Below are positions 1 through 47,027 of a stretch of 47,027 nt of DNA, piece after piece. How positions within the stretch are numbered: the first letter of the stretch is position 1; each line of letters opens with the position of its first letter. This DNA is from a bacterium (GTDB taxonomy: Bacteria > Zixibacteria > MSB-5A5 > WJJR01). Under the pieces are notes generated by a model. The model saw only the letters and a list, made by a program, of their open reading frames with translations, searched no databases and was not told the origin of the DNA. The position numbers were made by a program, and so were the translations under genes. The DNA is taken from contig JAKAKI010000011.1 in assembly GCA_021813505.1 (NCBI GenBank), positions 1 through 47,027 on the forward strand. The letters are read 5' to 3'.

Positions 1-1
1 A

Positions 2-127
2 TCCCATCAATCACCTCCTGGTATGATCTAGTCATATAACTAGACACAACCCCCCGCCAATGTCAAGGCAAATCAACACCCCACAGCACCACCTATCACC
101 AATGTCTAGTTAAAGGCCAAACTCGAG
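2..127 (-). repeat. Left copy of 126-bp terminal inverted repeat
   Basis: Positions 2-127 are the reverse complement of 46902-47027 with one mismatch (C at 47 against T at 46982) and no indel. Read on the minus strand, the repeat holds a TTGACA box (66-61), a dyad TCTAGT-N6-ACTAGA (27-44), a strong Shine-Dalgarno GGAGGTGA (18-11) and an ATG (7-5) reading off the window. It therefore resembles the 5' end of a multi-copy gene or insertion sequence facing outward. An assembly break in a repeat gives the same picture. Confidence 0.9.
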
Positions 128-324
128 TCGACGTCTTTGACGTCGTGGGATTGATTGACTTTGTGTTCTCCGGGGCGGCCGTGCCACCGGTCGATCCGTC
201 GTGCATCTACATCTCAAACGGCGACATGGACTGCAACGGAATCGCCGACGTATTCGACGTGATCCGGCTGATCGATTTTGTGTTCAGCGGCGGGATGGGA
301 CCGTGTGAGACGTGCGGGGGGTGA
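128..324 (+). pseudogene. C-terminal remnant of a dockerin-like-repeat protein, 5' end lost
   Basis: The frame starting at the repeat junction encodes two dockerin-like segments ending at TGA 322-324. Each has a DVFDV core followed by a LIDFVFSG-type helix, and the second starts with a Ca-binding-like D-x-D-x-N-G loop (GDMDCNGIADVFDV). The tail is Cys-containing. Upstream the frame runs into the terminal repeat, has no start codon, and meets a TAA at 37-39, so no complete gene is present. The same type of repeat ends the M23 peptidase at 27068-28546. Either the repeat element inserted into this gene or the contig is chimeric at the junction. Confidence 0.7.
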
Positions 325-325
325 G

Positions 326-350
326 GTGGACTCAGTGGACGAAGTGGACC
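326..350. repeat. Period-9 tandem repeat (GTGGACnnA)
   Basis: Three imperfect 9-nt units beginning GTGGAC directly follow the dockerin tail. The same unit recurs at 27034-27058 and near 6252-6293. Confidence 0.6.
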
Positions 351-364
351 GATAGCCCCCCACC

Positions 365-389
365 GTCATTCCCGCCAAAGCGGGAAACC
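365..389. repeat. Short palindromic dispersed repeat (GTCATTCCCGC type)
   Basis: TTCCCGC and GCGGGAA arms flank a CAAA loop. A close relative lies at 13893-13915, immediately at the start of the lipoprotein gene on the minus strand. Confidence 0.5.
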
Positions 390-520
390 AGCGATTCCCG
401 GCAGCACTGGATTCCCGCGGTGAGAGAGTGCCCCAGAATTCGTATCACTTCCCGTTTGATCACAACATCCCTGCTCGAAAATCGGTAGACCGGAATTGAA
501 TTCGCGGGTTTCTTGGCGGC

Positions 521-1081
521 ATGCGCGGGCTGAGTTATCAGCGGATGGTGGCGGCGATGACGGGAAACGACTCGTCGTATGACGGGCGGTTCTATGTCGG
601 CGTGCTGTCGACACGGATTTATTGCCTTCCCTCCTGCCGGGCGCGGCTCCCGATGCTCAAGAACGTGCGCTTCTTTGCGACTCGTGAGGAGGCGATTGCG
701 GCGGGGTTGCGCGGTTGCAAACGGTGCAAGTCGGCGCAGTTCCCCGATGTGCTGCCGACATGGCTGGGCGCCGTGCTGCGCTACATGAAGGAGCATCGCG
801 ATGAGCGGCTGGACGAAGGACGGCTCGAAGAGATGACGCACGTCGACATCTCCACCATCCGGCGGTATTTCAAGACACAGCTTAAGACGACGCCGCTGGC
901 GTTTCACCGGCGGGTGCGTTTGGGATATGCACGGGAGTTGATCGAATCGGGCACGAGTTACTTGGCGGCGGCCTACGAGTGCGGCTACGAATCGTCGAGC
1001 GGGTTCCGCGATGCTTTCGCCCGGGAATTTGGACGTCCACCAGGGAGATACCATGTCAGACGACAGAATTGTGTACTGTGA
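521..1081 (+). CDS. adaA: AdaA-type methylphosphotriester-sensing AraC family activator
   Basis: A 186-residue protein equivalent to the N-terminal half of E. coli Ada. Residues about 10-75 form the Ada zinc domain with four cysteines at 35, 39, 66 and 69 (YCLPSCRAR and GCKRC). In Ada the first of these accepts methyl groups from phosphotriesters. Residues about 85-180 are an AraC-type double helix-turn-helix ending in the usual FGRPPGRYH-like segment. The last 29 bases overlap the start of the next gene, a methyltransferase, so the pair is a split Ada as in Bacillus AdaA/AdaB (established precedent). It should activate alkylation-repair genes after methylation (inference). An in-frame ATG at 545 is an alternative start. 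Confidence 0.9.
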   Translation: MRGLSYQRMVAAMTGNDSSYDGRFYVGVLSTRIYCLPSCRARLPMLKNVRFFATREEAIAAGLRGCKRCKSAQFPDVLPTWLGAVLRYMKEHRDERLDEGRLEEMTHVDISTIRRYFKTQLKTTPLAFHRRVRLGYARELIESGTSYLAAAYECGYESSSGFRDAFAREFGRPPGRYHVRRQNCVL

Positions 1082-1631
1082 GTTCGATAGCCCCTTGGGG
1101 CCGATGATCGCGGGGGCCACGACCAAGGGGGTGTGCTTCCTGGAGTGGCACGACCGTGGCGGAACGGAGCGAATCCGGGAGCGCGTGGAAAAACGGTACC
1201 GGCGCGCCGTTGTGCCGGGCTCCAACGCGCATTTGGAACTATTGCAGCGCGAATTGGACGGGTACTTCACCGGAAAGCTGAAGAAGTTCAAGACGTCGAT
1301 CGATGTGACCGGGACACCCTTCGAGCTCACGGTTTGGGAGCAGCTTCGTACGATCCCCTATGGCGAGACGCTCAGTTATGGCGGGATGGCCCTGGCGCTT
1401 GGCAAGACTGGGGCGCAGCGCGCCGTCGGGCGGGCCAATGGCGCCAACTATGTTTCAATCGTGATCCCCTGCCATCGGGTGATCGATTCGAATGGGAATC
1501 TGCATGGGTACGGCGGTGGATTGTGGCGGAAGAAATGGCTCCTGGAATTGGAGCAGGGGCTCGGCATTCCGGAAGTCGAGAAGAATGTGAGCGCATCGAG
1601 CCGGGTATCGAGGTCGTTGCAGTTGTTGTAG
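1053..1631 (+). CDS. adaB: Methylated-DNA--protein-cysteine methyltransferase (AdaB/Ogt)
   Basis: Suicide repair of O6-alkylguanine by transfer of the alkyl group to the PCHRV cysteine (Cys140 in VIPCHRVI). Flanking family marks are IPYGETLSYG before it and a GYGGG segment after it. The protein has 192 residues, normal for Ogt. The start at 1053 is chosen because AGGGAG lies 5-10 nt upstream and the sequence then begins with the usual short N-domain; an upstream in-frame start at 1011 would extend it by 14 residues without an RBS. It overlaps adaA by 29 bp, implying translational coupling. A second MGMT-family gene lies at 44774-45313. Confidence 0.93.
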   Translation: MSDDRIVYCEFDSPLGPMIAGATTKGVCFLEWHDRGGTERIRERVEKRYRRAVVPGSNAHLELLQRELDGYFTGKLKKFKTSIDVTGTPFELTVWEQLRTIPYGETLSYGGMALALGKTGAQRAVGRANGANYVSIVIPCHRVIDSNGNLHGYGGGLWRKKWLLELEQGLGIPEVEKNVSASSRVSRSLQLL

Positions 1632-1657
1632 GTCGGTGCTCGAAGAACAAATTCGTC

Positions 1658-1686
1658 AGCCCCGGAGGGGCGAAAGATAGTAGCCC
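1658..1686 (+). repeat. 29-nt repeat, left arm of an inverted pair
   Basis: It matches the reverse complement of 2017-2045 with one mismatch. The core reads GGGGCGAAAGATAGTAGCCC. The pair brackets the MITE-like element. Confidence 0.75.
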
Positions 1687-1695
1687 ACGGCGCCC

Positions 1696-1919
1696 GGGCG
1701 TGTTGAAGAAGTCCTCTGAAGAGCAGCGGGAGTTGTGTAAGGGGGAGATTGCTTCGGCGCAAAAAGCCGCGCCTCGCAACGACATCACACTGGTTGTTGG
1801 CAACGCAAAGGCACAGTTGTCGTTGCGAGGAGCGTCTCCGCCGAAGGCGGAGGAGCGACGAAGCAACCTGCCCCTTACACAACTGCCGCGATCTCGAGGA
1901 CAAGTTTTTCAACAGGCCC
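1696..1919. mobile_element. MITE-like element, copy 1 (224 bp)
   Basis: Terminal inverted repeats GGGCGTGTTGAAGAA (1696-1710) and TTTTTCAACAGGCCC (1905-1919) enclose further nested complementary segments, for example GTTGTGTAAGGGG against CCCCTTACACAACTG. The whole element is repeated at 31464-31688, and its ends recur around 4827-4959. It has no coding capacity, so mobilisation in trans is inferred. Confidence 0.75.
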
Positions 1920-2016
1920 GCCAGCCGTGGGTGAGCGTGCCACACAATCATCCTTTCAGCCCCTTCGGGGCTGAAAGGAAATTCTTGTTGGTCTTATCCC
2001 CCCGGGCTTACGCCCG

Positions 2017-2045
2017 GGGCTACTATCTTTCGCCCCTTCGGGGCT
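2017..2045 (-). repeat. 29-nt repeat, right arm of an inverted pair
   Basis: Partner of 1658-1686. It lies just downstream of the trpS stop codon and contains a CGCCCCTTCGGGGC hairpin that could also act in transcript 3'-end formation. Confidence 0.7.
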
Positions 2046-2055
2046 TTGATGTATC

Positions 2056-3033
2056 TCATTGCAGGTGCATCGCCTTGCGGACCTCGACCATAGTGGCGGC
2101 CGCTTTGGCGCGCGCCCGGTCGGCGCCGGACTTGAGGGCGCTGGTGACTGTGTCCGGATCCTTCTCCAGTGCGACACGGCGGACGCGGACGGGGCGCAAT
2201 GCGGCATTGAGATTATCGGCGAGTTTCATTTTGCAATCGACGCAGCCGAGCGCGCCGGTACGGCAAGGCGGTGCTATTTCGGATTCGTGCGTGGGCGAGT
2301 AGATCTTGTGCAAGTCATAAACCGGGCAGATTTCCGGACGGCCCGGGTCTCCCTTACGGAGTTTTTGCGGATCGGTGAACATCTTCTTTAGCCGGGCGCG
2401 GGTTTCGTCTTCGGTCATCGAGAGCGAGATTTCGTTGCCGTACGATTTGCTCATCTTGCGGCCGTCCATGCCGGGCACGGCGGCAAAGGTCGTGAGCTTC
2501 GCTTGCGGCTCCGGAAAGACTTCGCCATAGAGTGTGTTGAAGCGGCGGGCGACTTCGCGGGTCAGCTCGATGTGGGGAAGCTGGTCCTTGCCCACCGGCA
2601 CCCAACCGGCGCGGTAAATCAAGATATCGGCGGCCTGCAGGAGCGGGTAGCCCATGAAGCCGTAGGAGTCGAGCCCCAGTTCCTCGGACTTTTCTTTATA
2701 GCTGGGGACGCGTTCCAGCCACGGAATCGGAATGATCATCGAGAGGAGCAGGTGCAGTTCGGCGTGCTCCTTCACTTGGGACTGCACGAAGATCGCGGTT
2801 TTTTCGGGATTGAGGCCGGCGGCGAGGTAGTCGATCGCCATTTGGTGGATTTTTTCCGGCAGGTCGGCGGTCTTCTCAAATTCGGCGGTCAGGGCGTGCC
2901 AGTCGACGATACAGCAATACATCTCGAAATCGTTCTGGAGGGCCACCCAGTTTTTCAGAGCGCCCTCATAGTTGCCCAGATGCAGACGTCCGGTCGGTTG
3001 CATACCGGAGAGGATGATGTGATTGGCGGTCAT
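2056..3033 (-). CDS. trpS: Tryptophanyl-tRNA synthetase
   Basis: Class I aminoacyl-tRNA synthetase that charges tRNA-Trp. The HIGH-type signature is TGRLHLGN (residues 15-21) and the KMSKS loop is intact (residues 193-197, GRKMSKSYGN). The length of 325 residues is typical of bacterial TrpRS. The ATG at 3033 follows GGGAG by a few bases. It stands alone and converges on adaB. The product is well supported along its whole length. Confidence 0.97.
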   Translation of the reverse strand: MTANHIILSGMQPTGRLHLGNYEGALKNWVALQNDFEMYCCIVDWHALTAEFEKTADLPEKIHQMAIDYLAAGLNPEKTAIFVQSQVKEHAELHLLLSMIIPIPWLERVPSYKEKSEELGLDSYGFMGYPLLQAADILIYRAGWVPVGKDQLPHIELTREVARRFNTLYGEVFPEPQAKLTTFAAVPGMDGRKMSKSYGNEISLSMTEDETRARLKKMFTDPQKLRKGDPGRPEICPVYDLHKIYSPTHESEIAPPCRTGALGCVDCKMKLADNLNAALRPVRVRRVALEKDPDTVTSALKSGADRARAKAAATMVEVRKAMHLQ

Positions 3034-3360
3034 TGGTCTCCCTTCGGGTTCATGGAGCCGAATAAACGAAATGGGAGCGAAGTTGCCAAGGGTGATGGTA
3101 GGGTCGATACGCTTGAATGTGAAGAGTGTGCGCGAGGGAGGGCGAGGCTCCTGCCGAGCCTGCTTCCGCGCGGAAACATGGCTCGGCAGGAGCCTCGCCC
3201 TCCCTCATCGCCTTAATGGTCCATGATTGTGAAGTGGGGCTGAATCAGTGTTGGAGCATGGGCGGGACGCCCATGCTACCTTGAAATGAAACTTCGATGA
3301 GCGATGGCCGTAAGGGAGAATGTTGGCGATAGGCCGCCAGCGCTCACGATGGGAGGTGGG
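3034..3360. other. Intergenic region trpS / secreted repeat protein
   Basis: It contains the 25-bp palindrome at 3136-3204 and otherwise no supported gene. The divergent promoters of trpS and the gene at 3361 must lie here, but I see no convincing -35/-10 pair. Confidence 0.6.
3136..3204. repeat. Perfect 25-bp palindromic dispersed repeat, copy 1
   Basis: Arms 3136-3160 and 3180-3204 are perfect reverse complements (GGGAGGGCGAGGCTCCTGCC followed by GAGCC). The loop contains CCGCGCGG. Related copies lie at 19098-19203 and 28690-28759, always between genes. Confidence 0.9.
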
Positions 3361-4581
3361 ATGCGAATCGGAATCTTCTTACTTGCGGTTGCGGCAGTAG
3401 TCGTGTTGTCGCCGGTGGCCGAGGCGACGGATCATGGGTTCATATTCGGGACGATCACCACGAAATCGGGCGACCAGCACACGGGACGGATCCGTTGGGA
3501 CCGTAACGAAGGCTTCTGGGATGACCTGATCGATGCCACCAAGACCGATGACGACCGTTATGAGTCGCAGCACCGGCATGGCGGGCGAATCTCCATTCTG
3601 GGCCTGAGAATCAATACCGGCGACTGGGACAGTGAAACATCCTCGTCAGAGATGTGTTTCGGACATGTCAAGAGCATCGAGCCGCGCTCGTCTGGAAGGG
3701 TGATCTTGCGCTTGCGGAATGGCGAGAAAGTGCGATTCGAGGATTCGGGGACCGATATCGGTTCGGGCAGCCGGGGTATCGAGGTGGATACCGGCGTCGA
3801 GGACATTGTCGAACTGGAATGGGAAGACATCGAGCAAATCGAGTTCAAAGCCGAGCCGGACGATTATCAAGCCACACATCCGCAGACGGAACGGCTTTAT
3901 GGCCGGGTAAAGACCGAAGGCGGGGATGACATTGTCGGTTTTATCGCCTGGGACGTTGATGAAATCTATTCCACCGACATTCTGGACGGAGAGGTCAACG
4001 ACCGGACCCGCAAGCTCGAGTTCGGAGCGATTGAGTCGATCACGAAAGCCTCACACGACGCCTGTGTCGTGAAGCGCAAGACCGGCCCGGAGTTCCGGAT
4101 GACCGGCACCAATGACGTCGACTCGGGCAATCGCGGCGTCGCGGTCACGATTCCGGGTCTGGGACGGGTGCGGGTGGATTGGGATGAGTTCGAATCGGTG
4201 ACGTTCATGCCGATCCCCGAAGGGCTGCAGCGGACGTACGACCAGTTCGATGGCGGCAAACGGCTCACGGGAACGGTGACCACATCGGACGGGAAGCCGA
4301 TATCGGGCGCGATTGCCTGGGACAACGACGAGAAGTTCGCGTGGGAGCATATCAATGGCGAGCTAAACGGCATCAACTACGATGTTGAACTGGGCAATAT
4401 CGCCAAGATCGAGCGCCACTCCGGACGCGCTGCGCGGATCACGTTGCGCAACGGCACGACTCTGCGGCTGCGCGGTTCGAATGATGTCGACGACGACAAC
4501 AAGGGCATTTTCATCGAGACGTCCAAGGACGAGACGGAAGAAGTCGACTGGGATGAGTTCTCGAAGGTGACGTTCGAGTAA
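3361..4581 (+). CDS. Secreted protein of unknown function with three internal repeats
   Basis: I do not recognise the family. The 406-residue protein starts at ATG 3361 behind an excellent GGGAGG RBS; an in-frame start at 3304 lacks one. Residues 1-23 look like a signal peptide. The rest is three tandem units of about 115-130 residues. Each opens with a G-x-[IV]-x-T segment and a [IR]-x-WD core (GRIRWD, GFIAWD, GAIAWD). Each then has an acidic stretch, an LRNG-like turn, a G[ST]-[DN]-D-[VI] motif, and ends in E/D-WD/E-[ED]-[FI] before V/I-x-F. The pattern suggests repeated beta-rich domains acting in the periplasm or outside the cell (inference). It has no operon partner. Confidence 0.75.
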   Translation: MRIGIFLLAVAAVVVLSPVAEATDHGFIFGTITTKSGDQHTGRIRWDRNEGFWDDLIDATKTDDDRYESQHRHGGRISILGLRINTGDWDSETSSSEMCFGHVKSIEPRSSGRVILRLRNGEKVRFEDSGTDIGSGSRGIEVDTGVEDIVELEWEDIEQIEFKAEPDDYQATHPQTERLYGRVKTEGGDDIVGFIAWDVDEIYSTDILDGEVNDRTRKLEFGAIESITKASHDACVVKRKTGPEFRMTGTNDVDSGNRGVAVTIPGLGRVRVDWDEFESVTFMPIPEGLQRTYDQFDGGKRLTGTVTTSDGKPISGAIAWDNDEKFAWEHINGELNGINYDVELGNIAKIERHSGRAARITLRNGTTLRLRGSNDVDDDNKGIFIETSKDETEEVDWDEFSKVTFE

Positions 4582-5175
4582 CCGTTAGTCTCTTCTTTCG
4601 GACAACGAGAGGGTGGGCAGAGCCCACCCACGTCCATCCGGAGATGTGTCGCAATCGAGAAGTGGAGATTGCTTCGCTTCGCTCGCAATGACAGTCTTCA
4701 CGATTGTTTGGAACTGAGTCTACAGCAGTCGTTGCGAGGAACGTCCCCGCCAAAGGCGGAGGGAGCGACGAAGCAATGAAATCCTTTCCCGCACTGGCGC
4801 GCCGGACGCGGCCCTTCCCCCCCGATGGGCGTGTTGAAAAACGCCAGCATCTCGAGGAGACGAGAGCGCGGACTGGAGTGGGCGCCACTGAGAGACAGGA
4901 ACTTCTATGACCAAGAGTGGGGCAGACACTTTTGTCTGCCCGGTTTTTCAACACGCCCCGATGTGTGGGGACTCTCCGGCAATCGATTGTGTCACTCCTA
5001 CCGCTGTGGCCCGTTTCCCCCGTTCGCTACATAAAGTAGTTCTTTAACGACGGCTCCCAGCCCATTACGACACAGAAGGCAAGATCACCGGCAGCGAATG
5101 GCGCCGACGTCTGTTGGTTGCTGGCAAGCGGGTTGCGTTCCATATGGAGGAACCCTGGCAGGTATTGAGGAAGTG
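4582..5175. other. Repeat-rich gap without a supported gene
   Basis: Contents in order: a GTGGGCAGAGCCCAC palindrome (about 4614), parts of the dispersed TTGCGAGG...GCGACGAAGCAA repeat (about 4670-4775), a MITE-like element (4827-4959), and AT-richer sequence before the small ORF at 5176. Open frames through here encode only repeat sequence. Confidence 0.75.
4827..4959. mobile_element. MITE-like element, short variant (133 bp)
   Basis: The ends GGGCGTGTTGAAAAAC and GTTTTTCAACACGCCCC are near-perfect inverted repeats, matching the ends of the 224-bp elements at 1696 and 31464. The interior is different and carries a GGCAGAC/GTCTGCC hairpin (about 4921-4940). Confidence 0.7.
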
Positions 5176-5472
5176 ATGCGGACGATGAGAAATATAGTTG
5201 ATCGGGGACAGCGCAAGCGGCGATTATTGACCGTGACAATGGTGTCGGCGGTTGTGCTCAGTCCGATTCGCTTTGGTTTCCCTCATCGGACGAGTGTGAC
5301 CGAGTTTGTGGCTTCGGGGGCCGCGGATTCGCGTCCGGTGCGAATCCAGGTTTCGGATGCCGATGATGAGGTTTCGGTGCGCCAGCACCGACAGGATAAC
5401 CAGCCGGCACTGGTGAACCGAGTCGAGACGTTGATCGATGCCGCCCACGCCATGGATAAGCGGGACATTTAG
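5176..5472 (+). CDS. Small exported or membrane-anchored protein, unknown
   Basis: A 98-residue ORF from ATG 5176, preceded by GAGGAAG; the longer in-frame start at 5098 has no RBS. A basic N-terminus (RGQRKRR) precedes one hydrophobic segment (LLTVTMVSAVVL) and then a polar, acidic tail rich in Q, D and R. That fits a signal peptide or single-pass anchor. No family is recognised. A clear intrinsic terminator follows at 5499-5533, which supports its being a transcribed unit. Confidence 0.5.
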   Translation: MRTMRNIVDRGQRKRRLLTVTMVSAVVLSPIRFGFPHRTSVTEFVASGAADSRPVRIQVSDADDEVSVRQHRQDNQPALVNRVETLIDAAHAMDKRDI

Positions 5473-5498
5473 GAGAGGGGCGCAATAGAGGGGGTGGC

Positions 5499-5533
5499 AA
5501 AGCCCCGTCCGATGTGGACGGGGCTTTGTGTTT
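5499..5533 (+). terminator. Rho-independent terminator
   Basis: A perfect 12-bp stem, AAAGCCCCGTCC (5499-5510) with GGACGGGGCTTT (5516-5527), has a 5-nt loop and is followed by GTGTTT. It lies 26 nt after the stop of the small ORF ending at 5472. Confidence 0.85.
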
Positions 5534-5620
5534 GTGGGGGCGGGAGTTCCGAAAGTGATTGCATCGGCCGAGCCGGCGAATTAATCATGAACATCGTTTT
5601 CTTTATGAAGGGAGAGTGTG

Positions 5621-6250
5621 ATGAGAACGAGAGTTACAGGAATTGCCCTGGTGACAGCCGGTCTGCTGCTTCTGGCCACCGGGATCGGGCAGGCCCAGGA
5701 CAAAGGGAAGCCGGGAGAGGCACCGAAGATGAGCCCGGAAGAACAGGCGATGATGGAAAAGATGATGAAGCTGGCCACGCCGGGGCCGCAGCACGCGATG
5801 CTGGCGAAGACGGCCGGCAAGTGGACCTTTACCTCCACTATGTACGGGATGGACCCCGCGGCGCCACCCACGAAATCCGTGGGGACCTCCGAGCGGGAGA
5901 TGATCCTGGGCGGACGCTTTCTGTTCGAGAAGAACAAGGGGGAGTTCAGCGGGATGCCGTTCGAGGGCATCGGCATCACCGGTTACGATAACGCCCAACA
6001 GAAATACACCAACTTCTGGGCCGACAACTTTGGCACGATGACGATGACCGGGAGCGGCTCCGCCGATTCGACGGGCAAGGTGATCACGATCGTGAGCACG
6101 TTCGACGATCCGATGACGGGCCAGAAGAACGCCACGATGCGCCTGGTGCTCAAGATCGTCAGCGACGATGAACTGCATCTAGACATGTATAGCAGTCCGC
6201 AGGGCAAAGAACTCAAGATGGTCGAGATGGTGATGACGCGGGCGAAGTAG
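5621..6250 (+). CDS. Exported DUF1579 family protein
   Basis: A 209-residue protein with an N-terminal signal peptide (residues about 1-25, ending near GQAQ). A DUF1579-type domain follows: the TPGPQHAMLAKTAGKWT opening, a G-x-[SE]-E-[RM]-x-x-LGGRFL segment, the G-[IY]-D-N-A-x-x-K-Y turn, and a closing EM-V-M-T-R. DUF1579 proteins are small beta-barrel-like proteins of unknown function. The ATG at 5621 follows GGGAGAG. The Met-rich linker (residues about 38-55) is unusual and might bind metal or membrane, but that is speculation. It is a monocistronic unit closed by the bidirectional terminator at 6272-6330. Confidence 0.85.
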   Translation: MRTRVTGIALVTAGLLLLATGIGQAQDKGKPGEAPKMSPEEQAMMEKMMKLATPGPQHAMLAKTAGKWTFTSTMYGMDPAAPPTKSVGTSEREMILGGRFLFEKNKGEFSGMPFEGIGITGYDNAQQKYTNFWADNFGTMTMTGSGSADSTGKVITIVSTFDDPMTGQKNATMRLVLKIVSDDELHLDMYSSPQGKELKMVEMVMTRAK

Positions 6251-6271
6251 AGTGGACTAAGTTGACCAAAT

Positions 6272-6330
6272 GGACGGCATGGACGAAGTGGACAAACAGG
6301 TCCACGAGGTCCGTGCCGTCCGGTTTTTTT
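6272..6330. terminator. Strong bidirectional terminator built from period-9 repeats
   Basis: The outer stem GGACGGCATGGAC (6272-6284) with GTCCGTGCCGTCC (6309-6321) and the inner GTGGAC/GTCCAC stem precede seven T residues (6324-6330). The T-run overlaps the TAA of the minus-strand HEAT gene. The left arm consists of GTGGAC-type 9-nt units. Confidence 0.8.
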
Positions 6331-7396
6331 AATGGGTCAGCAGGTCTTCGAAGAACGCCAGGGCGCGCGGGTCGTTGGATTGCCCAAGCCAGAAGATTGC
6401 CTGCTTGCGGACTTTGGCGCTCGGATTGCTCTTCGCGACATCGATCAATAGCGGAACGCCCTTTTCTCTGGGAAGCTGGCTGAGCGCGAAGACTGCCCGC
6501 TCCTTGACGTCTGAGTCGGGATCATCCTTGGCGGCATCGGCTATCGCCTCCGCAGACTTCTCCCCAGCCTTATTGGCCAGCCAGAATAGCGCGTTGGAGC
6601 GAATACCGGGATCTTCGTCTTTGCGCGCCACGTCGACAAGAAGATCGAGTGCGGCAGGATTCTTGCAGCAGGACAGCGCGAAGACAGCGCCTTCGCGGAC
6701 TTTGTCATCGGGATCGTCGTGGAGTACTTTCCGTAGAGTTTCCACTCCCCGATCTCCGCTATTTTGCCCGACCCAGAAGACCGCCTGTTTGCGCACCTCC
6801 CTCGGCCGGGAGGGCTCGACTAAGCGCTCCAGCGCGAGTTGGGCGGCGGGATCGGCATGGAAAGCGAGCGCGGTGATGGCCTCATCGACGACGTCCTTGT
6901 CGTGGCTGACGGAGCGATTCGATGGATCGGTCATCGACTCCAGCAGGGCAACACTTTCGGAGGGACGCACATCATCGAGCCAGATGAAAGGAAGATTGCC
7001 GGCATCGAGTTCACAGTATGAGGAGTAGGCCCGAATCTTATCGATCCGATTGTCGGCAATGCGAAACAGGATGGTCATCGCGCTGGGTTCGGATTCTTCG
7101 GAATCGTCATCGGAGGTCTGCGAGTAGCTTTGATGGCGTGACTCCAACCGGCAGAGACACTCGTGGGAACTCGCGCCACAGTACATTCGATGTCCCGCAA
7201 GCAATGGGACTTCGTACCCCACCCAGGCTTCATCGTCCTGGCGTTCGATCAGCGTGCTAAGCACCCCATCAAGCCCCGTCGCCGCTGACTGCGTTGTCAG
7301 GGTGGCGTTCCTAATCGCGGGGTGTTCTGAGGCCACCGCAACGGTGGCAATCAGAAACGCCGCGAGGGCCGATCCAGCGATTCGTGCGTGTGTCAT
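6329..7396 (-). CDS. Exported HEAT-repeat protein (last gene of the sigma operon)
   Basis: A 355-residue protein. Residues 1-22 are a signal peptide. The middle region contains a Cys-rich patch (YCGASSHECLCRL) and an acidic Ser/Asp/Glu stretch. From about residue 165 there are at least five HEAT/PBS-lyase-like helical repeats of about 31-37 residues, with alternating cores VRKQAVFWVGQ, VREGAVFALS, IRSNALFWLA, VKERAVFALS and VRKQAIFWLGQ. HEAT arrays bind proteins, so a periplasmic scaffold or sensor role is likely. It starts 13 nt after the previous gene with an AGAGGA RBS, so it belongs to the operon led by the ECF sigma factor. Its ligand is unknown. Confidence 0.8.
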   Translation of the reverse strand: MTHARIAGSALAAFLIATVAVASEHPAIRNATLTTQSAATGLDGVLSTLIERQDDEAWVGYEVPLLAGHRMYCGASSHECLCRLESRHQSYSQTSDDDSEESEPSAMTILFRIADNRIDKIRAYSSYCELDAGNLPFIWLDDVRPSESVALLESMTDPSNRSVSHDKDVVDEAITALAFHADPAAQLALERLVEPSRPREVRKQAVFWVGQNSGDRGVETLRKVLHDDPDDKVREGAVFALSCCKNPAALDLLVDVARKDEDPGIRSNALFWLANKAGEKSAEAIADAAKDDPDSDVKERAVFALSQLPREKGVPLLIDVAKSNPSAKVRKQAIFWLGQSNDPRALAFFEDLLTH

Positions 7397-7409
7397 GATA
7401 TCCTCTCCC

Positions 7410-8669
7410 CTACTTCTCCAGCAGTTCGATCATGTATTCGGTGGCTTTGTCCGACCCCATCAACGAAAGCTTTCCCACAATCGCGCGCTTGGCATCGGGG
7501 TCCTTCTCGGCACGCGCCAGCGAGACGAGCGCGTCGACATTTCCCTGCAACCACAGGGCGCTGATGATCGCCTCGCGTTCCTCAGTCTCCTTTGACGCTT
7601 TGTAGAGCGAAACGAGTGCTTCGCCGCATTTGTCCTGACCCACCAGGCCAAGCTGCTGGATGGCGGCCAGACGAAGCTCAGGATCTTCTTCCGTGCGGGC
7701 GACATTGATGAGCAACTCGGCCTCATGTCCGAGAAACAAGGCCTCGATGACATTTTTGCGCAGATCGACGGACGGCTCGGTTTGGTACAGATCCCACAGA
7801 TGTTCGCCATCACCCATGAGTCCAAGGTGTTGAATCGCCTCGCGTCGCAGGCGGGGATCTTTTTCGGTCTTGGCAACCTGATAGAGCTGGTCTCGGTTGC
7901 CAGATAGCATAAAACTGCTCAGGATCCTCCGTTTCACCTCGAACTCGGTGGACTTGCTGAGGATCTCCGCGAGCAGATCGGCGTTTTCATCCCCTCCGTA
8001 CAGTCCTAAGTACTCGATCGCGCGCATCTGAAGATCGGGATTGCCATTCCCGGTGGCGACTCGTCCGAGTATCTGCCGTGATCTCGGTGATCCGCTCTGA
8101 CTAAGGACAAACAGGGCATGCTCCTTGATTTTGAGCGACGCGGTTCCATCCAGCACCTTCTCCAGGAGTGGCACTGCGCGTTCGGGATTTGTGTTCATCA
8201 GTCCGCTAATAGCCACAAGCTTGAGTTCGTCATCGCTCTCTGCTTCCGGTGCGGGTGTCTGGCCGGACGCCTGACGGATTTCCAACTCGAGCGCTTTGGC
8301 TTCTTTGGCCCAGCGACTGGGTGGGGATGATTTGCGGAATGCGGACAATGACTCGAGTGCCTTCAGACGCTGGCCGAGCTTGGCAAGCGAGTAGGCTTTC
8401 CAGTACAGGGCGCCTTCGGAGAGGTGAGACTTGGCGGCGACGACCGCGTTGAACTTCTCGATGGCAGCTTCCCACTGGTCCTCGTGAAGCGCATCTGTCG
8501 CCTCCTCATAGAGGTCCTGGACCCGTTCCGAGTCGGCTTGCATGTCCTCATCGGCGAATGCCCAATACAAGCGACTGGGGGAGGCATTCAGCCAGGCCTC
8601 GTCCTCCGCGGCACGGGCAGTGATTGCGGTGAGGGTCAAGCCGAGAATGACAAGTGCGATTCGAATCAT
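7410..8669 (-). CDS. Exported TPR + HEAT-repeat protein
   Basis: A 419-residue protein with signal peptide (residues 1-20, ending ITARA). Residues about 45-130 form TPR-like helices (A-x-D-A-L-H-E-D-Q-W-E-A-A-I-E-K-F and GALYWKAYSLAKLGQ). The remainder is at least eight HEAT-type repeats with cores such as IKEHALFVLSQ, LQMRAIEYLGL, LRREAIQHLGLM and LRLAAIQQLGLV. It lies 14 nt after the anti-sigma gene. Co-transcription with a sigma/anti-sigma pair and a second HEAT protein suggests that the two repeat proteins form the periplasmic part of an envelope-sensing system (inference); structural partners are not identifiable from sequence. Confidence 0.8.
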   Translation of the reverse strand: MIRIALVILGLTLTAITARAAEDEAWLNASPSRLYWAFADEDMQADSERVQDLYEEATDALHEDQWEAAIEKFNAVVAAKSHLSEGALYWKAYSLAKLGQRLKALESLSAFRKSSPPSRWAKEAKALELEIRQASGQTPAPEAESDDELKLVAISGLMNTNPERAVPLLEKVLDGTASLKIKEHALFVLSQSGSPRSRQILGRVATGNGNPDLQMRAIEYLGLYGGDENADLLAEILSKSTEFEVKRRILSSFMLSGNRDQLYQVAKTEKDPRLRREAIQHLGLMGDGEHLWDLYQTEPSVDLRKNVIEALFLGHEAELLINVARTEEDPELRLAAIQQLGLVGQDKCGEALVSLYKASKETEEREAIISALWLQGNVDALVSLARAEKDPDAKRAIVGKLSLMGSDKATEYMIELLEK

Positions 8670-8683
8670 ATGCTGCCTCCCAT

Positions 8684-9439
8684 TTATATCGCCGACTCGG
8701 TCGATTGCCGCCCCGGTGCGAGTTCGAATTGGCGGGCCTTGGCGCCAACCACTCGCACTTTGAGGATGATGCCCTGCGATTCGATGGTCTTGCGGAGTTG
8801 CTCGAATTGCCGTGCGGTCATCTGTGACGGGCCGTTAGCGATTTCGACGAGTATGCGTTCCAGTTCATCAAGTACCTCGGCCACGGCCAGGTCGCCTTCG
8901 CGCTCGGCCGTCTGGCGATAAAGCCGGTTCCCGGCGATGAGATCCTCCGCTCGAGCCTGGTCGGCGCTCAAGTCCACGGTGCCATTGCCGGAACTGTTGA
9001 CCAGATCGACGAGCATGACTTGCGAGCGTTCGAGGTGATCACCGATGGCCACCAACAGAATGCGTTCGCGAACTTTCCCGTCGGTCGCAGAGACGGTTTC
9101 CAACTTCGGTTGGGGCCAATGTCGTCCCAGCATGAATGCCGCCATCAGGCACGCGGCGATTGCCGCGGCGATCGCCCAGCGTCGGCGCGGGGACAGACCG
9201 ATTTGAATCGCCTTGGGGAGTGACTCGAGACGTGGGCGCAAGCGCGTCCAAGCAGCATCCGCTTCATCCGCCGTCCAGCCGGTGAGTGCGGATGAGTCGA
9301 GCAGGGCGAGCGTTGCCTTCAACCGGTCATACTCAGTCCGGCATTGTTCGCACTCTTCAATGTGAGCGACGGCACTCCCGTGGTCTGCCAGTTCTCCGTA
9401 GTAGAGGAGAACCAGATCGTCTTCGCGGACATGATTCAT
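8684..9439 (-). CDS. Zinc-finger (zf-HC2) anti-sigma factor, membrane-anchored
   Basis: 251 residues. The N-terminus carries the ZAS-type H-x3-C-x2-C motif (HIEECEQC, residues about 26-33), which in this family binds the cognate ECF sigma factor. One transmembrane helix (about residues 88-106, WAIAAAIAACLMAAFMLG) leads to a roughly 145-residue periplasmic domain that looks helical. Its ATG overlaps the sigma stop codon by one base (TAATG at 9441-9437) with AGAGGTG inside the sigma gene, so translation is coupled. It should hold the sigma factor inactive until an envelope signal arrives. Confidence 0.88.
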   Translation of the reverse strand: MNHVREDDLVLLYYGELADHGSAVAHIEECEQCRTEYDRLKATLALLDSSALTGWTADEADAAWTRLRPRLESLPKAIQIGLSPRRRWAIAAAIAACLMAAFMLGRHWPQPKLETVSATDGKVRERILLVAIGDHLERSQVMLVDLVNSSGNGTVDLSADQARAEDLIAGNRLYRQTAEREGDLAVAEVLDELERILVEIANGPSQMTARQFEQLRKTIESQGIILKVRVVGAKARQFELAPGRQSTESAI

Positions 9440-10092
9440 TACAATTCACCTCTAACCGGATCCAGCAAGCGCCGGAGTTTTTGGACTGCCCTGAATATGG
9501 TAACCTTGGTGGCGCTGTCCTTCAAGCCGAGAGCGGATCCGATTTCGCGAATCGGCACATCCTGAAAATGCCGAAGCACGAATGCGGCGCGCTCATTGGG
9601 GGTCAGACAATCCATGGCAGTGGCGACGCGCTTTCGGATTTCCGCGTTGTGGGCCAGCAGGTCCGGAGCCGGATCGCTTGACGGCACTGCTTCCAGTGTG
9701 AGCGATGAATCCACGTCGGGGGAATAGGAGGATTTCTGATGGTGTTTTCGGAGTCTCAGGGCATCGAGCGCGCAGTTGATACCGATGCGGTGGAGCCAGG
9801 TGCCAAAGCTGGAACGCGACTCGAAGCGCTCAAGCTGCTGGTACGCTTTCATAAAGGTCTCCTGGACGATGTCCTGGGCATCATGATCGTTTCCTGTCAT
9901 ACGGTACGCCATGTTATAGACCGTTCGGCCATGCCTGCCCACCAAATCCCGAAAAGCGTCCACATTCCCGGCGCGTACTTGCTCCACGATGGCGGCATCG
10001 CATCCATCCATCTGTTCATTAGACGCGGATGGGGCTGGGAGGTTAGCCTGGGAAATGGGGGTATTTGGAGGAATGGGGTCGGGCGTGGGCAT
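9439..10092 (-). CDS. ECF-type RNA polymerase sigma factor
   Basis: 217 residues from ATG 10092. Sigma region 2 covers about residues 35-105 (VYNMAYRMTGNDHDAQDIVQ, then TFMKAYQQLERF and SSFGTWLHRI). Region 4 covers about 150-205 (LTPNERAAFVLRHFQDVPI, then REIGSALGLKDSATKVTIFRA). First gene of a four-gene operon with its anti-sigma factor and two HEAT proteins. The start is uncertain: no RBS precedes 10092, where a GC hairpin (10102-10122) sits instead, and ATG 10011 would remove a Pro/Ser-rich 27-residue lead. A still longer frame to 10362 is repeat-derived (period-9 units) and rejected. Confidence 0.9.
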   Translation of the reverse strand: MPTPDPIPPNTPISQANLPAPSASNEQMDGCDAAIVEQVRAGNVDAFRDLVGRHGRTVYNMAYRMTGNDHDAQDIVQETFMKAYQQLERFESRSSFGTWLHRIGINCALDALRLRKHHQKSSYSPDVDSSLTLEAVPSSDPAPDLLAHNAEIRKRVATAMDCLTPNERAAFVLRHFQDVPIREIGSALGLKDSATKVTIFRAVQKLRRLLDPVRGEL

Positions 10093-10101
10093 TGCGTTTC
10101 G

Positions 10102-10122
10102 CCGGCGGGCAGAGCCCGCCGG
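10102..10122. promoter_or_regulatory. GC hairpin just upstream of the sigma start
   Basis: CCGGCGGGC-AGA-GCCCGCCGG is a perfect 9-bp stem with a 3-nt loop, ending 10 nt before the sigma ATG. It also belongs to the dispersed GGGC(A)GAGCCC repeat type, so a role in translation control is only a possibility. Confidence 0.4.
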
Positions 10123-10153
10123 ACAATGTAGGCGTGGGGAATGGTGGCGGCAA

Positions 10154-10187
10154 ATGGGAAGGATGGGAGGTATGGGAAGGATGGGTG
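10154..10187. repeat. Period-9 tandem repeat (ATGGGANNN)
   Basis: Three to four 9-nt units of ATGGGA(A/G)G(G/T) lie between the divergent sigma and DinB-like genes. Related tracts lie at 15644, 18011, 30442 and 44735. Confidence 0.65.
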
Positions 10188-10261
10188 ATGGTGCCACAGC
10201 CGCTTGACAGCGGTGGGCGGCGGAACGTGATTGAGCCATAGTTTTACGAGGAGGCAGTGAT

Positions 10262-10741
10262 ATGACCAGCGAGGAAAGACGGGTATTGATTGGTAAAGTT
10301 CGGGCGTTGCCGTCGGCGGCGGAGACGGCGGTCAGGGGTCTTACGGACGCACAATTGGACACGCCTTATGGTGAAGGCAAGTGGACAGTGCGGCAGGTTG
10401 TGCACCACCTCGCCGATTCACATGTGATGGCGTTCGCTCGGACCAAGCAGGTTTTGCTGGAGGATAACCCCAAGTTGTTCGTGTACGATCAGAATGACTG
10501 GGCTATGACGGCGGATGCTCACGCCCCCAGCCCGGTCGGTCCGTCGCTCGAGATTCTGCGGGGCGTTCACGCGCGTTGGGCGACGCTACTCGAGAGCCTG
10601 CCCGAACCAGCGTGGGCACGCAAGGGGCTCCACTTCCGGCGGGGCGAGATGACGCTTGAGGATCTTCTGGCGCTCTATGCCCGGCATGGTGAGAATCATG
10701 TCCGGCAGATCACGGACCTGCGTGCCGCGCGGGGGTGGTGA
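10262..10741 (+). CDS. DinB/YfiT-like putative metal-dependent transferase or hydrolase
   Basis: 159 residues, four-helix DinB_2 fold of the YfiT type. Family marks are KWTVRQVVHHLADSH (first metal histidine), the Y-D-Q-N-D-W-A segment after a charged helix, RWATLLESL, and the final YARHGENHVRQI with the remaining histidines. Members bind one metal through three His and include thiol S-transferases and hydrolases; the substrate here is unknown. AGGAGG lies 10 nt before ATG 10262. It is divergent from the sigma operon and converges on the lipoprotein gene with only 2 nt between stop codons. Confidence 0.85.
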   Translation: MTSEERRVLIGKVRALPSAAETAVRGLTDAQLDTPYGEGKWTVRQVVHHLADSHVMAFARTKQVLLEDNPKLFVYDQNDWAMTADAHAPSPVGPSLEILRGVHARWATLLESLPEPAWARKGLHFRRGEMTLEDLLALYARHGENHVRQITDLRAARGW

Positions 10742-10743
10742 CG

Positions 10744-11037
10744 CTACCGGCGCCAATGGCCTGGAACCCAGACGTGACCACGGGGGCGCCTGTCCCAGTG
10801 ACCGGGGACCCATGTGCCCTTCGGTTCCATTTCCCAGCGGCCCGGAACCCAGTGGTACTTGCCATGTTTGGCCGCCCAGTGTCCATCGATCCAGACGGCA
10901 TGGGCGCCGGGCGAAGCGGGCTTAATCTCGACCTGGAGCGGCGGCGGCTCGTCGGAAACATAGACCGTGCCGGCACAACCGAACGAGATGAGGAGCGCGG
11001 CACCGGTCGCGCCGAAGAGGCGTCGGAAGCTTTTCAT
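10744..11037 (-). CDS. WxxGxW (YXWGXW)-repeat lipoprotein
   Basis: 97 residues. The signal peptide ends in a lipobox (LLISFGC), so the mature protein is probably lipid-anchored. The mature part has four aromatic repeats: WIDGHW, WVPGRW, WVPGHW and WVPGHW, each about 12-18 residues apart with H and K between them. Proteins of this repeat type are common in Gram-negative outer envelopes, but no biochemical role is established. ATG 11037 is preferred over 11043 because AGGAGGG sits 9 nt upstream of it rather than 2. Confidence 0.85.
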   Translation of the reverse strand: MKSFRRLFGATGAALLISFGCAGTVYVSDEPPPLQVEIKPASPGAHAVWIDGHWAAKHGKYHWVPGRWEMEPKGTWVPGHWDRRPRGHVWVPGHWRR

Positions 11038-11200
11038 GGGCATTACCCTCCTTCAGAGTCTTTGTAGAGATTATCGGCAGCCGACTGAAAAACTGCGGTG
11101 GCTTGGACGGTTCATACCGCATTTCGCAGAGAACTTCGGCGCGGCAACTTCGTATTCAGAAATTGAGGTTTTGGTCCCTGCGGGACCGGGGAGGTGTGCG

Positions 11201-11440
11201 TTGAAAATCTTGCTTCTACCCTTCGCCTTTGCCGCGGTAATCATAGGCGTCGTTCTGTTTGCCTGCATGATCGGACTGGCCGGCGCGTTCACCGGGGCCG
11301 TGGTGGGCCTTGGTGTCGGCTTGGGCGGGGCGGTCATCGGCGTGACGGTCGGACTGCTCAAACTGGTCGGTCACATGGCCGGGCCAATCCTGATCGTGCT
11401 GGGGATTTTGCTGCTGGTTAAGATCGCCGATCGGGTGTGA
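11201..11440 (+). CDS. Small glycine/valine-rich integral membrane protein
   Basis: 79 residues starting at TTG 11201, six nt after GGGGAGG; a longer frame to 10967 has no RBS and overlaps the lipoprotein gene antisense. Nearly the whole protein is hydrophobic. It has three helices (about 3-22, 25-50 and 55-75), with G-x3-G spacing in the middle one (GAVVGLGVGLGGAVIGVTVG) that favours tight helix packing. No family is recognised. The gene is plausible from RBS and composition but not certain. Confidence 0.55.
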   Translation: MKILLLPFAFAAVIIGVVLFACMIGLAGAFTGAVVGLGVGLGGAVIGVTVGLLKLVGHMAGPILIVLGILLLVKIADRV

Positions 11441-11518
11441 GGGGAACCAGCCCACAGGCAAGCCCTCACCCGAGGGCATATTGAAAGACCGCCATCGATC
11501 AAGTCGACCGTGGATATT

Positions 11519-11655
11519 GGGTGCCACGGACAAGGAAGACCGAGCGGCTTTTCTGCTCGGCCTTCCTTGTCCGTGTCTTTTCTGTGTTTCAGAGAAAAAG
11601 ACACGGACAATCAAATTCTCCAAAGAGCCGGAGAATCTGATTGTCCGTGGCACCC
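11519..11655. repeat. Nested three-hairpin palindrome (cruciform-like element)
   Basis: The outer arms GGGTGCCACGGACAA (11519-11533) and TTGTCCGTGGCACCC (11641-11655) are perfect. Inside are three further stems: 11526-11545 with 11555-11574 (20 bp, one mismatch), about 11569-11583 with 11593-11608, and 11605-11621 with 11630-11646 (17 bp, one mismatch). All three re-use the GGACAA/TTGTCC core, so alternative folds are possible. It lies between convergent genes. Confidence 0.85.
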
Positions 11656-11664
11656 TGCTTCTGC

Positions 11665-12444
11665 CTACTTAAATATCTCAGCAAAGAAAGTCTTCATTGC
11701 TTCCCAGGAGCGCTTGTCGGCGCGCTCGTTGTAGGCGGCGCCTTTGGAGTTGTCATTGCCGGCATCGGGGTCGGTGAAAGAATGGACGGCGCCGCCGTAG
11801 ACGTCGAATTGCCAATCGACATTCGCTTTGCGCATTTCATCCTGGAACGCGGCCACCTCTTCGGGCGACTCGTACGGATCATCGCCGCCGTGACAGACGA
11901 GGACTTTGCATTTGATGTTCCTGGCGTCGGCGGGGTTTGGCGTGTTCAGGAAACCGTGGAAGGAAACGACACCGTTCAGACTGGCGCCGCTTCGCGCGAG
12001 TTCCAGCACGGTGCCGCCGCCGAAGCAGTAACCCATGGCGGCAAGGCGCGTGGTGTCGGTGAAGGGATTACTCCGGAGAACACCCAGAGCGGCGGCGGCA
12101 CGCGCCCGCAGAAGTGCGCGGTCACTGCGATACTTGCCGGCTTCTTTACCAGCGAGGTCGGGCGTTTGGGGACGGACGCCCTTGCCGTAGATATCCGCAC
12201 CGAAGGCGATGTAGCCGAGCTTGGCGAGTTGCTCGCATCGTGATTTGACGTAATCGCCCAACCCGGTCCAGGCGTGAATGACCAGAACCCCCGGGCGGCG
12301 GACCTTGATGGCGTCGTCGTAAACAAGGTACCCCTCGCAGACTGTGGCGCCGTGTTTGTACTCGATAGTCTCGGTGTGCATCGCGGCCATGGAGTTGGCT
12401 CCCCATGTCAGAACCAGGATGAGGATCGTGAAAATGGTTTTCAT
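11665..12444 (-). CDS. Exported dienelactone hydrolase family protein
   Basis: 259 residues, alpha/beta hydrolase. A signal peptide covers residues 1-21 (ending SMAA). The DLH nucleophile motif is GYCFGGG (Cys in place of Ser, as in DLH). The catalytic Asp lies in GGDDPYESPEE and the His in VYGGAVHSF. The HAWTGLGDYVK segment matches the oxyanion-side loop of the family. DLH-like enzymes hydrolyse lactones or esters, and the signal peptide suggests a periplasmic substrate. ATG 12444 is preceded by AGGAGG. The frame extending to 12564 is not needed. Monocistronic. Confidence 0.88.
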   Translation of the reverse strand: MKTIFTILILVLTWGANSMAAMHTETIEYKHGATVCEGYLVYDDAIKVRRPGVLVIHAWTGLGDYVKSRCEQLAKLGYIAFGADIYGKGVRPQTPDLAGKEAGKYRSDRALLRARAAAALGVLRSNPFTDTTRLAAMGYCFGGGTVLELARSGASLNGVVSFHGFLNTPNPADARNIKCKVLVCHGGDDPYESPEEVAAFQDEMRKANVDWQFDVYGGAVHSFTDPDAGNDNSKGAAYNERADKRSWEAMKTFFAEIFK

Positions 12445-12529
12445 GTTTGGTATTACCTCCTGAAGGTGTCTATACCGCAAAGGGCGGCAATTGGTTTCCG
12501 GCAAATGCTGATTGGAGGGCCCTGGTAGC

Positions 12530-12621
12530 GGCGCCCCTGAGTGGGCGCCCGCGGCGGTGGGCAATACGGAGTCGATCGCGCGCGCCGAATCCGGGCCGCC
12601 ACATAGGGCGGCCCCTACGGA
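12530..12621. repeat. GC-rich repeat, copy A
   Basis: Begins GGCGCCCCTGAGTGGGCGCC and ends in AGGGCGGCCCCTACGGA. The two ends each contain a short palindrome, GGGCGCCC-like and GGCCGCC...GGGCGGCC. Confidence 0.75.
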
Positions 12622-12645
12622 TTATCATTGGACATCTTCCGTGGG

Positions 12646-12739
12646 GGCGCCCCTGTGTGGGCGCCCGCGGGGGCGGCGGGCAATACAAAGGCGTAGCGCG
12701 CGGAATCCGGGGGCCGCCACATAGGGCGGCCCCTACGGA
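12646..12739. repeat. GC-rich repeat, copy B (direct to copy A)
   Basis: Same start and end as copy A, 24 bp downstream in direct orientation, with small internal differences around the GGCAATAC segment. Confidence 0.75.
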
Positions 12740-12758
12740 TCGCGAGTGGATCGAATTG

Positions 12759-13433
12759 TCAGATAAGGACGACCGCCAAGGCGATGATTACGAGGGCTGG
12801 GAGGTAGTTGGCGACAGGGACATCTTTCAGTCCGAGTAAGCGCAGGCTCAGGCCAAGGATGATGAGGCCGCCGACGCAGGACAATTGATCGAGTGCGGCG
12901 GGGACGGTTAGGGCCGCAAGCCAGCGGCCGAGGAGCGTCAAGCCGCCCTGGATGCCCAGAACAGTCAACGCCGAGAAGATCACGCCGATGCCGGTGGTCG
13001 CGGCGAGGGCGATCGCGGCGAAGCCATCCATCACGGATTTGGTCAGAAGCAGCGTGGCGTCGCCGGTCGTGCCGTCCTGGATCGAGCCGACGATGGTCAT
13101 TGGACCAACACAGAACAACAGCGATGCACTGACGAAGCCGCGGACAAACCCGCCGCTTTGGGAACCGCTGCGCGCCTTGAGCCAGTCACCCACCCGTTCC
13201 AACCTACGTTCCAGAGCCAGCAATTCACCGATCACACCGCCGCAAATCAGCGATGACACGATGAGCAATGGACGCGTACCCCGGATCACCATGGTCACAC
13301 CGATCCACATTGTGATCAGGCCGAGGGCGGTCAGGACCGAGGATTTGATTTTTTCGGGAAGGCGGTCACCGATGGCCAGGCCGACGAGGGAACCGGCGAT
13401 GACAGTCCCCGTGTTGACGAGGGTGCCTATCAT
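12759..13433 (-). CDS. DUF554 family integral membrane protein
   Basis: 224 residues, six to seven hydrophobic helices. Characteristic DUF554 segments are MIGTLVNTGTVIAGSLVG at the N-terminus, VSASLLFCVGPMTIVGSIQD in the middle with the G-D-x-x-L-L-x-K-S-x-[ML]-D-G motif after it, and the GGLIILGLSLRLLGLK segment near the end. It is a putative transporter of unknown substrate. The ATG overlaps the stop of the upstream lipoprotein gene (ATGA at 13433-13430), so the two genes are co-translated. The usual family length is about 230 residues. Confidence 0.88.
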   Translation of the reverse strand: MIGTLVNTGTVIAGSLVGLAIGDRLPEKIKSSVLTALGLITMWIGVTMVIRGTRPLLIVSSLICGGVIGELLALERRLERVGDWLKARSGSQSGGFVRGFVSASLLFCVGPMTIVGSIQDGTTGDATLLLTKSVMDGFAAIALAATTGIGVIFSALTVLGIQGGLTLLGRWLAALTVPAALDQLSCVGGLIILGLSLRLLGLKDVPVANYLPALVIIALAVVLI

Positions 13434-13897
13434 TGAGTCTTTATCACCGCAGCGGAATCGCGGCGTTTTTGGAGACGGGCGGCGAGCGATTCGAAGTCGG
13501 TGGCTAGCGCCTTGGCCGCGTCCTCGTTGCCCCGATCCTTTTCCCAAGCCGCCATGCGATCGTAAGTTTGAGCGACATAGATCAGCAGGAACTTGGACAC
13601 CGGGTCACCAATGGCGATGGTGTCGAGCGTCGCCTCCGCCGAGTGCCGCAGTGAATCGGCAAGCTTAAGGGCGCGGTCCTGCTGTCCTGTCGTCCAGATG
13701 CTGTCCGCGGCGTCCATACTCCCTGCGTACGCCCGCATGAGTTGAATCTGGTCCGGTGATCCTTGGACGGCCAGCGTGCCATATCCCGGCGTGGACGTTG
13801 TGTCGGCAACCGGGGGGCGGCGGTATTTGTCGGCGGATTGGCAGGCGGAGAGGAGCAGGGCGATGGCGAGCAGCGGGATGATGTGGACCGCTGTCAT
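13430..13897 (-). CDS. Small lipoprotein, unknown function
   Basis: 155 residues from ATG 13897. Signal peptide with lipobox (LLLSAC, Cys about residue 17). The mature part is polar and helical (QIQLMRAYAGSMDAADSIW, then RALKLADSLRHSAEATLDTI) and ends in a charged coiled segment (LAARLQKRRDSAAV). No family recognised. The start lies inside a dispersed GTCATTCCCTCGAAAGCGGG repeat, and the longer frame to 14149 is repeat-derived and rejected. It overlaps the DUF554 gene by 4 nt, so it is probably functionally linked to it. Confidence 0.65.
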   Translation of the reverse strand: MTAVHIIPLLAIALLLSACQSADKYRRPPVADTTSTPGYGTLAVQGSPDQIQLMRAYAGSMDAADSIWTTGQQDRALKLADSLRHSAEATLDTIAIGDPVSKFLLIYVAQTYDRMAAWEKDRGNEDAAKALATDFESLAARLQKRRDSAAVIKTQ

Positions 13898-14155
13898 TCC
13901 CTCGAAAGCGGGAATCCAGCGAACACGCCGACGGCTGAGTTCCGGCTCTTGGGCGTGTCGAAAAACGGCCGTGGGATCGCTCCCGCAAGTGCCGGTGGGC
14001 GGAGCCCACCCTACAGGGTCCCTGCGAGGCAAGCAAGTAGGGTGGGCTTTGCCCACCTTACTCTTCCTTGGATCGCGGACTAGCAGGTTCTTCACGCTCT
14101 CTCGTGGGGAGAACATCGGAGGATACAGCGCGGTGAGGTTACGATCCATGGCAGC

Positions 14156-15562
14156 TCAGGTTCGGGCCACTCTCGCATGGGTGTTGGCCGGCAATTCGCG
14201 CAAGCGCGCGGTGAAGTGGCGCAGGAAGGGTGATTGATATTCGATGGCGAATCCGCCGGCACTTTCGCGTTTGGCGAAGATGGCGGCAAAGGTCCGGGCA
14301 ACATATTCGAGATGCGATTCGGTGTAGACGCGGCGGGGAATCGCCAGCCGCACGAGTTCATGGGGCGGGTAGATCGGCTCGTGGGTCTCCGGATCGATCT
14401 CGCCAAACATCAGGGAACCGATCTCGACCGTACGGATGCCGCCTTCGCGGTAGAGGGCCACGGCCAGAGTCTGACCGGGAAACTCACCGGGCGGGATCTG
14501 GGGATAGAGCGCACCGGCATCGATAAACACGGCGTGACCGCCGACCGGGCGCACGATCGTGGCTCCGGCTTCCGCGAGACGATTGCCCAGCCACTCCACC
14601 TGCCCGGCACGATAGGCGAGATAATCGGGATTCGTCACTTCTTCGAGGCCGCATGCGACCGCTTCAAGATCGCGTCCGGCGAGACCGCCATAGGTGTGAA
14701 ACCCCTCGAAGATCACCAGCGCCTCTTTGATACGGGCGGCGAACTCCGGGTCCTTCACGGCAATGAATCCGCCGATGTTGACCAGTCCGTCTTTCTTGGC
14801 CGACATGAGACAGCCATCGCCGAAGTCGAAAATTGTGCGGGCGATTTCCTTAACGGGACGGCCGCGCTGCGATTCCTCGCGCTGGGAGACGAACCAGGCG
14901 TTCTCCGCGAATCGGGCCGCATCGAACAACAGCGGCACATGATGCTTGCGGCAGATCGCGGATGCCGTCCGGGCATTGGCCACGGATAACGGCTGGCCGC
15001 CGACCGAGTTGTTGGTGATGGTGAGAACACACACTTTCACGCGTCCAGGGTGTTCATCCAGAAATGTCTCGAGGCGGGCGCAGTCAATGTCGCCTTTGAA
15101 CGGGTATTCGCCGGCCACGTCGTCGCAGGACGGATCGGGAAGATCGACAGGCGTGGCCCCGCGATAGAGGACGTTGGCGCGCGTCGTATCGAAATGGGTG
15201 TTGGAGACGACAAAGTCGCCCTTTTCGAGGAGCAGAGAGAAGACCAGATGTTCGGCGGCGCGTCCCTGGTGAGTGGGAATGACATGCTGGTAGCCAGTGA
15301 GATTGCGGACAACTTCTTCTAAATGGAAGAAGTTGCGGCAACCGGCGTACGATTCATCGCCACGCATGAGCCCGCCCCATTGGCGCTCTGACATGGCTGA
15401 GGTGCCGGAATCAGTGAGGAGGTCGATGAAAACATCTTCCGCACGGATGTTAAAGAGATTGCAGCCGGCATCGGCGAGTTTGTGTTCGCGGTCGCGGCGC
15501 GGCAGCAAGGCAATCGGTTCGATTGCTTTTATGCGGAATGGTTCAACGGGATGTCTGGTCAT
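14156..15562 (-). CDS. tnaA: Tryptophanase / tyrosine phenol-lyase family beta-eliminating lyase, probably tryptophanase
   Basis: PLP enzyme of 468 residues releasing pyruvate, ammonia and indole (tryptophanase) or phenol (TPL). DVFIDLLTDSGT (43-54), PTHQGR (96-101), the PLP lysine in SAKKDG (Lys257) and IPRRVYTESH near the end are all present. Much of the sequence resembles TPL (FGDGC-x-x-S-x-KKD-x-LVNIGG and a TPL-like C-terminus with FTARL). However, the position of the phenol-binding Arg381 of Citrobacter TPL is Ile381 here (TVEIGS), as in tryptophanase. I therefore favour tryptophanase. First of a run of amino-acid catabolic genes on the minus strand; RBS AGGGGG. Confidence 0.85.
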   Translation of the reverse strand: MTRHPVEPFRIKAIEPIALLPRRDREHKLADAGCNLFNIRAEDVFIDLLTDSGTSAMSERQWGGLMRGDESYAGCRNFFHLEEVVRNLTGYQHVIPTHQGRAAEHLVFSLLLEKGDFVVSNTHFDTTRANVLYRGATPVDLPDPSCDDVAGEYPFKGDIDCARLETFLDEHPGRVKVCVLTITNNSVGGQPLSVANARTASAICRKHHVPLLFDAARFAENAWFVSQREESQRGRPVKEIARTIFDFGDGCLMSAKKDGLVNIGGFIAVKDPEFAARIKEALVIFEGFHTYGGLAGRDLEAVACGLEEVTNPDYLAYRAGQVEWLGNRLAEAGATIVRPVGGHAVFIDAGALYPQIPPGEFPGQTLAVALYREGGIRTVEIGSLMFGEIDPETHEPIYPPHELVRLAIPRRVYTESHLEYVARTFAAIFAKRESAGGFAIEYQSPFLRHFTARLRELPANTHARVART

Positions 15563-15643
15563 GGTGCCCCCTAGTGGCTAATAAGGTACCCGTGCGTTCG
15601 TGATGTGACAAGGCGATTCGCAGTCGCGAGTGGAGATAGGAGT

Positions 15644-15667
15644 CATGGGAGGCATGGGAGGTATGAG
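15644..15667. repeat. Period-9 tandem repeat (ATGGGANNN)
   Basis: Units ATGGGAGGC, ATGGGAGGT and ATGAGG lie directly before the asparaginase stop codon. Confidence 0.6.
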
Positions 15668-15668
15668 G

Positions 15669-16700
15669 CTATTTCAGTTTCTTCAGTTCGCCGACCATGC
15701 GGATCTTGCCGATTTCGATGCCGCGGTGATTGGTGAGAACTGGCTCGGCGAGCTTCGCGAGTGCGACGTATTCGTCTTTGCTGAGTAAGTCGAGCTGGCG
15801 CAGGATACCGATGATCACCGGGGCGATCGCGCGGGCGGTGCCGTCGGCGATCTTGACGGCAATTCCCCAGCCGCGTTCGGGTATGCCCACACACTCGACC
15901 GCTTCACCGCCGGCCTTGCTGATCGCACGGCCACCGGTGGCCTGGGCTAAGGCGAGATCGAAGCGGCCTTCGCCGGAGACCATTTCGGGATGGGCGCGCA
16001 TCGCACCGGCGATTCTCCGGCACGCCTCATGGCATTCATCATCGGTGCGGGGTTTGGGCCCGACGGATGACGCCAATCGCGCATACCCGAGCGCCAGCGA
16101 CTTCAGTGGTACCGCGTAGTTGGGAACTGAACAGCCGTCGATGCCATGGATCATGTCGTTGGGTTCAATCCCGAGTGTCTGCGCGACCTGAGCGCGGATC
16201 AGGCGCTGAAGCGGCGATTGGATCTCGAGATAGTTTTCGAACGGCTGGCCCAGGATGCGCGAGAGTGCCAGCATGCCGCTGTGCTTGCCCGAACAGTTAT
16301 TGAAGATCGCTGTGAAGGTACTCCGCGCCGGGATGGGGAGTTCATTGTCACGGAAAATCAGTGGCACGTGGACGCCGCATTGCAGGTGAGATTCCTTCGC
16401 ATCGATGGCGGCCAGAATCTCTCGGGCAGCACGAATGTGACGTTCCTCACCCGAATGAGAGGCGCAAATTAAGGCCAAGTGGTGCTCGGCGAGACCGAAG
16501 CGATCGGGGAATCCGCGCATCACGGTCGGGAGCGCCTGAAACGGCTTGAGCGACGAGCGCGAGAAGGTCACCAGTTCGGGTGAGCCGAGCGAGGCAATGA
16601 GTTCGCCCTCACGATCGACGACAGCGGCGGCGGCGAAATGGACACTTTCGACGTGATTGCCACGGAAGATTTCCGCTGCTGGAACAAAAGTTTCATTCAT
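15669..16700 (-). CDS. L-asparaginase of the PF06089 (Rhizobium etli AsnII/ReAV) type
   Basis: 343 residues from ATG 16700 (GAGG 8 nt upstream). Hydrolyses asparagine to aspartate and ammonia. The family has a Ser-x-x-Lys dyad and a zinc site; here they appear as SSLK (Ser49, Lys52), ASHSGE (Ser81), NNCSGKHSG (Cys136, Lys139) and DGCSVPNYAVP (Cys190), each one residue off the ReAV numbering Ser48/Lys51/Ser80/Cys135/Lys138/Cys189. It is thus probably active. No signal peptide, so cytoplasmic. A Pho-box-like repeat lies 92-108 nt upstream (16792-16808). Confidence 0.9.
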   Translation of the reverse strand: MNETFVPAAEIFRGNHVESVHFAAAAVVDREGELIASLGSPELVTFSRSSLKPFQALPTVMRGFPDRFGLAEHHLALICASHSGEERHIRAAREILAAIDAKESHLQCGVHVPLIFRDNELPIPARSTFTAIFNNCSGKHSGMLALSRILGQPFENYLEIQSPLQRLIRAQVAQTLGIEPNDMIHGIDGCSVPNYAVPLKSLALGYARLASSVGPKPRTDDECHEACRRIAGAMRAHPEMVSGEGRFDLALAQATGGRAISKAGGEAVECVGIPERGWGIAVKIADGTARAIAPVIIGILRQLDLLSKDEYVALAKLAEPVLTNHRGIEIGKIRMVGELKKLK

Positions 16701-16791
16701 GTCTTGAGCCTCACAAACCGTCTGCCCCAATCATATCAATTTATCGCTGTTTCCTATGACAGTCGAGAAAATCCCAGTGCCGGCTCTCTTA

Positions 16792-16808
16792 TTGACAGGA
16801 TTATGACA
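16792..16808 (-). promoter_or_regulatory. Pho-box-like direct repeat upstream of the asparaginase gene
   Basis: Minus strand reads TGTCAT-AATCC-TGTCAA, two hexamers with an 11-bp period. It lies between the asparaginase start (16700) and the stop of the upstream flavoprotein gene (16815). Another isolated ATGACA occurs at 16756-16761. Same motif as at 20934, 29241, 43296 and 43437. Confidence 0.6.
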
Positions 16809-16814
16809 GAGCGA

Positions 16815-17984
16815 TCAGTCCCGACGGCTCGCGGATCGACCGCCGGAAATTGACTTGAGCAGGCGCTGTCCCAAAAGCCAGAGCATATAGCGGGGATACG
16901 ACTCGCGATGATCGACAACGGCGGTGTAGCGCCCGAGTGCATCCGGAAGTGACGCGAGCACGGACAGAACCCTGCGCGGATTGCGGTAGAATCCCCAGGC
17001 AAAACGGCGTGACCAGCGCAGATGCGGCAGCAGTGACAGTTCGCAGAGTTCGCTGTAGGTGCGTGCGGCACCGGAGGAGGAATCACGGGTGAGTGCCACG
17101 GCGGCGAGTTGGCCCGACTCAATGGCGCCGGCGATCCCCTCACCGCTTTGGGCGTCGACCATGCCGGCGGCATCGCCCGCCAGAAGACAGCGGCCACGGC
17201 CCGATTGCCGGGGGTGGCCACCGAGGGGGATGATGTGGCCTATGGGACGGAAAGGACCTATCGGACCTATAAGGGTGGTCGGCAGAGTGAGGCGCTCCCA
17301 AAGACGCCTGAAGTTCGGCAGGAGCGTGGCCTCACCACTGCGGCGCTGGCCGATTCCGACCAGTATATACGAGCCGTGATGGAGAACCCAGCCGAAACCG
17401 TGGGGAGCGGTTCCGACGAAGAAGCGCCCCTCTCCCTCATTGACGCTGAGTTGCTCGGCGTATTCGACAGGGACACGCTGTTCGAGACAGGCCGCGGATT
17501 CGCGCGCGGTATCGAGGGGGCGCACCGTTTTGATCAGATCGCCGGTGGCACCGGTCGCGATGATTACACCAGAAGCATTGTATTCGGCTTCACCGGTTGT
17601 CACTCGTAGTTCGGCTCCATGTGCTCGAATTGCCAGCGCCTTCTCCCAGCGAACTTCGGCGCCGGCCTCCTGGGCCTGCTTTAGCAGGAACTGATCGAAT
17701 CTCGCGCGGTCGACGAAGATGCCGAGCGGTTCCTTAGGGGAATGAACGAGTGTCGAATCGCCGTCGGTGATCGTCATACGGCGAAATGGCACCTCAATGA
17801 TCTGCAGCGGAATCGCGAAAGGAAGTAATCCCAGCGCGTACCGCGACACCCAGCCACCGCAGAGTTTTGGACGGGGCATGGGTTTCTTCTCCAAGACCAG
17901 CACCCTGGCGCCGAGCTGCGCCGCCCGATGGGCCGCGGCACTTCCGGCTGGTCCACCGCCGATGATGACGAGGTCGTGGGTCAT
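16815..17984 (-). CDS. Geranylgeranyl-reductase-like FAD-dependent oxidoreductase
   Basis: 389 residues. The N-terminal Rossmann motif for FAD is IIGGGPAGSAAAHRAAQLG with the acidic end EKK. The KLCGGWVS segment is typical of the geranylgeranyl reductase group, and the second FAD contact is CLLAGDAAGMVDAQSGEGI. Relatives reduce isoprenoid chains of lipids, quinones or chlorophyll; the substrate here is not determined. The segment LIGPIGP (about residues 250-256) is encoded by a period-9 repeat tract (17237-17275), so this loop has grown by repeat expansion. Minus-strand neighbour of the hydroxyacid dehydrogenase. Confidence 0.85.
   Translation of the reverse strand: MTHDLVIIGGGPAGSAAAHRAAQLGARVLVLEKKPMPRPKLCGGWVSRYALGLLPFAIPLQIIEVPFRRMTITDGDSTLVHSPKEPLGIFVDRARFDQFLLKQAQEAGAEVRWEKALAIRAHGAELRVTTGEAEYNASGVIIATGATGDLIKTVRPLDTARESAACLEQRVPVEYAEQLSVNEGEGRFFVGTAPHGFGWVLHHGSYILVGIGQRRSGEATLLPNFRRLWERLTLPTTLIGPIGPFRPIGHIIPLGGHPRQSGRGRCLLAGDAAGMVDAQSGEGIAGAIESGQLAAVALTRDSSSGAARTYSELCELSLLPHLRWSRRFAWGFYRNPRRVLSVLASLPDALGRYTAVVDHRESYPRYMLWLLGQRLLKSISGGRSASRRD
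17237..17275. repeat. Period-9 tandem repeat inside a coding region
   Basis: GGACCTATCGGACCTATAAG and flanking units, the same unit type as 39183-39217. It is in frame with the flavoprotein gene and encodes I/L-G-P repeats. Confidence 0.6.
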
Positions 17985-18010
17985 GACGGCAGGCGGTTTC
18001 GCAGGGGGAG

Positions 18011-18044
18011 TGATGGGAATTATGGGAGGAATGGGAATGATCGG
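18011..18044. repeat. Period-9 tandem repeat (ATGGGANNN)
   Basis: ATGGGAATT, ATGGGAGGA and ATGGGAATG units lie between the hydroxyacid dehydrogenase stop and the flavoprotein start. Confidence 0.65.
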
Positions 18045-18053
18045 AAGAGACCA

Positions 18054-19049
18054 TCAATATCCGCGTTTCTTGTCTACGATGTTGAGGAGGGGTTGGCCGC
18101 GAAGATAGCGGCGGAGGTTTTTCAGGAAGAACTCGGCGGCGCGGATCGCGTAATCGGCGGTCTCGCCGGAGATGTGCGGCGTCATGGCGACATTGGCCAT
18201 CTTGTAGAATGGATGCTCCGCGGGCAACGGTTCCTGGGCGTAAACATCGAGGCCGGCGCCGGCGATCGTGCCATTCTGGAGAGCGGCGAGCAGGGCGGGT
18301 TCGTCGACGACGGTGCCGCGCGCCATGTTGATCAGGTACGCCGATTTCTTCATGCAGGCAAGCTCCTTCGCGCCGATGATGTGATGCGTCTCAGCGCCTC
18401 CCGGCAGGCTTAGGACCACATAGTCTGCTTCGGCGAGAAACTGGTGGAAGTGGCTCGTACTGCCGACGCGGTCGAAATTCGGCAGTTTCGTCTTGGCTTT
18501 CGAACGCCTGATCCCCCACACCTCCATCCCGGCTTGTTTCGCGAACCGGGCGATCCGGCCGCCGATACGTCCAGTGCCGACAATCAGGATACGCCGGCGC
18601 GAGGGAAGCGAGCGCTGGGAAGTGATCGGTTTGCGATCCCAGATCCCGGCGAACTTCTGGCAGTATCCCTGATGCAGGCCGGTCTCGAAGGCGAGAACGA
18701 AGGCCCAAGCCGCCACGGGGACGGTTTCGTCGTGCAGTCCCACGGATGAGGTCAGGACAATCTTGCTTTGCTGCATCGCGGGAAAGATCGCGGAATCGAC
18801 ACCGGCGACACCCATGTGGAGCCAGCGCAGGTTTGGCGCTTTGCGCAATTCGTCTTCGCTGAAACGGAAGGTGGCGTAGACCTCTGCGCGGGCGAGGAAC
18901 TGTTCGTGCTCCTCGTGATTCGATGGGATGAGGAGTTCCGCGCGGCGCGAAAGGAAGAGATCGGACTTCAGCAATCCTTGCAGCCAGCTCGCGAATTCGG
19001 GGGAGCGGCTGAAGGAGCAGAGGGCGGTGAGGGTTGAGGGGTATTTCAT
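18054..19049 (-). CDS. D-isomer-specific 2-hydroxyacid dehydrogenase
   Basis: 331 residues. NAD(P) Rossmann motif VGTGRIGGRIARFAK (about 155-169). The catalytic Arg is in NMARGTVVDE, the Glu in DVYAQEPLPAEHPFY, and the His in TPHISGET, all in the expected order. It interconverts 2-oxoacids and D-2-hydroxyacids; glyoxylate/hydroxypyruvate-type substrates are common in this clade, but specificity cannot be read from the sequence. Followed on the minus strand by the flavoprotein gene after 69 nt of period-9 repeat. It is flanked upstream by the palindrome 19098-19203. Confidence 0.9.
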   Translation of the reverse strand: MKYPSTLTALCSFSRSPEFASWLQGLLKSDLFLSRRAELLIPSNHEEHEQFLARAEVYATFRFSEDELRKAPNLRWLHMGVAGVDSAIFPAMQQSKIVLTSSVGLHDETVPVAAWAFVLAFETGLHQGYCQKFAGIWDRKPITSQRSLPSRRRILIVGTGRIGGRIARFAKQAGMEVWGIRRSKAKTKLPNFDRVGSTSHFHQFLAEADYVVLSLPGGAETHHIIGAKELACMKKSAYLINMARGTVVDEPALLAALQNGTIAGAGLDVYAQEPLPAEHPFYKMANVAMTPHISGETADYAIRAAEFFLKNLRRYLRGQPLLNIVDKKRGY

Positions 19050-19097
19050 TCAGGAACCCATAAGCAGAGTTCACATAAGATTCAAGGTTTTTGGGGA

Positions 19098-19203
19098 GGG
19101 AGGGCAAGGCTCCTGCCGAGCCACGTTCCCGCGCGGACACGATAGCGAACCTAAACAAATACTCCCGCGCGGGAAGAAGGCTCGGCAGGAGCCTCGCCCT
19201 CCC
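19098..19203. repeat. 25-bp palindromic dispersed repeat, copy 2 (long loop)
   Basis: Arms 19098-19122 and 19179-19203, one mismatch (CAAGG against CGAGG). The longer loop contains a second pair, TTCCCGCGCGG and CCGCGCGGGAA. Confidence 0.85.
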
Positions 19204-19305
19204 AGTATCGTCATCCAAATCAAATCATGGTGGTATCCCACATAGAGATGGGGGCGTAAGAGATACGCCCCCATGCGTTTTGTTCATCGCTCCAACCGAA
19301 GTGGA

Positions 19306-20646
19306 TTAGAGTTTGTACTTCTTTTCAACCTGGCCGATCACCTGATCGAGAATATCGAGGGCGACCTGGCACTGATGGCGAGTGATGACCAATGGCGGAA
19401 CCAGACGGATGCCGTTGGGACCGCAGGTCAGAAGCATCAGCCCTTTACGGAAGGTCTCCATCTCCACATCGTGGGAGATCTTCGGCGCCGGGGCCTTGGT
19501 CTTCTTGTCGAGGACAAACTCGATGCCGATCATCAGGCCGAGTCCGCGGACATCGCCCATGGACGGGTGGCGTTTCTGCATCTTCTTCAGTTCGGCCATG
19601 AGGAATTTGCCCTGCTTGGCCGCGTTGTCCATGAGACCGCCTTCGAGCAGATCCATGGTGGCATGCGCGGCCGCGCAGCCGATGGGAGTGCCACCGAAGG
19701 TGGTCGAATGCGCACCCGGAGGCCAGTCCATGATTTCGGCGGAGGCGATGCACGCACCCAGCGGTATGCCGGAGGCGATGGCCTTGGCGGTCGTGATGAT
19801 GTCGGGTTCAACCCCCCAGTGCTGGATGGCAAACCACTTGCCGGTCTTCCCCATTCCCGACTGGACTTCGTCCATAATCAGGTAGATGCCGTACTTTTTG
19901 GCCAGCGCCGCGAGAGCGGGGAAATAATCGGGTGGCGGTACGATGTATCCGCCTTCTCCCTGCACCGGTTCCACGATGATGGCCGCGACATCCTCCGCCG
20001 GAGCGACGCGGGTGAAGATCTGTTCCTCGATGAATTTGACGCATTGCAGTTCGCAGGACGGGTGCTTCAGGTTGAACGGGCAGCGGTAGCAGTAGGCGTA
20101 CGGCACATGCGTCACTTCGGGCAGCATCGGGGCGTAGCGCTCGCGCTGGGTCTTCTTGGAGCAGGTCAGCGAGAGGGCGCCCATGGTGCGTCCGTGGAAG
20201 GCGCCGATGAAGGCGATCATGCGCGGCTTGCGGGTTTTGTATCGCGCCAATTTCAGCGCGCACTCCACCGACTCAGTTCCCGAGTTGGTAAAAAACACCC
20301 GTTTGGGGCTTTTGCCCGGCGCGACGGCGCCGAGGCGCTGCGCGAGGCTGCCGATTTGCTCGTGGTAGAAGTCGGCGCTGGAGAAGTGCACCGCCTTCTG
20401 CGCCTGATGCACGATCGCATCGACGACCTTGGGGTGGCAATTGCCGGTCGAGCAAACGCCGATTCCCGAGTGGAAATCGAGAAACTGGTTGCCGTCCACG
20501 TCCCAAATCCAGGCGCCATCGGCGTGGTCGAGCACCACGGGATAGGCACGGGTGTACGACGGGGACACGAATTGCTCATCGAACTTGATGAGTTTATCAC
20601 TTTTCGGACCCGGCAGGCGGGTCTTGATGACAGGATGCTGGTTCAT
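19306..20646 (-). CDS. Class III PLP aminotransferase (4-aminobutyrate/ornithine type)
   Basis: 446 residues. Fold type I omega-aminotransferase with TNSGTESVECALKLAR (PLP phosphate loop), FHGRTMGALS, EPVQGEGGY, MDEVQSGMGKTGKWF and the PLP lysine in TTAKAIASGIPLGA. It carries a Cys cluster (CYRCPF, then two further Cys within 20 residues) that standard GabT lacks. This insertion resembles the acetylornithine-family enzymes of Thermococcales and relatives, some of which act on ornithine or as broad-range racemases, so I leave the substrate open. Good RBS (AGGAGG) before ATG 20646. A Pho-box-like site lies 288 nt upstream in the divergent region. Confidence 0.88.
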   Translation of the reverse strand: MNQHPVIKTRLPGPKSDKLIKFDEQFVSPSYTRAYPVVLDHADGAWIWDVDGNQFLDFHSGIGVCSTGNCHPKVVDAIVHQAQKAVHFSSADFYHEQIGSLAQRLGAVAPGKSPKRVFFTNSGTESVECALKLARYKTRKPRMIAFIGAFHGRTMGALSLTCSKKTQRERYAPMLPEVTHVPYAYCYRCPFNLKHPSCELQCVKFIEEQIFTRVAPAEDVAAIIVEPVQGEGGYIVPPPDYFPALAALAKKYGIYLIMDEVQSGMGKTGKWFAIQHWGVEPDIITTAKAIASGIPLGACIASAEIMDWPPGAHSTTFGGTPIGCAAAHATMDLLEGGLMDNAAKQGKFLMAELKKMQKRHPSMGDVRGLGLMIGIEFVLDKKTKAPAPKISHDVEMETFRKGLMLLTCGPNGIRLVPPLVITRHQCQVALDILDQVIGQVEKKYKL

Positions 20647-21017
20647 CTCATCCTCCTGAGGCGAAGAATCCTATTGGGTATTGTCAACGAACGGGTGTGG
20701 CAAGGCGCCAAAGGTGAGACTAGGTTGCGCCGCGCAGGTAGATGCGGTGCAGAACGCCGCGACGCCGCCGTGGGTTGCACAGCGGGGCAAAGAGAGCCAG
20801 ATCGTTCAGTCCGTTGATCATCGCAGTCGCATCTCCAGCACGAGAAGATACGGATCGAATCGCCGAAACCCAAGGCCTTTCGATGGTTAATACGAGTCCG
20901 GCAGCCAGGCCGCCGGTCTTGAGCGACCGAATTTGTCAGGTTGTTGTCATTCGCGTGAATCTCAAGCCCTGTCGGTTTGACAGCGGCTAATCGTGGCTTG
21001 CGTTTCGAGATGATAAA
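20647..21017. other. Divergent intergenic region, aminotransferase / endonuclease V homologue
   Basis: 371 bp with no supported gene. It contains the Pho-box-like repeat at 20934-20950 and a CTGTC-N5-GACAG inverted repeat (about 20966-20980). No clear sigma-70 promoter was seen. Confidence 0.6.
20934..20950 (+). promoter_or_regulatory. Pho-box-like direct repeat upstream of the endonuclease V homologue
   Basis: TGTCAG-GTTGT-TGTCAT, 11-bp period, ending 67 nt before the GTG at 21018. A CTGTC/GACAG inverted repeat follows shortly after. Confidence 0.55.
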
Positions 21018-21782
21018 GTGATATTCTCGCGTGATTCGAAGGCGAAAGGCCGGACGAGAGAGACATTGAAGCGCGAACTGATCAATCATCCTTGGAACCT
21101 CACGCTCCCGCGCGCGGCCGCGTTGCAGAGTGAGTTGGCGTCGCATGTGCGGCTGACGCCGTTGAAGGAACCGTCAGTGATCGTCGCCGGGGCGGACATT
21201 GCCGAATCGGCCGGCCAGGTATTCGCCGCAGTCGTCGTTATGGACAGTTCCAGCGGCAAGGTGATCGAGATCAGCCGCAGCCATGCCTTTGCGAGGTTTA
21301 GTGCGATTGCCGGATATCTCGCATTCCGGCACGGACCGATTATTCTGAAAGCCATCCATCAGCTTGATCACACTCCCGAGCTGTTCTTCTTCGCCGGCCA
21401 TGGTGTCTGCCATCCGCGATTTTTGGGTCTGGCCGCGCATCTGGGATTGCGAATGGATCGGGCATCAATCGGATGCTCCTCCGAGCGTCTGGTCGGGCAT
21501 TATGATCTTCCCGGGCCGAAGCGAGGCGATCATACGGTCGTTCGGTTTTCACCGCAGGCACCGGGGGCGGTCCTGCGCACGCAGCCGGGGATCAATCCGC
21601 TGTTCGTTTCGCCGGGACACAAGATCGACCTGATGGGCGCGATCTCGGAGACATTGCGGCTGTCGACCAAGTTTCGTTTCCCGGAGCCATTGCGCCGCGC
21701 TCACATCGAGGCGGGCCGCTATATGCGCGAATTCCGGGATAATGCCAGAATCACGGAGCCGAAGAAGCAATCCCCTCGGTGA
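21018..21782 (+). CDS. nfi: Endonuclease V homologue with substituted metal ligands
   Basis: 254 residues. Clear endonuclease V (PF04493) backbone: VAGADIAES (first catalytic Asp kept), the AGYLAFR helix, GHGVCHPRFLGLAAHLGL, IGCSSERL, NPLFVSPGHKI and a family-like RLPEPTR-type end (RFPEPLRRAH). In the active enzymes the second acidic ligand follows FR (FRE) and the third precedes GHG (DGHG). Here they are His (FRH) and Ala (AGHG), and the family Lys in IGVAKKRL is Ser. Inosine-strand cleavage is therefore doubtful; DNA or RNA binding may persist. The GTG start has a weak RBS, so the N-terminus is uncertain. Confidence 0.85.
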   Translation: MIFSRDSKAKGRTRETLKRELINHPWNLTLPRAAALQSELASHVRLTPLKEPSVIVAGADIAESAGQVFAAVVVMDSSSGKVIEISRSHAFARFSAIAGYLAFRHGPIILKAIHQLDHTPELFFFAGHGVCHPRFLGLAAHLGLRMDRASIGCSSERLVGHYDLPGPKRGDHTVVRFSPQAPGAVLRTQPGINPLFVSPGHKIDLMGAISETLRLSTKFRFPEPLRRAHIEAGRYMREFRDNARITEPKKQSPR

Positions 21783-21835
21783 CGACAGGCACCCGCGAGT
21801 TGACCACCGATTTCCAAGAGACATCAAATAGCGAA

Positions 21836-21855
21836 GGCAGACTAACCGGTCTGCC
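21836..21855. terminator. Possible terminator hairpin between convergent genes
   Basis: GGCAGAC-TAACCG-GTCTGCC followed by CTCTCT. Short stem without a real T-run, so weak. It sits between the stops of the genes ending at 21782 and 21886. Confidence 0.4.
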
Positions 21856-21885
21856 CTCTCTGGCGTAATGGAGCAATCGCGTGGC

Positions 21886-24800
21886 TCACTGATGCGCGTG
21901 CGGGATCGATTCTTGCCCTGCCAGCCGTTCGATGGCGCGCTGCAATTCCTCGATCTGGAATGGAATGCGCAGAATCAGATCGCTGGCGGCGTCGGCCGAT
22001 TCCGGTGGGGCTTCGTCGCCGGTTACGACAATTACGGGCAGAGTCGGCATAAATTCCTTCAAGGCACCGGCGAACTCCCAGCCATTGGCGTCGGGTGTGG
22101 CGGCAACAATCGCCAGGTCGGTCACCTGCGGGGTGATCATCTCCATCGAGTTGGGCACGTCGGCCGACTGGACGTGATGTCCGAGCGACTCGAGCATGCT
22201 CACGATCAAATCGTTCATGGCACTTTGGAAATTTACCAGAACGATTTCGTGGATTGGCGGGTGTTCCATGATCTCCGCATCCGGGGCGGCAGGTATCGGT
22301 GCTTCATGCGGTGTGCTGTCAAAGAGCAACTCGAGCCCCAGGCGGTCGCCATCGCGAATCAGCCATCGGCCGCCCACGTGCATCTCAGGGGCGGTGTGCG
22401 GGGCCGAGGCGCTGGCGTTACGATCGCTAACCTGCATGCCGGTCAGGTCCGAGTCATCAACGGCAGTCACATCGGCGGGGAGCGCGGCTCCGATCAATGA
22501 CGAGCGAATCAGGCGGAGCGTGGTACGGCCGTTGTCGCCGAGGGTCAGCACGCTGAACTCGCTTCCTTCCATCTCATTGTCACGGCACAGACGCCGTCCC
22601 CGGTCGAGCAGCGTCTTGAGCCAGGACGGCTCCACTTCGATTTTCGACCGTGCCGAAAGATCCAAGTGCAAAGCGTCCTCTGTCTGCGCCGCCGCCCAGC
22701 CCAGAATCACGCTGTTGAGGTCTTCCGGTGATTCGGGTGGGCCATCGGCTTGAGTTTGATTATCCGGTGCAACAAGGTCGGTCGATTCCTCGGTGAACGG
22801 AATCGGCACCAGGCTCATGCCGGAACCGGCTGCCGCCAGAAACGCGACCCATTGGCCGGCGAGAGCAGTGTGCTCGTCTTCGAGTTGAGTCGCGCCGAAT
22901 CCAAAGGCCGTCAGCCATCCGGTGGCACGCGCGCCGTTGGCGCCTGAACCATCATGCGCCAGCTGCCAGGGCCAACAGACGGCCCAGGATGGTTCTCCGG
23001 CTTCGCCCCAGTGCGCACGCCAGTTGGCGTAGTGCTCTTCCTCGTGATTGCGGCGGATGTTCTCCCATTGCTGCTGGAGATCGAGCCGGGTGACACCCTC
23101 GGCAGGGATGGTCCGGAATTCAAAGGACCATGGCTCGACGCCCAGGTCCTGGTGAATCTTGTGATCGCGTCCCAACCAGGCGACAATTCGGGCGAGCCCC
23201 TCGGCGTTGCGCTGCCAGAGATAGAGTTCCACGGGACCCGGGAGTTCATCGGCCATGGCCCCAAAAAGCAATGCGAGGCGCTTGTCATCGGCGGGCGCAC
23301 CGAGAACCGCCTGAAGCTGGCTTAAGAGGTGGTCACGGCGTGTCTTGACGCCGTTGATCTGACGGCGGGCATTCAAATGGTGCTCCACCAGTTCCTGCCG
23401 CGCGCGTTCATCATGTTCGGCGGCTTCGATGATCGTGTTCTGCAATTCGGACTGAAGCAACTCGATGCGTTCGCTGGTCCGGTGGAGCTCCTGCTCCAAT
23501 TGCTGGAGCTTTTCGTCCGCGCTCTCCTGCTGTGCAGACTGAATGCTGGTGTGATGGGCGTCGAGTTCCTGCAACGCCCGGCGTTCTGTCTGGATTCGCT
23601 GGAGGAATTCGCGCTCACGTTCATCGAACATCAGACGGGTTGAATGGAGTTCCTGTTCGAGTGTGAGCTTTAATTCACGGACAGCGGCCAGTTGCGCGTT
23701 CAATTCGCCGATCGCCTTCGTAGCCGCCTGCTGTTGTGATTCCAGCGATTCCTGATAATGCGTTTGTGCTTCGGTGGCGGCCTGGCGGGCGGCGACCAGA
23801 TGAGCCGACAGTTGCTTTTCGCGCTCCTCGAGCAATTGCCGCGTGGAGGTCAATTCCTGTTCGACGGCGAGGCGTTCTTGCACCGCATTGCGCCGCTCGC
23901 CTTCAAGTTGGCCTTTGATGGCGTCCAATTCGGTCTGGCGCGCGGTCCGTTCGCTGTCGAGTTCCCGTTCGTGGAGAAGGTGCGCGGCGGCGAGTTCGGT
24001 TTCGCGCTCGATCCGTTCGGCAGTGAGGGCCGATTCGAGCTCCGCCACACTGTTGCTGGCCACCTGGAGGGCGTCTCGTTCCTTGGCGACTTTCTGCTGT
24101 TCGGCCAGAAGCATCGATTGCAGGTCGTCAATCCGCTGCATGAGAACCGCCTGGGTTTCCTGATTGGCGGCGGTGAGCTGTTCTTCGCGTTTGCGGGCAA
24201 TGGCGCGTTCGGCCTGCCGGTCCTGATTGATTTGATCGAGCCGCCGTCCCCATTCTGCGCGTTCGGTCTCGAAACGCGCAAGCGTCGCTTCGTGATCGCG
24301 GCGGGCATCCTCCCAGCGCTGCTGCATCTGGGCGGTGCGTTCCTGCTCGGCCGCGGCGGCCGCGGTGGCCTTGAGCTCGTAGCCGGCTTTTGTCTGATCA
24401 ATCGCATCGCGCGCTTGTGTCTGGATCGTCTGTGCCTGGGCGGCGAAATTGATTTCCAACGCGTGGCGCTCTTCGAGCCACTCGCGTTTGGCCTGGTTAT
24501 GTGTCTGCACATCGGCTTTGTGACGCTTTTGGAGTTCCTGGCGCTGGGCCTCCCATTCCTCGCGCGCCGTTGCCAGTTCCGCGGCAGCTTTTTCCTGCGC
24601 GGCGGCCAATTCTGACTGGGCGTTCGCCCGGAGCGCGGCCAGTTCCGCCTCGGCTTTCGTCTGCAGCGCGGCCATGCGCGCTTCGTGATCCTGATGGATC
24701 GACTGCTTCTCCTCTTCCCAAGAGACTCTCAACTCCTGGACGCGTTTCTCGTGGGCTTCGCGCTGCCGCTGCGCATCCTGGCGGTCGCGTTCCCATTCGG

Positions 24801-25671
24801 CGTGCGTGCTATCCAGTTGCTGGCGGGCGGCGTCGAGCTGGCGCGTGATGCGCGCCTCGGCGATGACGGCTGCGATATAGTCGGAGGCAGCGTAGAGGCG
24901 GCGGGCGCGGTCATCGTCGAAATGGGACGGAGAACGGTCGGCGAGGATGATCACGCCGAGAATCTGGCGGCCGGGGGTTCCGATGGTGCCGGTGGCCAAC
25001 GGCAGTCCGAGAACCGACTGGTATCCCTCCGGCTCCCACTCGGGGAAGAAGGCGCGGATTTCATCTGTGTTGCGGAAGAGACGGGCTTTGTGGGTTACCG
25101 CCAGCCGGTCAAAACCGGTCCCGCTGCCGCGAACGGATTCTGTTTGCTGCCTCAGTTTCTCCGACATGCCGCCCCAGCCAGTGAGAACCCATTCAGAACG
25201 GCCGGGATTGAAGAGCCACACGCCACCGCATTCCGCGCCGGCAGCGCGCACGATTTCTTTCAGCGAGAAATCGAGGATTTCGAGAAAGGCGTATGGCTGC
25301 GCGCTGATGTCGCGCAGACTATCGAACAAATCGAATCCGGCGCGCACATCATTGAGACGCTCGCGCTCCTCGGACAACTCACGCAGCCGCTCGATGGCGC
25401 CGGCGAGAACCAGCCCGATGCCGGCGGCGGCGGAGAGAGCAGACGTGACCTGCCACCAAGTCAGCCGTGTCGCCGATTCGACACCCGCTCCGGAAAGCCA
25501 CGGCCAGATGCCGGTGAGAACGGCGGAGAATAAGAAGAGTACCAATCCCGCGTAGACCCGTCGCCAGCCCATGAAGCCCAATGCCCAGTACCGTTCATGC
25601 GCACGAAATGCCGTAAGCAAAAGAGCAATGCCCGTGACCAGCGGTATCAAACCCAGTAAGATCGATTCCAT
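21886..25671 (-). CDS. Large membrane / GAF / long coiled-coil protein with degenerate receiver domain
   Basis: 1261 residues from ATG 25671. Three transmembrane helices (about 4-22, 38-57 and 75-92). A GAF-like domain covers about 115-280 (GGVWLFNPGRSEWVLTGWGG, then SVLGLPLATG and ILGVIILAD). About 530 residues of uninterrupted coiled coil follow (about 285-820, very rich in E, Q, R and A). A mixed region (about 830-1130) comes next, and then a CheY-like fold (about 1141-1252). In that last domain the paired acidic residues are Asn-Phe (LVNFQ), the phosphoacceptor Asp is Ala (about 1190) and the Lys of K-P-F is Arg (LRIPF). It is therefore a phosphorylation-independent pseudo-receiver. No kinase or output enzyme is attached; a scaffold or polar-organising role is inferred. 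Monocistronic. Confidence 0.8.
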   Translation of the reverse strand: MESILLGLIPLVTGIALLLTAFRAHERYWALGFMGWRRVYAGLVLFLFSAVLTGIWPWLSGAGVESATRLTWWQVTSALSAAAGIGLVLAGAIERLRELSEERERLNDVRAGFDLFDSLRDISAQPYAFLEILDFSLKEIVRAAGAECGGVWLFNPGRSEWVLTGWGGMSEKLRQQTESVRGSGTGFDRLAVTHKARLFRNTDEIRAFFPEWEPEGYQSVLGLPLATGTIGTPGRQILGVIILADRSPSHFDDDRARRLYAASDYIAAVIAEARITRQLDAARQQLDSTHAEWERDRQDAQRQREAHEKRVQELRVSWEEEKQSIHQDHEARMAALQTKAEAELAALRANAQSELAAAQEKAAAELATAREEWEAQRQELQKRHKADVQTHNQAKREWLEERHALEINFAAQAQTIQTQARDAIDQTKAGYELKATAAAAAEQERTAQMQQRWEDARRDHEATLARFETERAEWGRRLDQINQDRQAERAIARKREEQLTAANQETQAVLMQRIDDLQSMLLAEQQKVAKERDALQVASNSVAELESALTAERIERETELAAAHLLHERELDSERTARQTELDAIKGQLEGERRNAVQERLAVEQELTSTRQLLEEREKQLSAHLVAARQAATEAQTHYQESLESQQQAATKAIGELNAQLAAVRELKLTLEQELHSTRLMFDEREREFLQRIQTERRALQELDAHHTSIQSAQQESADEKLQQLEQELHRTSERIELLQSELQNTIIEAAEHDERARQELVEHHLNARRQINGVKTRRDHLLSQLQAVLGAPADDKRLALLFGAMADELPGPVELYLWQRNAEGLARIVAWLGRDHKIHQDLGVEPWSFEFRTIPAEGVTRLDLQQQWENIRRNHEEEHYANWRAHWGEAGEPSWAVCWPWQLAHDGSGANGARATGWLTAFGFGATQLEDEHTALAGQWVAFLAAAGSGMSLVPIPFTEESTDLVAPDNQTQADGPPESPEDLNSVILGWAAAQTEDALHLDLSARSKIEVEPSWLKTLLDRGRRLCRDNEMEGSEFSVLTLGDNGRTTLRLIRSSLIGAALPADVTAVDDSDLTGMQVSDRNASASAPHTAPEMHVGGRWLIRDGDRLGLELLFDSTPHEAPIPAAPDAEIMEHPPIHEIVLVNFQSAMNDLIVSMLESLGHHVQSADVPNSMEMITPQVTDLAIVAATPDANGWEFAGALKEFMPTLPVIVVTGDEAPPESADAASDLILRIPFQIEELQRAIERLAGQESIPHAHQ

Positions 25672-25968
25672 TATTTTCTCGCTCCCCTCAGTACCATTGG
25701 CGGGTAACAGCCCCGTAAATTCCAACAACGGAACCCGTAGTAAGACAACGGGTCACGCGTGTCAAGAGAAAACGCGTCCGGGTCCGTGCGGCGGTTATAT
25801 AGTCGCCGAGGTTTAAGGCTTTGTCAGGTAATTAGTTCGCATCGCTCCCCCTGGAATCATTTTCGAATCTTTATGGCGGTATCTCCGTCTTTATATTATA
25901 ACCATGGCAGCGACATTGGACCACCGTCCGACGGGCGCAAGTGCTGATTTCTGAATGAGGTAAAACAA

Positions 25969-26190
25969 ATGAGCGATTCACAAGGCGGACATAACAAGGA
26001 CGATCGCAGCCGGCTGGTCGGCGGGATCATTGTGGGCGGTATCGGCATGGTTTTCCTGCTTTCGAATCTGAATGTGATTCCGCGCATCGGCCGGATGTGG
26101 CCTTTGTTTCTGGTAGTGGTCGGTTTCGCCTTGCTGGTGGGAGCGATGCGTGGGCGGGGCGGATCGGAAACGGGATCGTCCTCGTCGTAA
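25969..26190 (+). CDS. Small membrane protein with LiaI/LiaF-like TM region (DUF5668 type)
   Basis: 73 residues. After a hydrophilic start (DSQGGHNKDDRS) there are two helices: GGIIVGGIGMVFLLSNL and MWPLFLVVVGFALLVGAM. The G-x-x-[FL]-L-L-x-N-L ... WP-L pattern is that of the LiaI/LiaF-like transmembrane region. Such proteins are linked to envelope-stress sensing in some bacteria, but the standalone form has no assigned role. RBS GAGGT lies 8 nt before the ATG. The CPBP protease gene follows 36 nt downstream on the same strand. Confidence 0.8.
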   Translation: MSDSQGGHNKDDRSRLVGGIIVGGIGMVFLLSNLNVIPRIGRMWPLFLVVVGFALLVGAMRGRGGSETGSSSS

Positions 26191-26226
26191 TTCCACCGCG
26201 GTCTTCTCCTTAATCCCAAACACAAT

Positions 26227-27024
26227 TTGGACAATCCCTATCATCAACCTGTGGGCGGTGAGCCGCCGGGCTCCAAGCCGCAGGATCCGATACTGTCGAG
26301 TCCGCCACCCGAGGACGCCTCGGCCGCACCACCTAAGAAATCACCGGGACGCGACACTTATGTCTGGGTGGTTTTCGGGATTCTCCTTTTGGCGTGGCCT
26401 TTGGCGGCGATTTTCACCGCACCGTCCGGCTTGAATGATCAGGCGGTCTACATTATGGCCGCGCGAAGCACGGTGTATTTCAACACGGGGCTGATGTCGT
26501 GGCTGATGTTCTTTCTGGTGTGGTCGGCGCAGCGCGCCGCCGGGCGGCCTTTGCGTGAGATTGGATTCGCATCACCCAGAACGTCCGATCCGCTCATCGC
26601 ATTGGGGTTCCTGGTTGGGGCGAATGTCGTACTGAACGGTCTGGCGTGGCTCTTCAAGGCGGCCGGACTGGAGGTGCCGGATCTGGCGGTGAAGGCGCTG
26701 CTGCCGGTGACGAACACGGAGCGATTCTACTGGGTGCTGCTGTCGATTTCGGCCGGTGTGTGCGAGGAGAGCTGCTTTCGCGGATTTCTCCTGACGCAGG
26801 GGAAGCGGCTGATCCCATGGCCGACGGTGCTGGTTCTGGTCACGTCCGTTGCCTTTGGGGCGGGGCATCTGTATCAGGGGGTCGCGGGGGGCGTGCTCAT
26901 CATGCTGTACGGTGTGATGTTCTGTGTGCTGCGTTTGTGGCGGGGAAGTCTGTGGCCGGGGGTTTGGGCGCACATCTGGCAGGACATGGGCGCGATGGCG
27001 CTGGGGAGATGGACGGGATTTTAG
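26227..27024 (+). CDS. CPBP family intramembrane metalloprotease
   Basis: 265 residues, TTG start at 26227 (no strong RBS; start uncertain). A Pro-rich cytoplasmic lead of about 40 residues precedes six to eight membrane helices. The CPBP (ABI/Rce1) catalytic motifs are present in order: EESCFRG (E-E-x3-R), FGAGHL (F-x3-H) and HIWQD (H-x3-D/N). These proteins cleave or bind prenylated or peptide substrates in the membrane. It sits 36 nt behind the LiaI-like gene, so the pair may be co-transcribed and act in envelope maintenance (inference). Confidence 0.88.
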   Translation: MDNPYHQPVGGEPPGSKPQDPILSSPPPEDASAAPPKKSPGRDTYVWVVFGILLLAWPLAAIFTAPSGLNDQAVYIMAARSTVYFNTGLMSWLMFFLVWSAQRAAGRPLREIGFASPRTSDPLIALGFLVGANVVLNGLAWLFKAAGLEVPDLAVKALLPVTNTERFYWVLLSISAGVCEESCFRGFLLTQGKRLIPWPTVLVLVTSVAFGAGHLYQGVAGGVLIMLYGVMFCVLRLWRGSLWPGVWAHIWQDMGAMALGRWTGF

Positions 27025-27033
27025 AAGGGCGAC

Positions 27034-27058
27034 GTGGACAAAGAGGACGAAGTGGACC
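27034..27058. repeat. Period-9 tandem repeat (GTGGACnnA)
   Basis: GTGGACAAA, GAGGACGAA and GTGGAC units lie between the convergent CPBP and M23 genes. Confidence 0.65.
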
Positions 27059-27067
27059 TGCACAGAG

Positions 27068-28546
27068 CTAAGGGTAGCAGGTGGGGGCGTGCGGGGCGGG
27101 GGCGCCGGCGAAGACAACGTCAATTGAGTTCAGGATATCGAACACATCAAAGAGCCGGTTGAAGTCGAGATCACCGGACCAGTACGGAAACGGTGCATTG
27201 GGTGATCCAGCGAAGACGAAGTCGATCATCTGTAACACGTCGAACACATCACGCAGGCCATCGTGGTTGCAGTCACCCACGAGGTAATCCGGAATGAGCG
27301 ACAGAGCAACGGGGGCGCCGGGGTTGACGATGTTGGTATCGAGCGTCAGGTACCCGCTGCGCTGAAACTGCAGCCGCGTCTTGCCGAGCGTTCCGCCCGG
27401 AAACGTAAAATCGCCATGTAGATTCACGGTCGTCTGCGGCGCTCCGGGGAGATCGGGGGCGCGGACGACAGTCCCCGAGGAATCGGGATCACCGTCACAG
27501 GGGATCGCGGAGCCGGACATCGTGAAATAGTTCGCGGTGGCCACCTGCATGCTGTCGGCGGTCGCGTTGCCACTGCGATCGTACGCGGTCACCTTCACCC
27601 ACCAGGGACCATTGTTGAAGCTCTCCGTGTGCCACGCCTGAGTGGCGTCGCTGGCCTCAACCACCGAGTCAGCGTCGGTGTTCGTCACGATGAAATAGTA
27701 ATCGCGAATGTCGTAATCGCCATAGGTGTTGTAGGTGGCGTCATCCTGATAGATCACATTCACGTTCTGATCCCAGAACAACTGGCCGGTGAAGATGAAG
27801 GAGGTGATCGGTCCGGTCGAGAAGGTGTCGTTGCGGATCTCGTAGGTGATCCGATACGGCGCGAGCCGCCAGAAGGGATCTTGAATCTTGTCGTCGACGC
27901 GGGCGATGATATCGACCGCTCCGGACAACGTGCTGCCGGAGGGGTAGTACGTATGCGTGTTGTTCGGGAAGAAGGCGAACTGGTCGCCGGTGGCGACGGT
28001 GCGGAAGACCGGCGGCGCGGTGTCGGCGATGGCCACGAGTTCATCGAGCGGGTTGGCGATAAACGCCCAATTGGATGCCCAGGGATACCCGGAATTGCGG
28101 ATTTTCACAAAGTGGCAGTGGTGGAAATTGGCAATTGGCCAGGTGACCAGATCGCCCAGGTAGGTGCCCTCCGGGACAAAATCGCCTGGCAATACCTGGA
28201 TCGTGGGCTGATCGAGATGCGCATACAGCCAGCCGTCGCATTCGGCGGTTCCGGGCAGATCGCCAATGGCGACGCGCCAATGCAGACTGGCGGAGGTGGT
28301 GAGGACCGCTTTGACATAACCCGATTTCACGGCATAAACCGGCTGACCCGGTATCCCCATGACATCGATCCCCGGGTGCAGGTAGGGCGCGCCACCGTAC
28401 CACTGGTACTCGCCGTAGGAGTTGCCGAGATTGTGCGATGTCGTAAGCGGTTCGAGAGGCCAGTTGATCGCCCAAGCGGTCGCCGCCAGACCCAGCAGGG
28501 CCAGGACAGTCACAGGCAGCAGGCGTGCGGGCGGTAGAGGTCTCAT
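27068..28546 (-). CDS. Secreted M23-like peptidase with two C-terminal dockerin-like repeats
   Basis: 492 residues. Signal peptide about 1-26. A lysostaphin-type M23 domain follows: HPGIDV (H-x3-D), VYAVKSGYV, YAHLDQ and HHCHF (H-x-H), all of which correspond to zinc and catalytic positions. The middle (about 180-390) looks like beta-sandwich modules. The last 70 residues are two dockerin-like repeats, GDCNHDGLRDVFDVLQMIDF and GDLDFNRLFDVFDILNSIDV, related to the remnant at 128-324. It probably cuts peptidoglycan or a surface protein outside the cell. The start at 28546 is chosen from the signal peptide; no clear RBS. No cohesin partner is in the window. Confidence 0.85.
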   Translation of the reverse strand: MRPLPPARLLPVTVLALLGLAATAWAINWPLEPLTTSHNLGNSYGEYQWYGGAPYLHPGIDVMGIPGQPVYAVKSGYVKAVLTTSASLHWRVAIGDLPGTAECDGWLYAHLDQPTIQVLPGDFVPEGTYLGDLVTWPIANFHHCHFVKIRNSGYPWASNWAFIANPLDELVAIADTAPPVFRTVATGDQFAFFPNNTHTYYPSGSTLSGAVDIIARVDDKIQDPFWRLAPYRITYEIRNDTFSTGPITSFIFTGQLFWDQNVNVIYQDDATYNTYGDYDIRDYYFIVTNTDADSVVEASDATQAWHTESFNNGPWWVKVTAYDRSGNATADSMQVATANYFTMSGSAIPCDGDPDSSGTVVRAPDLPGAPQTTVNLHGDFTFPGGTLGKTRLQFQRSGYLTLDTNIVNPGAPVALSLIPDYLVGDCNHDGLRDVFDVLQMIDFVFAGSPNAPFPYWSGDLDFNRLFDVFDILNSIDVVFAGAPAPHAPTCYP

Positions 28547-28689
28547 TGGGTCAGGTCGTCCGGGACTTACGTACCCCAAAAGATAACGCAAATTGACAGA
28601 AATGGCACCTGGAAAGGTGGGCGGCGACTTGGGATGGAAGGGCGTGTTGAAAAACTCGTTCAATCGATATCACTATCGAATCAATGGTG

Positions 28690-28759
28690 GGGAGGGCGAG
28701 GCTCCTGCCGAGCCTCCTTCCCGCGCGGAAACATGGCTCGGCAGGAGCCTCGCCCTCCC
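28690..28759. repeat. Perfect 25-bp palindromic dispersed repeat, copy 3
   Basis: Arms 28690-28714 and 28735-28759, perfect complements with a 20-nt loop containing CCCGCGCGG. Same arms as 3136-3204. Confidence 0.9.
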
Positions 28760-28836
28760 GCAACCACAATGCGCGCTGAGAGTGGTCGTCAGGCCAATTC
28801 AAGAGCCCTGGAAGCCCATGCAGTCCCCAAATTAGA

Positions 28837-28863
28837 ACGGCCCCGCGTATCCCGCGGGGCCGT
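28837..28863. terminator. GC-rich hairpin without T-run
   Basis: ACGGCCCCGCG-TATCC-CGCGGGGCCGT, perfect 11-bp stem, then CGTCCCCC. It could end a transcript or be another repeat. No gene runs into it directly. Confidence 0.4.
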
Positions 28864-29240
28864 CGTCCCCCAATGGTGCCGGGGCTTCCCGTCCTTCCAT
28901 GGCCGGGTCACCCGGGTCATTCACGGTGCTGGCATCCTGCACACAAGCCTGGCAGCCTGTTTGGTGCTCCTGCTCGGCATCATGGTGGGTTTGATCCGCA
29001 CGCTGCGTTCCTTCACCCAACCTCAATACAAACTACGAGTTTGGTTATTCCCAGGTTTCCGGGAATTTTTTGGGGGATTAGGGGGGGCGCGGGGGTGAGG
29101 GCGCTGCCGCGCGGCGGTTACTTCCCCTCGGCCTCGCCACATTTGCCCTGCCGCGCTCCACCATCCGCGTCATCGCCTTCGGCGATGCCACTCCTGGTGG
29201 GCCACCAAGGCGGTACACAATTGTCAATACTGTGTGGAGC

Positions 29241-29274
29241 ATGACATTGGCATGACACGCAGGACAATTATTAT
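29241..29274 (+). promoter_or_regulatory. Pho-box-like direct repeat with -10 element before the NapH-like gene
   Basis: ATGACA-TTGGC-ATGACA (29241-29257; minus strand TGTCAT-GCCAA-TGTCAT) is followed after 11 nt by TATTAT (29269-29274), 38 nt before the ATG at 29313. In PhoB-dependent promoters the box replaces the -35 and lies about 10-11 bp from the -10 (established); the same spacing here suggests activation. Confidence 0.65.
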
Positions 29275-29312
29275 CCGAATTTGGGGTCGATTGCGGGGTG
29301 GGAGGTGTCGAA

Positions 29313-30434
29313 ATGGAGACTGGAGAGTCGACTGAGGGCACGATGACAACGCAACCTGTCGCCATGCCAGATTCAGCGGCGCCGGTGAAAGAGCGGATCA
29401 GGATCATCCGCCGGAAAACCAACGGGCAGACCGATTGGCGGTTCTGGTCGCAGGTGTTTTGGACCGGAATCTGTCTTTGGATCGGGTGGGAGTTCTGGCG
29501 TTTTGTCAAATTCTATGAGACAGGTGCGGTGGGGACACCGCCTGGACGGCCGGCCGGAGCGGAGGCATTCCTCCCTATTTCAGGGCTATTGGGGATCAAG
29601 GACTGGATTGTCAACGGTGTGCTTAACCACATCCATCCGGCAGCGACCATCATTCTGGGGCTGGCGCTGGTGTCATCGGTGGTGTTAAAGAAGTCGTTTT
29701 GTGGATGGGTGTGCCCGATCGGGTTTGTTTCGGAGGCGGTCGGGACTACCGGTCAGAAGATCCATCGCTGGAAGGGACGTCTGCCGAAGGCGCTCGACTG
29801 GCCATTGCGGTCGGTCAAGTACCTGCTGCTGGCGTTCTTTGTGTGGGCGATCATCCTGCAGATGTCGCCGTCGGCCCTGGCGGCGTTCATCCAGTCGCCG
29901 TACAACAAGGTCGCCGACATTAAGATGTTGAAGTTCTTTACAGAGATGGACTCAGAGTCGCTTTGGATTCTTGGCGGGCTGTTTGTACTGGGGTTTGCCG
30001 TGAGCGGGTTCTGGTGCCGGTTTCTCTGTCCGTACGGGGCGTTGGCGGGGCTTGTCAGCTTCCTCTCCCCGTTCAAGATCACGCGCGTGGCGAGTGCGTG
30101 TATCGACTGCAACAAATGCAACGTCGCTTGTCCCGCACATATTCCGGTGATGCAACTGGCACGGGTACGGTCGGACGAGTGCAACAGTTGCATGGCGTGT
30201 GTCGATGTGTGTCCGAGTTCGGAAGCACTCAACCTGTCGCTGCCGAAAAATCGCGCGCGTGTGTCACGACTGGGGGCGCTGGTCGCGGTGACGGGAATCT
30301 TCGTGGCCGGAATCGGGATTGCTCAATTGACCGGGCACTGGCAGACGTCGATTACTTCCGAAGAATACTCGCAGAGGATCCCGCACATCAACGATGCGAT
30401 CTACTTCCACAATCGCGGGGCGGTACAGGAGTAG
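29313..30434 (+). CDS. NapH/CcoG-like polyferredoxin membrane protein
   Basis: 373 residues, ATG 29313 behind GGGAGG (7-nt gap); an upstream GTG at 29298 is less likely. Membrane helices alternate with the conserved CGWVCPIGF and CRFLCPYGAL motifs of the NapH/NosR type. Two 4Fe-4S clusters follow: C-x2-C-x2-C-x3-CP (CIDCNKCNVACP) and CNSCMACVDVCP. A last helix precedes a short tail. Such proteins pass electrons from the quinol pool to periplasmic reductases or mature copper enzymes. No nap, nos or cco genes are nearby, so the partner is unknown. A Pho-box-like promoter precedes it. Confidence 0.88.
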   Translation: METGESTEGTMTTQPVAMPDSAAPVKERIRIIRRKTNGQTDWRFWSQVFWTGICLWIGWEFWRFVKFYETGAVGTPPGRPAGAEAFLPISGLLGIKDWIVNGVLNHIHPAATIILGLALVSSVVLKKSFCGWVCPIGFVSEAVGTTGQKIHRWKGRLPKALDWPLRSVKYLLLAFFVWAIILQMSPSALAAFIQSPYNKVADIKMLKFFTEMDSESLWILGGLFVLGFAVSGFWCRFLCPYGALAGLVSFLSPFKITRVASACIDCNKCNVACPAHIPVMQLARVRSDECNSCMACVDVCPSSEALNLSLPKNRARVSRLGALVAVTGIFVAGIGIAQLTGHWQTSITSEEYSQRIPHINDAIYFHNRGAVQE

Positions 30435-30441
30435 GGTGGCC

Positions 30442-30470
30442 TGGGAATAATGGGAAGAATGGGAAGTATG
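30442..30470. repeat. Period-9 tandem repeat (ATGGGAAGN)
   Basis: GGGAATAATGGGAAGAATGG and the next unit, starting just after the NapH-like stop codon. A GTGGGC/GCCCAC repeat pair follows (about 30507-30575). Confidence 0.65.
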
Positions 30471-30577
30471 CCCGCCTGCAGGAATCGAGCGGTGCGCCAA
30501 TAGCAGGGTGGGCTCGGCCCACCTCGGTTTCACGAGAGCGCGTTCGTCGCGGCAGGAATCGGTGGGCGCAGCCCACG

Positions 30578-31276
30578 CTACGCCAAATCAAAGAGCAGAA
30601 TATCAGACTGCTCCCCGCCCGTAATTGCTAACTGATCTTCACCACTGATGGCGGCGCCGTCGCCTTGCGCGAGGGGCTGCCCGTTGACGGTTACGGAGCC
30701 GCTGGCGACCTGGACCCAGGCGTGGCGGTTGGGGGCGAGTTTGTGGGTGACGGTCTTGCCGGGGCGGAGGCGTGCGGTGTAGAGGCTCGTGTCCTGATTG
30801 ATCGTCACCGCGCCGTCGTTGGCGGTGGGGGACGCGATCAGAAAGAGACGGCCATTGCGCTGTTCGATCGGGAAATTCTTCTGCTCGTAGCTCGGCGTCA
30901 GGTTGCGCCCATTCGGCAGAATCCAGATTTGCAGGAGATGGACGCCTTCATCGCGCGAGGCATTGAACTCGCTGTGGGTGACGCCGCTTCCGGCGGTCAT
31001 GCGCTGGACCTCGCCGGGACGGATGACCGAGCCGTTGCCCATGTCGTCCTTGTGCTCGAGGGCGCCTTCGAGGATGATCGTGATGATCTCCATGTCGCGA
31101 TGCGGGTGGGTCGGGAAACCCTCGCCGGGGGCGACACGGTCCTCGTTGATGACGCGCAGGGAACGGAAGCCCATGTGCTCGGGATCGTAGTAGCGGTCAA
31201 ACGAGAAGGTGTGATAGGTGTCAAGCCAACCATGATTGAAATGGCCCCGGTCGTCGGATTTGCGAATTGTTATCAT
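30578..31276 (-). CDS. Pirin family protein (YhhW-type bicupin)
   Basis: 232 residues. N-terminal cupin with metal ligands in THPHRDMEIIT (two His), GSGVTHSEFN (third His and the Glu), and the Pirin opening RGHFNHGWLDTYHTFSFDRY. The C-terminal cupin holds the short ALA-like beta core (RHAWVQVASGSVTVNG). YhhW-type pirins are small iron/nickel cupins, some with quercetinase activity; the natural substrate is unknown. RBS GAGGGG before ATG 31276. Convergent with the NapH-like gene. Confidence 0.92.
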   Translation of the reverse strand: MITIRKSDDRGHFNHGWLDTYHTFSFDRYYDPEHMGFRSLRVINEDRVAPGEGFPTHPHRDMEIITIILEGALEHKDDMGNGSVIRPGEVQRMTAGSGVTHSEFNASRDEGVHLLQIWILPNGRNLTPSYEQKNFPIEQRNGRLFLIASPTANDGAVTINQDTSLYTARLRPGKTVTHKLAPNRHAWVQVASGSVTVNGQPLAQGDGAAISGEDQLAITGGEQSDILLFDLA

Positions 31277-31722
31277 TCTTGTCCCCTCTCGCTTGCGTCA
31301 GAGTGCCCCTTCAATACCACGGAATCGGGGCGGAGGTTCCCGGGGAAATGGGATTTCGGACGTAATGGGAGGGCATGCCTGAAGGATTCGACAACGGGGT
31401 GACGCCGGACTGTTCTCTCCTGCCACCACTCTGTCAGAGTGTTCGGAGCCTCCCACGGCAAGCGGCGTGTTGAAGAAGCCCTCCGAAAGATGGCGGCAGT
31501 TGTGTAAGGGGGAGGTTGCTTCGGCGCAAAGAGCCGCGCCTCGCAACGACATCACACTGGTCGTTGGCAATGCAAAGGCACAGTTGTCGTTGCGAGGAGC
31601 GTCTCCGCCGAAGGCGGAGGGAGCGACGAAGCAACCTCCCCCTTACACAACTGCCGCGATCTCGGGGATGAGTTTTTCAACAGGCCCCAAGCCGTGGGGC
31701 ACCCGAGTGTAGATGATTGGGA
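31277..31722. other. Repeat-filled gap upstream of pirin, downstream of hemY
   Basis: Carries the MITE-like element 31464-31688 and about 180 bp of unassigned sequence upstream of pirin. No gene supported. The element lies just past the end of the heme operon. Confidence 0.75.
31464..31688. mobile_element. MITE-like element, copy 2 (225 bp)
   Basis: Almost the same sequence as 1696-1919 and in the same orientation. Ends GGCGTGTTGAAGAA and TTTTTCAACAGGCCCC. Internal stem parts TTGCTTCGGCGC and GCGACGAAGCAA are conserved. Confidence 0.75.
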
Positions 31723-33141
31723 TTAGGCTGGAACGGCGTTGGTCTTCTGGATCACTTGGGCCAGGCGGTGGGCCATCTTAACGCAGTCGTTGAGGCCGAC
31801 GCCATAGAAGGCATTGCCGACGACCGACAGGCCGGGGTGGCGGGCGGCGAGTTGTTCGATCTTGGCGCGGCGTTCGCGGTGGCCGAGGGTGTATTGCGGG
31901 ATGCCCTGCTGCCAGCGGTAGATGCGTGTGAAAACCGGATTAGCCTTGATACCAAGGAGCGGGTCGAGTTCGCGGCGGATCGTTTGCCAGAGTTGATCGT
32001 CGGTGAGATCGAGTACTGAGGGATCACCGGCACCGCCGAGCATGGTGCGGAACTGCCTGTGGCCGGATGGGGCACGCTCGGCGAAGATCGACGAAGTCCA
32101 GATCGAACCGAGGCAGCGCATTCGCTGTGTACGCGGGATCAGGAAGCCGAAACCATTGAGGTCATGCGTGATGTCCTCGCGTTTGTGGCCAGTGGCGACG
32201 ACAACAATCGGGGCATAGGGAATCGCATCCAGGGCAACCGCCAGTTCGCGGTCGAATTCGTGCAGCATGCGCGCGGCGGCAAATGTCGGACAGGCGAGAA
32301 TCACGCGGCTGAAGTGCCGTGGTTCGCAACCGGCGGCGGTGACCTGCCACGAATCGCCGACGCGAGTGATTCGTTGCACGGGACGTGACAGATGGATGAT
32401 TGGCCTGAATCTCTCCCCCATTCTGGTAACCAGGACATCGAGACCGGAACGGAATGAGGTCAGCCGTCCACCGGGGCCTGCGGCGCTGCCGGATTTCTTC
32501 TTCGGCACTCCCGACGCGCGTTGCTCCCGTTTCTTCTGGCGCATCTTGGCGATCATCGCGCGAACGAGGCCGCCGTATTCGACTTCCATTTCGCGCATGA
32601 TCGGGAAGCACGACGGCAGCGAGAGTTCTTTGGCGACACCGCCATAGACACCGGAAACCATCGGATCGACGAAGGTCTCGGCGGCGCCACGACCGATACG
32701 GCGCGCGGCGAAATCGAAGACCGACTCGTCGGAGTCATCGCGCCGGGCGCGGATGAAGGGCTCGGCGAAGATGCGCAGTTTTTCGGAGGGACTCAAAAGG
32801 CCGGTCGTCAGGATCGCCGGAGGCGAAAACGGGACGGGATGCAGACGGCCGTTCTTGACGATGAAACGCGCTTCGCTTTGATCATTGGCCGGTTCGAGCA
32901 TTCCGCGCAGGCCGATTTCATCGACGAGTTGCAGAGTCAGCGGCTCACGATCCAGAAAGCCATTGGGACCCCAATCGACGGAATATCCGTCCGTCCGGTC
33001 GGTCCCGATCGTGCCGCCGAGACGATCCGACGCCTCCCACAATTCCCACGAGCCGGGATTCGCGTCCAAGCCGAGCCAGTGCGCCAGGGCGAGGCCGGAG
33101 ATACCGCCGCCGATGATCAGGCCGTCGTGGGTGCTGGGCAT
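31723..33141 (-). CDS. hemY: Protoporphyrinogen oxidase (HemY/HemG flavoprotein)
   Basis: 472 residues, oxidises protoporphyrinogen IX to protoporphyrin IX using FAD and normally O2. The FAD-binding start is IIGGGISGLALAHWL with the dinucleotide end WEASDRLGGTIGT. The PPO-typical DWGPNGFLDREP, SGVYGGVAKELSLPSCFP and GLSVVGNAFYGVGLNDCVKM segments are present. Last gene of the heme operon, 111 nt after hemN with a GC hairpin in the gap. A charged Lys/Arg-rich insertion (about residues 200-222) is not usual. The step after it, ferrochelatase, is not in the window. Confidence 0.93.
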   Translation of the reverse strand: MPSTHDGLIIGGGISGLALAHWLGLDANPGSWELWEASDRLGGTIGTDRTDGYSVDWGPNGFLDREPLTLQLVDEIGLRGMLEPANDQSEARFIVKNGRLHPVPFSPPAILTTGLLSPSEKLRIFAEPFIRARRDDSDESVFDFAARRIGRGAAETFVDPMVSGVYGGVAKELSLPSCFPIMREMEVEYGGLVRAMIAKMRQKKREQRASGVPKKKSGSAAGPGGRLTSFRSGLDVLVTRMGERFRPIIHLSRPVQRITRVGDSWQVTAAGCEPRHFSRVILACPTFAAARMLHEFDRELAVALDAIPYAPIVVVATGHKREDITHDLNGFGFLIPRTQRMRCLGSIWTSSIFAERAPSGHRQFRTMLGGAGDPSVLDLTDDQLWQTIRRELDPLLGIKANPVFTRIYRWQQGIPQYTLGHRERRAKIEQLAARHPGLSVVGNAFYGVGLNDCVKMAHRLAQVIQKTNAVPA

Positions 33142-33169
33142 AAGGCTACGCTCCTGGCCTGTGCGTGAT

Positions 33170-33191
33170 GGCCGGACAGGAGTGTCCGGCC
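33170..33191. promoter_or_regulatory. Hairpin in the hemN-hemY gap
   Basis: GGCCGGACA-GGAG-TGTCCGGCC, perfect 9-bp stem. It is the only sizeable hairpin inside the heme operon and may tune hemY expression or be a dispersed repeat. Confidence 0.45.
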
Positions 33192-33252
33192 CACCGATGG
33201 ATAATTCGGTTTTGGGAGTCGCAGGGAACGGGAGGGCGAGACTCCATGGCGG

Positions 33253-34656
33253 TCATACGGTACGTGAGAAGATCGGTTTTTTGACCGTGGCGTTTTCGGT
33301 GAGGCGCGGGAGGTAGGCGTCGAACACCATGGCGATGTTGCGCACGAAATGGCGGCCAAGCGGGGTCACGACCAGTGCGTGATCGGCACGCGTCAGAAGA
33401 CCGTCATCGTAGAATTCGCCCAAGTGGCTCAGATCGTCTTTGAAGTACGACTCGCTGTCGATTCCGAACTGCCGGTCGAGCTCGGCGAAATCCAGACGCA
33501 TGCGGCACATGATTGCGATGATGGCTTCGCGGCGGATTTCGTCGTCACGGGTCAGGCTCCAGCCCCGGTAGACAGCCCAGCCAGACTCATCGAGACGGCG
33601 GTAGTAGCCGCCCAGACGTGAGTCATTTTGGATAAACCCGCCTCCGATATCGCCGATCGAGGAGACACCGAGGCCAACCATATCACGTGACAGTGAAACC
33701 GTATACCCCATAAAGTTGCGGTGGAGGTGGCCGTTATCAAGCCCCTGAGCCAATTCATCTTCCGGAAGTGCGAAGTGATCCATACCGATGGGCATATAAC
33801 CGGCATCGATGAGTTGTTCAATGGCGGTGGCGAAGAGGGCGAACTTGTCAGGACCGGCTGGCAGGTCGGCTTCGTTGATTTGCATCTGGTGTGGTTTCAC
33901 CCACGGCACATGCGCGTACGAATAGACGGCGAGGCGGTCGGGGCGCCACTTGACAACCTGAGCGATTGAACGGCGGAAATCGGTGAGGGTCTGGCGGGGC
34001 AGGCCGAAGACCAGGTCCATGTTGATGCCGGCGAAGCCCAGTTCGCGACCGAGCATGAAAGTCGCCTCAGTCTGCTCCACTGTCTGGCCACGCCCGATTG
34101 CAGATTGGACTCCAGGCGTTAGATCCTGCACGCCCATGGACAGGCGATTGAAGCCGAGCTTGCGCAAGTGACGGAGTTGTTCGGGACTGGTGACGCGAGG
34201 ATCGACCTCGATGCCGATCTCGGCTGAGGGATCGAAGTCGAAAGCCGTGTGGAGCTTGTTCCACAGTTGATCGATCTGCGGGATACGCAGGAAAGTCGGC
34301 GTGCCGCCACCCCAGTGCAGTTGCAGGAGGCGCCGTTTGCTGCCCAGCTTGGCGGCGGTGTTGTCGATTTCGCGGAAGAGATACCCCAGGTAGCGCTCCA
34401 CCGTGTCCTGGCGCTGGGCGATGACGACATTGCAGCCGCAATATGTGCAGCGTTCCTCGCAAAATGGGATGTGCACATAGGCCGAGACGGGACGGTCGGA
34501 GTCGGCAAAGTTCGCCAGGTGTCTTTCGTAGTCGACTGGGCCGAACTCTTCGGTCCAGACCGGGACAGTCGGATACGATGTGTAGCGCGGCCCGGGGCGG
34601 TCGTATTTCCGCAGCAGGTCGGTCGGAACGGCGAAATAGCGGCTGGGCTGGCTCAT
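33253..34656 (-). CDS. hemN: Oxygen-independent coproporphyrinogen III oxidase
   Basis: 467 residues, the length of true HemN (not the shorter HemW). The radical-SAM motif is C-x3-C-x2-C in CEERCTYCGC. Supporting marks are RPGPRYTSYPT at the N-terminus, HWGGGTPTFL and the SMGVQDLTPGVQSAIGR segment. It decarboxylates coproporphyrinogen III to protoporphyrinogen IX without O2. It lies between hemE (39-nt gap) and hemY. Using an anaerobic enzyme here and an O2-linked HemY next fits a facultative or microaerophilic host (inference). Confidence 0.95.
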   Translation of the reverse strand: MSQPSRYFAVPTDLLRKYDRPGPRYTSYPTVPVWTEEFGPVDYERHLANFADSDRPVSAYVHIPFCEERCTYCGCNVVIAQRQDTVERYLGYLFREIDNTAAKLGSKRRLLQLHWGGGTPTFLRIPQIDQLWNKLHTAFDFDPSAEIGIEVDPRVTSPEQLRHLRKLGFNRLSMGVQDLTPGVQSAIGRGQTVEQTEATFMLGRELGFAGINMDLVFGLPRQTLTDFRRSIAQVVKWRPDRLAVYSYAHVPWVKPHQMQINEADLPAGPDKFALFATAIEQLIDAGYMPIGMDHFALPEDELAQGLDNGHLHRNFMGYTVSLSRDMVGLGVSSIGDIGGGFIQNDSRLGGYYRRLDESGWAVYRGWSLTRDDEIRREAIIAIMCRMRLDFAELDRQFGIDSESYFKDDLSHLGEFYDDGLLTRADHALVVTPLGRHFVRNIAMVFDAYLPRLTENATVKKPIFSRTV

Positions 34657-34695
34657 CAGGATTCTACGGCGCTAACGGCGACGGATTTGATCGTC

Positions 34696-35730
34696 TTAAT
34701 TCGCCTTCGGTGGACGTGAGTGGACCACATTCACAAGAGCATGCACGTTGGCTTCGGGCGTATTGGGCATGATCCCATGGCCGAGATTGAAGACATGGCC
34801 CATGCCGGAAGCATCCATCTGGGACATTACGGTTCGAGCGCGTTTCTCGATCTCATCGACAGGCGCCATGAGCGCGATCGGATCGAGATTGCCCTGCAAG
34901 GCCGTTTGGGTCGGGCATTTTGCCGCAGCCATCGGCAATTGGGTACGCCAGTCGACACTCAAAACATCGCATGGGATATCTCTAAGAACTTCAATCAGAT
35001 GCGACGATCCGTTAACGTAAACGATGACCGGCGTATTGGGTCGCCGAACCTTTCGGACAATCGACTGCATGTGCGGCAAGATCCAATGGCGATAGTCCTC
35101 GGGTGACAGCACGCCGCCCCAGGAATCGAAGAGTTGGACGGCATCGGCGCCGGCATCGATCTGGGCATTGAGGTAATCGGCCACACCGTCGGCAAGGTGC
35201 GACATGAGCTTCTGGGCGGCCTGGGGTTCGCGGTAGAAGAACTCGCGGGCGACGGCGAATTCGCGCGAGGTGGCGCCCTCGATGGCATAGCAGGCGAGGG
35301 TGAACGGCGCGCCGGAGAATCCGATCAACGGCACCGATTCCGGGAGGCCACGGCGTGTCAGACGAATCGCATCGGTGACGAAGCGAAGACTGAATGAGGG
35401 ATCGAGCCGGGCCAGTCCGGCGACATCGGCGGCCGATCGGATGGGGCGGGCGATCTTAGGACCGCCGTCGCCGAAATGCACCGGCATACCCATCGGAGGG
35501 AAGACGACCATGATGTCCGAGAAGATGATTGCGGCATCGAGATCGAAATCGGTGATCGGTTGCAGGGTCACCTCGCAGGCGACCTCGGGAATTGTGCAGA
35601 CTTGCTCAAAGGAGTATTTCTCGCGGACCGCGCGGTAGGTGGCCTGGTAACGTCCGGCCTGGCGCATGATCCAGATCGGGCGGCGGCGCACCGGACGGCC
35701 ATAGCAGGCTTCAATGAAATCACGTGTCAT
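34696..35730 (-). CDS. hemE: Uroporphyrinogen decarboxylase
   Basis: 344 residues from ATG 35730. The family start WIMRQAGRYQATYR with the catalytic-site Arg/Gln, the FSDIMVVFPPMGM segment, GFSGAPFTLACY and the FDSWGGVLSPEDY motif are all intact. It removes four acetate carboxyls from uroporphyrinogen III. Alternative starts are TTG 35736 (AGGGAG 9 nt upstream) and GTG 35760; the true start is uncertain by up to 10 residues. Gap of 51 nt to the response regulator gene upstream. Confidence 0.95.
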   Translation of the reverse strand: MTRDFIEACYGRPVRRRPIWIMRQAGRYQATYRAVREKYSFEQVCTIPEVACEVTLQPITDFDLDAAIIFSDIMVVFPPMGMPVHFGDGGPKIARPIRSAADVAGLARLDPSFSLRFVTDAIRLTRRGLPESVPLIGFSGAPFTLACYAIEGATSREFAVAREFFYREPQAAQKLMSHLADGVADYLNAQIDAGADAVQLFDSWGGVLSPEDYRHWILPHMQSIVRKVRRPNTPVIVYVNGSSHLIEVLRDIPCDVLSVDWRTQLPMAAAKCPTQTALQGNLDPIALMAPVDEIEKRARTVMSQMDASGMGHVFNLGHGIMPNTPEANVHALVNVVHSRPPKAN

Positions 35731-35781
35731 GGTCAAACTGGGTTTCTCCCTTGATGCCACTCCCGCACCAAGCAGTGCGGT

Positions 35782-36489
35782 TCAGGCGCTCTGCTCTGGG
35801 GGAACGAATTTGTAGCCGGCGCCGAAGACGGTCAGGAACATGGTGGGGTTGGCCGGGTCGGATTCGAAATGTTTGCGCAGGCGCAGGATGAAATTATCGA
35901 TGGTACGGGTGGTTGGGTACGCATCGTAGCCCCAGACGCCATCGAGAAGCGCATCACGGGCAACGACCTCGCCGGGATGCTCGGCGAGGAATTTGAACAT
36001 CATGCATTCTTTGCGGGTCAACGACACTGGCCCGCGCGGGCCGACGCCCTCGAATGTCTTGAAGTTGATCATGCTGCCGGCAAAGTGGAACTCGTCCGGC
36101 ACCCGTCCGGGCGTGGCGAACCAGGCCTGCCGGCGAAAGATGGCTTTGACGCGCAGGAGAAGTTCTTTGAGCGAGAACGGCTTGGTGAGGTAATCATCGC
36201 CGCCGACCTCCAGACCCAGGATGCGGTCGTCCTCATCGCCACGCGCGGTGAGGAACAAGATCGGTACGCGTCCGGCCTCGGCGCGAATCTGGCGGCAGAC
36301 ATCGATGCCGGAGATACCAGGGAGCATGACATCGAGGAGAATCAGATCGATCGGGGCGGAACGGTAGATCTCCAGCGCGGCGTTGCCATCGCCGACGACG
36401 ATCGCGCGGTACCCTTCCATCTCCAAATTGAGTTGCAGCCCCTCGGCAATGTGGGCTTCATCCTCAACGATTAGAATCGTGCGATCCAT
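35782..36489 (-). CDS. OmpR/PhoB-family response regulator inside the heme operon
   Basis: 235 residues. Receiver domain complete: acidic pair Glu-Asp (VEDE, 9-10), phosphoacceptor Asp53 (LLDVMLPG), Thr81 and Lys103 (LTKPF). The C-terminal winged helix (about 135-232) contains the recognition helix region TTRTIDNFILRLRKHFE and the wing FGAGYKFVPP. PhoB-family members bind direct repeats with 11-bp period; five such repeats with a TGTCAT core exist in this window, including two before hemA. I infer, without proof, that this protein binds them. 14 nt downstream of its kinase. Confidence 0.93.
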   Translation of the reverse strand: MDRTILIVEDEAHIAEGLQLNLEMEGYRAIVVGDGNAALEIYRSAPIDLILLDVMLPGISGIDVCRQIRAEAGRVPILFLTARGDEDDRILGLEVGGDDYLTKPFSLKELLLRVKAIFRRQAWFATPGRVPDEFHFAGSMINFKTFEGVGPRGPVSLTRKECMMFKFLAEHPGEVVARDALLDGVWGYDAYPTTRTIDNFILRLRKHFESDPANPTMFLTVFGAGYKFVPPEQSA

Positions 36490-36503
36490 GCTGCGGCAGT
36501 CCT

Positions 36504-37856
36504 TCAGGCCGTGATCAACGGCAGGCGGATTTCGATAGTTGTGCCCTTGCCGGGGCCATCCGAGTGGACACTCACCCGCCCGCCATGTGCATCGACAATT
36601 TCCCGCACCAGATACAGTCCCAGTCCGGAGCCAGCAACGCGCCGGGTCATTTCGTCGCCAGCCCGGAAGAACCGCTCGAAAACTCGTTTCTGATCCGCCG
36701 GCGACAGGCCAACGCCCCGGTCGGCCACGGTGATGATCGCTTCTGAATCCGAGTGGGTCAAGCCAAGCTGAACTGATTTGTCACCGCTTACATGCTGCGA
36801 GTATTTAATCGCGTTATCAAGAACCGCACCGACCGCACGGCGCAGGTGGCGATAATCGGTGCGGGCACGAAGGCCGGGAGGAATCTGGGTCTGCCAGCGG
36901 ATTCCGGCGCGTTCGGCACGGGGGCGATACAGCTCGCTGTACGATTGAATTGCAGCAGACAAGTCTGTGTCGACGAGTTGCGGGTGATAGGTCTCCCGGG
37001 ACAAGGTGGCGGCTTCGAGGACATCATCGACCATTTCCTCGAGACGGATGACATCCTGGGTGATCTTGTCCATGACCTCACGGCGCTTGGCGTCGCTCAA
37101 CTCACGGGCGCTGACGGTTTCGGAGAAGAGGCGAATCGACGCCAGCGGCGATTTGAGTTCATGCGTTACTGCTGCCAGGAAGTTCTGCTGCTGACGTTCG
37201 AGCGCGGCGCTCTGTCGCAGGGCGCGGTGGATAGACAGCGCGCCGATTAAAATGAGCAGGAGAAAAAAGATCCCCTCGGAAACGAACATCCGCACCCGTC
37301 CGCGCCGTCCTTCGAGGACCAGCTCCGCCTTGGCCGGGTCGATGGAGAGCCGGGCAACGGTCAGGGCATCGCCGGGTGATTTCGAAGAGTCGGGGCCGGA
37401 TTTGTAGAGAACGTCGGGGAAAAATATCCGGAGCCAGTCCCGGGCGGCCTCGGTCGAAAAGTAGATGGTCGCGCGATTCTGGCTGATCGGGATCGTCAGC
37501 GATCCAATGACAGGCTCGTTGCTGGAACCGGGGATGGTTCGGGGCCCACTCTCCCCTTCCAGTTCGATCGATGTGAACGCCGGCAAACCGCCCAAGCGAC
37601 CACCCAGTACTTCACCCTCCGTCAGGCTCGACCAGGAGGCACTCAGAGAATCAGACAGGCGACCGGACCAAGTTCGCCAGGAATCGGCTGCCTGATAAAG
37701 CTCCAGATCGAGAGAGCGCTCCAGGGCGACGATATCGCCGGGGACATTGGTCACCTGAAAGATGATCCACCAAGTCATCTGCGCGACAAAAAGCGCGGTC
37801 ATGATCCAGAAGATGACCGCGATGCGGCGTGGTTGTCTGGTGGTGAGTGATCTCAT
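36504..37856 (-). CDS. Sensor histidine kinase inside the heme operon
   Basis: 450 residues. TM helices at about 11-34 and 191-210 flank a roughly 155-residue extracytoplasmic sensor domain without recognisable fold. The HisKA box VTHELKSPLASI has His232. The ATPase domain shows VLDNAIKYS (N box), VADRGVGL (G1), FERFFRAGD (F) and GSGLGLYLVREI (G2). No HAMP domain. Its ATG overlaps the hemL stop by 4 nt (ATGA at 37856-37853), so its translation is tied to heme synthesis genes. Heme, precursor or redox sensing is plausible but not shown. Confidence 0.93.
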   Translation of the reverse strand: MRSLTTRQPRRIAVIFWIMTALFVAQMTWWIIFQVTNVPGDIVALERSLDLELYQAADSWRTWSGRLSDSLSASWSSLTEGEVLGGRLGGLPAFTSIELEGESGPRTIPGSSNEPVIGSLTIPISQNRATIYFSTEAARDWLRIFFPDVLYKSGPDSSKSPGDALTVARLSIDPAKAELVLEGRRGRVRMFVSEGIFFLLLILIGALSIHRALRQSAALERQQQNFLAAVTHELKSPLASIRLFSETVSARELSDAKRREVMDKITQDVIRLEEMVDDVLEAATLSRETYHPQLVDTDLSAAIQSYSELYRPRAERAGIRWQTQIPPGLRARTDYRHLRRAVGAVLDNAIKYSQHVSGDKSVQLGLTHSDSEAIITVADRGVGLSPADQKRVFERFFRAGDEMTRRVAGSGLGLYLVREIVDAHGGRVSVHSDGPGKGTTIEIRLPLITA

Positions 37857-39157
37857 GGCGCAGTTGCACCCAAAGGCGGCATCGTGTTCAACCCTTCGGC
37901 GAGAACCCCGGCGGCGCGGTTGAGCGCGTCGTCGTCGTGGGACAAGCTCAGGAAGCCCACTTCATAGGCCGAGGGCGCCAAATAGATACCATGATCCAGG
38001 GCAAAGTGAAACAGGTATCGATAGCGGGCCGCGGAGGCAGTGTCCAGGGCGGCCGGGTCAGTTGGGGCGTGCGAGGAGGCCAGGTAAAGCCAGAAGATCG
38101 AGCCGATCCGGGTCAGCGCCACACCCAGACGTTCGAGATTGGCCTGCTGACGGAGTGTAGCTTCGAACTTCGCGCCCATCTGCTCGAGACGCTCGTAGGC
38201 GTTTTCCGCTTCGATGACCTCAAGGGCGGCAAGACCGGCGGCCATGGCGACCGGATTGCCGGATAGGGTACCCGCCTGATAGACTTTCCCCAAGGGAGCG
38301 AGGTGCTGCATGATGTCACGCCGTCCGCCGAACGCGCCAACGGGCAGGCCGCCACCAATGATCTTGCCGAAGGTCATCAGATCGGGGGTGAATCCGAATC
38401 GCGCGGCGGCGCCACCGAATCCGAGACGGAAGCCGGTGATGACTTCATCGGAGATCATGAGGGCGCCATGACGATGCGCCAGATCGGTGAGATCGCGGAG
38501 GAAATCTCCCTGCGGGAGAATCAGGCCATTGTTGGCGGGAACCGATTCGGCGATGACACAGGCAATTTGACTGGGGTAGCGATCAAAGTACGCGGCCACC
38601 GAGGCGAGGTCGTTGTAATGCGCAACGAGTGTCGATTGCGCAATCCCCGTGGGCACGCCGGCGGATGAGGGAGTGCCGAAAGTCGCGAGGCCGGAGCCGG
38701 CTTGCACGAGGAGAAAGTCAGCGTGGCCATGGTAGCAACCGGCGAATTTGATGATCAGGTCGCGTCCGGTGAAGCCGCGCGCGAGGCGGATGGCTGACAT
38801 GGTGGCTTCGGTGCCGGAGGAAACAAAGCGGACTTGTTCGACCGGCTGGACGAGCGCGCAGACTTCCTCGGCGAGCAGCACTTCGGCCTCGGTGGGGGCA
38901 CCGAAGGAGCTGCCGTCTTTGGCGGCACGCTCAATGGCGGCCAGGACACGCGGGTGGGCATGGCCCAGAATCAGCGGTCCCCAGGACAGACAGAAATCGA
39001 TATATGTGCGGCCATCGACATCGGTCAGCCGGCAACCCTCTCCCCTCTTGATGAAACGTGGAGTTCCACCGACACCGCCGAAGGCACGAACCGGTGAATT
39101 CACGCCGCCGGGTATGACGTTGGCGGCACGAGCGAACAGTGAGTCAGAGGTGGGCAT
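37853..39157 (-). CDS. hemL: Glutamate-1-semialdehyde 2,1-aminomutase
   Basis: 434 residues from ATG 39157 (GGAG 4 nt upstream), beginning MPTSDSLFARA like typical GSA aminomutases. PVRAFGGVGGTPRF, SSGTEATMSAIRLAR, YHGHADFLLVQAG and the PLP lysine in TFGKIIGGGLPVGAFGG identify it. It converts glutamate-1-semialdehyde to 5-aminolevulinate in the C5 pathway, matching hemA in the same operon. A longer frame to 39223 begins inside a period-9 repeat (LIGPIGP) and is not preferred. Overlaps the kinase start by 4 nt. Confidence 0.96.
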   Translation of the reverse strand: MPTSDSLFARAANVIPGGVNSPVRAFGGVGGTPRFIKRGEGCRLTDVDGRTYIDFCLSWGPLILGHAHPRVLAAIERAAKDGSSFGAPTEAEVLLAEEVCALVQPVEQVRFVSSGTEATMSAIRLARGFTGRDLIIKFAGCYHGHADFLLVQAGSGLATFGTPSSAGVPTGIAQSTLVAHYNDLASVAAYFDRYPSQIACVIAESVPANNGLILPQGDFLRDLTDLAHRHGALMISDEVITGFRLGFGGAAARFGFTPDLMTFGKIIGGGLPVGAFGGRRDIMQHLAPLGKVYQAGTLSGNPVAMAAGLAALEVIEAENAYERLEQMGAKFEATLRQQANLERLGVALTRIGSIFWLYLASSHAPTDPAALDTASAARYRYLFHFALDHGIYLAPSAYEVGFLSLSHDDDALNRAAGVLAEGLNTMPPLGATAP

Positions 39158-39182
39158 GGGGCTCCGGATTGGGGAATAGAGA

Positions 39183-39217
39183 ATAGGACCTATTGGGCCT
39201 ATAAGACCTATTAGGAC
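39183..39217. repeat. Period-9 tandem repeat (GGACCTATN)
   Basis: GACCTATTG, GGCCTATAA and GACCTATTA units in the hemB-hemL junction. Identical unit type to 17237-17275. Confidence 0.7.
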
Positions 39218-40194
39218 AGCCATTTTTCGCGGAGGAGATCACGCAGGTGATAGGTCAGGATGATGGAGGCTCCGGCACGGGTGATGGCGGTCAGGTTCTC
39301 GAGGACCAAGTCGCGTTCGGCGGCGAATCCTTCTTTGGCGAGCAGTTTGACGGCGGTGTATTCGCCGGAGACATTGTACGCCGCAATCGGGACATCGGTC
39401 GATTCGGCGAGATCGGCGATGATATCCAGATAGGCCAATGCCGGTTTCACCATGATGACATCGGCGCCTTCGTCGAGATCAAGCTGTGCTTCGACCCGCG
39501 CTTCGCGGCGATTGCGCCAGTCCATCTGGTAGGATTTGCGGTCGCCGTGCTGGGGTGCGGATTCGGCGGCGCCACGAAACGGGCCGTAGTACGACGACGC
39601 GTATTTCGCTGTGTAGGCCAGAATGCCGGTGCCGGTGAATCCGGCGGCATCGAGCGCCTGACGGATCGCGCCGACGCGGCCGTCCATCATGTCGGATGGG
39701 GCAACCCAATCGACGCCGGCCTCGGCCAGCTTGACCGCCATGCGGGCGAGGACATCGAGAGAGGCATCATTATCGACTTCGGTCCCGCGGATGACACCGC
39801 AGTGGCCGGAGTCGGTGTAAGCACACAGACAAACATCCGCCGAGATAAAGAGGTCGGGACCGAATTCCTTGCGGAGTGCGCGGGTTGCGACCAGGACTGG
39901 GTTATCGTCGGCGTACGACGATTCGGCTCCCGGAGATTTGTGGTCGGTGACGCCGAAGAGCATGATGCGTTGGATGCCCAGCTTGAGGTCGGCGGCGATG
40001 GAGCGGCGGAGCTGATCGGGCGACTCGCGGAGGATTCCTGGCATGCCCGGAATCGGAAACGGCGCCGGCTGGTTCTGTCCCACGAAATAGGGCTGGATCA
40101 TCCGGTCAGCAGAGAGGCTGGTCTCGGCGACCATGGCCCGAATGATGGGACTGCGGCGTAAACGCCGGGGACGTCTAAACTGGGAATAGTCCAT
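39211..40194 (-). CDS. hemB: Porphobilinogen synthase (delta-aminolevulinate dehydratase)
   Basis: 327 residues. Condenses two 5-aminolevulinate into porphobilinogen. The zinc-type active site is present: DVCLCAYTDSGHCGV (C-x-C-x7-C), the first Schiff-base Lys in AYTAKYASSYYGPFR and the second in VIMVKPALAYLDI. RRLRRSP at the start is the family N-terminal arm. It overlaps hemCD by 20 nt and runs into hemL after a repeat-containing 53-nt gap. Confidence 0.97.
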   Translation of the reverse strand: MDYSQFRRPRRLRRSPIIRAMVAETSLSADRMIQPYFVGQNQPAPFPIPGMPGILRESPDQLRRSIAADLKLGIQRIMLFGVTDHKSPGAESSYADDNPVLVATRALRKEFGPDLFISADVCLCAYTDSGHCGVIRGTEVDNDASLDVLARMAVKLAEAGVDWVAPSDMMDGRVGAIRQALDAAGFTGTGILAYTAKYASSYYGPFRGAAESAPQHGDRKSYQMDWRNRREARVEAQLDLDEGADVIMVKPALAYLDIIADLAESTDVPIAAYNVSGEYTAVKLLAKEGFAAERDLVLENLTAITRAGASIILTYHLRDLLREKWLS

Positions 40195-41818
40195 GGACTA
40201 CCTCCGCAAGGCCCTCAAGTGACCGGTCGACCGCCTCCCACACCAGGGGAAATCCGGCGGCGATCAGTGCATCCGTGGTCGAGGGGCCAATCGACACGGC
40301 GGGGATATGCATGGGGAGAGTCCGGCAGGCCAGGAGAAATTTCACGGCGCTGGGACTGGTGAAAACAATGACATTGGGATCGGGCAGGGCCATGAGGGTC
40401 TGATCGAGATCCGGATGCTGGATTGTGTCATAGCAGACAAAGCGCTCCAACTGCAGGCCGCTTTCGCTGGCAATGCTCTCCAGATCGGCCGAGGCTTTCG
40501 CACCGCACGGAAAGAGAATGGGGCCGGGGTTCTTATGAACGAAGGAAACGAATCGTTCGCCGAGCGATTGGGCATCCGCGACATCGGAGACGAAATCGAG
40601 ACGCCAGCCCTGGCTCTTGATCGCGCGGGCGGTCTTGTTGCCAACGGCAGCGATTCGCACATGGGCGGGAAGAGTGACACCGGCGTCGGAGAGCAGGCGG
40701 GCGAACTCGGTGACGGTGGTCTGGCTGGTGAAGAAAGCCCATTGGTACTTGGCCATATCACTCGCGATGCGGGCTTTCTGCGCCGGGTCCCCCGCCGGTA
40801 CCGCGTAAAATACGGGAATGGCAGAGACCTCGAACCGGTCGGGATCGCAATCGGCGCAGAACTCATCGACGCGCGCCGGCTCACGGGTTATCCAGATTCG
40901 GGTGCGGTCACTTTGTGGATTTGGCGGAGGCGCCGCGCCACGGAGATACGTCACGGCACGTTCGGCCAATTCTTCCTTGTTCTTTCCCGCGACCACCACC
41001 CGAAGTGGTTCGCGCGGATTGGTTGTGCCGAGGAAAAGACGCAGGCGGAAGTAGGCGCCAACATGATCAACGGCGGTGCCCAGCGGGAGGAGACAGCCGC
41101 CCTCGAGGCGGCGCAGAATCTCGCGTTCGAGCCAAATGACATCGGCGAGAAGCGGATCGGCGATTTTGGCGATGGCCGCTTTCGCGGCAGAGTCTCCCTG
41201 CCGGATCTGAACAGCGAGCGCCCCCTGGCCGGGCGCCGGGACGAAGACGGTCTCCGGCAGGCGGAAGGCGCGCAGTCCCTCGAGCGGCAATTCCAACCGT
41301 TCGACGCCGGCGGTGGCAATCAGAATCGCATCGAATTCGCCGTCGCGGAGTTTGCGCAACCGGGTGGGAACGTTTCCACGCAAAGCGACGACGTTCAAAT
41401 CGGGACGAAGGAATCGAACCTGGGCGACACGGCGCGCGGAAGTCGTTCCGACCCTGGCACCATCCTTCAGGTGAAGGGTCAGCGACTCATCAACCGCATC
41501 GGGACGGGCAAGGAGCATGTCGCGACGGTCGGCGCGTTCGATCAAGCCCCCCAGCATCAGGCCATCGGGCATGCGGGTTTGAAGGTCTTTCAGGGAGTGG
41601 ACGGCGACATCGACAGACTGATTGAGGAGGGCGTCTTCGATCTCCTTGGTGAAGAAGCCCTTCCCTTCCATCTTGTCAAAAGTCGCGGTCTGATCGCGGT
41701 CACCCTGCGTTTTGATGATGACCAATTCGGCATCGACGCCGGCCTTCTGGAGCAACAAGGCCCGCACGAGGCGGGCCTGCCACAAAGCGAGATCGCTACC
41801 GCGTGTCCCAAGTTTCAT
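40175..41818 (-). CDS. hemC: Fused porphobilinogen deaminase / uroporphyrinogen-III synthase
   Basis: 547 residues. The first about 300 are HemC: GTRGSDLALWQA, FTKEIEDALL, VHSLKDLQT, GTTSARRVAQ, VPAPGQGALAVQ and the dipyrromethane-cofactor Cys in LEGGCLLPLGT. The last about 240 (from about residue 305, after a Pro-rich link PPPNPQ) are HemD-like with WITREPARVDEF, FTSQTTVTEF, AVGNKTARAI and VVFTSPSAVK-type segments. The fusion gives tetrapyrrole ring formation and cyclisation in one chain. ATG at 41818 overlaps the hemA stop (ATGA). Compact operon packing. Confidence 0.95.
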   Translation of the reverse strand: MKLGTRGSDLALWQARLVRALLLQKAGVDAELVIIKTQGDRDQTATFDKMEGKGFFTKEIEDALLNQSVDVAVHSLKDLQTRMPDGLMLGGLIERADRRDMLLARPDAVDESLTLHLKDGARVGTTSARRVAQVRFLRPDLNVVALRGNVPTRLRKLRDGEFDAILIATAGVERLELPLEGLRAFRLPETVFVPAPGQGALAVQIRQGDSAAKAAIAKIADPLLADVIWLEREILRRLEGGCLLPLGTAVDHVGAYFRLRLFLGTTNPREPLRVVVAGKNKEELAERAVTYLRGAAPPPNPQSDRTRIWITREPARVDEFCADCDPDRFEVSAIPVFYAVPAGDPAQKARIASDMAKYQWAFFTSQTTVTEFARLLSDAGVTLPAHVRIAAVGNKTARAIKSQGWRLDFVSDVADAQSLGERFVSFVHKNPGPILFPCGAKASADLESIASESGLQLERFVCYDTIQHPDLDQTLMALPDPNVIVFTSPSAVKFLLACRTLPMHIPAVSIGPSTTDALIAAGFPLVWEAVDRSLEGLAEVVHGLFPV

Positions 41819-43218
41819 TCGGATTGCGACTCCGTACCGCAGGCGGCCGACTCATCGACGTGCCCGTCGAGGATGCACGCTCTCCCCTGCTTTTGCGCAC
41901 AGCGATTGGCAAGCGGATCATCGGTCTGGACCTGTGGCATTGGGCGTGTCTGCATGCAACCGTATCCTGCGATCATCGAGCAATCGCCCCGGGAGGTGTC
42001 GGCCTGTTCGGCGAGCGCCCCCACGGGGAGCTGGTTGGTGTAGCGCACCAGCTTCTCCACCCAGTAGCTGATTGCGGCGCGGTCATCCGCGCTGAGGTGA
42101 TCCAAGCGTGTGGCGAAGAGTTTGTCAAGGCCTGTTCGGGCATAAGCGAGGGCTTCGCTGAGGGTGGAGGCGAAAACCGGGCGGAACTGGCGCTCGGCGT
42201 TCTCGCGATGGGCGCGGGCGATTTCGAGTTCGACGATCTGTTCGGCCTGGTCGACGGCGACAAATCGGGCGCGGCGATTGGTGTCGGCGATGGTCTGGAA
42301 ATAGGGAATGTCACGCAGGATGACATTGGGTGACTTCCCCACGACCGGGTCGAAGTCGCGCGGGATTGCCAGATCGATCAACAGGAGCGGTGAGAGAGCG
42401 TTGCGCTCCCAACGGATGCGGTCGATCTTCTCCTGATCAAAGAGCGGATCGGCCGAACTGGTCGAGGAAAAGATGATATCGACGTCGGGGGGCTGGGCGA
42501 GGAATTGGTCGAGCGAAACGGCGCGGCCGGAGTACTGCTCGGCAAGTGTCTGCGCCTTGGCCACGGTGCGATTGACGAAGATGATCTTAATGCCATCCTG
42601 AGTGCGGAGATGATCGGCAAGTTTGCCGGCCATCGGGCCGACGCCGACGATGGCCACGGCGGAGGATCCCCATTTGGCCAGGTGTTCATCGACGGCGGTG
42701 GAGACGAGTGTGGCCATGGAGACGGCGTGCTCGCCGAGCGGGGTTTCGCGGCGGATCTTCTTGGCGACCCGGAACGCCTCGGCGAAGATGGCTTCGAGGC
42801 GCGGGCCGATCAGATTCAGGGTGCGGGCTTCGACCAGTGCGTCTTTGACCTGTCCGAGAATCTGGGCTTCACCGACGACCATCGAATCGAGGGAGGCCGA
42901 GACACGATACAGGTGTTTGACCGCGCGGAAGGCCGAATAGGCGTAGATGTCGGCGGGACCGAATTCCACTTTCTCACGGTCCCGCAGAAAAAAGTCCAGG
43001 AGCCGGTTGCGGTAGACGTTACCGGCGGGGCCTTCCTGGGCGACGTAGTAGAATTCGACGCGATTGCAGGTAAAGACCGGCGTCAATTCTGCAAACCCGC
43101 ATGCTTCCTTGAGCGCCGTGAGAACTGTGGCGCGGGAATCAGCGGGAACGGTCATCGCCTCCAGGAGGCGGAGACTTCCCCCGCGGATCGAAGCACCGAT
43201 TACACCAAATGAAATCAT
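41815..43218 (-). CDS. hemA: Glutamyl-tRNA reductase
   Basis: 467 residues from ATG 43218, chosen over 43224 and 43272 because AGGGG lies 8 nt upstream. Catalytic Cys in TCNRVEFYYV, the R-V-S-x-S-L-D-S-M-V-V-G-E-x-Q-I-L-G-Q-V-K signature near residue 100, and the NADPH fold around VGVGPMAGKLADHL. First committed enzyme of the C5 heme pathway and the usual control point. First gene of the operon. Two Pho-box-like repeats and a candidate promoter lie just upstream. The C-terminal about 40 residues are Cys-rich and unlike other HemA. Confidence 0.96.
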   Translation of the reverse strand: MISFGVIGASIRGGSLRLLEAMTVPADSRATVLTALKEACGFAELTPVFTCNRVEFYYVAQEGPAGNVYRNRLLDFFLRDREKVEFGPADIYAYSAFRAVKHLYRVSASLDSMVVGEAQILGQVKDALVEARTLNLIGPRLEAIFAEAFRVAKKIRRETPLGEHAVSMATLVSTAVDEHLAKWGSSAVAIVGVGPMAGKLADHLRTQDGIKIIFVNRTVAKAQTLAEQYSGRAVSLDQFLAQPPDVDIIFSSTSSADPLFDQEKIDRIRWERNALSPLLLIDLAIPRDFDPVVGKSPNVILRDIPYFQTIADTNRRARFVAVDQAEQIVELEIARAHRENAERQFRPVFASTLSEALAYARTGLDKLFATRLDHLSADDRAAISYWVEKLVRYTNQLPVGALAEQADTSRGDCSMIAGYGCMQTRPMPQVQTDDPLANRCAQKQGRACILDGHVDESAACGTESQSE

Positions 43219-43284
43219 CGACATATCCCCTTGCCGTCCATCCTTTACGCGGGATCGGCGACGCACGTGCAAGAAATAAGGATG

Positions 43285-43312
43285 AAATTAGTGGATGTCA
43301 TGCGCGTGTCAA
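43285..43312 (-). promoter_or_regulatory. hem operon promoter with proximal Pho-box-like repeat
   Basis: Plus strand 43296-43312 reads TGTCAT-GCGCG-TGTCAA (11-bp period). On the minus strand the outer hexamer is a perfect -35 TTGACA (43312-43307), with TAATTT (43290-43285) after 16 nt as a -10. It lies 67-94 nt before the hemA ATG. A protein bound here would cover the -35, so it could repress or replace it. Confidence 0.6.
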
Positions 43313-43436
43313 AGCAGGTGATTTTTGTCACAATCTCCGGCTCCTGGGTTGCCTATCTCTTAGTACACCAAGGGGGGCAAAATTGTTGCCGATGACAGCC
43401 TTTTTGCGCACCTCGGGGTTGCTGAGACATCGGGGA

Positions 43437-43453
43437 TGTCATACGGGTGTCAT
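43437..43453 (-). promoter_or_regulatory. Distal Pho-box-like repeat upstream of hemA
   Basis: Plus strand reads TGTCAT-ACGGG-TGTCAT. It shares GGATGTCAT(G/A)CG(C/G)GTGTCA with the proximal site, 141 bp away in the same orientation. It begins 16 nt after the antiporter stop codon, so it may serve looping or a second promoter of the hem operon. Confidence 0.6.
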
Positions 43454-43468
43454 TGACGGATCGGAGGA

Positions 43469-44704
43469 CTAACTGGTCCGGGACCGACGGAAGGACCAGG
43501 CCAACAGCGGCGGCGTGATCAGGGTCGTGATGATGATCATGATCACAACGGCGGAGTAGATGTCGGGGCTGACGATCTTCTCCCCTGCGACACTGAGGCC
43601 CATGCCGACACTGGCAAAGATCAGGCCGACTTCGCCACGAGGGATCATGCCGATACCGACGATCCAGCGGTTGGTGGAGGGCGTCACGACGCCGAGCGAG
43701 GCGAACTGTTTCCCTGCTATGGCCACGATCGTGAGTACGGCCGCGAAGATCAGAAGCGACGCGTGTCCGAAGGTCGTGAGATCGACCCCCATGCCCATGC
43801 GCACGAAGAAAATCGGAACGAGAAAAAGCGCGATCGGGTCGAGCAACTCATCGAGATGGTGCTCTGCGAGTTTGGGAAGATCGCGGTAGTACACCTCGTC
43901 TAAGATCAGGCCCGCTGCGAAGGCACCCACGATCGGAGCGAGACCGGCCTGGGCGGCCAGGTATGAGAGGAGAAAGCAAGTGAAGAGGGCGGTGATGAGC
44001 AGCATCCCATGAACCCGCAGGTAGTTTGCCGCGCGGAACAACCAGGGATAAATCACGCGACTGAGGACGATCGCGCCCACGAGGAAGAAAATGGCCTTGG
44101 CCACGAGCCACAGGATGGCCAGAGAGGACATCGATTGCCCGCCGCCGGCCGCGACAATGATGCCGGAGACGATGGCGAGAATCATAAGACCCATGATGTC
44201 GTCGAGGACGGCCGCACCCAGGATGATACGAGCCTCGTTGGTCTGCGTCCGGCCAAGGTCTTTGAGGACACGCGCGGTAATCCCAACGGATGTGGCGGTC
44301 AGGGTCGCACCGAGAAAGACATGCATATAGACCGAGGCATCGGGGAAGAACCAGGCGCCCACGAGCCAGCCGAGCCCGAATGGCACAATCACGCCGCACG
44401 CAGCGACCAAGAGTGAAGAGAGCCCGACTTGCATCATTTGGGACAGGTCGGATTCCAGTCCGACTTGGAACAAGAGCAGGATCACGCCAAGTTCCGAGAG
44501 GATCTCAATCGTATGCGACATCTTGATCGGCTCGAACCAGTGGACGCCGATCAGCGCCAGATTCCCCAGCAGGATACCGAGGACCAGCTCGCCCATCACC
44601 GCGGGCTGGTTCACGCGAGTGGCGCCACTGGCGCCAAGGCGCGCCAGTGGGAGGACGATCACCAGCGTGAGGAGCACGGTGACGATGGTGTCGGGGGGCG
44701 GCAT
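43469..44704 (-). CDS. CPA2-type cation:proton antiporter (NapA/KefB transporter domain)
   Basis: 411 residues, 11-13 membrane helices. The CPA2 double-Asp motif for ion binding appears as AAVLDDIMGL. LSELGVILLLFQVGLESD and GATLTATSVGITARVLKDLG are typical of the family, as is IGMIPRGEVGLIFASVG near the end. It lacks the TrkA domains of KefB/KefC, so Na+/H+ exchange is more likely than gated K+ efflux (inference). Same strand as hemA, 250 bp upstream, with independent control sites between. Confidence 0.93.
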   Translation of the reverse strand: MPPPDTIVTVLLTLVIVLPLARLGASGATRVNQPAVMGELVLGILLGNLALIGVHWFEPIKMSHTIEILSELGVILLLFQVGLESDLSQMMQVGLSSLLVAACGVIVPFGLGWLVGAWFFPDASVYMHVFLGATLTATSVGITARVLKDLGRTQTNEARIILGAAVLDDIMGLMILAIVSGIIVAAGGGQSMSSLAILWLVAKAIFFLVGAIVLSRVIYPWLFRAANYLRVHGMLLITALFTCFLLSYLAAQAGLAPIVGAFAAGLILDEVYYRDLPKLAEHHLDELLDPIALFLVPIFFVRMGMGVDLTTFGHASLLIFAAVLTIVAIAGKQFASLGVVTPSTNRWIVGIGMIPRGEVGLIFASVGMGLSVAGEKIVSPDIYSAVVIMIIITTLITPPLLAWSFRRSRTS

Positions 44705-44734
44705 GGGTTAGCGGGCTCCACTGGGGGTTGGGGC

Positions 44735-44769
44735 GATGGGAAGAATGGGAAGCATGGGAATCATGGGTT
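44735..44769. repeat. Period-9 tandem repeat (ATGGGAAGN)
   Basis: ATGGGAAGA, ATGGGAAGC, ATGGGAATC and ATGGG between the MGMT-family gene stop and the antiporter start. Confidence 0.7.
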
Positions 44770-44773
44770 GTCG

Positions 44774-45313
44774 TTAGCGGCGGTTGGCGGCGCCGGTGCC
44801 ACCGGGCATTTGTTCGGGGTCGATGCCTTCGCGTTTCAGGAGAAAGCATTTGTGCTGGGGGCTGCCGCCGTAACCGCCGAGGGAGCCATCGGATTTGATC
44901 ACCCGGTGGCAGGGGACGAAGATCGGAAAGGGATTTTTGCTCATCGCGGTGCCGGCGGCGCGCGCCGCACCGGGGCAACCGGCCCGGGCGGCGATCTCGC
45001 CATACGACATGGTCTGCCCGTATGGAATCCTTGCGGCGACTTGCAGGGCTTTGCGGGTGAACCCGTCCACCCGGGACCAGTCGATCTTGAGTTGGAATGA
45101 CCTCCTGGTTCCGGCAAAGAACTCCGTGAGGTTGCGGCGCGTTTCGGCCGTGGCTTTCCGATCCTTGATCACGGTCACACCGGAGTGGATCAACTGCTCG
45201 ACGAAATCCATCTCGGTGCAGCCGACATCTACGCGCCAGATTCCTCTCGGGCCGACCGCGAACCAGACATCGCCGAAATGCTTGACGGCAATCATGTCGT
45301 AGACGACTCTCAT
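44774..45313 (-). CDS. Second methylated-DNA--protein-cysteine methyltransferase family protein
   Basis: 179 residues from ATG 45313; no clear RBS, and ATG 45295 is an alternative. The C-terminal domain is a good MGMT: ARIPYGQTMSYGEIA, GTAMSKNPFPIFVPCHRV (acceptor Cys135) and DGSLGGYGG. The N-terminal part is diverged from adaB. A longer frame to 45463 runs through an attenuator-like hairpin and is rejected. The last residues (GTGAANRR) extend beyond the normal family end. The upstream leader region (45388-45603) suggests regulated expression. Confidence 0.85.
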   Translation of the reverse strand: MRVVYDMIAVKHFGDVWFAVGPRGIWRVDVGCTEMDFVEQLIHSGVTVIKDRKATAETRRNLTEFFAGTRRSFQLKIDWSRVDGFTRKALQVAARIPYGQTMSYGEIAARAGCPGAARAAGTAMSKNPFPIFVPCHRVIKSDGSLGGYGGSPQHKCFLLKREGIDPEQMPGGTGAANRR

Positions 45314-45387
45314 CACGCGAGCCCCGGAGTTTCCCCGAACCAGCCCCAACTCATGACGCGAAAGGTATGTGGTGATCCCGCCGTTGG

Positions 45388-45429
45388 CAAAAGAAGAACC
45401 CCGCCCCATGCTGAACACGGGACGGGATT
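45388..45429 (-). terminator. Terminator/attenuator-like hairpin upstream of the MGMT-family gene
   Basis: On the minus strand AATCCCGTCCC (45429-45419) pairs fully with GGGGCGGGGTT (45407-45397), allowing two G-T pairs, and CTTCTTTT follows. It lies between the leader ORF and the MGMT start, so read-through would be needed for expression. Confidence 0.6.
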
Positions 45430-45507
45430 CTATCGGCGAACCGTTGGGATTGATCAAGCCCATCGGCGCGCCATCGGAGCCTAAAGCTCCCTCAATGACG
45501 CCCGGGG

Positions 45508-45546
45508 CTAAACCTCGGTCACCTCACTGATCCTGCATAAACCCAT
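45508..45546 (-). CDS. Leader-peptide-like 12-codon ORF
   Basis: ATG 45546 to TAG 45508 encodes MGLCRISEVTEV. It is preceded at 2-nt distance by AAGGAGGTGATCC (45560-45548), a full complement of the usual 16S 3' end. Too small to call a gene on its own, but promoter, RBS, ORF and downstream terminator hairpin together look like an attenuation leader. The peptide shows no run of one regulatory amino acid. Confidence 0.4.
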   Translation of the reverse strand: MGLCRISEVTEV

Positions 45547-45561
45547 TGGATCACCTCCTTC

Positions 45562-45603
45562 CCCAGTGTACTGGGAAGATAAAATTCGGCCAGGGGCTGT
45601 CAA
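45562..45603 (-). promoter_or_regulatory. Sigma-70-like promoter with operator-like palindrome
   Basis: Minus strand TTGACA (45603-45598), 16-nt spacer, TATCTT (45581-45576), then the perfect palindrome CCCAGT-AC-ACTGGG (45575-45562) covering the expected transcription start. This is the layout of a repressor site. Confidence 0.6.
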
Positions 45604-45775
45604 GAGGAAATGTGACCAAATGGGTGGTAGATTGGCCAGCGCCGCGAAGGGCCGGATGGATCAGCGCGTACGCAAGACCGAGGGCGGGGGCGCCCCTGCC
45701 ACATTCCCCTTGCCGCCCGGTGGCCCCGGTGTAACTTCTGTTCTGGTCGCGTAAAGGGTCAGGAGGCTGGCGGAG

Positions 45776-46870
45776 ATGACAGACATCATCAAACGGGAGA
45801 CTGTGTTTGCGGCCGCGGTGCTGGCCCTGGTTGCGGGGGTGTTCTGGCTGTTTTTCCGCATCATGGCACCGTTTTTCGCGCCGATTGCGTGGGGTGTGAT
45901 CCTGGTCGTAACCGTACAGCCGCTGTACGTTCGGGTCCGGTCACGGATACACAGCAAGGGGCTGTCGGCGTTTCTCATGACGCTTCTGGTGGCCCTGGTT
46001 ATCATTGTACCACTCGTCCTATTGAGTTTCGCGCTGGTCGGCGAGATCTCCGACCTGTACACGCGCGTGGAGAGCATGGTCGCGGCGCAGGGCGCCGGCT
46101 TAATGGATTTGAATTCGCAGCCCTGGGTTCAATCGATGACGCGTCATTTGCAGGGGTTGGCGGATCTGTCGAAGCTGGATCTGAACAAGGCGGCATTGGA
46201 TGCGTTGGGAAAGGTCTCGTCGTTCGTGGTGTCGCACACCACGAGTCTGCTGGCGAATATCGGACGCACGATCCTGCAGTTCCTGCTGGTCCTTCTGACG
46301 ATGTACTACCTGTTCAAGGACGGCGGTGCACTGACGGAAGTGCTGTCGGATTCAATTCCTCTGCCCCGCGCGCGTTCGGGGAAGATTCTGGAACACATCA
46401 CCGACGTGGTACGGGCTACGATCTATGGCGGGCTGGCGGTCTCGGCCCTGCAGGGTTTGCTGGGCGGAATCATGTTCGGGATCATGGGGATTCCCTCGCC
46501 GGTCTTCTGGGGCGTGGTGATGATGGTCCTGACACTGGTGCCCTTGTTGGGAGCGTTTCTGGTCTATCTGCCGGCGGGGGCAATCTTGATTCTCCAGGGT
46601 TCGATCATCAAGGGGATCATACTGGCGGCATGGGGCCTGGGGGTTGTCTCGCAGATCGATAATGTTCTGAAGCCGATGCTGCTCTCCGGGCATACCCGGC
46701 TTCATCCGATTCTTCTGTTTTTCTCCATCATGGGCGGACTGCAGGTTTTCGGTTTCCTTGGCATGGTGCTGGGGCCGGTGGTGGCGTCGGTGTTCGTCGC
46801 GGTGTTTGATTTGTATCGGGACGCGATCAGGCAACCGGAGGAGGTGACCGTGGCGGACGGCGGAGAGTAA
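45776..46870 (+). CDS. AI-2E family transporter (YdiK/PerM type)
   Basis: 364 residues with the typical order of helices: two at the N-terminus (VFAAAVLALVAGVFWLFFRI and the next), a roughly 90-residue amphipathic soluble part (LYTRVESMVAAQGAGLMDL, helices about 100-150), then five to six further helices. ILQFLLVLLTMYYLFKDG and the closing VSQIDNVLKPMLLSG plus HPILLFFSIMGGL are strong family marks. Family members export autoinducer-2 or ions; here the substrate is open. AGGAGG 9 nt before ATG 45776. Ends 31 nt before the right terminal repeat. Confidence 0.93.
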   Translation: MTDIIKRETVFAAAVLALVAGVFWLFFRIMAPFFAPIAWGVILVVTVQPLYVRVRSRIHSKGLSAFLMTLLVALVIIVPLVLLSFALVGEISDLYTRVESMVAAQGAGLMDLNSQPWVQSMTRHLQGLADLSKLDLNKAALDALGKVSSFVVSHTTSLLANIGRTILQFLLVLLTMYYLFKDGGALTEVLSDSIPLPRARSGKILEHITDVVRATIYGGLAVSALQGLLGGIMFGIMGIPSPVFWGVVMMVLTLVPLLGAFLVYLPAGAILILQGSIIKGIILAAWGLGVVSQIDNVLKPMLLSGHTRLHPILLFFSIMGGLQVFGFLGMVLGPVVASVFVAVFDLYRDAIRQPEEVTVADGGE

Positions 46871-46901
46871 GCGGCGAAGAGTGGTGGGCAGAGCCCACCC
46901 T

Positions 46902-47027
46902 CTCGAGTTTGGCCTTTAACTAGACATTGGTGATAGGTGGTGCTGTGGGGTGTTGATTTGCCTTGACATTGGCGGGGGGTTTTGTCTAGTTATATGACTA
47001 GATCATACCAGGAGGTGATTGATGGGA
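46902..47027 (+). repeat. Right copy of 126-bp terminal inverted repeat
   Basis: This is the mirror copy of 2-127. On the plus strand it contains TTGACA (46963-46968), the dyad TCTAGT-N6-ACTAGA (46985-47002), a further TAACTAGACA half-site (46917-46926), GGAGGTGA (47011-47018) and ATG (47022-47024) followed by GGA at the window edge. The copies differ at one base, so they are probably two real loci rather than one read placed twice. Confidence 0.9.
46963..47024 (+). promoter_or_regulatory. Outward promoter, operator-like dyad, RBS and start codon at the right edge
   Basis: A perfect -35 TTGACA is followed 18 nt later by TAGTTA, or by TATATG slightly further on. The -10 region is embedded in a perfect 6-bp dyad (TCTAGT/ACTAGA), the layout of an autoregulated promoter. 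GGAGGTGA lies 3 nt before the ATG at 47022. The product continues beyond the window and cannot be named. The same arrangement exists at 5-66 on the minus strand. Confidence 0.6.

Follow-up and report, generated by a model that had tools for sequence, protein, structure and literature searches.

Textbook accounts rank endonuclease V (EndoV) among the best-conserved nucleases of DNA repair. A homolog whose catalytic residues have been replaced raises the question of whether it is a decaying gene, an altered nuclease, or a protein kept for something other than cutting. Such a homolog lies in the stretch of DNA analyzed here (the window), one contig of 47,027 bases from a 3.89-Mb genome (G000; 97% complete).

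An EndoV homolog lacking two metal ligands and the active-site lysine

The open reading frame spans positions 21018 to 21782 of the forward strand, is open throughout, and would encode 254 amino acids if read from GTG. In a sequence from the same genus (G001), the open frame has just 245 codons, and the two sequences have a start codon in common at the place of window TTG 21066. As the G001 frame opens only slightly upstream and has a start codon there, TTG 21066 is probably the start rather than GTG 21018, giving a coding sequence at 21066..21782 (+) of 238 amino acids. Residues were counted from this TTG, a numbering that coincides with that of Thermotoga maritima EndoV mid-protein. The gene gave the only PF04493 match in G000 and is the genome's sole EndoV, so that a second, active copy elsewhere in the genome was rejected.

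The match to PF04493 scored 171.2 bits (cut-off, 23.4) across profile positions 2 to 197 of 198, although both NCBIfam EndoV equivalog cut-offs were missed (NF041102, 189 versus 300; NF008629, 160 versus 230). No other profile was reported, and PF01949 (DUF99) gave no match at an E value of 0.001. AlphaFold2 (37 sequences) returned a model with a mean pLDDT of 95.7, to which the nearest PDB chains were those of T. maritima EndoV (Z, 34 to 35; rmsd, 1.3 to 1.4), 2w35 giving a Z of 35.2 and an rmsd of 1.4 over 218 residues. Among these nearest chains are the engineered T. maritima mutants D110N (6ozf; Z, 35.4; rmsd, 1.3) and E89Q (6ozg), which according to their PDB titles were crystallized with inosine DNA. 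Judged from this model, the EndoV fold is retained, as the first-pass annotation had read from sequence motifs.

In EndoV, D43, E89, and D110 are reported to hold the metal and K139 and H214 the 5′ phosphate, while recognition of hypoxanthine relies on backbone contacts in a pocket formed by G83, L85, G111, G113, G121, and L142 (PMC4650699). Using 2w35 as the reference for residue positions, the first metal ligand of the window protein is present as Asp44 in a GAD motif (T. maritima D43; 21195..21197, +), whereas E89 is replaced by His89 (FRH; 21330..21332, +) and D110 by Ala110 (AGHG; 21393..21395, +). The Asp-Glu-Asp triad is therefore incomplete, reading D/H/A. Of the 5′-phosphate pair, K139 has become Ser139 (IGCSSERL; 21480..21482, +), and H214 is retained as His213 (21702..21704, +). 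The earlier reading that two of three acidic ligands and the lysine are gone thus agrees with the structural reference. The PYIP wedge is absent, with S-A-I-A in its place, while all six hypoxanthine pocket residues are present. No acidic replacement was found adjoining position 89 or 110. In G001, which is 94% identical, the triad reads D/H/S and the lysine is replaced by alanine, making an assembly error unlikely; with the same losses recurring across independent metagenome-assembled genomes, an assembly or strain error was rejected.

Site loss and selection within the family

The window genome belongs to a GTDB-type family (f1) in which six members could be scored (G000 to G005), a seventh (G006) being a C-terminal fragment. 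The retained first aspartate is Asp in 6/6. Position 89, Glu in 19/19 canonical proteins, is His in G000 and G001, Leu in G003 and G005, Asp in G004, and Glu in G002 (1/6). Position 110, Asp in 19/19 canonical proteins, is Ala in G000 and G003, Ser in G001, Asn in G005, Val in G004, and His in G002 (Asp in 0/6). Lys139 is likewise kept in 0/6 and in 19/19 canonical proteins. The first-pass annotation had held that homologs of the lineage with the usual acidic residues would mean decay in this strain only; none of the six has D110, and the sole member with E89 carries His at 110. It had also asked whether His and Ala are fixed, which they are not, and the idea of a new His/Ala metal site was rejected because both positions vary in f1; no new site of this kind was selected.

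Other parts of the protein are held far more firmly. R88, G90, P91, G113, H116, G121, A123, and G127 are each present in 6/6 and H214 in 7/7. Across the hypoxanthine pocket, G83, G113, and G121 are kept in 6/6 and G111 and L142 in 5/6, with L85 in 3/6 (Arg or Ser in the other three); Tyr80 of the wedge is retained in just 2/6. With L85 and Tyr80 so often changed, recognition of inosine may be gone in f1. When the near-copy G001 and the fragment G006 were set aside, five divergent f1 lineages shared 80 identical columns. The 19 canonical proteins of the phylum have 28 invariant columns, of which 19 remain invariant across these five lineages and only 89, 110, 139, and 176 reach four states. Several residues are invariant in f1 and absent from all canonical proteins: R160, SPQAP (162 to 166), C115, R211, E215, and M220. 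Among them, the R-F-SPQAP loop (residues 160 to 166; 21543..21563, +) is invariant in 6/6 (F or Y at 161) and found in 0/19 canonical proteins, and Cys115 next to the conserved His116 (21408..21413, +) is likewise found in 0/19. These f1-only invariants argue for a new constraint. Constraint in f1 has thus shifted off the metal site and has settled partly elsewhere in the protein. The f1 domains are basic (pI, 9.3 to 9.9).

The reading frame is intact in the six f1 members that have a full-length gene. Between G000 and G001, dN/dS was 0.09 (234 codons; dS, 0.31), compared with 0.017 for the neighboring aminotransferase gene and 0.067 to 0.120 for the neighboring GAF protein gene. More distant f1 pairs gave 0.21 and 0.34, with dS close to saturation. 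The comparison of dN and dS suggested in the first-pass annotation therefore indicates purifying selection, and together with the family-wide site loss it points to a conserved protein and not to strain-specific decay. Of its proposal of a conserved inactive EndoV, the conserved gene stands and the canonical two-metal site is gone in the whole of f1, but the particular residues His89 and Ala110 are unfixed.

The locus is shared with canonical EndoV

Upstream and divergent in the window lies a class-III aminotransferase gene (19306..20646, −; PF00202, 408 bits), found in the same order in loci of f1 and of the sister family f2. Downstream and convergent is a gene for a GAF/coiled-coil/receiver-like protein (21886..25728, −; PF13185), whose cluster, c5, lies by EndoV in both families. 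Overall, the f1 and f2 loci carry clusters c23, c19, c13, and c20 on one side and c5 on the other, some being missing in single genomes. Both f2 proteins in this arrangement have the normal D-E-D triad and Lys. As the neighborhood is common to f1 and canonical f2, the f1 gene is the positional ortholog of a canonical EndoV and not a stray paralog.

Loss of D110 across the phylum

The phylum was sampled with 132 Zixibacteria-like genomes, all of one class. PF04493 was present in 83 of them, never as two genes in one genome (an extra match in G113 is a fragment of the same broken gene). Position 110 could be scored in 81 genes: 19 have Asp there and 62 do not, the losses falling into three groups with differing residual sites. 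A natural Asn110 occurs in G005, G014, G034, and G097.

Besides f1, the largest group comprises families f8, f17, f18, and f19 (f8/17/18/19), in which D110 is lost in 47/47, mostly to His or Ala. E89 and R88 are kept in 47/47, H214 in 46/47, and Tyr80 in 41/47. In this group (L052 and other loci), K139 is replaced by Arg in 48/48 genes, together with the loss of D110. EndoV heads a run of genes for an M20 peptidase, a propeller protein, and proteins that we take, from reading their sequences, to be YbbR-like and TsaD-like. An M20 gene also lies 3′ of canonical EndoV in f6 and f12 and so says little about a new role.

Families f9, f14, and f16 (f9/14/16) have gone further: in 9/9, D43 is Gly, E89 variable, R88 Ser or Gly, and D110 Pro; K139 and H116 are retained in 9/9, and H214 is lost in 5/9. 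At these loci (L088 to L095), the EndoV gene without all three ligands sits after a conserved radical-SAM gene in 9/9 genomes. Further upstream are DUF488 (6/9) and archaemetzincin-like M54 (6/9) genes, some contigs ending early.

Close pairs within f8/17/18/19 and f9/14/16 gave dN/dS values of ∼0.06 to 0.20 (NG86; finite dS in 8/9 pairs), beside 0.04 to 0.13 for canonical pairs in the phylum, and these too are therefore maintained genes. EndoV frames disrupted by an internal stop or a frameshift were observed in G099 (L066; internal stop) and G113 (L078), so D110-less copies can also decay.

For comparison, one control phylum was sampled via a Zymogenus genome (59 genomes). PF04493 matches were found in 28, of which 27 were aligned and 26 were scorable at D110; Asp was present at 110 in 24/26 and Glu at 89 in 26/26. 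At position 110, L120 has Glu, paired with Arg139, and L122 has Asn, paired with Leu139; occasional losses of D110 therefore arise outside the phylum too.

Number of losses

Three changes at D110 were obtained on a quick tree of 82 rows, from which the fragmentary G006, G113, and G099 had been dropped. In a quick 81-row tree with the long row G034 left out, a single origin of the loss was not rejected (p = 0.55), nor was a union of f1 with f9/14/16 (p = 0.81) or of f1 with f2 (p = 0.72). A more careful 52-row tree was rooted on an outgroup, with catalytic columns masked and control-phylum rows included; it held 12 of 48 f8/17/18/19 rows and 8 of 27 control rows, three near-copies and G006 having been dropped. 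This tree showed three D110 losses in the phylum and four changes overall, the fourth being the Glu of control L120. It placed f8/17/18/19 beside canonical f5, f6, and f12 (support, 98/92); f1 grouped with canonical f2 and one row of the control phylum (90/91), and f9/14/16 joined two rows of that phylum (89/84). Forcing one common origin cost 19.9 log-likelihood units, short of formal rejection (p = 0.088). Among unions of two groups, that of f1 with f8/17/18/19 was also not rejected (p = 0.098), whereas f1 with f9/14/16 (p = 0.030) and f8/17/18/19 with f9/14/16 (p = 0.044) were. Three separate losses in the phylum are favored, though not proven, because of the synteny with canonical genes (f1 with f2; f8/17/18/19 with f6 and f12 via the M20 gene), the differing residual sites, and the rooted tree.

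A probable pseudonuclease and its alternatives

Catalytic residues are lost across the f1 clade, and fold and purifying selection are retained, the combination expected of a pseudonuclease. That the window protein is an EndoV ortholog turned into a non-cutting binder of nucleic acid is, on the sequence comparisons, probable, if only just. Without D110, E89, and K139, the two-metal cut next to inosine would be impossible. The old cleft would still hold nucleic acid, given the retained R88, H116, G113, G121, H214, and basic charge, and the protein would bind or read unusual nucleic-acid structures without cutting them.

The binder reading draws on the retained pocket and H214, on the loss of ligands, K139, and wedge, and on precedents from three EndoV proteins. 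As reported, T. maritima D43A, termed inactive, still scans DNA, with an interrogation mode that needs the wedge (PMC6300609); mouse EndoV D52A no longer cleaves, and its binding of inosine RNA is stronger (PMC4842958); and the binding of branched DNA by human EndoV does not depend on the wedge Tyr (PMC3489907). Since most f1 members are without the wedge residue Tyr80, inosine itself would be a less likely f1 ligand than nucleic acid that is branched or single stranded. The f8/17/18/19 proteins, with wedge and pocket largely retained, could possibly still be inosine readers. No f1 neighbor hinting at a nucleic-acid task was found, which weighs against the binder reading.

If the protein does not nick, hypoxanthine repair could pass to the AAG glycosylase that this genome also encodes. 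AAG is a hypoxanthine glycosylase; its gene is present in 113 of the 132 phylum genomes, including G000, and loss of nicking therefore need not leave hypoxanthine unrepaired. It is absent from 7 of 19 genomes with canonical EndoV versus 5 of 64 whose EndoV lacks D110 or is a fragment (Fisher p = 0.0045, with kinship ignored; three genomes in each set of AAG-lacking genomes are <90% complete). The association of AAG with EndoV site loss is only suggestive.

A reading that we consider unlikely, but the most serious of the alternatives, is that the protein is still a nuclease without the D-E-D triad, working with one metal on Asp44 or metal free through the His of the C-terminal helix as in Endo_dU, and probably on another lesion. 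The first Asp (6/6) and last His (7/7) kept in f1 would suit such an enzyme, a pattern that on its own is no demonstration of activity, and the E89 (47/47) and H214 (46/47) kept in f8/17/18/19 are not expected from pure decay. Endo_dU is reported to be metal independent with an incomplete DEDD site of which the last residue is needed, D10A alone being without effect and the double D10A-H166A change having an effect (PMC11585767). As Endo_dU cuts DNA metal free with an incomplete tetrad, incompleteness is no proof of inactivity. Human EndoV was first reported to be non-cutting (PMC3489907) and later described as an RNase (PMC3741642). However, E89, D110, and K139 drift freely in f1 with no new site settled, f9/14/16 lost D43, E89, R88, and D110 in 9/9 and H214 in 5/9, and the Endo_dU profile (PF01949) went unmatched.

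Reuse of the fold as a protein-protein partner, with nucleic-acid binding gone or incidental, appears improbable. The new invariant surface (R160-SPQAP, RRAHIEAG, and MR) would then be a docking site, and the clustering of f1-only invariants in the 160-to-166 loop and C-terminal helix, together with variable wedge residues, would fit. Against docking stand the fixed cleft residues (R88, H116, G113, G121, and H214) and the basic domain, and f1 has no conserved neighbor besides those common to canonical f2.

That the protein is an ordinary EndoV tolerating its substitutions and still repairing inosine is very improbable: the Asn and the Glu at 110 in the control phylum indicate that the position is not absolutely fixed, but here two ligands and K139 are lost and the protein falls below both NCBIfam equivalog cut-offs. 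Neutral decay of an unneeded gene is the least credible reading, for although G099 and G113 carry decaying copies elsewhere in the phylum, a dN/dS of 0.09, intact frames in six f1 members, and 80 identical columns in five f1 lineages speak against it.

Extended from the window protein to the phylum, the pseudonuclease reading would have EndoV become non-cutting at least three times, the converted copies outnumbering the enzyme (62/81). A second, cleavage-independent role, in which EndoV binds nucleic acid that is deaminated or branched, comparable to the engineered D110N and E89Q complexes, would then be ancestral and have outlived the nuclease. This extension is offered tentatively, as plausible but somewhat short of probable.

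Relation to known systems

Bacterial EndoV (Nfi; T. maritima 2w35 and Escherichia coli 4xpu; PF04493) resembles the window protein in sequence family and fold and shares D43, R88, H116, H214, and the pocket glycines 83, 111, 113, and 121, and canonical f2 EndoV occupies the same locus. It differs in that E89, D110, and K139 are replaced in the window protein and that most f1 members lack the wedge Tyr80. The T. maritima D110N and E89Q structures carry single changes at two of the positions also altered in the window protein. However, these are laboratory mutants, whereas the losses described here arose in nature and extend through entire families. Endo_dU (DUF99; 2qh9) likewise has an incomplete tetrad with a fourth-position His and a related fold (Z, 14.7), but belongs to a separate sequence family (10% identity; PF01949 unmatched by the window protein). 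Fungal Ssd1/Dis3L2, as described in PMC8097288, is a nuclease family with repeated active-site loss and a persisting RNA-binding role; it is unrelated and eukaryotic, and binding is reported there, whereas for the window protein it is a prediction. Incomplete active sites are also reported to occur across the RNase H-like superfamily (PMC3985635).

Within the open-licence literature, no report of a naturally inactive EndoV was found, nor, for Zixibacteria and DNA repair, anything on EndoV. Repeated pseudonuclease evolution is itself already known from Dis3L2/Ssd1; what is possibly new here is the family-wide, perhaps threefold, conversion of EndoV. With most phylum copies lacking a metal ligand, under purifying selection, and without an active paralog, the question of a nuclease-independent EndoV function would become directly testable. 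The D110-less proteins are natural candidates for binding-only readers of inosine or branched DNA; should they still cut, they would show an RNase H-like nuclease working without the metal triad. The coupled change of K139 to Arg with D110 loss in f8/17/18/19 is of biochemical interest.

A dispersed repeat near the locus

Between the dehydrogenase and aminotransferase genes of the window, positions 19098 to 19203 hold an imperfect inverted repeat with 39-base arms that are 90% complementary and 28 bases apart. Its core, GGCTCCTGCCGAGCC, searched genome-wide with ≤1 mismatch, occurred 141 times in forward and 140 times in reverse orientation, versus 1 and 1 for a reversed control. The copies often form closely spaced opposite pairs, resembling a dispersed REP/MITE-like hairpin.
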